Source of the DNA: Lachnospiraceae bacterium
Lineage (GTDB): Bacteria; Bacillota; Clostridia; Lachnospirales; Lachnospiraceae
Assembly: GCA_016281275.1 (NCBI GenBank)
Contig: JAEEIH010000063.1
Span: 1-37,536, forward strand
Length of the DNA stretch: 37,536 bases
Reading direction: 5' to 3'
The position numbers were made by a program, and so were the translations under genes. Positions 1 to 37,536 of the stretch are shown piece after piece. Under the pieces are notes generated by a model that did not search any database, had not been told where the DNA came from, and saw nothing but the letters and a program-made list of their open reading frames with translations. The first letter of the stretch is position 1. Every line of letters begins with the position of its first letter.

Positions 1-72
1 AGAAGTATTTCTCCTTCCCTAATTATGATGGCTCTGCACGCAGTACGCGTGTTTGCCCAATTTCCAAAATAA

Positions 73-669
73 TTATCTCCAATAATCTCTTTTATCTTCA
101 TATGTATGAAAGAAAAATCCAAGATTTATCCTTACCTCCCGCCTTCCGATATCATCATTCGTATAGCAGCATGTATCAAAACCTATAAGTTCAAAGCCCT
201 CGTGAAGATAGAAACCTATGGCATTTGTATTACATGACTGAGTCTCAAGAATGATTGCGCGCCTGTTCTGCTCACGAGCCACATCTTTTGCTTTATCCAT
301 CAGTCGTTTTCCTATGCCCATGCCTCTGAGCTCGTCCGACACCCACAACTCCGTTACCATTAGCCTGTTTGACCATTCTTCAGGACAAACTTCAATGCAT
401 GCCAATAGCTCACCATCTTTTCCGACCACTCCGTAGGCCTTTGCATTTTCCCAATGATCCTGATATAAAGAATCCGGAAAATCATATTCCTCCGGCGTAT
501 GGATTATTTCCTCTTCAGCCTGCTTTTTAATGATTTTTACAGTGCACCCGTCTGCATTCAGCGGATTGATTTCAAAATCATAATAACTATCGCTTCTTGT
601 TGTAAGCGGAATAGTTTTTCCCTTCCACTGTTCCTTTGGCAGTGCTGCAATCTCATAATTATTTTCCAT
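73..669 (-). CDS. GNAT-family N-acetyltransferase
   Basis: A 198-residue single-domain GNAT (Gcn5-related) acetyltransferase, predicted to move an acetyl group from acetyl-CoA to an amine. The acetyl-CoA pyrophosphate-binding signature is visible as ELRGMGIGKRLM after the strand VTELWVS, followed by the NTNAIGFYLHEGFE segment typical of the family's C-terminal half. I chose the ATG at 669 because TAGGAG sits a few bases upstream. The frame stays open to 765, but that extension would be an odd hydrophobic tail with no better ribosome binding site. The substrate cannot be read from the sequence. It lies about 90 bp after the preceding orphan gene. A TTGAAA/TAATGT pair (16-bp spacing) in that gap could be its own promoter. 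Confidence 0.85.
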   Translation of the reverse strand: MENNYEIAALPKEQWKGKTIPLTTRSDSYYDFEINPLNADGCTVKIIKKQAEEEIIHTPEEYDFPDSLYQDHWENAKAYGVVGKDGELLACIEVCPEEWSNRLMVTELWVSDELRGMGIGKRLMDKAKDVAREQNRRAIILETQSCNTNAIGFYLHEGFELIGFDTCCYTNDDIGRREVRINLGFFFHTYEDKRDYWR

Positions 670-761
670 AACTTCTCCTATCAAAGCTCTAATACAGCAA
701 TAATCTCTTTCATGTATATACAAACAATACCGCAACCACATTATTTCTACAAGAAATATTT

Positions 762-1583
762 TCAATTTCCCACTACCACGATATACTGTGTTTTTTCCAT
801 CGCTTTCATGCGAGCCTCCAGCAGATTTATCATGTATGTTAATGCCTCTCTTATTTCCGTTTCCTCTTTCAGATTTTTCCCTTTTCCGGGGTGAAGATTC
901 TTAAGAAGCGGGATGACATGATCTTGATAAATAATACCTTCTCTAAATCCGACATCCAATCTTTCACGATTTACCCACTTAACTGCATCCACCCTCTGCA
1001 CACTTTTTGCACCGGACGCCGTACCTTCCTGCTCAAAGTATTTTCCGAACCAATCCTTATCGAAAATATGATAAAGCATGGGAGGCACTTCATCATATAA
1101 GCTGACTCTTCCTATGCCCTTTACCTCACAGTTGTATCTTGCCCTGTTCATAGCTCTGTCCGGAAGCAAGATATAATTGCATCTAAGCTCCGCAAGTTCA
1201 AGGAATCTGTCAAGGAGCTGCACCAGTTCGTGCTTTGGAGGAAGATAGGCATCACTGTCATCTGCAAGAAGCTTCAGATAATGATCAGGATCACCATTCG
1301 TAGCATATTTGAAGAATTTAATCCCATACTCCCTGTTAAGGCAATTCGCAACCCAACTGATCGGTGTCCATGCACTCATAAGAGTATCTGCCCTAAGGTC
1401 TCCGTTAAAGTAAAGACAGTCAAGATCGTTCTTCTGTCTCCATTCATTGAAGCGGGCTTTCCCTTCTTCTGTATTCTCCCACGCCGGTTTTGTCTCTCTC
1501 CCCTTCATCCAGTAAAGACAGAAGTTTTTAAGATGATTGTCACTGTAATCATTTCCAAGATACTCTTTCATCATGTTTCTCAT
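762..1583 (-). CDS. Hypothetical protein, unrecognised family
   Basis: A soluble 273-residue protein with no signal peptide or membrane segment, rich in Trp, Tyr, Asp and Glu. I recognise no catalytic motif. The start is set by AAGGAG just upstream of the ATG at 1583. The frame is open to 1646, but that region has no ribosome binding site. Recurrent short motifs such as FCLYWMKGRE and LLPDRAMNRARYNCEVKG suggest a folded globular protein of the kind seen in variable orphan or immunity-type gene cassettes, but this is only impression. A copy of the block repeated at 1662-1694 lies about 80 bp upstream. Confidence 0.6.
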   Translation of the reverse strand: MRNMMKEYLGNDYSDNHLKNFCLYWMKGRETKPAWENTEEGKARFNEWRQKNDLDCLYFNGDLRADTLMSAWTPISWVANCLNREYGIKFFKYATNGDPDHYLKLLADDSDAYLPPKHELVQLLDRFLELAELRCNYILLPDRAMNRARYNCEVKGIGRVSLYDEVPPMLYHIFDKDWFGKYFEQEGTASGAKSVQRVDAVKWVNRERLDVGFREGIIYQDHVIPLLKNLHPGKGKNLKEETEIREALTYMINLLEARMKAMEKTQYIVVVGN

Positions 1584-1661
1584 AACTGTTTTCTCCTTTT
1601 CTTCATTGGTATTTTCTGTAACTGAAAAAAGACTGCTGTATTGCAATCCGCTTGCAATAAT

Positions 1662-1694
1662 TATTATGGAATTTTATATCTTCAGAATTTTGAA
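1662..1694. repeat. Shared intergenic block, copy 1
   Basis: An AT-rich block beginning TATTATGGAATT and ending with the near-palindrome TTCAGAATTTTGAA (1681-1694). It aligns without gaps to 2778-2810, with the two conserved ends 19 bp apart in both copies. It sits just after the stop of the gene ending at 1707 and before the gene starting at 1583. It could be an operator or promoter element, or a duplicated 3' gene flank. Confidence 0.45.
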
Positions 1695-1706
1695 GGTGTA
1701 TAGAAT

Positions 1707-2549
1707 CTATTCTTTTTTGTAGCAGGTAAGGGACCACGAAAATCCGAAATCATACCATAGTCCATAACGATCAAATATCTTATCAAACTCAGTTTTTATA
1801 TGTCCTGCAATCTCCGGAATTGATATGATTCCGGTTTCTTCCAAGACGCACTTCCTGATAAATTCCGTTTTTGTATCGGAAACTATCTGTTCCCAGACCG
1901 GTCTTATATCCTCTACACTCAAAGATTCTGATATTTCCATATCCGCCGTGTACTCTTCATAGGTTCCGTATCTCTGGTATGTCGGAGTAAGATTTTCTTC
2001 TCCCGTCTCATATGCTTCTCCGTTTACAAACTCCTGATATTCTTCCCACGTATCGAATACAAGCGGATCCCATACAGTATAGTCAGGGTTATCAAATTTA
2101 TCCTCCAGTATCTTCTCCAGAAAATCCGAAGCACACTGACATTCATATTTTTCATACAAATAATCATCCAATATATCAGTATGATCAAAAATGTATTCCC
2201 ACGCTTCTTCTGATATCTCAGATTTCCTTGTTTCGTATGTATCGTATCTCAGCAGCATACAAAGAGGACCCTCATAAACCATATCCAATATATGCTCCGG
2301 ATTTGAAAAGCTCCTCCATACCGGATTTCCAAGGCAGTCTCTTTCTTCTGTGATGCCTCTCGTATAATCCTCCGGATTTACATTTTCTTCAAACTTCACG
2401 TAATTAAGACTCCCATAACAGCATGCTCTTTCAGCCGAATATGAATACCTGTTACCGTTTGCCAGAATTGTTGTATCCTCCCATAGTCCCCATTTCTGAA
2501 GAAAGCGGATCAGGTCAGACACCAATAATTGTGTTTTTGAATTATCCAT
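1707..2549 (-). CDS. Hypothetical acidic protein, unrecognised family
   Basis: A 280-residue, strongly acidic protein rich in Glu, Asp, Tyr and Trp, with no signal peptide or membrane helix. I cannot assign a family. The N-terminal part reads like a small alpha/beta domain, and a C-terminal stretch (about residues 200-280) ends in an aromatic-rich strand (WYDFGFSWSLTCY). GAGGTGATC lies a few bases before the ATG at 2549 and makes this start secure. That ribosome binding site overlaps the stop codon of the upstream relic frame (2562-2759), an arrangement typical of translational coupling, so this gene was probably once the second gene of a pair. Confidence 0.6.
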   Translation of the reverse strand: MDNSKTQLLVSDLIRFLQKWGLWEDTTILANGNRYSYSAERACCYGSLNYVKFEENVNPEDYTRGITEERDCLGNPVWRSFSNPEHILDMVYEGPLCMLLRYDTYETRKSEISEEAWEYIFDHTDILDDYLYEKYECQCASDFLEKILEDKFDNPDYTVWDPLVFDTWEEYQEFVNGEAYETGEENLTPTYQRYGTYEEYTADMEISESLSVEDIRPVWEQIVSDTKTEFIRKCVLEETGIISIPEIAGHIKTEFDKIFDRYGLWYDFGFSWSLTCYKKE

Positions 2550-2561
2550 GTTTTGATCACC

Positions 2562-2759
2562 TCACTTAAAAATATAATCTATGGCTATGATCCTGCCTAA
2601 GTCATCAAATGCATCCACCATAGCTTTTGGTGAAGGCTCTAATTTTATATCATAAGCCTCAAAGTATCTGTAACAAAAAAGAACTGTCTTTACGACAATT
2701 CTCTTTCATGCAGACTCGAAAATCACTTCATGATTTCCTCGTTGAATAGAAACTATCAA
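2562..2759 (-). pseudogene. Relic of a small gene with an in-frame stop
   Basis: A coding-like frame of 66 codons from a possible TTG at 2757-2759 to TGA at 2562-2564, interrupted by TGA at 2706-2708. The distal part includes YRYFEAYDIKLEPSPKAMV followed by DAFDDLGRIIAID, which reads as real protein. It has no ATG start. An ATG in another frame (MKENCRKDSS) would join this frame if the six-T tract on the minus strand near 2675-2680 were one base shorter. Its stop overlaps the ribosome binding site of the next gene. A decayed or frameshifted gene fits best; a sequencing error is possible. Confidence 0.35.
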
Positions 2760-2777
2760 CCTAATAGCTTCTATTTA

Positions 2778-2810
2778 TATTATGGAATTATTGTTCTTCA
2801 AAATTTTGAA
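2778..2810. repeat. Shared intergenic block, copy 2
   Basis: Second copy of the block at 1662-1694. It begins TATTATGGAATT and ends in the perfect 14-bp palindrome TTCAAAATTTTGAA (2797-2810). It overlaps the 3' end of the relic frame 2788-2931 and lies upstream of the relic at 2562-2759. Confidence 0.45.
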
Positions 2811-2931
2811 AGTTTTGACTTACACATTCTAATTTCCACTGTTCTTTATTCGGTCGCCAGTATTTTACTTGATTATTTACTGCAAACTCTGCCTCTTTTC
2901 TTCCCTGTCCCAATTGCCTTCTGATGATTTT
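2788..2931 (-). pseudogene. Relic C-terminal coding fragment
   Basis: A 47-codon open frame ending at TAA 2788-2790, with coding-like content such as RKEAEFAVNNQVKYWRPNKE followed by QWKLECVSQNFQNFEEQ. It has no ATG or GTG start and no ribosome binding site, so it looks like the surviving 3' end of a lost gene. A short ATG frame in another phase (2877-2939, 20 codons) overlaps its start and may be the shifted 5' remainder. It lies immediately downstream of the sigma/WYL gene. Together with 2562-2759 it makes the 2550-2949 interval a gene graveyard. Confidence 0.35.
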
Positions 2932-2949
2932 TTAAGCATTAGAATCTCT

Positions 2950-4752
2950 TCACAATTTGTCATTGTATATTTCACTTGCCCTTCTGAGTTCATAACAGAT
3001 TTTCTTTCTAACTTCTATATCCATAATCTCCACCCTGCTTCCATACTGCATAGCCCAGTGGACAATCATAGACGGGGATGTACGGACCTTCACGATGTCA
3101 TAATGTATTTCATTTCCCTTTTCATCCACACCGGTAACCGCATCCACCTTTTCATAATGATCACCAAACCAGTCATGGATGATGGTATAATCTGTATTCT
3201 TTATTTTGATCCTGATATCCTGAGGTTCATCATAAGCCATGTTAAGATGCTCTGACATGTACTTCTCAGGATCCCAGGCTGCGCTTAAAATTGGAAGTCC
3301 CTCGAAATCAGTGAGCTTAACAGGAACAATCTTTCCATCTTCATTCCGTATGATTTCCACATCGGTCATAAGGTCGACACGGTAATGCCACACACGGCTG
3401 TCGCCTTTCTTTAGTCCGATACAATAGTAATTGTCATGATAGACCACCAGATGATAAGGACTAAGTTCGTGCAGATATTCACTCGTCGGTACCAGTTCGT
3501 GATCCGCATTATAACGATTGAACTTAAACCGTACCTGGGCCAGATTGTTCACTGCATACTGTAGTGTCTTCAGACTTTCCGCAAGTCTTTCTCTGTCAGA
3601 AGTCTTGTTGCCTGTAAGCCTGCTGTGTACAGCACGGGGATTAAACTTAAGATTCTCTCCATCCCAATAGGGTGTGGTGTAATATTTCCCGGTGAGTTCC
3701 CATATCTTACCTATCAGTTTTTTCTTCTCATCCACAGAAAGCATATCCGAGAAACTGATAAGCTGGATAAGTCTGTCGGTTTCTTCATATTCAAAGGGAT
3801 GCACGTAGTGAAGTCCGTTCAAAGCAGGAGCAGAGGCGGTCTCCACTTTCTGAGAACTGCTCTTATCCGGTTTAATCTTTTTATTCAGCTTGTCCTCTGT
3901 ATATCCGTCGTATTTAATTATATAATCGCTGTCATTTTCATCAGTGTATTTCCCGGGGTTAAGCTCCAGCAAAATCTCTGCCACGACCCTGTTAAATGTT
4001 CTGTCATCCGGCACCGATGTATTGTTTTTATATCTGCCTATACGATAAAGGCGGAGCAGGTGTTTCAGCTCATTCTTTGATACCGTATGCTTTTCATCAG
4101 TTGTCTGCTTCAGTATTTCAAGTATCTGAAGGGTGGTTCTCTCATTGCTGTACCCTCCAAGGTCGGATATACCATTTTCAGAAAGCAATTTCTCCAGTTC
4201 TTCTTTGCTATCTTTTTCAGATTTGAGAAATCGGGCTATCTCCGACATCCGGACAATGTCTTCATTTCCGAGAATGTCAGTCTTAGTATCATCACTTTGT
4301 TTCTCCCGCATGAGAGCATAAGACAGGACGTTTTCCGATATTCCGGCTTCATCATCGATGGAAATCCGTGAGATAACAGCCTTTTCGGTCTCATCCGATT
4401 CTCTCTTCTTTACAGGTTTCGGTCTCTCTGTAAGTCCCAACGGATTCAGTTGAAGATCCAGTTCTTTTGATATCTCTCCATTTATGTAATATGTCGCATA
4501 GGTCAGGAATTTCCCCTTCTCCGAATCATATTTTTTTAGAGATTCCACAAAGCCCTGCCAGCCGGCCATATACAGATCATCTTCAAGATCTTTACGCTCT
4601 GCATCTGATATATATAATTTTATCAATTTAGCTTGACAGCATTTATGAATATAGTTCTCGAAATTATGATATATTCTTTCCCATGCATCATTATTTCCGG
4701 ATTTGATTTCTCCTATCAAGCACTCGATTTCATGATCAGTCAGATAATTCAT
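2950..4752 (-). CDS. Sigma-70 region 2 / HTH / WYL-domain fusion regulator
   Basis: A 600-residue protein. Residues about 10-110 resemble sigma-70 region 2: an acidic helix, then KYDSEKGKFLTYATYYINGE, the usual region 2.2-2.3 signature, then a basic tail. No sigma region 4 is seen. Residues about 205-282 (ILEILKQTTDEKHTVSKNEL... DDRTFNRVVAEILLEL) look like the winged helix that precedes WYL domains. Residues about 405-470 match a WYL core (SPYHLVVYHDNYYCIGLKKG, then HYRVDLMTDVEI). I infer a ligand-responsive transcription regulator that may contact RNA polymerase or promoter DNA through the sigma-like part. The ribosome binding site is GGAG with fairly long spacing. A TTGAGG/TAATGA pair with 18-bp spacing upstream is a weak promoter candidate. 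Confidence 0.7.
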   Translation of the reverse strand: MNYLTDHEIECLIGEIKSGNNDAWERIYHNFENYIHKCCQAKLIKLYISDAERKDLEDDLYMAGWQGFVESLKKYDSEKGKFLTYATYYINGEISKELDLQLNPLGLTERPKPVKKRESDETEKAVISRISIDDEAGISENVLSYALMREKQSDDTKTDILGNEDIVRMSEIARFLKSEKDSKEELEKLLSENGISDLGGYSNERTTLQILEILKQTTDEKHTVSKNELKHLLRLYRIGRYKNNTSVPDDRTFNRVVAEILLELNPGKYTDENDSDYIIKYDGYTEDKLNKKIKPDKSSSQKVETASAPALNGLHYVHPFEYEETDRLIQLISFSDMLSVDEKKKLIGKIWELTGKYYTTPYWDGENLKFNPRAVHSRLTGNKTSDRERLAESLKTLQYAVNNLAQVRFKFNRYNADHELVPTSEYLHELSPYHLVVYHDNYYCIGLKKGDSRVWHYRVDLMTDVEIIRNEDGKIVPVKLTDFEGLPILSAAWDPEKYMSEHLNMAYDEPQDIRIKIKNTDYTIIHDWFGDHYEKVDAVTGVDEKGNEIHYDIVKVRTSPSMIVHWAMQYGSRVEIMDIEVRKKICYELRRASEIYNDKL

Positions 4753-4783
4753 TTTTCGTTTTCTCCAATATTCATATCATTAG

Positions 4784-4800
4784 AAAATGCCTCATGGCAT
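4784..4800 (-). terminator. Weak hairpin with short T run after the CapA operon
   Basis: On the minus strand GATGCC-ATGA-GGCAT is followed by TTTTCT. The stem is only 5-6 bp, so this is at best a weak terminator for the operon ending at 4887. It lies about 35 bp before the sigma/WYL start and overlaps the possible promoter there. Confidence 0.25.
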
Positions 4801-4886
4801 CCTCAATCGCCTTAGTCTTCTCTTCCGAACCTTGAACCATAGGGGACGGGGGTTGTGGTCCATCCGGTTATTTAAGATCCGTTATA

Positions 4887-6419
4887 CTAGTAGGGTGAAA
4901 TTACTCCACACATGATCCCGGCAATCCTTTTGGTCGCATTTTTCAGTGAAGCGGACGAAACGCCGCCGTTCAGCTTCTTTGATGTAGGAAAAACAACAAA
5001 CAAATGACCGTCCCGGGCCTGCACGTTACAAGGGATGTAGGATGCCCCGGACATTTCGACCTTAGTCCCGTTTTTTCCGGTCGTTTTTTTAATCTCGACC
5101 CTGAGTATTATTGTGTCATTATTTATCTCTCTCGCCATACTCGAAACGAAATTACCCATCGAATACATGCAGAGCACCTTTCTTCCGTCCGAGGTCTTTA
5201 TATATGTGCATTTCTGCAGACAATGCGGGTGTGATCCGATAATGAGGTCAGCTCCCGCCTCCGCCACAAATTCACTGTCATCAATCTGCGATTGGGTCAG
5301 ATTCTCCGTGTTTTCAATGCCCTGATGCAGGTAAACAACCACGAACTCCGCGCCGTCTTTTCTCGCATCCCCGATATCCTTTTTTACAGTATCCCTATCA
5401 AAAAGATGAACCATCGTCGCCATCTCGGCTTCGCTCATCTTACCACGCTGATTGATGATGTGTGTATAGGAAAGAACCGCCACCCTGATCCCCTTTACAT
5501 CAAATATGGCGTAGCGCTCTCCCGCTTTCTTCGGATCGTTTTCATTGTAATGAGTTCCTATATTGGCAAGCCCGAAATCATCAATATGCTTTTTTGTCTC
5601 GGTGATTCCGACCGCTCCCCAATCACACGTATGATTGTTTGCCGTGGCGACCATATCGATCCCCGCCTTTTTGAGCGCCTTAAGATACTCTACGGGACCG
5701 TTACATTGCGGCTCGTTGTTCTCATAAACTTGGTCCATGGTAAGGGGATTAGATTCGGAAAGAAGAGTTTCAAGATTTCCGCACACCAGGTCGGCTCTTT
5801 TAAAAAGCGGAGTTACATACTTAAAAGACGGAGAGAAATCAAAGCCTTTTTTCCCGGAAGCGTCATACTGCTGTCCCTTAAGACACATGAGATCTCCCGT
5901 GAACATGAGAACCGCGGTGGTTTCATCCGAATCATCCTTTTCCCCATTATTCTTTTGATTTTTCAGACGCCAGATCCCGTCATCTTTCTTGTACCGCGGA
6001 AGCGTGCCGGTTTTTTCTTCGGGTTTTACTTCCTTTGTAACGAACTTCGTACCGGACTTTTTTTCGGCTGTCTGTTCATACGCGGTCCCGGTCTCGTTCC
6101 CGGTTAAGGTTATCTGCTCATTAAAATTTCTCAAATATAAATCTTTCGGAACGTCGTTATCACTTTGCTCGCATCCCGCCGCTTCGGCATAAAAATCCTG
6201 CGCCCGCAATTGCTCAGTATTCCCGATACATATAGCCAACGTGAAAAAAGCCGTGGCGAACAGCACGAAGATCAAGCGGGAACACAGTGTGATCCCGCTT
6301 GATATTTTTCTTCGCAATGTAAGCTTGCCTTTGGGGTTAGTACTCGAATAATTTATCATATCTGTAACGCTCTGCCGGCATCCTTTTTCTTCGACCGCAT
6401 CATTCACAGCATTTTTCAC
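4887..6419 (-). CDS. CapA/PGA_cap-type metallophosphatase, membrane anchored
   Basis: A 510-residue protein of the CapA (poly-gamma-glutamate synthesis / calcineurin-like) family. The metallophosphatase motifs run in order: FTGD (173-176), GNLE (214-217), NNH (261-263), LHQG (364-367) and GSHPH (395-399). A single N-terminal membrane segment lies at about residues 48-66, preceded by a basic stretch (LTLRRK), so the catalytic domain should face outside. Residues 70-165 form a low-complexity charged spacer. Relatives act in capsule or surface polymer metabolism; the substrate here is unknown. The GTG at 6419 has no clear ribosome binding site. The ATG at 6359 is an alternative and keeps the membrane segment. 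It is the last gene of the 15012-4887 operon. Confidence 0.85.
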   Translation of the reverse strand: MKNAVNDAVEEKGCRQSVTDMINYSSTNPKGKLTLRRKISSGITLCSRLIFVLFATAFFTLAICIGNTEQLRAQDFYAEAAGCEQSDNDVPKDLYLRNFNEQITLTGNETGTAYEQTAEKKSGTKFVTKEVKPEEKTGTLPRYKKDDGIWRLKNQKNNGEKDDSDETTAVLMFTGDLMCLKGQQYDASGKKGFDFSPSFKYVTPLFKRADLVCGNLETLLSESNPLTMDQVYENNEPQCNGPVEYLKALKKAGIDMVATANNHTCDWGAVGITETKKHIDDFGLANIGTHYNENDPKKAGERYAIFDVKGIRVAVLSYTHIINQRGKMSEAEMATMVHLFDRDTVKKDIGDARKDGAEFVVVYLHQGIENTENLTQSQIDDSEFVAEAGADLIIGSHPHCLQKCTYIKTSDGRKVLCMYSMGNFVSSMAREINNDTIILRVEIKKTTGKNGTKVEMSGASYIPCNVQARDGHLFVVFPTSKKLNGGVSSASLKNATKRIAGIMCGVISPY

Positions 6420-6461
6420 AGGTTTGCAGTTTTTAATCCGCTAACATCATTCTCCGTATTT

Positions 6462-7286
6462 TCACCGGTTTAACAGTATTTTTTTTACTTCGCCAACATC
6501 ATTCAATACATTTTGCACCGGTTTTTTACCGTTATGGTAGATAAGACCTTCCTCGCTTACGCCGTCAATACGCGCAACGCCGGTAAAGCTTTCCTGTCCG
6601 GAGCGATTGGAATAAGTACACAGAAAAAGCGGAACGTTCAGCTTTTGCGCCACCTTCATCAGGTGGATCCACTCCTTGTAATCCCTGCCGAAATACCTGT
6701 TGGGATCGTAGGACTTAACCTTGCATGCGTTTGAAATCCTGTTTCCGACAACGGCTTTAATCATGATTTCTCCCGACTCATCCCTTTCCGTCACAACACC
6801 GTCGATACTCTCAGGCCAGGATGATTCATTTTTTCTCAGAAGCCTGTCAAAGAAGTGATCGTCAAGGTTTCCTCCGATCTCTTCCTGATACGCTTTCCTC
6901 ATCTTCCCGTGATTATGTTCTCTCCACCACGCGATGAAACCGGATTCCGAAAAAACTTCTTCATTTCGGCATTTTATGGTTTTCGATGCATGATCGGCAA
7001 TGTAACTCCTGACGATTATCGTGCTTTCACCGCCCGATTCCCGGTGTATGAGTATCGAAAAATCGATACCGAGTTCTTCGGCAAGGCATGTCTTTATGTA
7101 AAGTTCCTCATCTGTGAAAACAGCCGACAGATCGTCCGTCGCACCATCCTCCGTATCGACGGCCTCTATCGCCACCGTGTATTTCCCGTCACGGTCGGAA
7201 CAGATCCCCTGTATGTTGCAAATTCCACATTCCTTCCGGATTTCCTCCGAAAAGGCAGTACTCCTGTCCTTACATCTTTTTTTCAA
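6462..7286 (-). CDS. Hypothetical protein with N-terminal cysteine cluster
   Basis: A 274-residue soluble protein I cannot place. The start is a TTG at 7286 with AAGGAG nine bases upstream; no better ATG exists nearby. An N-terminal group of cysteines (C5, and ECGICNIQGIC around residues 19-29) might bind metal. The C-terminal half (about 150-274) has alternating strands and helices, with DGVV, an acidic turn, then IMIKAVVG and a Lys/Tyr-rich segment, which faintly recalls a PD-(D/E)XK nuclease core. I would not assert that function. It is 100 bp downstream of the membrane protein gene and 42 bp upstream of the CapA gene, so it probably belongs to the same transcript. Confidence 0.6.
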   Translation of the reverse strand: MKKRCKDRSTAFSEEIRKECGICNIQGICSDRDGKYTVAIEAVDTEDGATDDLSAVFTDEELYIKTCLAEELGIDFSILIHRESGGESTIIVRSYIADHASKTIKCRNEEVFSESGFIAWWREHNHGKMRKAYQEEIGGNLDDHFFDRLLRKNESSWPESIDGVVTERDESGEIMIKAVVGNRISNACKVKSYDPNRYFGRDYKEWIHLMKVAQKLNVPLFLCTYSNRSGQESFTGVARIDGVSEEGLIYHNGKKPVQNVLNDVGEVKKILLNR

Positions 7287-7386
7287 TTTTCCCCACTCCT
7301 TTTATTCCCTATTATTTCATCGCAGCATATCGTAAACACCCTGATATATTATCTGCTGTAAACCTACCGCTGATCTCCCTAATATC

Positions 7387-9192
7387 CTAAAAAAGGAACG
7401 CCAAAGCTATACGGATAACAAAATACAATGCTTTTCCGGCAAGCCATCCAACGAGTACAAGGGCAAGCATCATGATCGTGGTTGTCAACGCACCGGCAAA
7501 AAAGACAATCGGAGCTCCTTCGATAAGATATGTGAACAGTCCCCCGAATGCTGCCGCAAGCGCAGCAATTGTTGAAACCTCATCAAAAATATTGGCTGTT
7601 TTGCCGCGTCCGTTTTTGAAGCTCATCCCCATAATTACTCTTCCCACTCCAAAAACGATCAATGAAATTGCTATCGGGAAAATATAAATCTCAGTATATA
7701 ACTCCTCGCCGCTGAAAAATGTACCCAATGTTCTAAATATTTCCTCCCAAATATCCGTGATCACATGTAGGGTATTAAATCTATATTTACCGATAAAATT
7801 TTCCATCCATGTTCCATGGTTAATTATCGATAAAAAAACAAGAACACTTCCGATCACACTGACCGGAGCCCCGACAAACGTGAAAATACAGTCAAGGATG
7901 CTCCTTTCCGGATTAACGAAACTAAGTTTCTTTCTGTAATTATCGTTTATGGTCTTCTTTCTGTCACGAAACTTCTTTTTTTCATATTCATCGTTCGATT
8001 CGTCAATAAGATCATTCAGATATGAAAAGGCCTTGGCTTTCTCAAATTTTGTTATCGGTTTGTTTTCGCATATATCAATGTATTTTTTCTTGGCGGTAGC
8101 GTTACCGCCCTTAGTCTCTTTATTGGCTTTTTCAAAGCATTCAAGCGCCTGCTTGGTCATCTCGGCTTCTTCTTGATGGTTTTTGGGCGTCTGTGTAATG
8201 ATATCCGCACCCATTTCCATAAGCGCGTCCACGTTGTCGAGTTCTGCGGAGGAACTGATCCAGAATTTTCCTTTATCTGCGTCTTTGGCGCCGCCTTCAC
8301 CTTTTTTAAGCATAACGCCGTACAAAAACCTTACGTTTCCAAGTTCTTCTTTGCTTAATTCTTTCGAATTTGCCAACGATTCAAAAGCCTTGCGTGCCGC
8401 ATCACGCTGAAAATTCTTATAATCGATGAGCGCCTGCATAAGCCTTTGTGAATCGTTACCGAGCGCCGCAACGCCTCCTGCGGGGTTCGGGGAAGGTGAT
8501 GCCGGACTTCCCGGTGCGCCGCCGGTGACGCTCCCGCCCGCAGCATTGGTGACGGTTCCTGCCGGGTTACCATTCACAGCGCCCGCACCGCCCTGAGCTC
8601 CGGCACCAGCCATACCGGGCTTGCTGCCGTTACTTGTGGTGGATCCGATCGAAAAATTATTCAAGATTCCTATGTCGTTCACAGAAGGTGAAGTCTGTGA
8701 TCCGGTCTCTGCCTTCTTCCTCTCAAGCAGTCTTTTTGCTTCCTCCTCGAGTCTTTTTTCTTTCTCTTCCCGTTTAGCAGCTTCGTTTTGTTCGTTCAGA
8801 AGAGCTTTTTGTTTTTCGATATCCTCAGGTGTAAGTGCAACCGGTCTTAAAAGACTCGGATCCTCGATACGCTCGACCGAATCATCGACGATAAGAACCG
8901 ACTCCGGTTTTTTGGGTTCTTCTTTTTCCCTGGAGCTGAGCTCTTTAACATATGTAAGCGCACTATCTACAAGCTTGCTCTGCATCTCAAGCTTCTTGAT
9001 CCTGTCCTCATCCTCCGCCTGATCAAGTCGGTCGTTAATCTCAAAGGAAATCTCGTCAAGAGCATCTGTCAGCCCCGCGTAATCCTCATTGTCCTTTGTC
9101 AGCTCCTTCTTAAATTCTTCCTCATACTTCGCAAAGTCTTCCTCAGCCGGGGATAATCGATCCAAATAGTCTTTAATATCATCAGTTTTCAC
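7387..9192 (-). CDS. Coiled-coil / repeat protein with C-terminal membrane domain
   Basis: A 601-residue protein. Residues about 15-160 are highly charged and helical, probably coiled coil, with an ERIEDPSLLRPVALTPED segment in the middle. Residues about 180-245 are a flexible Gly/Ala/Ser/Asn/Pro linker. Residues about 248-400 resemble TPR/Sel1-like helical repeats (KAFESLANSKELSKEELGN, FLYGVMLKKGEGGAKDADKG). The C-terminus (about 430-601) carries roughly four membrane helices (432-455, 502-523, 538-556, 560-585). The long N-terminal part therefore probably sits in the cytosol, tethered by the membrane domain. The start is GTG with AAGGCGG upstream. It follows the 9219-9827 gene by 26 bp and is probably a membrane docking partner for the Hsp70-AAA protein; that role is inferred from context only. 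Confidence 0.65.
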   Translation of the reverse strand: MKTDDIKDYLDRLSPAEEDFAKYEEEFKKELTKDNEDYAGLTDALDEISFEINDRLDQAEDEDRIKKLEMQSKLVDSALTYVKELSSREKEEPKKPESVLIVDDSVERIEDPSLLRPVALTPEDIEKQKALLNEQNEAAKREEKEKRLEEEAKRLLERKKAETGSQTSPSVNDIGILNNFSIGSTTSNGSKPGMAGAGAQGGAGAVNGNPAGTVTNAAGGSVTGGAPGSPASPSPNPAGGVAALGNDSQRLMQALIDYKNFQRDAARKAFESLANSKELSKEELGNVRFLYGVMLKKGEGGAKDADKGKFWISSSAELDNVDALMEMGADIITQTPKNHQEEAEMTKQALECFEKANKETKGGNATAKKKYIDICENKPITKFEKAKAFSYLNDLIDESNDEYEKKKFRDRKKTINDNYRKKLSFVNPERSILDCIFTFVGAPVSVIGSVLVFLSIINHGTWMENFIGKYRFNTLHVITDIWEEIFRTLGTFFSGEELYTEIYIFPIAISLIVFGVGRVIMGMSFKNGRGKTANIFDEVSTIAALAAAFGGLFTYLIEGAPIVFFAGALTTTIMMLALVLVGWLAGKALYFVIRIALAFLF

Positions 9193-9218
9193 TGTAATAC
9201 CGCCTTCTGTTTTTTCTT

Positions 9219-9827
9219 TTATCCGTCTATTGTTTTAACAGACCCGTCCTCGTTGACCACACGACAGGATTCCGGGTACACCTCAACAAATGAACAAAAC
9301 GGATTCAGATAATAAATTTCTCTCCCCCTCGTAAGTCGGTCATCAAGAGGAGCACCTTTCCTGTAATGCTCGAGTATGTTTCCGAATCCGTCGATCGCAT
9401 GAACGTCACAGCCGTCTATATAGCATTTGCAGATGACCGCCTGCGGACGCGGAGGCACCGGAACATCCTTAAATTCAAGCTCCGCCGCGGCAAACTCTTC
9501 CTCAAAGGATTGCTTGATCTCCTCAAGGATTTCCTCCATGCTCATCTCCGAGAATTCCTCGAACGTATCCTCATCAACCAGTTCCCTGAGCTTTTCCATG
9601 ATCTGCTCATCGTTGCTGCTCAGCATATCAATCATCTGTATCGCTTCGATGTACGTTTGCGACCGTGGCCTACGCATGAATTCCTCGTAGTGGTCGCTGT
9701 TCTCAAACGAGAACCTGAACCGCGTCCCGCCGCCCATGCTTTTTCGGACATTTTCCTGTGTCTGCTTGTCCTTCTGTTCCTGATACTGCTGATTGAATTG
9801 TCCGTTACTATTATCTGTTCTGTCCAT
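9219..9827 (-). CDS. Small acidic hypothetical protein of the Hsp70-AAA operon
   Basis: A 202-residue protein of unrecognised family. It has a Gln/Asn-rich N-terminus (about 1-30), a very acidic helical middle (about 70-120, EEF/EEI repeats), and a C-terminal beta-rich domain (about 128-202) with a CKCYIDGCD cysteine motif and a predicted small fold ending in SCRVVNEDGSVKTIDG. No membrane segment. AGAGGA lies six bases before the ATG. It is tightly packed between the Hsp70-AAA gene (58 bp upstream) and the membrane repeat protein (26 bp downstream), so a dedicated adaptor or substrate role is plausible but unproven. Confidence 0.6.
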   Translation of the reverse strand: MDRTDNSNGQFNQQYQEQKDKQTQENVRKSMGGGTRFRFSFENSDHYEEFMRRPRSQTYIEAIQMIDMLSSNDEQIMEKLRELVDEDTFEEFSEMSMEEILEEIKQSFEEEFAAAELEFKDVPVPPRPQAVICKCYIDGCDVHAIDGFGNILEHYRKGAPLDDRLTRGREIYYLNPFCSFVEVYPESCRVVNEDGSVKTIDG

Positions 9828-9885
9828 GTCAGTCCTCTCGTTTCAATCAATCATTTTCCGGCCAAACGGTTATGTCAGTATATAT

Positions 9886-12800
9886 TTAATCCATAACATC
9901 CTCAACGATTATTGTGGTAAGCGACTCCCTGTCGTTGAGGTTGTCTCTGTCCGCTCTGACACTCATGTTTGCAACGATCTGCTCAAAGAGATTTCGTACC
10001 TCACCCGCATTTCCGAAGTTGGAGCCCGCTTTTTCCTTTCTTTTCGCAAGGACCGTTCTAACCTTATCCAAAACTCCGTCGGAAAGCCTGAGCTCCGATT
10101 TTTTAACCATTGAGCAGAATATCTCAATAAGCTCGTCGGGAGAATAATCCTCAAAGTGTATCACACGCGGGAACCTGCGCGGAAGACCCGGATTTGACGC
10201 GAGGAATCTTTCCATCTCGTCGGGATATCCCGCAGCAATGCACATGAAATGCTCTTTCCTGTCCTCAAGCAGCTTTAACAATATATCGATCGCTTCCTTA
10301 CCGAAGTCGTTATCGGATTTGGGAACCAGTGTATATGCTTCATCAATGAACAGCACGCTTTCCATCGCACTGTCAACGACCTGCTGCGTCTTTATGGCCG
10401 TCTGTCCGACGTAACCCGCTACAAAGGCGCTTCTGTCACATTCTATAACATTACCCTTATTGAGAATTCCAAGACCCTTCATGATCGATCCTACAAGCCT
10501 GGCGACCGTGGTCTTGCCCGTTCCGGGGTTACCGCTGAATATCATGTGCATATTACCGATATCGTTTTCCTTAAGATTCATCTCTTTACGCTTTTTATTT
10601 GTCCTTATCAGTGAGACGAATTTACCGATCTCAGCTTTTACCGCTTCAAGTCCGATCATGTGCTCAAGCTCATCGAGAAGCTCCTCAACAGTCTTGGGAT
10701 GCTCGATCTCAACAATATCGTGACCGAGATCCTCTTTGATAATCGTTATTGCTTCATCATCATTCTTCCACGCAGGAATCCCCGCCAAACGGGATTGCAT
10801 ATTCATCAGAACCTCTTCGTAAAGGTTTCTGACTCCTCTGGCGTTTCCGAAATTATCCGTAACTTTCCTGCGCTCGTCAATAACGGCTTTGACGGCATCC
10901 TCAATACCGGGTTCGAGGATATAGCCTTTCTTTTTGCACATATTGCTGAAAATCTCAAACATTTCATCGAGAGTATAATCCTCGAATTCGATGTGCAAGG
11001 GGAATCGGCTCGCAAATCCTTCATTGTTCTTAATGAAATTATTCATATCGTCCGTATATCCGGCAAGGATCACAATCATTTTATCGCGATACAGATCAAG
11101 ATCCGCCACAAGGGTATCGATCGCTTCCAGACCGAAGCTGTCATCTTTGCCGCGGCACACCGAATAAGCCTCATCGATGAAAAGAACTCCGCCCACGGCT
11201 TCCAAAATTTTCTCGTGAACTACTTTCGCCGTTTTACCGACAAATTCAGAAACAAGATCCTTTCTTGTGGCAGTAACCACATGCCCTCTCGGTAGCAGCT
11301 CAAGCTCCCTGAATATATCTCCGAGGAGAGTCGCCACGGTTGTTTTACCGGTTCCGGCATGACCCATAAACATCATGTTCAGATTGGGGCGGTCTTCTTC
11401 ACCCTGACGCTGTATGTTTTGCTCTTTCACTCGCTTTTCGTAATTCAGCCTGTTAACAAGAGCCCTTATCTCCTTCTTTACCGACCCCAAACCCGTCAGA
11501 TCGTCCAGTTTCTTAAGATATTCCTCGAGAGTAACATGCTTAAAATTGATATTGAAATTATTAACCCTGAGCTTAACGCTTTCCTCATTCTTGATATGTC
11601 GCTTACCCATCAGTTCGTTAGCACGATCTGTGATAGCATGTTCAAGCACTTCCTCAACTCTGTGAATGTAATTGAATTTGGGGAGATCCATCTCGCCCTT
11701 AAAATACCGTTCAAGAACCGGATCGGCTGCCTCATCGACAGCATAAAGCCTCCCCTCGGCGATAATGTGCAGGAGCCTTACGTATTCCTGAGGCGTAAAG
11801 CCCTCAAGTGTGATCTTGTTTTTGAAAAGCTCCGAAAGCTTTCTGTTATTATCGATCACATTCTCAATCGGCTCTTTGTCACCGGTAATGATGAGTGTAA
11901 CCTTTTCTCCGGCGGCATGATATGCGCCGATGATCTTATCCGTGACGATCGCCTCTGCGGAATTCGGATTGTCGCTGTAGAATTCCTCAAAATGATCTAT
12001 AATGAGAGCACCGTCCATCGCGTTCTGGAATTCGTTCTGAATCTTTCCGTCGGTCTCTTCCTCATCCTTGCCCCTGAATGTCTCAAATTCGGTCAGGACT
12101 ATGTTCCCACTGATTGCGTTCATCTTCTTGAGGATCTCGGCTACCACACGTGCCGCGGTTGTACAACCCATGCCTCGGGCACCGAATATGACGAAATTCT
12201 TGCTGTTCTCATCCCTTGCACCGACGGCTATCCTCTTTTGCGCAATTTGGGAACGGTTGTAGTAATCACTAAGTCCCTGCTTTACACTTTCGAACCCGAC
12301 AAGACCATCCATCGAATTCTCAACGAGCTTCGGAATCTGTTTTTCCTTCTTTTTGGCTTCCTTCTTGGTTTCCTTCTTTACCTCGGGCTTGTCAGCCTCA
12401 GACTCATTATCCTTACCCGTGAACTTGTCGAAGATTCCGAAAAGACCTCCCCGTTTTTTGCCCGCTTTACTTTCACACGAGATCTTTTCAAGAGCACTGA
12501 CCACACTCTTTCTCCATTCGGTGATTTCAGCCTCGCTCATGTTGGCTTTTCTGCTGAAGGTGACCTCCCTCTCAATGTTGCCGTTATTGGGAAGACGGAC
12601 GTACATGTGGATCATCTGGTTGCGGTCAAGCTCGATCTTGATATGCACCTGTGTCCCCGCTGTAAGCTTTGCGGGAAGCTCTATGGTCGCAGTACAGATT
12701 TCCTTTACGTCGGAAAGCGTCTTGTAATCGCCTTCATTTATGGTTATGTAAAGCTTGCGCTGCCCGTCCTCAGCAAGCTTGAAAAGCTTTTCTGCCGATG

Positions 12801-14001
12801 CGGGGATTGTGGTGTTCCTCTCCATCAATATCTCGTTATACTCCGTACGGTTTTCGGGGTTAAACGCTGTGATACCGATACCGTGCGAGCACACGTCGGA
12901 AATCTTGCTGACATCTTTGCCGCCCTTAAGACTGTGTGCATAAAGGGCTGCGCCGAGAGCCACGACCTCATCGGGATTGACTTCATGAGAAGGCTCTTTC
13001 CCGAAAAGCTCCGTCAGCTTTTCAACAATATAAGGAATGCGGCTTGACCCTCCGACGAGGATCACTTTTTCAATGTCGGAAAGCTTAAGTCCTGCGTTCC
13101 TGACAGTATTTTTCACAACTTTTTCGGTATCGGAATAGAGCTTTTCAATCATTCCGTTGAACTGCTCTCTCGTGATCTCTATGTTCTCTCTGATCTTATC
13201 AACCTTAACGGGGATCATCGCCCTGCTGCTGCCCGAAAGCTGGATTTTTGCCTGCTCGGACTTTGAAATGACTTCCTGGTAATCGAAGACATATTCCGGT
13301 GTTTTAAGATCGATATTATGCTTTTTTTTGATCTCATCAACAACATAATCGGCAATAAAATTGTCAAAAAAGCTTCCGCCGAGCTTTGAACGACCACCCG
13401 TACCTTTAACGGTGATGTCCTTCCCCTTGACTTCTATAACGGTAGCATCAAAGGTTCCGCCCCCAAGATCGTAAACCAGGATGTACGAATTGTCGATTCC
13501 GGCTTTTGAAGCATAATAATACGCTGCTGCGGTAGGCTCGTTGATAAGGTCAACACACTTAAGACCCGCAATTGCGGCCGCCTGTTCGGTAGCCTTTCTC
13601 TGCGGATCGGTAAAATATGCGGGGATTGTGACAACGACATCGGTAATGGGATCCTCAAGATTTAAGTATTTGTTCGCGTCGCTGACGATCCTTTCGAGGA
13701 TTATCGCCGAAATCTGCTCCGGACGATATTCACCGTAGTCGGTAACGTAGGTTACAGGCTTGCCTGTCGAAGGATCCGGCTTTCCCATCGAGTTCTTGAC
13801 AAGAGAAATGACATTTTTAGGACTGATCACGCTGTTGTCCTTTGCCACCTGACCGACGACGACATTATCCTTGTTTTCAAAAAAAACGACCGAAGGCGTT
13901 GTGTTATCACCAAACGAGTTAGGTACAACACGCGCCTCACCTTTTTCATCGACATAAGCTCCGACCGAAAACGTCGTTCCAAGATCTATCCCCAGAACCA
14001 T
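9886..14001 (-). CDS. Hsp70 fused to three AAA+ (CbxX/CfxQ-type) domains
   Basis: A 1371-residue fusion. Residues 1-365 form an Hsp70 nucleotide-binding domain with GIDLGTT (4-10), VYDLGGGTFD (176-185) and VILVGGSSRIP (313-323). About 366-485 look like a divergent substrate-binding beta domain; no alpha lid follows. A Lys/Glu-rich linker runs 512-558. AAA+ 1 (about 560-800) is degenerate: its Walker A reads GARGMGCT, with Cys613 in place of Lys, and its Walker B reads IIDH. AAA+ 2 (825-1090) has intact GHAGTGKT (880-887) and FIDE (941-944). AAA+ 3 (1105-1371) has GNPGTGKT (1157-1164) and FIDE (1218-1221). Domains 2 and 3 resemble the CbxX/SpoVK/EccA group. The predicted role is ATP-driven protein remodelling. 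The ribosome binding site GGGGAGGA sets the start. Confidence 0.92.
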   Translation of the reverse strand: MVLGIDLGTTFSVGAYVDEKGEARVVPNSFGDNTTPSVVFFENKDNVVVGQVAKDNSVISPKNVISLVKNSMGKPDPSTGKPVTYVTDYGEYRPEQISAIILERIVSDANKYLNLEDPITDVVVTIPAYFTDPQRKATEQAAAIAGLKCVDLINEPTAAAYYYASKAGIDNSYILVYDLGGGTFDATVIEVKGKDITVKGTGGRSKLGGSFFDNFIADYVVDEIKKKHNIDLKTPEYVFDYQEVISKSEQAKIQLSGSSRAMIPVKVDKIRENIEITREQFNGMIEKLYSDTEKVVKNTVRNAGLKLSDIEKVILVGGSSRIPYIVEKLTELFGKEPSHEVNPDEVVALGAALYAHSLKGGKDVSKISDVCSHGIGITAFNPENRTEYNEILMERNTTIPASAEKLFKLAEDGQRKLYITINEGDYKTLSDVKEICTATIELPAKLTAGTQVHIKIELDRNQMIHMYVRLPNNGNIEREVTFSRKANMSEAEITEWRKSVVSALEKISCESKAGKKRGGLFGIFDKFTGKDNESEADKPEVKKETKKEAKKKEKQIPKLVENSMDGLVGFESVKQGLSDYYNRSQIAQKRIAVGARDENSKNFVIFGARGMGCTTAARVVAEILKKMNAISGNIVLTEFETFRGKDEEETDGKIQNEFQNAMDGALIIDHFEEFYSDNPNSAEAIVTDKIIGAYHAAGEKVTLIITGDKEPIENVIDNNRKLSELFKNKITLEGFTPQEYVRLLHIIAEGRLYAVDEAADPVLERYFKGEMDLPKFNYIHRVEEVLEHAITDRANELMGKRHIKNEESVKLRVNNFNINFKHVTLEEYLKKLDDLTGLGSVKKEIRALVNRLNYEKRVKEQNIQRQGEEDRPNLNMMFMGHAGTGKTTVATLLGDIFRELELLPRGHVVTATRKDLVSEFVGKTAKVVHEKILEAVGGVLFIDEAYSVCRGKDDSFGLEAIDTLVADLDLYRDKMIVILAGYTDDMNNFIKNNEGFASRFPLHIEFEDYTLDEMFEIFSNMCKKKGYILEPGIEDAVKAVIDERRKVTDNFGNARGVRNLYEEVLMNMQSRLAGIPAWKNDDEAITIIKEDLGHDIVEIEHPKTVEELLDELEHMIGLEAVKAEIGKFVSLIRTNKKRKEMNLKENDIGNMHMIFSGNPGTGKTTVARLVGSIMKGLGILNKGNVIECDRSAFVAGYVGQTAIKTQQVVDSAMESVLFIDEAYTLVPKSDNDFGKEAIDILLKLLEDRKEHFMCIAAGYPDEMERFLASNPGLPRRFPRVIHFEDYSPDELIEIFCSMVKKSELRLSDGVLDKVRTVLAKRKEKAGSNFGNAGEVRNLFEQIVANMSVRADRDNLNDRESLTTIIVEDVMD

Positions 14002-14085
14002 AATATTCCTCCCCGTCCGTACTTCGGATTTCTACGGACACATCAAATATACGGTGCGGTATAACCGCGCTTTTATTCAAAAGGA

Positions 14086-15012
14086 TCACGAAGCTTTTTT
14101 ATCTTGTTTAAATCTGAACCATGAACCTTCATAGAACTGAATGTCCGCAATCCCGAATTCGTCATATTTAGAACCGGGCCAAATTTTATCTATCATCAGG
14201 AAAAGCTCGCTTACTTCGAGATGTTCGCATTGAAAAATAACTTTTTTCGAATCGCTTTCAAGCTCGAATGATGAGCTTTCAAAAGCATCGGTGTCAGTCT
14301 CGTCCGATTTCGGATTCTTCTCGGTGAACCTGAAGCTCTTGACTCGTCCGTTCTTATTGTACAAATTATTGGGCACGGGTGTTCCGTTTGTCAGCACTAT
14401 ATAATCGATTTTCTGTTTCTCTTTGAACCTGAATCCAATATATTCGTTGATCGCATCGGTGTCAGTCCCTTTTTCAACGGTGACCTGCCAGTTGGTTTCC
14501 GGATCTCCGTCCATGGTATTTTGAGGAGTATGTTGCTTGAGCTGACCGCTTGCAACCGCATTCATGGGAGAAACTTTCGTCAATACATCAGTTGCTTCAT
14601 CGATGTCGGTAATGTAGGTAGCCAGATAGATCTTGGGTGACACATCTTCAATCTCTTCTGTTTGATTACTTGTTTCCTCCTGATAATCATAATCCGTATT
14701 ATCATCGGTCCTGTAGTAATCGTCATCACTCAATCTTCCGGTACTTGCCAGACATTTCATTTCTTCCAATGTGTACGGTGGCTCAAGGATATAGCCAATA
14801 TATTCATTATCGGATTGCTCGGTGAGCATTTCGCCAAATGTGCCGATATTTATGATCAAAATAACAACAGTCACGACCACTGCGGCAATCCAGTAAAAGA
14901 TTTTACGCTTGGCGCTGCTGATTCGTCTTCTGAAGAACGAAGAAAACACAATGATCACAGCGACTGCCGCTGCGAAAAGGATGAAAAACAAAATCGAATT
15001 ACCGGAAAACAT
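14086..15012 (-). CDS. Two-TM protein with NADase-type glycan-binding-like domain
   Basis: A 308-residue protein. Two hydrophobic segments (about 6-26 and 37-57) flank a short basic loop (FFRRRISSAKRK), which suggests both ends lie on the same, probably outer, face. An acidic spacer (about 65-125) follows. Residues about 145-305 form a beta-sandwich domain resembling the NADase-type glycan-binding / discoidin fold: PMNAVASGQLKQHTPQNTMD followed by GDPETNWQ, then IGFRFKEKQKIDYIVLTNG and NLYNKNGRVKSFRF. The ATG at 15012 has TTGGAG six bases upstream; a TTG 12 bases earlier is less likely. It is the first gene of the operon that continues with the Hsp70-AAA gene. Binding to a surface glycan is a family-based inference. 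Confidence 0.7.
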   Translation of the reverse strand: MFSGNSILFFILFAAAVAVIIVFSSFFRRRISSAKRKIFYWIAAVVVTVVILIINIGTFGEMLTEQSDNEYIGYILEPPYTLEEMKCLASTGRLSDDDYYRTDDNTDYDYQEETSNQTEEIEDVSPKIYLATYITDIDEATDVLTKVSPMNAVASGQLKQHTPQNTMDGDPETNWQVTVEKGTDTDAINEYIGFRFKEKQKIDYIVLTNGTPVPNNLYNKNGRVKSFRFTEKNPKSDETDTDAFESSSFELESDSKKVIFQCEHLEVSELFLMIDKIWPGSKYDEFGIADIQFYEGSWFRFKQDKKAS

Positions 15013-15060
15013 AATACACTCCAATTATTGTTTTTGATGATACGCAAAAGCACAATTATC

Positions 15061-15066
15061 ATTATA
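15061..15066 (-). promoter_or_regulatory. Probable -10 box of the Hsp70-AAA operon
   Basis: A perfect TATAAT on the minus strand, about 50 bp before the ATG at 15012. No good -35 hexamer lies 16-18 bp upstream (the best, TCGCTT, is poor), so activator dependence or a different element is possible. Confidence 0.4.
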
Positions 15067-15092
15067 CTTTATTGTCACAAAAAAAGCGAGAG

Positions 15093-16151
15093 CTAAGTCC
15101 TTTTTATGTGATCTCCCCTACCGCCGGCAACCTTATAACCCACACTCTCGACCCTTCTCTCCATACATCTTATGCACTCGGCCGCTTCTTCACCGGTACA
15201 TATCTTGTTGTCATAAAGAAGATATTTGCCTCTGACATCGGTCGGTGAAAGGTTCGGCATTATAACATTCGCACCTGCAAGAAGTCCCTTTTCCCTTCCC
15301 TTCGGGTCAAGTGTCCCAAGCGCTGTGGTTGCGGGTAGCAGACAATCCGGAAGTATGAGCCTGATAACCGATAAAAGCCTTAACGTAAGAGAAACACTTC
15401 CAGCGGGGAAATCCTTGAATTCCGTATCGTGGTGAGGAATGAACGGCCCTATGCCGACCATCTCGGGCTTTAATTCCAGCAGAAACCTGAGATCCTTCAC
15501 AAGATGCTCCGGCTTCTGAAAGGGCGAGCCTATCATCATCCCGGCGCCCACCTGATAACCGATCTCTTTGAGCGCCTTAAGGCAGTTCATTCTGTGCTCA
15601 AACGACATTTCCGTGGGATGAAGAAGTCCGTAATGCTCACGATCGGCTGTCTCGTGACGAAGGAGGAACCTGTCTGCTCCCGCATCGAAAAGACGTTGAT
15701 AATCTTCTCTCTCCATCTCACCTATCGAAAGAGTAACCGCGATATCGCTGTGACGCTTTTTAAGTTCCCTGATGATTTCCGCCATAATGTCGACGGTAAA
15801 AAACGGATCCTCACCACCCTGGAGAACGATCGTCCCAAACCCCAGATCATATCCGATATCGCCGCACTCAAGAATCTGTTCCTTCGTCAGCCTGTACCTT
15901 TCGCAGTTCTTGTTGCCTCTGCGGATGCCGCAATAATAGCAGTTATTTTTGCAAATATTAGAGTACTCGACAAGACCTCTCAGGTAAACATCCTTACCGT
16001 AATACCTTTCCCTGACAGCCCGCGCCCTTTCGGCAAGCAGCTCATCAAGTTCCGTATCGGTACAGTTTATCACCTCAAGGAATTCCGCGTCGCTCAGATC
16101 TCCCGTTTCGGCGAGCTTTTCGACTATTTTAGCATAATGTTTGTCATCCAT
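15093..16151 (-). CDS. hydE: [FeFe] hydrogenase H-cluster maturase HydE (radical SAM)
   Basis: A 352-residue radical SAM enzyme, the normal length for HydE, which acts with HydF and HydG to build the H-cluster of [FeFe] hydrogenase. The SAM-cluster motif CKNNCYYCG (C67, C71, C74) is intact. A BioB/HydE-type barrel follows, with LQGGEDPFF, the RHETAD segment, GAGMMIGSP, and the C-terminal LPATTALGTLDP and GANVIMPNLSPTDVRGKY signatures matching HydE over BioB or PylB. The start at 16151 has AAGAGGAG upstream; the open extension to 16250 is leader sequence with hairpins. No hydF, hydG or hydrogenase gene is in the window. It has its own promoter at 16263-16291. Confidence 0.92.
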   Translation of the reverse strand: MDDKHYAKIVEKLAETGDLSDAEFLEVINCTDTELDELLAERARAVRERYYGKDVYLRGLVEYSNICKNNCYYCGIRRGNKNCERYRLTKEQILECGDIGYDLGFGTIVLQGGEDPFFTVDIMAEIIRELKKRHSDIAVTLSIGEMEREDYQRLFDAGADRFLLRHETADREHYGLLHPTEMSFEHRMNCLKALKEIGYQVGAGMMIGSPFQKPEHLVKDLRFLLELKPEMVGIGPFIPHHDTEFKDFPAGSVSLTLRLLSVIRLILPDCLLPATTALGTLDPKGREKGLLAGANVIMPNLSPTDVRGKYLLYDNKICTGEEAAECIRCMERRVESVGYKVAGGRGDHIKRT

Positions 16152-16167
16152 TGTTTTCTCCTCTTTA

Positions 16168-16186
16168 GTGGCTGTAATACAGCCAC
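16168..16186 (-). promoter_or_regulatory. Leader hairpin abutting the hydE ribosome binding site
   Basis: A perfect 8-bp inverted repeat, GTGGCTGT-(3 nt)-ACAGCCAC, ending two bases before the AAGAGGAG ribosome binding site. It could protect the mRNA 5' end or modulate initiation. Hairpins of the same layout precede the genes starting at 26514 and 26956. Confidence 0.55.
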
Positions 16187-16262
16187 TGATTCCCTGCCCC
16201 CTCAATTCCCGAAGGAAATGCAACAGACCTTTAGTCTCACACATTACCATGCACCATCCTAA

Positions 16263-16291
16263 ATGTTACTCACGTCACACTCTTTTGTAAA
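16263..16291 (-). promoter_or_regulatory. Promoter for hydE
   Basis: On the minus strand TTTACA (16286-16291) and TAACAT (16263-16268) are separated by exactly 17 bp. It lies just downstream of the terminator of the surface-protein gene and leaves a leader of about 105 nt before hydE, containing two hairpins, one with a TTCG loop (CC-TTCG-GG). Confidence 0.5.
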
Positions 16292-16292
16292 G

Positions 16293-16331
16293 AAAAAAAG
16301 ACGCTGCACGCGCACGCGCAACGTCTTTTTT
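16293..16331 (-). terminator. Terminator of the surface-protein gene
   Basis: A GC-rich imperfect stem (16300-16325, GACG...CGTC with inner GC pairs and two mismatches) is followed on the minus strand by seven T. It is flanked by A and T runs on both sides, so it could also work in the other direction. It lies 18 bp after the stop at 16349. Confidence 0.8.
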
Positions 16332-16348
16332 CCACACCCATACGATGA

Positions 16349-19300
16349 TCATTCTATTCTCCGGCTGGAATATGTCAGGTAAGTACCCATTTCTGAAATT
16401 TTCTCAAAATCCAGTAATTCAACCGCTATAACATTGTTACCTATCAATCCCTTAAATGATGCTATGCCACTGTTACTGATCTCTTCGGAAACCAAGAGAT
16501 CATCATCACGGGATGAGACCTCGATCACAGCCTTTCCGGGATTTGAAGGATCTGTTGTTGTTACCGTTCCGTTGTTCTTGAGAGCTATATCAAACTCAGG
16601 TTGCGAATCATCGCCTTTATCACACAGCACCTCGCACAACAATTCTCCGTCAAGTACAAACGATGCTCCGGAGGCGATCACAAGCTTCATACTGTCTCCC
16701 GCCAGGATATATGAGTCTTTACCTACGTTCAGAGTGCCTTTTATACTAACATCGCAGCCATCATATCCTCTTAATACGCTTTTTTTACCCTTCAGATTGA
16801 TCGAGCTTCCCGACGCAACCTCAACACCCATCGTAATGTTGGCATAATCACCCAGATTGATCTCTTTTCCATCGCCCTCAAAAATGACTACAGCGGGTAA
16901 CACCAATGTAATGTGTTCAAAGTCTATTCCATTCGTTCCGCCTAAATTGAAGTGAACTTTCGCCGAAACAGGATCTCCGTTTTCATCCTCGTATTCCCTA
17001 TCGATCCTTCTCTGAATAGCCTTCAGACCCCATATGGAATCGGTTGTGAACTCATATCCGTTATCAGCAACGCTGTACCTTCCGATAACGAACTTACCCT
17101 TGTCATCGGTAAACACAGACGCATGCTCATCTATATCGATAGCAGGGAACACCACATTCAGAATAAGCTCCATATCTGCTTCCAATTCATCATGGTTTAT
17201 ATCGGGCTCTAATTCCGCGAGATTTCTCGCAAGCTCAACCAAGCTCTCTGCCAGCTCCTTGCGGTAATTGGTTATTTCGAATCGAACCGTTCCTTCTGCT
17301 CCGAAAGCTGTGTTCAAAGCAGTATAATCAACAGATCCGTTCTTGTTAGTAATAATCGAATCATAAAAGTCTGCATCGGGAACGTCTCTATACATCGATA
17401 TGACGAAACTGATGAACATTTCATGCGTTTCTGAATCTTCCTCTTTCGTTATTTTAATCTTCACCGGATCATCCAAAAGAGCCTTAAAGGTGTAGTCTCC
17501 GATCGTGATCCGGGCATCCTTTTCAAGAGTAACGCGTGTTTCGCCCGTAGCCTCGATAAGAAGCTCTCCGCCTCGAACCGCGTTTTTATCGGCACAAAGA
17601 CCGGTTACGGTGAGTGAAGCACCGCACGAAAGAGCAAGCTCGGAATCCTCGCCCAAAACAAGCACGGTATCTTCGCCGAGCGTGACATCCACGCCGTTCA
17701 ATTCCGTGTTAACGAATACTTCTTCTCCGTCTTCAAGCGCACTGTACGAATAAACCTTTACAGGCTTTTTGCCGTTGTACCCGGCATCAGCCTCGGTTCC
17801 GTTAAGTACCACATTCTTAAATTCCGGTTCTCTCTTTAGTATTTTATAGCTCCGGCTGACGTACTTCGTGCTCTCCCCGACAGCCATGAGTTCCTGACCG
17901 TTATTAACGGTCAGCGTCGAACCGGGACGCAAAAGCTCGCCGTTGACAGGACTCGGGATCACTTCAAAGGCTTCCGCACCGCCGACGGACATCATCAGAT
18001 CAAACTCGCTTCCGTTGTTGACCTTTGACAGCTTGACGGTATCGCCACTCTTACCGGAAACGAAGTTGACCAGATTACTGCCGCTGTTATATTGCAGGCT
18101 TGGTGTGCTGTCTTCATTGGGTTGTGCAAAGAATATTTTGTCTCCCAACTTGACAGTACTCTGTATTCCTCTGAGTATGGCAACAGTATGTTCGCTTTCA
18201 ACAGAAGATTTGATATCCTTTACTTCGAGCTTGCCCCTGACCTTAATCGAAGGATGCTCACACATCTCTGCCTCAAGGTATTTCGGTGAGCCGCAAAACG
18301 CTCTTTCGTCGAGAACGAATGTCTCTCCGACAAGAGTATTTTTAATGTTGACATTGACAGTTTTTGTTATGTGGAAAACGTCACGCGAGACTGTAACAGT
18401 GATGTTGTCCTCCGTAGCACTGTAGCTGATTCCTTCAGGTGCGGTCTTGCCTGCATTTTCAGCGAGCCCGATCTGGTCGTGGAGTCCACGGTTGAGGTAC
18501 ACCTGAAGCCAATCGGTGTCATCGATCGTGTTCAGCAGCATCGGCTCTTCGACACCCTTAAACATGATCGTCTGCTTATCAACCAGGATATTGGGAGTGT
18601 ATGAGAGGCGAACCGAAGTGTATGTTTTATCCTTTTCCAACTCAGGCAAATCCCATACATCAAGATTATAATCGCATACATAACCCCCGAATGCTTCGGG
18701 TAGTTTTGCGGGATCCGGTCCGTCGATCAGAAGCTCCTGTCCCTCGAGATTGATCCAGACATCACGGGTAAAAATAGGATCGTAGCTTGATGTATCTTCG
18801 TTATAAAGTGCATTCCCTTCTATTCTTGTATGAATCGAAACCTGGACACAGTCGCGGACTTCCGATCCCGCTGTGCTCTTGAAAGAGAAGTCACCGATCG
18901 TTAATTCAGATCCGTCGGAAAGCATGATAAATGTTTCGTTATCATCGACATCGTCAAGAACGGTATCATATCCGTCCTTGTCAAGCAGAAGCTTACCGCC
19001 GTTCGCCACCTTGATCTCAGCATTTGTGTTGAAGATTATCTTTTTCCCGCGCGCATCAAGCGTGTATGCTCCGAGCTCGAGTGTTACATTCTCGGGAATT
19101 GTAAGGTCGGACGAGAGCGTTACGTTAAATGTAAGTCGCACCTTGTCAAATTCCTTGGCTGCGGAAAGATCGTTTCTGAGCTGCTGTTCGGGACTCACAT
19201 AAGGAACATAGGACTCACCTGAAGAAGTGCTGCCCGTAGAAGCGGTCTCATCAACCTTCTTCTCGTCCTTTTTTTCTTCCTTTTTATCATCCTTCTTATC

Positions 19301-20188
19301 GGTCGCGGTGTCATCCTTCTTTTCCTCAGTCGAAGAAGTTTCCTCCTTGCCGACATAATTCTCGGAAACTATTTCTTCACCGGTTTCAACCTTCTGTGTC
19401 TTTCCCTCTGTATCCTTAACAGCGACCGTTTCCTCTGTATTGTTCTCAAGCTTGACTCCGGCAGTCTCCTCTTTAATGGTAACCTTCGAGTTCTCAGCGC
19501 CTTTATCGAGCTTGAGCTCAACGTCCGCATAGGCATTGACGCTGACAGGAACCTCAGACTTGACCGAAGCTCCGACTGCATCCTTCCGGACGGTCACCTT
19601 GAGGCTTTCCTCAGAGGTTCCTCTGACGCTTATGTCAGCTGCCGCGCCGACGTAGAGACGACCGACCTCGCCGTTCTGCGTCAGTTCCACCTTGACTTCG
19701 CTCTTAACGGCAACCTTTTCGATACCGCCGTTGTTAACGACCTTGACCGTACCTGTTTCCGAAGCGATCGTCAGCTTTTCAACAGACGAATTCTCCATCG
19801 CCTTAAAGGTGAGCTTCTCATCATTGACAGTGATCTTGTTGCCGGAAGCATATTCCTTGACGGTCTTAGCCTCGTTTATCGTGATGCTTGACACCTTTGC
19901 CTTACTCTTAATGGTGGCATTGGGTGCATCAACAACTATCTGAAGATTATCAGAGCTGTATTTAGCACTTAAAGTGAAAGTACTGCTCTCATTGGTCTCA
20001 ATTATGATCTTAACCTTCGAGCCGGACGACTTGTACTTTTTAAGTGCCGCCTCAAGCTCTTCCTGCGTTGTTACAGTAATTGTCTTGGTTTTCTTCTTTG
20101 CCGCTTCCGCATTATTAGCCGGTAAAACGCCGACAACAAGGGCAAGCGCTGCAATAATAACAACCATGCGTTTTAAGAATTGCTTCAT
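16349..20188 (-). CDS. Large secreted beta-rich surface protein
   Basis: A 1279-residue exported protein. The start at 20188 has AAGGAGG six bases upstream, followed by a clear signal peptide (MKQFLKRMVVIIAALALVVG, cleavage after about residue 29, NNAEA). Residues 35-275 are Val/Lys/Glu/Thr-rich strands. Residues about 278-335 form a charged Lys/Asp/Glu then Ser/Thr linker, and the rest (335-1279) is beta-solenoid-like, with repeated short strands and turns such as SELTIGDFSFKS and ARITIGDYTFKA, apparently a duplicated module. I see no LPxTG motif, S-layer homology repeat or C-terminal membrane helix, so the attachment mode is unclear. Function unknown; adhesin or wall-associated scaffold is a guess. 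It has its own promoter and terminator, and lies between the TIR/SLOG operon and hydE. Confidence 0.75.
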   Translation of the reverse strand: MKQFLKRMVVIIAALALVVGVLPANNAEAAKKKTKTITVTTQEELEAALKKYKSSGSKVKIIIETNESSTFTLSAKYSSDNLQIVVDAPNATIKSKAKVSSITINEAKTVKEYASGNKITVNDEKLTFKAMENSSVEKLTIASETGTVKVVNNGGIEKVAVKSEVKVELTQNGEVGRLYVGAAADISVRGTSEESLKVTVRKDAVGASVKSEVPVSVNAYADVELKLDKGAENSKVTIKEETAGVKLENNTEETVAVKDTEGKTQKVETGEEIVSENYVGKEETSSTEEKKDDTATDKKDDKKEEKKDEKKVDETASTGSTSSGESYVPYVSPEQQLRNDLSAAKEFDKVRLTFNVTLSSDLTIPENVTLELGAYTLDARGKKIIFNTNAEIKVANGGKLLLDKDGYDTVLDDVDDNETFIMLSDGSELTIGDFSFKSTAGSEVRDCVQVSIHTRIEGNALYNEDTSSYDPIFTRDVWINLEGQELLIDGPDPAKLPEAFGGYVCDYNLDVWDLPELEKDKTYTSVRLSYTPNILVDKQTIMFKGVEEPMLLNTIDDTDWLQVYLNRGLHDQIGLAENAGKTAPEGISYSATEDNITVTVSRDVFHITKTVNVNIKNTLVGETFVLDERAFCGSPKYLEAEMCEHPSIKVRGKLEVKDIKSSVESEHTVAILRGIQSTVKLGDKIFFAQPNEDSTPSLQYNSGSNLVNFVSGKSGDTVKLSKVNNGSEFDLMMSVGGAEAFEVIPSPVNGELLRPGSTLTVNNGQELMAVGESTKYVSRSYKILKREPEFKNVVLNGTEADAGYNGKKPVKVYSYSALEDGEEVFVNTELNGVDVTLGEDTVLVLGEDSELALSCGASLTVTGLCADKNAVRGGELLIEATGETRVTLEKDARITIGDYTFKALLDDPVKIKITKEEDSETHEMFISFVISMYRDVPDADFYDSIITNKNGSVDYTALNTAFGAEGTVRFEITNYRKELAESLVELARNLAELEPDINHDELEADMELILNVVFPAIDIDEHASVFTDDKGKFVIGRYSVADNGYEFTTDSIWGLKAIQRRIDREYEDENGDPVSAKVHFNLGGTNGIDFEHITLVLPAVVIFEGDGKEINLGDYANITMGVEVASGSSINLKGKKSVLRGYDGCDVSIKGTLNVGKDSYILAGDSMKLVIASGASFVLDGELLCEVLCDKGDDSQPEFDIALKNNGTVTTTDPSNPGKAVIEVSSRDDDLLVSEEISNSGIASFKGLIGNNVIAVELLDFEKISEMGTYLTYSSRRIE

Positions 20189-20241
20189 GGAATCCTCCTT
20201 AAATAAATTACGGCTCATCCCGGCCGCACCGATTGACTACC

Positions 20242-20270
20242 ATAATACAACGAAAAAGATAAAAAAACAA
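20242..20270 (-). promoter_or_regulatory. Promoter for the surface-protein gene
   Basis: On the minus strand TTGTTT (20265-20270) and TATTAT (20242-20247) are 17 bp apart. The -35 box overlaps the T run of the preceding terminator. It leaves a leader of about 45 nt before the start at 20188. Confidence 0.45.
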
Positions 20271-20297
20271 CAAGGGCAGGAAACAAGATTCCCGCCC
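20261..20297 (-). terminator. Terminator of the TIR/SLOG operon
   Basis: On the minus strand GGGCGGGAA-(loop)-TTTCCTGCCC is followed by TTGTTG and seven T. The stem spans 20274-20297 and lies about 40 bp after the esterase stop at 20338. Confidence 0.8.
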
Positions 20298-20337
20298 AGT
20301 ATATACGATAATCACATTATTCATCCATGTGGATCGA

Positions 20338-21225
20338 TCATTTGACGGTTTCGTAGAAATCAAGTACAAGCTTGTTCGTATCAAGCCCACCCGATTCCTC
20401 TGTCGGCCAGCAGTGCTTAGTTTCTGCCACAAGCACTCCCCATACTGCGTCCTTATCTCCGTCAGCGCCGTACTTCTGAACGATCGAGCCGTCCCCGACG
20501 GCTTCCGTTCCCCGGAGCGCAAGTCCGTTTGATGACGCCATGTATTCGACTACATCTTCGATTGCCGGATCAAGAGCTGTCTTGGCCGATTCGTCAAAAT
20601 TCTTGGGAACCGATTCATCCATTTCGCCGACAACCACAAGCATGCTCACATCATTCTTCTCGGGACGCGTTTTCCAAAGCGGCTTGCAAAGGTCTCCTCC
20701 GACAGAGACACACGCGCGGAAGACATCCTGCGCTTCGAGAGCCAGTCGGAAATTCATAAACCCGCCGTTAGAGAATCCGGCGCAATACACATGATCCTTA
20801 TCCAATGAATATTCATCAATAAGATAATTGACCACCGACTTGATAAATCCCACGTCGTCATAATCCCCTTCGCTTCTTCCGTAATTCCAGCTGCACGAGT
20901 TTCTTCCTTTTTTCCCGTTGATCGAGCCGGTAATATAACAAACCGCATAGCCGAGCGCATTCGCTTCCTTCTCGAATCCGATCTGCTGTCTGAAGTTTTC
21001 AGCCGAATCACCCGATCCGTGAAGGATGATCACAAGCGGCGCGTCCTCACTTTTTTCAGGAAGACATACAACAAAATCATGCTTCACTTCCTCGTACGTA
21101 CACTTTACTTTGTTGCCTTCTTTTTCAATGTTTTCAAGCTTGCTGCCCGAGGAACATCCCGTGAGAGCAAAGACGGTCAAAACTGCCACGATCATAAAAA
21201 GTACATACAAATATCTTTTCTTCAT
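20338..21225 (-). CDS. Lipoprotein alpha/beta-hydrolase, esterase (LpqC/feruloyl-esterase-like)
   Basis: A 295-residue lipoprotein. An N-terminal hydrophobic signal ends in the lipobox LTGC (Cys24), so it should be anchored on the outer face of the membrane. The fold matches the LpqC / PHB-depolymerase-like / feruloyl esterase group: HGSGDSAENF (oxyanion region, 69-78), the nucleophile elbow GFSNGG with Ser152, Asp203 in GEMDES, and His271 in TKHCWP. The reaction is probably ester hydrolysis on a plant or surface polymer; the substrate is unknown. The ATG at 21225 has AAAGGA eight bases upstream, while the ATG three codons earlier would be too close. It is the last gene of the TIR/SLOG operon, separated from the SLOG gene by degenerate tandem repeats. 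Confidence 0.85.
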   Translation of the reverse strand: MKKRYLYVLFMIVAVLTVFALTGCSSGSKLENIEKEGNKVKCTYEEVKHDFVVCLPEKSEDAPLVIILHGSGDSAENFRQQIGFEKEANALGYAVCYITGSINGKKGRNSCSWNYGRSEGDYDDVGFIKSVVNYLIDEYSLDKDHVYCAGFSNGGFMNFRLALEAQDVFRACVSVGGDLCKPLWKTRPEKNDVSMLVVVGEMDESVPKNFDESAKTALDPAIEDVVEYMASSNGLALRGTEAVGDGSIVQKYGADGDKDAVWGVLVAETKHCWPTEESGGLDTNKLVLDFYETVK

Positions 21226-21254
21226 AAATACCATCCTTTCTAATTCCGAGTGTC

Positions 21255-21430
21255 GGTTCCGTTAATGCTTTTATTCGTGTTAAAACCATACGATGGATGT
21301 GTGGGTTCCGTTAATGCTTTTATTCGTGTTCGTTAAAACCATACGATGGACGTGTGGGTTCCGTTATAGGTTTTATTATGTTCCGGAAAATTCAGCTGAT
21401 GGGCGTATCGGTTCCGTTAATGCTTTTATA
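21255..21430. repeat. Tandem repeat grown from the 3' end of the SLOG gene
   Basis: Four units begin GGTTCCGTTA at 21255, 21304, 21357 and 21410, giving periods of 49, 53 and 53 bp. The unit at 21410 is inside the coding end of the SLOG gene, where it encodes KSINGTDTP. The other three lie after the stop and carry decayed copies (KSINGTHTS-like). The two units farthest from the gene are nearly identical; the third is more diverged. Confidence 0.85.
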
Positions 21431-23197
21431 GGCGAACCATCTGCCGTTCTCATTCAGTTCTTCCCGTGCGAGCGTCCTGCAGAGTTCTCCCTTATCCATT
21501 CCGTTCTCATCACGTTCAAGCGCCTCGCCGTAAAGAGCAGCCATTCTCCTGCTGTCATTCGCCCTTTCCTCAAGAGACAACTTGCCGTAGTAACTCCCGG
21601 TAAAAAGCGATATAGCGGACAGGCTGCCTGTGCAGAGTTTGATTATCGTTCTGACGGATTCAGCGGCATCGGGTTCCATGAGGGAATTTCCCGAAAAAAG
21701 ACCGGCGATGCATATTTCAAATATAAGAGCGGCAATATATACGGCAACGGTTATGCCAATGGCGATTTTTACAATTCTGTCATTCCGTTTTGCTTTCGCG
21801 GTGGCTGACTTTACCACTGTCTCATGGTATTCTTTTTGTTCCTTTATCCAGCGTATATGAAGATTGTCACATAACGCGGATTCGGAAGCGTTTTCCCGTG
21901 CGCCGGAGGATGCGGGTGAGTTTTCCGGATAATGCGGCGAATCACCGATATTGACCGCTGCCATGGTCCTGATGATCCACGGTGTTTCAACCTGTATCGA
22001 CCAGGGCATCAAATCCGAAGCCTGAACATCCATCCTAACCGACGAAAGCGCTTTCTGTACTCTCAACCCCTCGGCAAGTATTCTGTATTGAATATATTTC
22101 CTGTGGAACCCGCGCCTGCAGTTCGTCACATTTACCGCATATACGCCCGCGATCATCACCCCGCACAAAATTATCAGATAGTGCATGTTTGCTTCATCAT
22201 ACAGAAGAAACGACATCGTGAGCAATGTCGCCATTACGGCGATCAGCGCGATACACTTTTTATATTCCCTCGCTCCGCGAAGGCTGAGTCTGTCGGAAGC
22301 ATCATAAACGTCATCAATGGTTGCGCGGTGAAAGCCGGCTTCGTGATGTGTTTCTTTTTTTTCGACTTTGCCGTTTTCATGACAAGCTTCTTCTCCCGCT
22401 CTTTTTGACCTTGATTTTACCCTTCTTCTTTTGTTCATTCGAAGTACGTCGCAGTTAAATTCTTCGGTTCTTTTAAGATTTTCACGGAACACGTCCTCAC
22501 TTCCGAGAAATATCACAGATCCGGCAGATGTCGATTTTTCTGCACATTCATTTTTAATTTCGGCGGTTATTGTACCTATTTCATTCTTGTTTTTTTCTTG
22601 TTGCTTTGCAATGCGCACGTTTTCCCTCATAACCGGAACGTGCATGACGCATCCCTTGTCGGCTAAAAAGCCTCCCGCGTGGTTCATGCGCGTATTGCCG
22701 TGGAGCATGATGTCCACGATCTCATTGGTTCCGCACCCACCGGGTACGGGGGGCGTTCCGTCCCACAATGCCACAAGAATGTGGCTGTGACGAGCCACAT
22801 AAATTCCTGCCTGCCGGTACAAAAAGTCTCTGCCCTCGCGATATTCTTCCTCAAAAGGTGAAACAAACACCTCATCCGCCAATCCTGCAAGTCTTTTCAG
22901 ATTTTCAAGGTCGTCGCCCTCAAAATCCTTTTCATATTCATCAAGAGGCATCGGCAAAACCGCTATAAGCCCGATCTTTTCTTCGATGGCAACCTGTGCG
23001 CAGATCTGGTCAGCCCCCTTCGCAAGACTCGAGAGCATAACAACAGGCGTGTTCGGACAAAGCGCGGACAGACTTCTTATCTGCCCGCGCACTGTTTTCC
23101 CTGCACGCTTCAAATCTTCATCACATATGTCCCGGTGACCGGTCACGCCGATCACAAATGGGATGCATGTTTTTTTTACAGTCATATCTTTTTCCAT
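21392..23197 (-). CDS. SLOG-domain protein with four C-terminal membrane helices (SLATT-like)
   Basis: A 601-residue protein. The N-terminal Rossmann-like domain (about 12-220) has SLOG/LOG-family features: IGVTGHRD (16-23), SSLAKGAD (56-63), VALWDG (142-147) and a Gly-rich GGCGTNEIVD loop. It is therefore predicted to bind a nucleotide-derived ligand. A basic Lys/Arg linker follows. Two membrane helix pairs lie at about 315-333/338-357 and 475-500/517-535. The segment YRILAEGLRVQ (371-381) after the first pair and the LEERANDSRRMAALYGEAL tail after the second recall the SLATT membrane effectors paired with SLOG and SMODS systems. I infer a ligand-gated membrane protein. GGAGGAGA precedes the ATG at 23197, with long spacing. 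It follows the TIR gene by 34 bp. Confidence 0.75.
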   Translation of the reverse strand: MEKDMTVKKTCIPFVIGVTGHRDICDEDLKRAGKTVRGQIRSLSALCPNTPVVMLSSLAKGADQICAQVAIEEKIGLIAVLPMPLDEYEKDFEGDDLENLKRLAGLADEVFVSPFEEEYREGRDFLYRQAGIYVARHSHILVALWDGTPPVPGGCGTNEIVDIMLHGNTRMNHAGGFLADKGCVMHVPVMRENVRIAKQQEKNKNEIGTITAEIKNECAEKSTSAGSVIFLGSEDVFRENLKRTEEFNCDVLRMNKRRRVKSRSKRAGEEACHENGKVEKKETHHEAGFHRATIDDVYDASDRLSLRGAREYKKCIALIAVMATLLTMSFLLYDEANMHYLIILCGVMIAGVYAVNVTNCRRGFHRKYIQYRILAEGLRVQKALSSVRMDVQASDLMPWSIQVETPWIIRTMAAVNIGDSPHYPENSPASSGARENASESALCDNLHIRWIKEQKEYHETVVKSATAKAKRNDRIVKIAIGITVAVYIAALIFEICIAGLFSGNSLMEPDAAESVRTIIKLCTGSLSAISLFTGSYYGKLSLEERANDSRRMAALYGEALERDENGMDKGELCRTLAREELNENGRWFAYKSINGTDTPIS

Positions 23198-23231
23198 GTT
23201 ATACCGGTCTCTCCTCCCCCGGGTTCTCCCG

Positions 23232-25589
23232 TCACGGATTAAGATTTCTGTCGATACCCGTTGAGATATTGCTGTTGCCAAGTCTCTCCTTCAGGACTCC
23301 CTCGCCCCAGTTGTAAAATTCATCAATTTCTTCATCGGTATAATCCCCGAGGAACGCTCCGAAGATTAAAGCTTTACCGCTTCCCTTAACGGTTCCCTTG
23401 TTCACGAACCATACACCACGGGCCATCGAGCCGTCGGGTGTCACGTTATGCATTACGGATCCGCAATTGAACGTTCCGTTCAGGTTGAGAGTCGCGCCCG
23501 AAAGATTGTTGAAGGTTCCTCCGAACATACTCTGGAGCTGTCCGCCCGACTTGACATCGACGGTTCCGTAGTTCATGATGCATTCTTCACCACCCTGTGT
23601 ACACCAGAGCTTTCCACCCGATTCAACAACGATCTTCGCACCTTTTTGTATTGTTATGCATGCCTGAAGGAGACCTCCGTTTGCTATCGTGAGCGTCCTT
23701 CCCGAAGGAACTTCGACAGTCCAAAGTCCTCCGAGTTCTTTGTCTATCTTAAAATCGTCCATGATCTTAATGTTCGTACTGTAGGAATCCCCTGCCTGAA
23801 CTCCCTCAAACCATTCATCACCGTAGGATTCTGCCTCCGCGGCGGTCATGGGAATTTCCCTGATCTCCTTCATGGCTGCCTGGTTATAAACCTCCCACTT
23901 GTTCCCACCGAGACTGTTATATTTTGCCACCTCCGGAGTCGGCGTTGCGGTAGGCGCCGGGGTAGGAGTAGGGGTGGGATCGGGCGTGGGTGTCGCCGTA
24001 GGAACCGGTGTCGCCGTGGGTGTCGGTGCTGCCGTGGGTGTCGGCACCGGAGTTGCAGTAGGAGTAGGAACAGGAGTAGGTGTGGGTGTGGGAACGGGAG
24101 CCGTTTCTGCGCCTTCCGTATCCCCGCCGGCTAATGTCACATCGCCTTCACCGGCATCTGCACCTATCGCGTCAAGACCTTCTTCCGCGCCGGTATCATC
24201 CGTGCCTTCGTTATTGTCAGCTGTCGCGTTTTCTCCTGCGCCTGCATTTCCATCGTTATTAATGCCGTCAGCTGCGTCCGCATTACCGTCCGCACCTGCA
24301 TTATCGTCTTCTCCGTTGTCGGTGTTCGCTCCGCCCGTCAGGTCACCGGTTACCGTATTACCTTCATTATTGTCGGAAGCGCCGACGGATCCCGGGAGAT
24401 CTTCATATTCTTCAAGGTTGCTCGTGTTATCGGCATCAACAGAAACGGGAGCGGTTCCGTGGATCACATAATACTTGCCTGCGATCTCGAAGACGATCTC
24501 ACCGCCGTCCGTTGCAACAACAAGATCAATGATATTATTTTTCGAAACTCTGAGTCCGGCGGGAATACTCTGCGCATCCACATGAGCGTTTTCCCGTCCC
24601 GTGCCGAGTGTCGGCGAAAGCACAAACTTCTTCATCCCCGCTGCGATGAGCATCGCTGCCGCATCACTGATATGGTGAGTCACGGTGTCGGGCACATCTG
24701 TCAGGTTCTCCTCGGGTCCGAGGCTCTGCCTGATGATGACAGGCATGAATCGGAAATTAATTCCGCTCCTGCTCTGCGCAAATATCTTTCCGAACGGATA
24801 TTTGTCCGAATAGTCGTTGCTTATATCACAATCAAAGCCCGCTTCTTCTATCATTTCACGCGCCGCCTGTGCATCCATGTCGATAACGTCGGGTACATCC
24901 TTAAACGCGATAAGAAATGTTGCGACAGCCAATGCCGCAATAACGACAAGTATGATAATTACCCTCGTCATGATCTTTTTGCGCCTCATTTTGCTTCCGA
25001 GCATAATCTTACGCGTGAGAGCCGTGCTGCCTGATGCTTCCGCGCTACCGGATACTGTCCCGACGGCTGACACCGCATCCGATGCTGTCCCGATGCTTCC
25101 TTCCGAGCTCCCGGTTGATGCCTTAGTGTCTCCCGATGCGGCATTAATGCTTTCTCCCGCAAATGTTCCCTCACCCTTCAAAGCACCGGCAACTGCGCTC
25201 ACAAATTCACCGTAGGTCTTAAAGCTTCTGAGCGATACCGTCTGGTTAACAAACAGGATTTTCTCAAGATCTGCCGGAAATGCTACATTTCCTATGGTCA
25301 CCGTGAGAATCTTGATCCCTTTTTCGTGCGCGAATACAATCTCTCGCTTCACATTATCTCTTTTGACCGATTTCGACGAGGCGCAAAAAAGGACGATCCC
25401 CGCTTTTTCGATGTTCGTACCGATAACACCGGCCCAATCCGTTCCGGGGTCGATTCCCTCGTCATACCACACACGGTAAGACGCGCTCTGAAGTGCCTCG
25501 ATAAGCGGCAGAACATCATCGCTGTCCTTGTGCGCGTAGCTGACAAAAATGTACTTCTCGTTTCCTTTGTAAGCCGTTGGTCTGCTCAT
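23232..25589 (-). CDS. TIR / TM / PASTA / Pro-Thr stalk / beta-solenoid receptor-like protein
   Basis: A 785-residue protein. Residues 12-135 form a TIR domain: YIFVSYAHKDSDD (13-25), VWYDEGIDPGTDW (40-52), and KREIVFAHEKG, where Glu83 matches the position of the catalytic Glu of NAD-cleaving TIRs. A Ser/Gly/Ala linker and a basic segment (KMRRKKIMTR) precede one membrane helix (210-229), so TIR should be cytosolic. Outside are two PASTA-like repeats (231-290, 298-360; DVPDV... and ...AQSIPAG), an acidic Asn/Gly/Asp region (385-495), a Pro-Thr stalk (498-552), and a beta-solenoid-like end (about 600-760). PASTA modules usually bind peptidoglycan or related ligands. The start at 25589 has GGGAGG six bases upstream. 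No kinase domain is present. Confidence 0.85.
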   Translation of the reverse strand: MSRPTAYKGNEKYIFVSYAHKDSDDVLPLIEALQSASYRVWYDEGIDPGTDWAGVIGTNIEKAGIVLFCASSKSVKRDNVKREIVFAHEKGIKILTVTIGNVAFPADLEKILFVNQTVSLRSFKTYGEFVSAVAGALKGEGTFAGESINAASGDTKASTGSSEGSIGTASDAVSAVGTVSGSAEASGSTALTRKIMLGSKMRRKKIMTRVIIILVVIAALAVATFLIAFKDVPDVIDMDAQAAREMIEEAGFDCDISNDYSDKYPFGKIFAQSRSGINFRFMPVIIRQSLGPEENLTDVPDTVTHHISDAAAMLIAAGMKKFVLSPTLGTGRENAHVDAQSIPAGLRVSKNNIIDLVVATDGGEIVFEIAGKYYVIHGTAPVSVDADNTSNLEEYEDLPGSVGASDNNEGNTVTGDLTGGANTDNGEDDNAGADGNADAADGINNDGNAGAGENATADNNEGTDDTGAEEGLDAIGADAGEGDVTLAGGDTEGAETAPVPTPTPTPVPTPTATPVPTPTAAPTPTATPVPTATPTPDPTPTPTPAPTATPTPEVAKYNSLGGNKWEVYNQAAMKEIREIPMTAAEAESYGDEWFEGVQAGDSYSTNIKIMDDFKIDKELGGLWTVEVPSGRTLTIANGGLLQACITIQKGAKIVVESGGKLWCTQGGEECIMNYGTVDVKSGGQLQSMFGGTFNNLSGATLNLNGTFNCGSVMHNVTPDGSMARGVWFVNKGTVKGSGKALIFGAFLGDYTDEEIDEFYNWGEGVLKERLGNSNISTGIDRNLNP
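23937..24106 (-). repeat. Microsatellite-like Pro-Thr coding repeat
   Basis: Imperfect short repeats of GGTGTX/GGAGTX type encode the PTPTP/PTATPV stalk of the TIR/PASTA protein. The reading frame is intact. Such tracts change length easily, so stalk length may vary between strains. Confidence 0.75.
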
Positions 25590-25626
25590 TTTTTTCCTCC
25601 CTTTTGTACCACTCTTTCCAATGCTT

Positions 25627-26514
25627 CTATTGTTTAACATCAACACCGCTTAGGAACGATGTCGCTGTATAGTCGCTGATCGGATTGTCGCTTAAATCTA
25701 CCTTGGTGAGATTCTTCAACGTCAGGAGCACATTGATATCCTTTATCCTGTTTCCCGAGACATTCAGTATTCTTATGTTTGAAAGTTTACTTAAAACGCT
25801 TATATCACTTACCCTGTTGTCACTTATATCAAGCTCTTTACATGCCGTACACTCCGATAGGAACGAGATATCCTCGATCCCCTTTCCGGAAAGGTCTATT
25901 TTCTCTCTCGATTTTAATTCATCAACATCGATACCGAGCAGTTCCTCCGTTGTACTCTCGGGGAGAGCTGTTTGTGTCAGGGTCGATCCCGTGAGAAGGG
26001 ATACAAGTATCACGGTACAGGATATCACAAACGCTGCTGCCAGCACGCAGACCATGATCTTGATGTTCTTCTTTCTCCTTCCGGCGCGAACCTTTTCTCC
26101 GACCGACGTCAACCAGGCCGTGAGCTCTCTTTCCGATGTTTCGGAAGTTTGCCCTTCACCGGTCCGGTCATCGACAGCATTTTGGGTTCGTCCTTCACCG
26201 GTCAAACCGTTGCCCGATCCGGTAACTCCCATGGACGGTACCTTTGCGGCTATGGCAAGCTGAATGTTAAGACCGGCATCGGGCACGCCGCCGTCTTCGA
26301 TCACATATGCGACAGAAAGACCTCTGTCAAGCGCCAGATTAAGATTCTCTTTTATTTCTCTGTTTTCTTTTCCGGCGATACAGATAAAAAGAGCGTCCGC
26401 ATTCAGTAATTCGCGGGCGCTCCCCGTAAAGATCTCATGTCCCGCGCCTCTGATGCATTCCTCATATGATCCCCGCGGCTTTACGTCCGAGGAATATGTA
26501 CAGAAAATCTTCAC
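25627..26514 (-). CDS. TIR-like / TM / leucine-rich-repeat receptor-like protein
   Basis: A 295-residue protein. Residues 1-95 form a small Rossmann-like domain: KIFCTYSSD (2-10), ADALFICIAGKE (39-50), then NREIKENLNLALDRGLSVAY. This resembles a divergent TIR, though a SLOG or deoxyribosyltransferase-like fold is also possible. A basic segment (KVRAGRRKKNIK, 141-152) precedes one membrane helix (153-175), so the N-terminus is cytosolic. Outside, residues about 195-290 carry about four internalin-type LRRs (KIDLSGKGIEDISFLSE, ELDISDNRVSDISVLSK, ILNVSGNRIKDINVLLT, KVDLSDNPISDYT). The start is GTG with GAGGAG nine bases upstream. It is 37 bp before the TIR/PASTA gene and 76 bp after dtxR, with no terminator between. 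Confidence 0.8.
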   Translation of the reverse strand: MKIFCTYSSDVKPRGSYEECIRGAGHEIFTGSARELLNADALFICIAGKENREIKENLNLALDRGLSVAYVIEDGGVPDAGLNIQLAIAAKVPSMGVTGSGNGLTGEGRTQNAVDDRTGEGQTSETSERELTAWLTSVGEKVRAGRRKKNIKIMVCVLAAAFVISCTVILVSLLTGSTLTQTALPESTTEELLGIDVDELKSREKIDLSGKGIEDISFLSECTACKELDISDNRVSDISVLSKLSNIRILNVSGNRIKDINVLLTLKNLTKVDLSDNPISDYTATSFLSGVDVKQ

Positions 26515-26532
26515 GAAACCAATCTCCTCATT

Positions 26533-26553
26533 AGCGGCTGTTTTTTCGCCGCT
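26533..26553 (-). promoter_or_regulatory. Leader hairpin before the LRR gene
   Basis: AGCGGC-(9 nt)-GCCGCT on the minus strand, ending three bases before the TGAGGAG ribosome binding site of the gene at 26514. It is the second member of the hairpin/GAGGAG family. It has no T run, so it is not a terminator for dtxR. Confidence 0.5.
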
Positions 26554-26590
26554 GTTTCCTTGTCGTATACTTGACTATTTACCAAACAAT

Positions 26591-26956
26591 TCATTCAATG
26601 TGTCCGGCTACATATCTCTTAAGGGCATCAAACGTCACGGCACTGATGTCATGCTCGATCTTGCATGCATCTTCCGCTGCAACGGCTTCATCGACTCCGA
26701 GTTTGACAAGTATCTTTGTGAGAACCACATGACGTTCATAGATTGTCTGAGCAATCTCAAGTCCCTTCTTTGTGAGAGTCAGAAAACCCTCGGGTGACAT
26801 ATTGAGATAGCCGTCATCCTTAAGCTTGTTAACAGCCCTGCTGACCGAAGGCTTTGAAAAATTCATGTAATCCGCCACATCTATCGATCTGACAGATGCT
26901 TTCTCCTTTGAAAGCACAAGTATCGTTTCAAGATACATCTCTCCCGATTCACGCAT
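26591..26956 (-). CDS. DtxR-family metal-dependent transcriptional regulator
   Basis: A 121-residue regulator with an N-terminal winged helix (recognition region about 24-46, IDVADYMNFSKPSVSRAV) and the metal-binding/dimerisation domain, without the C-terminal SH3-like domain, as in MntR-sized members. Possible ligands are Met7, Glu10, His76, Cys98, Glu101 and His102. The EMYLE and CKIEH patterns follow DtxR/IdeR (Met, Cys, Glu, His) more than MntR, so iron sensing is my inference. AGAGGAGG precedes the ATG. It is the first gene of the apparent operon with the LRR, TIR, SLOG and esterase genes. I found no canonical DtxR box in the upstream region. Confidence 0.88.
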   Translation of the reverse strand: MRESGEMYLETILVLSKEKASVRSIDVADYMNFSKPSVSRAVNKLKDDGYLNMSPEGFLTLTKKGLEIAQTIYERHVVLTKILVKLGVDEAVAAEDACKIEHDISAVTFDALKRYVAGHIE

Positions 26957-26975
26957 AAAAAACCTCCTCTTTGGG

Positions 26976-26992
26976 AGCGGTTTTTAACCGCT
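26976..26992 (-). promoter_or_regulatory. Leader hairpin before dtxR
   Basis: AGCGGTT-(3 nt)-AACCGCT, a perfect 7-bp stem ending a few bases before the AAAGAGGAGG ribosome binding site of the gene at 26956. Third member of the hairpin/GAGGAG family. Confidence 0.55.
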
Positions 26993-27092
26993 TCCGTTTT
27001 CACGCCCAACACATGACTATGTATCAGACTCCTCGCCTGATGCTTCTTCAGCGCAGCAGGTTATATTGTTTTGTTTCAACCCCTTTCTCTCC

Positions 27093-27121
27093 ATTTTATT
27101 TGATTTACGGTGATTTATCAA
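27093..27121 (-). promoter_or_regulatory. Promoter for the dtxR/TIR/SLOG operon
   Basis: On the minus strand TTGATA (27116-27121) and TAAAAT (27093-27098) are 17 bp apart. It leaves a leader of about 130 nt before dtxR. This is the best promoter candidate upstream of all five genes down to 20338. Confidence 0.6.
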
Positions 27122-27168
27122 CCCGGATTATTCCGTATTTATAATTCATTCACAAACCAAACAAAACG

Positions 27169-27199
27169 TAAAAAGAGCCTCACCGAATCGGAGAGGCTC
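27169..27199 (-). terminator. Terminator after rpsO
   Basis: On the minus strand GAGCCTC and GAGGCTC (27193-27199 / 27175-27181) form a 7-bp stem with an inner CCG/CGG extension, followed by five T. It lies 53 bp after the rpsO stop and closes the rimP-rpsO block. Confidence 0.88.
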
Positions 27200-27251
27200 C
27201 ATTATTGTTTTGATCTGAAATGTACGGCTTAATGTCTTACCGACACAACAA

Positions 27252-27518
27252 TTATTTACGAAGACCAAGCTTCTCAATAAGCTCACGATATCCCTGAATG
27301 TCTGTCTTCTTGAGGTACTCAAGAAGTCCACGTCTCTGACCTACCATCTTTAAAAGACCACGTCTTGAGTGATGATCGTTCTGGTTCTCCTTAAGGTGTG
27401 CCGTGAGGTCGTTGATCCTTTCTGTGAGAAGTGCAACCTGAACCTCTGTCGAACCGGTGTCCTGTGCATTCTTGCCATACTTGGCAACGATTTCTGCTTT
27501 TCTTTCCTTGCTTGTCAT
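27252..27518 (-). CDS. rpsO: 30S ribosomal protein S15
   Basis: An 88-residue S15 of normal length, which binds 16S rRNA early in 30S assembly. The hallmark [16 protein letters not shown] and the [19 protein letters not shown] segment are intact. AAGGAGGT lies eight bases before the ATG at 27518. The frame open to 27593 runs through the leader and is not coding. It has its own promoter at 27611-27639 and terminator at 27169-27199. Its place after ribF matches the usual Firmicutes order. Confidence 0.97.
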
Positions 27519-27604
27519 GTTAATGACCTCCTTTTTATTTTGCTGTAAACCAAAACCCGGAATGACGGCTGGAGAGGCCGCGCACCTGAGCATGGTCCGT
27601 GTGC
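27519..27604 (-). promoter_or_regulatory. rpsO mRNA leader, possible S15 autoregulatory site
   Basis: About 85 nt between the predicted transcription start and the rpsO ATG. GAGC/GCTC and GGC/GCC complementary segments could form short stems before the ribosome binding site. S15 represses its own leader in several bacteria. Whether this leader binds S15 cannot be told by eye. Confidence 0.35.
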
Positions 27605-27610
27605 TCGTAT

Positions 27611-27639
27611 ATACTACACTATCGCTATTCTGTTGTCAA
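27611..27639 (-). promoter_or_regulatory. Promoter for rpsO
   Basis: On the minus strand a consensus TTGACA (27634-27639) and TAGTAT (27611-27616) are 17 bp apart, in the gap between ribF and rpsO. Confidence 0.8.
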
Positions 27640-27651
27640 CTGTTTTATACA

Positions 27652-28218
27652 TTACAATAATTTACTAGCTTCATCAGATTTTCCGTTTTCGATAAGCTCC
27701 CTGATCCTGGTGGAGCTTACGACCTCTCCGTCCGCTTTCAGTCTCTCGACGGTGATGGTTTCGTACCCGTAGCGCTCCCCATACACCTCAAGCTTATTGG
27801 CGTCACCCGAAGCAAGCCTTCCGTACCTGAAATCATCTCCGCACACCATGAGCTTGCATCCGAGCTTCCTTGCAACAACATCCTTTGCGAACATCATGGG
27901 TCTGAGCATCGAGAGCTTTCTCGTAAAAGGGCATCTCACAACGATATCAATGCCCAGCTCTTCAAAGTGCTTTACTTTCTCGTCCCATGTTGTGAGAATA
28001 CGGTTTTTCTGATTCTTTTTATGAATTCCGACATCAAGTCTTCCTGTCGTGTCATCCTCCATATCCACAACAAAAACAACTGTTTTCAGATTCTTCTCTT
28101 TAGCTTTTTTCTTAAGGATATCAATAAGATAACGGTGTCCGCGGTGAACACCGTCAAATTTCCCGATCGTAACGGCAGTATCCTTGAGCATGACGTCAGG
28201 ATATGTATAAATTTCCAA
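27652..28218 (-). CDS. ribF: FAD synthetase (FMN adenylyltransferase) domain protein, kinase half absent
   Basis: A 188-residue protein covering only the N-terminal FMN adenylyltransferase half of bifunctional RibF (usually about 300 residues). The nucleotidyltransferase motif GKFDGVHRGH (19-28) and the SSTRIREL motif near the end are present. It stops at EASKLL, exactly where the riboflavin-kinase domain would begin. The 50 bp after the stop carry the rpsO promoter, and no kinase fragment appears in another frame. It should therefore convert FMN and ATP to FAD but not make FMN. The start is TTG with AGAGGGGG upstream. It lies between truB and rpsO, as is usual. Confidence 0.88.
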   Translation of the reverse strand: MEIYTYPDVMLKDTAVTIGKFDGVHRGHRYLIDILKKKAKEKNLKTVVFVVDMEDDTTGRLDVGIHKKNQKNRILTTWDEKVKHFEELGIDIVVRCPFTRKLSMLRPMMFAKDVVARKLGCKLMVCGDDFRYGRLASGDANKLEVYGERYGYETITVERLKADGEVVSSTRIRELIENGKSDEASKLL

Positions 28219-28279
28219 ATCTCTGCCCCCTCTTCACAAGAGTGTTTGCAATCTGTTGATCGCATCGTGATCTCAAAGA

Positions 28280-29521
28280 TCATTGTGTAAACATTTTGAG
28301 CGGCTTATAGAGCTTGCGGCGCTCTTCAAATTCATATACCGCAAGGAACGCGCCCTTCGATGTATATACCCTCACGGGCGAAGCCGGTTCCTTAATGTAT
28401 TCCTTGAAATGCCTGAAAAACATTATATTGCCATTCTCAAGCACCGCGTCATACTTTTCTTTGGTATGAAGTGCCGGCAGATCCATAAAACATTCATCTG
28501 TCGATGTAAGAGTGCCTTCAAGCTCACCTTTCCCGGCAAGCTCCTGCGCCTCTTGCAGCGTCAGGCTGGTCTCGATCCCAAGGTTCCCTACCCTTGTACG
28601 GATCAGCTTCTCCATCGTCGCGTGACAGCCGAGCTTTTCACCGATATCACGGCAAAGGGACCTGATATAGGTTCCCTTTGAGCACTCAACTCTCATGACA
28701 AACCTTTTGACCGGTAGGGAAAGGATTCTCTCATCCCGCGACCACTCAGGGTCGCTGTTACGCTTGAATCTGTCGTCTTCCGAACCACCCGTGACACCGA
28801 ACCGGTCCATGTACGAGCCGTTTTTGAGTGATATAACGCATTTATCCGCACTTATGCCTGACTTATTACCGCATATAATATCGCTGCTTTCATTGTTCAC
28901 ATTGTTATATGAATCATCGTCTCGTTTATACAATGCCCCGACGACCTCACTGTCAGAACCTTTCGATGTGGTATCGCTTTCGTTTTTCGCTTCCGATACC
29001 GCACTTGTTGCTTTAATGAACTCAGTTCTGTCACTAAGCCTTCCGTTTTTGACATTGGACATCACTTCGATTTCTTTTATCTTCACGCTTCTTGCTTCGG
29101 GAGCGGATTCTTTTCCTTCCCTGGCAAGCTCGCACAGCTTTTTGCCGCCTTGCTTGATCGCCGAATAAACGGGCGGAACCTGCATGTATTCACCCCTGAA
29201 GCTCTCGACAGCTTCGATTATGTCGATGTCTCTGAGTTTTTCAAGCTTTTCCTGTCCGTACGCAAGTATCTCGCCCGATATATCCTCGGTATCGGTAGCA
29301 ACCCCCAGCAAAACCACGGCCTCGTAAACCTTATCCGTGTCGGTCAGCATCTCGACAACTCTTGTCGCAGTTCCGAGGCAGACGGGAAGAACGCCTTCGG
29401 CATCGGGATCGAGCGTTCCCGTGTGTCCCGCCCTTCTCTGTCCGGAGATTCCGCGCATCCGGGCTATCACATCGTGCGAAGTATAACCCTGTTCTTTATA
29501 AATATTTATGATTCCGTCCAT
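28280..29521 (-). CDS. truB: tRNA pseudouridine-55 synthase TruB with a large insertion
   Basis: A 413-residue TruB, against about 300 for typical members. It makes pseudouridine at position 55 of tRNAs. The catalytic motif GHTGTLDPDAEGVLPV holds the nucleophile Asp38; QVPPVYSAIKQGGKKL and CSKGTYIRSLCRDIG are also intact. Between KIKEIEV and LPVKRFVMRV a hydrophilic Ser/Asp/Asn/Lys-rich stretch of about 100 extra residues is inserted (roughly residues 154-269, positions 28715-29062), in frame and without stops. I chose the ATG at 29521 because MDGIINIYKEQGYTSHDV matches the family's usual start. The ATG at 29578 would add 19 residues, and neither has a strong ribosome binding site. Confidence 0.93.
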   Translation of the reverse strand: MDGIINIYKEQGYTSHDVIARMRGISGQRRAGHTGTLDPDAEGVLPVCLGTATRVVEMLTDTDKVYEAVVLLGVATDTEDISGEILAYGQEKLEKLRDIDIIEAVESFRGEYMQVPPVYSAIKQGGKKLCELAREGKESAPEARSVKIKEIEVMSNVKNGRLSDRTEFIKATSAVSEAKNESDTTSKGSDSEVVGALYKRDDDSYNNVNNESSDIICGNKSGISADKCVISLKNGSYMDRFGVTGGSEDDRFKRNSDPEWSRDERILSLPVKRFVMRVECSKGTYIRSLCRDIGEKLGCHATMEKLIRTRVGNLGIETSLTLQEAQELAGKGELEGTLTSTDECFMDLPALHTKEKYDAVLENGNIMFFRHFKEYIKEPASPVRVYTSKGAFLAVYEFEERRKLYKPLKMFTQ

Positions 29522-29650
29522 GTATCTGTCGTTTCTCAGCCATTCTTCCGACCCGGCTGTTCCGGCCGGATCTGTCATTTTTCAAGTCTTCTTTTGACCT
29601 GTTACTTCATCACATTTCTTATGAACAGCGCATGCTTTGATAATTCTTTA

Positions 29651-30640
29651 TTATCCTTGTTTCACAAGCTGTTTCTCGATCTCGGCTGTCAGATTGTTTA
29701 TAACGTCGCGTCTCGATCCGCTCAGCGTCGCGCCGGCAGCTCTTACATGACCGCCACCTCCGAACATCGAGCAGATTTTTGCCACATCTACTATCTCGCA
29801 CGACCTCATGCTCACACGCCAGGAACGGGGCGTAAGTTCTCTGATGAGGATCGCAACCTCAACTCCCTTTGTAACGCGAAGCTGATCAATGATCCCTTCC
29901 GTGTCGGCGGGTCCGAGACCATAGAGATTAATGGTCTTTCTGTCTATCGACGAGAAAATCACTTTACCGTCGAGACACAGAATACTTTCCATCAGACAGC
30001 GTCCGAGTATCTGGTTCTGAAGGTATGTCTTCTCATAAAATGTTCCGTCGATTATCCTTGCCGATGAAACGCCGTGATCAAGAAGTGCTCCGGCAATCTC
30101 CATCGTTTCGCGCGTCGTGCAGGAATGTTTGAAAACACCCGTATCATGCACGATTCCGAGGTAAAGCGCCTCCGCGCATCCCTTTGTGATCTTGCTGTCA
30201 TCACATAGTGTGTAAATGATCTGCGCCGTTGCAGCCGATTCGGGAATTACGAGATTGCTCTCCATAAAACCGCTGCTCGTCGCATGATGATCGATGCAAT
30301 ACGTCTTTTTCGCGGACTTAACGTAATTCATAGCTTTCCCGAGACGACCTTCATCACCGCAATCAACAGCTATAAAAATGTCAAAGGGTTCTCTTGACGG
30401 ATAATCCGTTATAACCTTGTCCGCTCCCGAAAGGAAGGCAAATGCCCGGGGTACTTCTTCCAAAAAGACCTCAGGCTCTTTTCCGAAATTATCACGTATG
30501 TAACTTGCAAGTCCCAATGCGCTTCCGACACAATCACCGTCGGGGCGTATGTGTCCCGCAATGCCAATGCTTCCGGCCTTGCCGATGTCCTCCCAAAATG
30601 TTAATGTTTCAAATGCCACTTTATCCCTCACAATTGCCAT
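29651..30640 (-). CDS. nrnA: DHH-family phosphoesterase NrnA (oligoribonuclease / pAp phosphatase)
   Basis: A 329-residue DHH/DHHA1 phosphoesterase. It degrades nanoRNAs, and relatives also dephosphorylate pAp or act on cyclic-dinucleotide products. Motifs are GHIRPDGDCVGS (29-40), AVDCGD, the signature DHHATS, and the C-terminal DHHA1 motif GGGGHVRAAGATL. Length is normal for NrnA. The ribosome binding site is weak. It sits between rbfA and truB, its common position in Firmicutes. Confidence 0.93.
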   Translation of the reverse strand: MAIVRDKVAFETLTFWEDIGKAGSIGIAGHIRPDGDCVGSALGLASYIRDNFGKEPEVFLEEVPRAFAFLSGADKVITDYPSREPFDIFIAVDCGDEGRLGKAMNYVKSAKKTYCIDHHATSSGFMESNLVIPESAATAQIIYTLCDDSKITKGCAEALYLGIVHDTGVFKHSCTTRETMEIAGALLDHGVSSARIIDGTFYEKTYLQNQILGRCLMESILCLDGKVIFSSIDRKTINLYGLGPADTEGIIDQLRVTKGVEVAILIRELTPRSWRVSMRSCEIVDVAKICSMFGGGGHVRAAGATLSGSRRDVINNLTAEIEKQLVKQG

Positions 30641-30714
30641 GAATCACAACACTAAATACCAACCATTTGCTTTGCGCCGACCTTCGCTTATAAAAGACGG
30701 ATTCTCCGCAACGA

Positions 30715-31104
30715 TTAAACTTCTTCACTGTCACCGCCGGCCTTTAACTCATCCGCCTCAATCACTTCATCTATCAGATGTGACATGTTCACGCCGTATT
30801 CGATCGACTGATCCACTATAAACGTAAGTTCCGGTGTATTACGCATGTTTAGATTGTGGGCGAGCTGGCTGCGAAGGAACGGAGCCGCGCTCTTTAATCC
30901 CTTCAGGGTGTTTTCCTGAGCCTCAAGATCTCCGAGCACCGAAATGTAGATCTTAGATGTCTTAAGGTCGGGAGCGACCTCGACGGCAACGACCGAAACC
31001 ATCGGTGCGATACGGGGATCTTTAATCTCATTGTTGATAAGCTCCGAGAGTTCCCGCTGGAACTCCCGGTTTATCCTGTTATTTTTTATACTGTTCTTTC
31101 TCAT
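30715..31104 (-). CDS. rbfA: Ribosome-binding factor A
   Basis: A 129-residue RbfA, needed for late 30S maturation and 16S 5' end processing. The single KH-like domain is recognisable from RINREFQRELSELINNEIKD, PMVSVVAVEVAPDLKTSKIY and FLRSQLAHNLNMRNTPELTF. It has a short acidic tail. AGGAGG precedes the ATG. It follows infB, in the usual order. Confidence 0.96.
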   Translation of the reverse strand: MRKNSIKNNRINREFQRELSELINNEIKDPRIAPMVSVVAVEVAPDLKTSKIYISVLGDLEAQENTLKGLKSAAPFLRSQLAHNLNMRNTPELTFIVDQSIEYGVNMSHLIDEVIEADELKAGGDSEEV

Positions 31105-31219
31105 GGAGACAAACCTCCTGTTCTTGTTTTTTCATCCTTTACTTCGATCAATCCGGTCTTCCGCCCGGTCTGTCGGTATAACGGACTCAAACAACACTCC
31201 GCATCTGTTTCATTGAATA

Positions 31220-34114
31220 TCAGGTTCTCGGAACCTCTACCATCTTGTAGAACTCAACCTGGTCAAGCTCTGCAATATCGTTGAACTTCTCGAACACGAA
31301 ACCGCACTCGTAACCTGCCGCAACCTCCTTGACATCATCCTTAAATCTCTTAAGTGATGCAAGAGGTCCTTCAAAGATCTGTTCTCCGCCGCGGGTGATA
31401 CGGGCCGAGCAACCTCTCTCAACCTTACCGTCAAGCACATAAGAACCGGCGATGACACCGAGTCCCGACGCTTTGAAGAGCTGACGGATTTCGGCATGAG
31501 CAATGACACGCTCCTCGTAGATAGGCTTGAGCATGCCCTTCATGGCTGCATCGATATCGTTGATTGCATCATAGATAACCCTGTAGAGTTTGACATCAAC
31601 ATTCTCACGCTCAGCGATATCCTTCGCCGTATTGTCGGGTTTGACATTGAAGCCGATAATGATCGCATTACTTGCGCTTGCGAGAGTAACATCCGATTCG
31701 TTGATATTTCCAACGCCGCCGTGGATGATCCTAACAACAACTTCCTCGTTGCTGAGTTTTTCAAGGCTCTGCTTAACCGCTTCAACAGAACCCATAACGT
31801 CAGCCTTGACGATGAGATTGAGTTCCTTAACTTCGCCGGCCTGGATCTGTGAGAAGAGTCCGTCGAGGCTCATGCGGGCTTTTGTCTCAGCAATAAGCTT
31901 CTCCTTGTTCTGTGAAATGAATGCGGAAGCGATGTTTCTTGCTTCCTTCTCGTCGGCAACGGCAAGCATAACCTCACCTGCTTCGGGAACCGCATTGAGA
32001 CCGAGGATCTCAACAGGCGTTGAAGGAGTCGCTGTCTTGACCTTCTGACCGTTGTCATCGATCATCGCGCGAACTTTACCGTGTGCTGCGCCGATGGCAA
32101 CGTTCTCACCGACATTCAGGGTACCCTTCTGGACAAGTACCGTGGCAACGGGACCGCGTCCCTTGTCAAGCTGCGCCTCTATAACGATACCACGAGCCTT
32201 GCGGTTCGGGTTTGCCTTAAGCTCAAGCACATCTGCGGTAAGGAGAACCATCTCGAGAAGGTTCTCGATACCCTCGCCCGTCTTTGCCGAAACGGGTGCG
32301 AAGACAACATCGCCGCCCCAGTCCTCAGCGACAAGACCGTGCTCGGTGAGCTCCTGCTTAACTCTTTCGATATTGGCACCGGGTTTGTCGATCTTGTTGA
32401 CCGCAACGATGATCTGAACTCCGGCTGCCTTTGCGTGGTTGATAGCCTCAACCGTCTGGGGCATAACACCGTCGTCGGCTGCAACCACGAGGATCGCGAT
32501 ATCTGTCGATTTTGCGCCACGCATACGCATGGATGTGAACGCTTCATGACCGGGTGTATCGAGGAAGGTGATCTTCCTTCCGCCGATCTCAACCATATAT
32601 GCACCGATATGCTGTGTGATACCGCCTGCTTCGCGAGCGGTAACGTTCGTCTTTCTGATGGCATCAAGGAGCGATGTCTTACCATGATCGACGTGACCCA
32701 TTACGCAGACAACGGGAGGACGCTTGATGAGAGATTCGGGATCCTCTTCTTCCGTATCCTTAAGGAGTTCCTCAACGATGTTGACTTTAACCTCTTTCTC
32801 GCAAAGGATCTCATATTCCATGGCGATCTCTTCAGCTTCCTCGTAGGAAATCTCCGAGTTAAGGTTAACCATCTTGCCGCCCATGAAGAGCTTCTTGATG
32901 ATAACCGAAGGAGTCTGCTTCATCTTGTCGGCAAGATCCTTGATGGTGATAACTTCGGGTACGGTGATCGTCTTGATGTCGTCAACCACTTCTTCCTTGG
33001 GCTTCGCAACAGGCTTCTGGAAAGCTCCCTTACGATTGGGATCCTTCTTCTGCTTGCCGTTTCTCATGCCGTCCTCATCAAAGGCCGTATTTCTGTCCTT
33101 ACGATTCTTGTCACGGCTTCTGTCTTTAAGGTTATCGGCACGTGCGCTGCTTCTTCCGCCCATATCGCCGGGAAGATCGCGCATTCCGCCCGAACGTGAA
33201 TCATTCTTCTTAGTGAAATTACGACGTGCCGGCTCATCATCTTTGCCGCCGAATCCGCCCTGGCCGCCGAAGGAACGTCCGCCGCCCTGGCCTCTTCCTT
33301 CACCGCCGAAGACCCGACTGCCCTGGGGTCTGCCGCCGTCTCTGCCTCCGTCACGACCGAATCCGGGACGACCGCCTGCGGGTGCACCGCCACGATCTCT
33401 GCCGGTAGCGGTACGATCGGTTCTCTGACCGCCGTCGGGACGGGGACCTCTTGTGGGACGATCGCCGTCTCTCCCTCCTTCTCTGGGCACTCTCGGTACT
33501 CTTACGCCCTCACCTCTTCCGCTGTCGGTCCTGCCCGATTCTTCGCGTTCAGCGCGGAAATCCCTGCCGGCGGGTGCTGCGGAACGAGCTACAACCTTAG
33601 TTTCTTCGGTCGTCTCAGCCGACACGGGCATATCCACAACCTTGGGTTGCTTGAGCGGGTTGGGAGGAAGCTCTATTTCCTTCTTCTTTTTCTTGGGAAC
33701 CTGAGAATAATCAATGGTTTCTGCCGAAGGGTCGATTTCAAAGCCCTTAATCTTGTCACCAAGGGTTTCTGTAAGCGCCTTCCTGCTTACTCTGCTGACT
33801 GAAGGAGTCGATTGTGAAGCAATGGCTCTCTTATCTCTTTCGGATCGTCCGTCAAAGACCTGGGGCAAAACCTTGTTCTGTCCTCGACCTCCCGCTTTCT
33901 CTCCGGGTGCGGGGCGACGTCCGCCCTCAGCGGCGGGACCGCTCTTTTTCTGGAGCAGCTTTCCTTCCTTTGTGTTGAAGATTCCATCCGGCGTCATCTT
34001 CATTTCCGACTTCTCGCCGGTCTGAGCATTGACAAGCCAGCTGTTCTCATCAACAAAGTACTTGACCGCTGTTCCATCCTTTCTGCGAATTGTAATCGTT
34101 TGATTGCTTGGCAT
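31220..34114 (-). CDS. infB: Translation initiation factor IF-2
   Basis: A 964-residue IF-2, the GTPase that brings initiator tRNA to the 30S subunit. A long Lys/Arg/Gly/Pro-rich disordered region (about 60-375, with RGG-like repeats) precedes an IF2_N domain (about 381-440), then the G domain with GHVDHGKT (473-480), DTPGHEAF and NKIDKPG, and the C-terminal domains. The first 55 residues ([20 protein letters not shown]...) do not look like the usual IF2 N-terminal helix (MAKxRVxELAKEL). AGGAGA precedes the ATG at 34114. It is 45 bp after ylxQ. Confidence 0.97.
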
Positions 34115-34159
34115 TCCTGTTATTTCTCCTGTTCCTATTTTGTTTCTGTTGTTTCTGAA

Positions 34160-34480
34160 TCAGCCTTTTTCCGGCTGTTGTGAAATCAGTTCCTTGATCT
34201 TTCCCGCAAATCCTTCGTCATTTACCGAAATACTTGCTCTCATTTGAGTGCCGGTGGCATGTCCGAGTCCTTCTTTGTCACCGTATTCAACGTAATCAAC
34301 ATCATAATAACTGCACATGTCCCTGAAGTTCTTCTTTGTGTTGTCCGATGCATCGCATGCAACGATACACAGAACGGATTTTCCGCCCTTGACGGACTTC
34401 TCTGTCAGAAATTCTCCTGCAGCTATCCTGCCCGCTCTTTTCGCAAGTCCGAGGAGCATATACGTCTTATCCTGCTTCAT
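34160..34480 (-). CDS. ylxQ: L7Ae/L30e-family ribosomal-type RNA-binding protein (YlxQ)
   Basis: A 106-residue L7Ae/L30e-fold protein, a likely K-turn RNA binder. It is recognisable from LLGLAKRAGRIAAGEFLTEK and the IVACDASDNTKKNFRDMC segment. AGAGGA precedes the ATG. It is in its standard position between ylxR and infB. Confidence 0.92.
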   Translation of the reverse strand: MKQDKTYMLLGLAKRAGRIAAGEFLTEKSVKGGKSVLCIVACDASDNTKKNFRDMCSYYDVDYVEYGDKEGLGHATGTQMRASISVNDEGFAGKIKELISQQPEKG

Positions 34481-34520
34481 AGCATCATCCTCTTATTAAA
34501 AAGCGTTTATGAATTCCTAA

Positions 34521-34784
34521 TCATATTTCAAGCTCTTTTATCAGATCCTGCGCGATTTCTTCAGGGATCGCAGCCTTCAGTGATCTTTCGAGACCATGCG
34601 TTCTGAGCGCCTTTTCAAGGCATTCCCTGCTTCTGCATATATAAGCGCCTCGACCGTTTTTCTTTCCCGTCAGATCAAGTTCGATCTTTTCGTCAGGCGT
34701 CAGGATGACCCGTACCATTTCTTTTTTTGGCTTCATCTCGCCGCAACCCGTACATTTTCTCACGGGTATTTTACCTTTTGCCAT
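34521..34784 (-). CDS. ylxR: YlxR/RnpM, DUF448 RNA-binding protein
   Basis: An 87-residue DUF448 protein, known as YlxR or RnpM, reported in Firmicutes as a modulator of RNase P. The signature KCTGCGEMKPKKEMVRV and the GRGAYICRSRECLEKAL segment are intact. Its ATG shares a base with the nusA stop (TAATG), so translation is probably coupled to nusA. Confidence 0.94.
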   Translation of the reverse strand: MAKGKIPVRKCTGCGEMKPKKEMVRVILTPDEKIELDLTGKKNGRGAYICRSRECLEKALRTHGLERSLKAAIPEEIAQDLIKELEI

Positions 34785-35842
34785 TAATAATATCCCTCTG
34801 CGTTCTGAGATTCGCTCTTGATATCAATCTTGTATCCCGTAAGTCTTGCCGCAAGACGCGCGTTCTGACCTTCCTTGCCGATGGCAAGAGAAAGCTGATA
34901 ATCGGGAACAACCACCTTGGCGCTCTTTTCATATATATCAACATCAACGGACACAACCTTTGCAGGGCTCAATGCATTTTCGATAAGCTTTGCGGGGTCG
35001 TCATCCCAAACGATGATGTCGATCTTTTCACCTTTAAGTTCCTCAACTATTGAATTAACTCTTTGACCGTTAAGTCCGACGCATGCACCGACGGGATCGA
35101 TGTTAGGGTCATTCGACCAAACTGCCATCTTCGTCCTTGCGCCCGCTTCACGCGAGATACTCTTGATCTCCACGATACCCTCGCGAACCTCGGTTACTTC
35201 CTCCTCAAAGAGACGTTTAACAAGATCCCTGTGCGCTCTTGACACTGTGATCCTGGGACCGCGTGAGTTATCCTCAACTTTTGTAACATATACCTTGATC
35301 CTCTCGCCACGGGCAAATCTCTCGCCGAAGATCTGTTCATTCTCAATAAGAAGAGCATCAACCTTGCCGAGGTTTATGCTGATATTATTGCCGACCTGTC
35401 TCTGAACCGTACCCGTAACAACCTCATGCTCTATTCCGATGTACTGCATGAAGAGGATTCTTCTCTCCTCCTCGCGGATTTTCTGCACAACAGCCTGCTT
35501 TGCCTTCTGGGCGGAAATTCTTCCAAAGTTCTTGGGAGTAACCTCAACGTTAATGATGTCACCCTCTTTGATCTCATCTGCGGGGTAAAGAGCCGTAGCA
35601 TCATCGAGTGAAATCTCGAGTGAAGGATCAGTCACCTCCGCCACAACGGTCTTCTGCGCGATAACGCTCACAGCACCTGTTGTACGGCTGATGGTAACCT
35701 TGATGTTATCCGACTTGCCGAACTGGTTCTTGCATGCAGCGAGAAGCGACGTCTCAATCGCCTCAAGCATTACTTCCTTGCTGATCTCCTTCTCTTTTTC
35801 GAGAATGTCGAGTGCTTCGATCAGTTCCTTGTTCGCGTCCAT
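34784..35842 (-). CDS. nusA: Transcription termination/antitermination factor NusA
   Basis: A 352-residue NusA. An N-terminal RNA polymerase-binding domain (1-125) is followed by S1 (about 138-200), KH1 (about 215-290, GACVGLNGQR) and KH2 (about 300-346, AIGKEGQNARLA). There are no C-terminal acidic repeats, as is normal for Firmicutes. I prefer the ATG at 35842, where the family usually begins (MDANKELIEALDILEKEK) and AGGAGG lies about 12 bases upstream. The ATG at 35884, with AAAGGA, would add 14 polar residues. Confidence 0.96.
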   Translation of the reverse strand: MDANKELIEALDILEKEKEISKEVMLEAIETSLLAACKNQFGKSDNIKVTISRTTGAVSVIAQKTVVAEVTDPSLEISLDDATALYPADEIKEGDIINVEVTPKNFGRISAQKAKQAVVQKIREEERRILFMQYIGIEHEVVTGTVQRQVGNNISINLGKVDALLIENEQIFGERFARGERIKVYVTKVEDNSRGPRITVSRAHRDLVKRLFEEEVTEVREGIVEIKSISREAGARTKMAVWSNDPNIDPVGACVGLNGQRVNSIVEELKGEKIDIIVWDDDPAKLIENALSPAKVVSVDVDIYEKSAKVVVPDYQLSLAIGKEGQNARLAARLTGYKIDIKSESQNAEGYY

Positions 35843-36096
35843 GTTTTCTTTTGTCCTCCTGTCTTGTGAATCCTTATTCTTCATGTCGTTTTTTTCCTTT
35901 ATCTGAGATTTTATGTTTTTCTTTTTTATTTTGTGTTCTGCGATTTTTATAATTTCACCGTTTAATTGTCCCGGTGCCTAGTGCTTTACATCTTACGGTT
36001 TTGTAATCTCACCGTTTCTGCCGCAATTGTCGATCCGCCCTCTGCTTTTATCAAAAGATTGTATCGTTTCAAGCAACTACGGATTGTCATTTGAGA

Positions 36097-36561
36097 TTAC
36101 AGATCCGGATCGAGCGAGATCTTCGCAACGTTTTCTCTCGGAACGCCTATGCTACCCTTTTCGGTCGCTATAACGAAGTTCGCTGTATCGAAGCTCTCAA
36201 GATCGCCTCGCAGCTGTTTTTCGCCGTCGATCGCCTTAAAAAGCTTTAGTAGCACCGTCTTTCCGATACTGCGCTCGAAATCCTTGTCCTTCTTGAGAAC
36301 TCTGAAGAGTCCCGGTGAGCTCACCTCAAGGATGTAGGCTTCACTGATGGGATCCGCTTCGTCGAGAAGATCGCTGATCTTCCTGCTGGCGGCTTCGCAG
36401 TCGTCGATCTTAACTCCGCCTTCTTTGTCGATGTAGATCCTCAGGTAGTATTCACTGCCTTCCTTGACAAATTCCACATCAACGAGCTCGAGTCCGAGCG
36501 GCTCCGTGACCTTCAGGGCCAGTTCTGTCGCTGTCTGCTCATATGATTCTTTTTTTGCCAT
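36097..36561 (-). CDS. rimP: Ribosome maturation factor RimP
   Basis: A 154-residue RimP, required for 30S subunit maturation. Recognisable from LGLELVDVEFVKEGSEYYLR, the DCEAASRKISDLLDE helix and AYILEVSSPGLFRVLKKDKD. The ATG at 36561 is preceded by AGAGGA; an ATG five codons upstream overlaps that ribosome binding site. First gene of the nusA-infB operon. The 35885-36096 gap to nusA (about 210 bp) holds nothing I can identify beyond T-rich sequence. Confidence 0.96.
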   Translation of the reverse strand: MAKKESYEQTATELALKVTEPLGLELVDVEFVKEGSEYYLRIYIDKEGGVKIDDCEAASRKISDLLDEADPISEAYILEVSSPGLFRVLKKDKDFERSIGKTVLLKLFKAIDGEKQLRGDLESFDTANFVIATEKGSIGVPRENVAKISLDPDL

Positions 36562-36679
36562 ACCTTTTCCTCTCAAATGCGTTTATGCCGTCTTCTTTTC
36601 CCAATTAAAGGAGACTCCCAAGGATGGTTTACAAGAAAGGCGCTCAACATCATTCCTTGCCGACCGTCTTTCAAAATGA

Positions 36680-36704
36680 AAGAGTGGACTTCGTCAGTCC
36701 ACTC
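36680..36704 (-). promoter_or_regulatory. Leader hairpin upstream of rimP, attenuator-like
   Basis: A perfect 10-bp stem, AGAGTGGACT-(5 nt)-AGTCCACTCT, followed on the minus strand by TTCATTTTG. It lies about 20 nt into the predicted rimP transcript. The T run is broken, so it could be a leaky terminator, a stabilising hairpin, or the terminator of the HD-GYP gene if the downstream promoter call is wrong. Confidence 0.5.
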
Positions 36705-36728
36705 TTCATTACAACATTACCATATGCA

Positions 36729-36757
36729 ATATTAACACCACGAAAACCAAAATGCAA
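36729..36757 (-). promoter_or_regulatory. Promoter for the rimP-nusA-infB operon
   Basis: On the minus strand TTGCAT (36752-36757) and TAATAT (36729-36734) are 17 bp apart, giving a leader of about 160 nt before rimP. The rest of the 36562-36961 gap holds a GGACCA/TGGTCC inverted repeat (36773-36788) and no gene I can support. Confidence 0.65.
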
Positions 36758-36961
36758 GCACTTTCTTTTGATGGACCATGGGTGGTCCCTTATCGCACAG
36801 GTCAGTGGATCTCCCATCCTTTCTGTTTGTGTTTCAAGCAGGTCGCTTACAATTCATAGATCATTTATCTGCTATCGGTCTAAGAACCGAACCATAAAAC
36901 GTTTTATTTTCATTTTGTTTTCTCGGCTCACGCAGTCTTCATATAGACCTTATTTCACGGC

Positions 36962-37536
36962 TCATACGGCCTTCATATAGTCCTTGTTTCCCTGCTCACC
37001 GCCTACGATCTTCCTGTTTTCTTCCTCAACCTTCTTCACTTTGTCTTCATTCTCGCAGAAAAGCCTGATGATGGTGGGATCAAAGTGCTTGCCCGAGCCT
37101 TCCAGGAGGATCTTCATCGCTTCCTCATGCGAGAAAGCATTCTTGTAGCTACGGTCCGACAGAAGTGCATCATAAACGTCAGAAACCGCCATGATCCTTG
37201 CAGAAAGCGGAATATTCTCGCCCTTCAGACCCTCGGGATAACCCGAGCCGTCCCACTTCTCGTGGTGATATGTGGCAAGGTTTAGTGCCTCCTTAAGGTA
37301 CCCGGAAGAACCGCCCGTGAGCTCCATGACACTCTCGATGATCGCTTTGCCTGCCGTGGTGTGCTTCTTCATCTCGACAAATTCTTCATCCGTAAGTCTT
37401 GCCGGCTTGTTGAGGATGATGTCGGAAACCTTGATCTTTCCTATATCATGAAGAGGTGCACAATTGCAGACATCCTCGATATACTCGTCCGTGACCACAC
37501 CGTTATACTCACCGCTGTCACGCAGCAGTTCAAGGA
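36962..37536 (-). CDS. HD-GYP domain phosphodiesterase, 5' end beyond the window
   Basis: The C-terminal about 190 residues of an HD-GYP protein; the frame is still open at 37536 (LLRDSGEYNG precedes VVTDEYIED), so the start lies outside. The HD motif APLHDIGKIKVSD, the HHEKWDGSGYPEGLKG signature and SARIMAVSDVYDAL are intact, predicting hydrolysis of cyclic di-GMP or a related dinucleotide. The C-terminus ends in a Lys/Glu-rich helix. Any sensory domain would be upstream. It is 400 bp from rimP and not part of that operon. Confidence 0.92.
   Translation of the reverse strand, partial: LELLRDSGEYNGVVTDEYIEDVCNCAPLHDIGKIKVSDIILNKPARLTDEEFVEMKKHTTAGKAIIESVMELTGGSSGYLKEALNLATYHHEKWDGSGYPEGLKGENIPLSARIMAVSDVYDALLSDRSYKNAFSHEEAMKILLEGSGKHFDPTIIRLFCENEDKVKKVEEENRKIVGGEQGNKDYMKAV

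Follow-up and report, generated by a model that had tools for sequence, protein, structure and literature searches.

The pairing of TIR and SLOG genes described here, from a gut bacterium, looks like a signaling pathway that still lacks its own name. We give even chances to its being a resident membrane-surveillance pathway, in which an NAD-derived signal would pass from a membrane TIR protein to a SLOG–SLATT protein and be reset by a third protein with HD-like and RyR parts (HD–RyR). TIR–nucleotide–SLOG signaling is known mainly from Thoeris anti-phage defense; here the TIR would stand behind an outside sensor, with the output in the membrane. The operon lies in the window, that is, the whole stretch of 37,536 nucleotides analyzed from a Lachnospiraceae bacterium, and comprises five real genes with strong terminator hairpins at both edges:

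27160..27208, minus strand: upstream edge, terminator hairpin behind rpsO (fold -18.2 kcal/mol, z -4.25, T-run after)
27093..27121, minus strand: promoter-like site (consensus matches 10/12)
26591..26956, minus strand: DtxR/MntR-type metalloregulator, 121 aa (Fe_dep_repress 4e-14, Fe_dep_repr_C 8e-13)
25627..26514, minus strand: predicted diverged TIR-like–TM–LRR protein, 295 aa (LRR_4 5e-15; model, hhalign, hydropathy)
23232..25589, minus strand: TIR–TM–PASTA–Pro/Thr linker–beta-helix-like protein, 785 aa (TIR_2 1.1e-16, PASTA 2.7e-13)
21392..23197, minus strand: SLOG domain plus four long membrane-type helices (SLATT-like), 601 aa
20338..21234, minus strand: lipoprotein-like alpha/beta-hydrolase (esterase), 298 aa (PHB-esterase-type families)
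20274..20297, minus strand: downstream edge, intrinsic terminator (9-pair stem with 6 G-C, T-run; fold z -5.66)

The original prediction, partly confirmed as an observation and partly supported in its interpretation, had described a five-gene unit ending at a downstream terminator, and the genes and their bounding hairpins bear this out. The promoter that it had placed upstream of the first gene fares less well, as 14 promoter-like sites were found against 10.2 (sd 3.1) in shuffles, and the site is not distinguishable from chance.

The clear TIR domain belongs to the 785-aa protein, where it is followed by a TM helix at 210–228, PASTA, the Pro/Thr linker and the beta-helix-like part. The closest solved TIR is 8qlo (1.9e-4), and the catalytic-position Glu83 is kept in all six clade rows. 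The ThsB_TIR model scores 17.9 bits on this domain, under its cut-off of 21.2, and the PASTA segment matches NF033483 at 2.2e-11, under the cut-off of that model as well. The C-terminal domain is common to other secreted proteins of the genus and gives no function. The 295-aa protein consists of a TIR-like domain (about 1–96), a TM helix (153–171) and LRR (about 183–295), and its predicted model displays beta-alpha alternation at 2–92 in addition to the LRR. By hhalign, the TIR-like domain aligns with canonical TIR (P 2.6e-4, probability 42%), while its alignment with the short class is out of register and the long class gives no match, neither of which supports a TIR reading; the Foldseek and VIA matches listed for this protein are all taken up by LRR and hence uninformative either way on the N-terminal domain. 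Judged from its sequence, this first TIR is probably a diverged one lacking the catalytic Glu, a loss that is likely rather than certain because MAFFT and hhalign place different residues at that position. Of the two TIR-type receptors originally claimed, one is clear and the other a diverged TIR-like protein. The predicted outside sensors are PASTA with beta-helix or LRR in the window, and WD-type repeats in other lineages.

The TIR genes near SLOG–SLATT often form arrays, in which one catalytic TIR is accompanied by mostly Glu-less ones. Such partners, in which the Glu is absent from 7/8 of the short and 12/14 of the long class, would suit scaffold TIRs that are not enzymes, forming a wall- or surface-binding receptor complex while SLOG senses an unrelated metabolite, as would the resemblance of the outside parts of the TIR and LRR proteins to secreted surface domains. 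This alternative is nonetheless rather improbable, since every set has one TIR that retains the Glu (11/11 canonical TIRs, besides the six clade rows), and the recurrent linkage with an RyR protein, described below, points to a nucleotide signal.

The 601-aa protein carries SLOG at about 12–230 and two hairpins made up of four long helices of the membrane type; the hairpins are present in its predicted model. The earlier assignment of a SLOG protein with four helices thus holds, and the TIR and SLOG folds, the absence of which had been named beforehand as evidence against the prediction, are both found, in two of the proteins. The SLATT label is putative, as SLATT_4, SLATT_3 and DUF4231 all match under their curated cut-offs, with DUF4231 reaching E<=0.001 in 24 of 46 relatives. 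The SLOG fold is nearest to YpsA, not ThsA; the ThsA SLOG structure 7uxs stands at rank 23 among the Foldseek matches (E 0.094, probability 0.96). STALD, the ThsA-kind SLOG family that binds cyclic ADPR isomers, gave no match at E<=1 in the six proteins scanned. A search of PDB sequences with the SLOG–SLATT profile returned one weak match, KtrA (E 0.019, 33 residues), which was taken as chance. The motifs GxTGHR and GCGT of SLOG are nearly invariant, and this, together with the invariant HD-like residues of the HD–RyR family, would suit signaling that ran in reverse, with SLOG working on the nucleotide in a nucleosidase-like or signal-clearing manner and HD–RyR serving as effector or sensor. 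We consider such a flow very improbable, because only 29/46 sequences retain a Glu at 159 and residue 160 of the window protein is Ile, so that a LOG-type catalytic Glu is not evident, and because it is the SLOG protein that bears the membrane helices.

The linkage of TIR and SLOG–SLATT genes extends to other genomes. Of 93 relatives found, 80 were kept, and nine of the 80 without a SLOG ORF (longest-ORF rule) were left out, giving 71 scored loci. A TIR gene lies within five ORFs of SLOG–SLATT in 23 of them, and a TIR or TIR-like gene in 30, three of which belong to the window's clade. Clustering at 60% identity leaves 32 clusters, 12 of them so linked. Locus L126, which by eye starts with a partial TIR, was not counted by the TIR model. 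In another 30/71 loci, TIR, TIR-like and HD–RyR genes are all absent within this distance. TIR matches are concentrated near SLOG–SLATT (36/641 near ORFs vs 1/204 farther ones, p 6e-4). Among 291 drawn class genomes there were two non-own strong SLOG–SLATT matches, from one genus, both with a TIR gene directly upstream. Loci with this arrangement include the window, L179 and L180, and in distant genomes the two genes stay together without DtxR. TIR_2 exceeds its cut-off in 47/50 SLOG+ genomes vs 35/61 relatives; these 50, the first of 75 loci in list order, are mostly related gut Clostridia, so the counts are not independent. Within the window's clade, genome G002 has no SLOG–SLATT at all. Failure to find the genes together in other genomes had been named in advance as an outcome that would refute the prediction; this check did not refute it, SLOG–SLATT and membrane TIR genes being found to adjoin outside the window's clade.

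An HD–RyR protein, a partner missing from the earlier reading, is encoded on another contig of the window's genome. Strong matches to it occur in 37/50 SLOG+ genomes (chosen as above) vs 3/290 drawn genomes (Fisher 7e-35, kinship ignored), and in 26 of the 37 it lies within 10 kb of a TIR; a contig end cuts through at least one of the 37 matches (G105). In the drawn class sample the two are never found together except in the window's own genome: the two non-own genomes with SLOG–SLATT gave no strong match to HD–RyR, and the three non-own genomes with HD–RyR gave no SLOG–SLATT match. Two genomes of the window's clade, G002 and G023, also lack HD–RyR. A profile of 24 HD–RyR proteins matches RyR structures at 4.7e-12, PF02026 is found at E<=0.001 in 6/24, and the RyR-type residues E-H..W and D are invariant in 24/24. 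The HD part is a candidate assignment based on H..H, HD and DH residues, invariant in the family, with a profile match at 0.032 for one member and none at 0.001 among the 24. Host RyR domains are presumably kin to the R12 domain of the ryanodine receptor. According to a preprint (PMC13232231), RyR proteins of phages act on 2'cADPR and 3'cADPR, which they bind or cleave.

The DtxR and esterase genes look like clade-specific neighbors. In each of the six clade genomes that carry the cassette DtxR comes first, and a beta-helix surface protein follows in the window, G017 and G023; the esterase adjoins a TIR or SLOG gene in the window's own genome and in G002, G011, G017 and G023. The position of DtxR and the surface protein would agree with an ordinary metal-regulated surface operon, in which DtxR controls surface proteins and the esterase while the presence of TIR and SLOG is incidental, but this explanation appears extremely improbable. 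DtxR relatives are present in 54/61 genomes, and in the three further genomes of the genus that were read, the orthologue adjoins feoAB-like genes (names by eye), away from TIR genes; the persistence of TIR with SLOG–SLATT where DtxR is lacking likewise argues against it. The original prediction had included DtxR and the esterase in the core set; both accompany TIR genes in the clade, but core membership is not supported for either, and DtxR was dropped as a core part in view of its feoAB-like neighbors elsewhere.

An anti-phage function by abortive infection, in which infection would be detected by the TIRs at the envelope and answered by SLOG–SLATT with death or arrest of the cell, as in a membrane version of Thoeris, is unlikely, though it has several points in its favor. 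TIR plus SLOG follows Thoeris logic according to PMC11204291, PMC7272460 and PMC9503650, the last of which also predicts that, in antiviral systems, SLATT alters the permeability of the membrane. The 785-aa TIR matches PADLOC models for Thoeris and for other TIR proteins, and the cassette is patchy within the genus. On the other hand, its chromosomal position in the clade is constant, with housekeeping genes on either side, the outside PASTA, LRR and beta-helix parts suit envelope sensing, and the SLOG–SLATT protein has no match in 50,697 phage records and matches in only nine plasmid records, covering parts of residues 6–198 (the SLOG region). A phage- or plasmid-borne system was dropped on the same matches.

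In the resident surveillance pathway that we favor, the membrane-anchored TIR proteins would hold their sensor outside and TIR inside, and an envelope event would lead the catalytic TIR to make a signal of the ADP-ribose type from NAD. The diverged TIR-like–LRR protein may serve as co-receptor or scaffold. The SLOG domain would bind the signal, whereupon the SLATT-like membrane part may change state (permeability or depolarization), and HD–RyR would bind or destroy the signal, resetting the system. NADase activity, the ligand and its binding by SLOG, the trigger, the direction of signaling, the gating of the membrane and the role of HD–RyR are all predicted in this scheme. More tentatively, and with some doubt, the system may be a bacterial Toll-like counterpart, in which outward-facing LRR, PASTA or WD-type receptors with TIR on the inside, together with catalytically dead TIR partners, would raise a cyclic-ADPR-type messenger that acts on a SLOG-gated membrane channel and is erased by the host HD–RyR; host RyR domains would then gain a native role in cyclic-ADPR signaling beside a bacterial membrane effector. 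The link found here between a host RyR protein and TIR genes comes soon after the report of phage RyR destroying cyclic-ADPR signals. If the surveillance pathway is real, it would bring together TIR and RyR, a signal of the ADPR type and a response in the membrane within one bacterial pathway, and the native role of host RyR domains could be tested in compact sets such as L122, where all four gene types lie side by side in four adjacent genes.

Among the literature matches listed (titles and abstract openings), this gene set is not described, and we do not claim that it is unpublished. It resembles Thoeris (ThsB TIR; ThsA SIR2–SLOG or TM–macro) in that a TIR gene, here with the catalytic Glu, adjoins the gene of a SLOG-domain protein. 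It differs in the membrane anchor and outside sensor of the TIR, in a SLOG closer to YpsA than to ThsA, in the membrane SLATT-like bundle as output part, and in the accompanying, separate HD–RyR protein; the SIR2/macro module of ThsA gave no match at E<=1 in the six proteins scanned, and ThsA models gave none at E<=0.1 in five. The names SLOG and SLATT reportedly come from a 2015 paper by Burroughs. Burroughs and Aravind predicted SLATT nucleotide-signal systems in which TIR or SLOG proteins stand beside a SLATT membrane protein. In ours a predicted nucleotide-signal maker is encoded alongside a SLATT-like one, whereas here SLOG is fused to two SLATT-like hairpins and the TIR arrays bear outside LRR, PASTA or WD-type sensors and are linked to HD–RyR. 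PMC9503650 and PMC7159879 give TIR–SLATT neighborhoods and treat SLATT as a nucleotide-regulated membrane effector. With the phage RyR-domain proteins (RyDEP) of PMC13232231, HD–RyR appears to share the RyR fold and the ligand-pocket His, Trp and Asp in the same spacing (by eye), but here a bacterial host encodes the RyR domain, in one chain with an HD-like part, and the protein is linked to the host's own TIR genes. The PASTA kinases (PknB/Stk1) also display PASTA outside after a TM helix, the inside domain of the window protein being TIR, not kinase. Animal Toll-like receptors, finally, combine LRR outside, one TM and TIR inside on one chain, as does the array member L082:1867-3018, a canonical TIR in which TIR_2 and LRR_4 both match, in its predicted topology. 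The bacterial order is reversed (TIR N-terminal), no adaptor proteins are seen and the LRR protein of the window has only a diverged TIR-like domain, and the two architectures are probably of independent origin.

A search of other genomes for TIR and SLOG–SLATT genes together did not refute the original prediction: a TIR or TIR-like gene lies no more than five ORFs from 30 of 71 SLOG–SLATT loci, and the TIR-bearing loci include 3 of the window's own clade. A single scan of species genomes with the SLOG–SLATT alignment retained 80 loci out of 93 relatives; ruminant or gut Clostridia account for many of them and Methanobrevibacter for some. Among the 71 loci having an ORF, a radius of five ORFs captured a TIR gene at 23, an HD–RyR gene at 29, any of TIR, TIR-like or HD–RyR at 41, and none at 30; after clustering at 60% identity (n=32), the proportions were 12/32 for TIR or TIR-like, 16/32 for HD–RyR and 19/32 for any. 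In six Methanobrevibacter loci (L136, L137, L141, L143, L144, L150) the match covers the query's membrane half alone, roughly residues 254/294-600, as though a SLATT-like domain stood by itself; several of these loci have neighbours in common.

An unselected check of 291 genomes drawn from the class gave a strong SLOG–SLATT match in three: the window's own and two (G271, G172) of one genus in another family. In both of the latter, which are not independent cases, a TIR gene stands immediately upstream of SLOG–SLATT (2e-28 and 5e-30 at L179 and L180), its product carrying WD-like repeats recognised by eye. Such adjacency is not expected by chance, because TIR_2 genes average 2.8 per genome with SLOG–SLATT.

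HD–RyR proteins, called c1 and 573-725 aa long in those rows that were read, are a further partner, absent from the original prediction. A strong match (E below 1e-100) occurs in 37 of 50 genomes with SLOG–SLATT vs 3 of the 290 drawn class genomes other than the window's own; at E<=0.001 the figures are 45/50 and 15/290. Of these 37 genomes, 26 have a TIR match no more than 10 kb from the gene, and the window genome's HD–RyR gene is on a separate contig (G000:C66), apart from the operon. The family has a C-terminal RyR domain (4.7e-12 by profile against RyR structures; PF02026 in 6/24 members) and invariant HD-like residues without a firm HD match. A 2026 preprint (PMC13232231) reports that RyR proteins of phages bind or cleave 2'cADPR and 3'cADPR. 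Judged by eye from motif spacing, equivalents of its residues H75, W78 and D117 are invariant in 24/24 members, the assignment covering these three and not H100. HD–RyR was not found in G002 or G023, nor a strong match in G271 or G172; G229, G296 and G367 have HD–RyR with no SLOG–SLATT found, and in G367 it adjoins a TIR gene. Two gene products, from L131 (10581-11546) and L157 (204-1166), are 37% identical; the former gene adjoins the second SLOG–SLATT of G014, and the latter lies about 8 kb from the HD–RyR gene of G016, which is followed by TIR-like genes.

Five loci (L082, L085, L088, L095, L117) share one gene order: a short TIR protein comes first, then a canonical TIR protein that carries LRR, a long TIR-like–LRR protein, HD–RyR and finally SLOG–SLATT. 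Short and long classes are related to TIR (hhalign P 6.5e-19 and 2e-8); the catalytic-position Glu is missing in 7/8 short and 12/14 long proteins and present in 11/11 canonical ones. Among 43 array proteins scanned, 13 match TIR_2 and 32 LRR_4. At L122 four adjacent genes encode SLOG–SLATT, TIR–PASTA (its PASTA match falling below the cut-off), a protein with LRR that matches the window's at 26% identity, and HD–RyR.

Among 61 genomes (the window's own and 60 relatives), the order DtxR, TIR-like–LRR, TIR–PASTA is kept in six, all of one genus (G000, G002, G011, G014, G017, G023). SLOG–SLATT follows in four, with an extra esterase copy intervening in G023; the contigs of G002 and G014 stop before its position could be reached. 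No SLOG–SLATT was found in the whole G002 assembly; a different one is present elsewhere in G014 (L012). Linkage of the esterase is seen in the window's genome, G002, G011, G017 and G023. The DtxR gene of the window's clade precedes the TIR genes; its orthologue in other same-genus genomes (L066, L067, L068) by eye adjoins feoAB-like genes.

The window's genome (2.4 Mb, 83% complete) has ruminant Lachnospiraceae MAGs (L072, L073) among its nearest named relatives. On the minus strand the five genes are preceded by nusA, infB and a DHH phosphatase gene (Pfam), and by rbfA-, truB-, ribF- and rpsO-like genes (by eye). A strong hairpin closes rpsO (z -4.25, fold test), and another (z -5.66) bears out the terminator proposed behind the fifth gene; the proposed promoter was no better than chance. 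The intergenic gaps measure 76, 37, 34 and about 157 nt. A single transcript is likely. The gap between SLOG and esterase is filled by a 53-nt direct repeat present four times (21230-21437, 62-100% identity), whose last copy runs into the SLOG gene at its 3' end. After the operon lies a 1289-aa secreted protein (16349-20218; no Pfam match at E<=0.001), with homologues in the same place in G017 and G023. A NADase_transloc (F5/8 type C) domain protein (14086-15024, 5e-14) is encoded a few kb away, and a 1371-aa protein (9886-14001) joins HSP70 and AAA ATPase domains in a single chain.

Most likely, a sensor outside the cell would lead the TIR domain to act on NAD, an ADPR-type signal would arise and be bound by SLOG, the membrane part would change, and HD–RyR would reset the system. 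We infer each enzymatic step, and the suggested order draws on predicted topology and on precedents (Thoeris, predicted SLATT function, RyDEP). PASTA, LRR and the fixed chromosomal site favour envelope surveillance as the role; phage defence is a live rival.

No published listing of this gene set was found in the literature searched, the 2015 founding paper lying outside that search. The ThsA effector feature of Thoeris has no counterpart in the operon, which is therefore not filed under that name. The system would nevertheless work similarly to Thoeris, but with receptor and effector shifted to the membrane, and it fits the broader prediction of SLATT domains responding to nucleotide signals.
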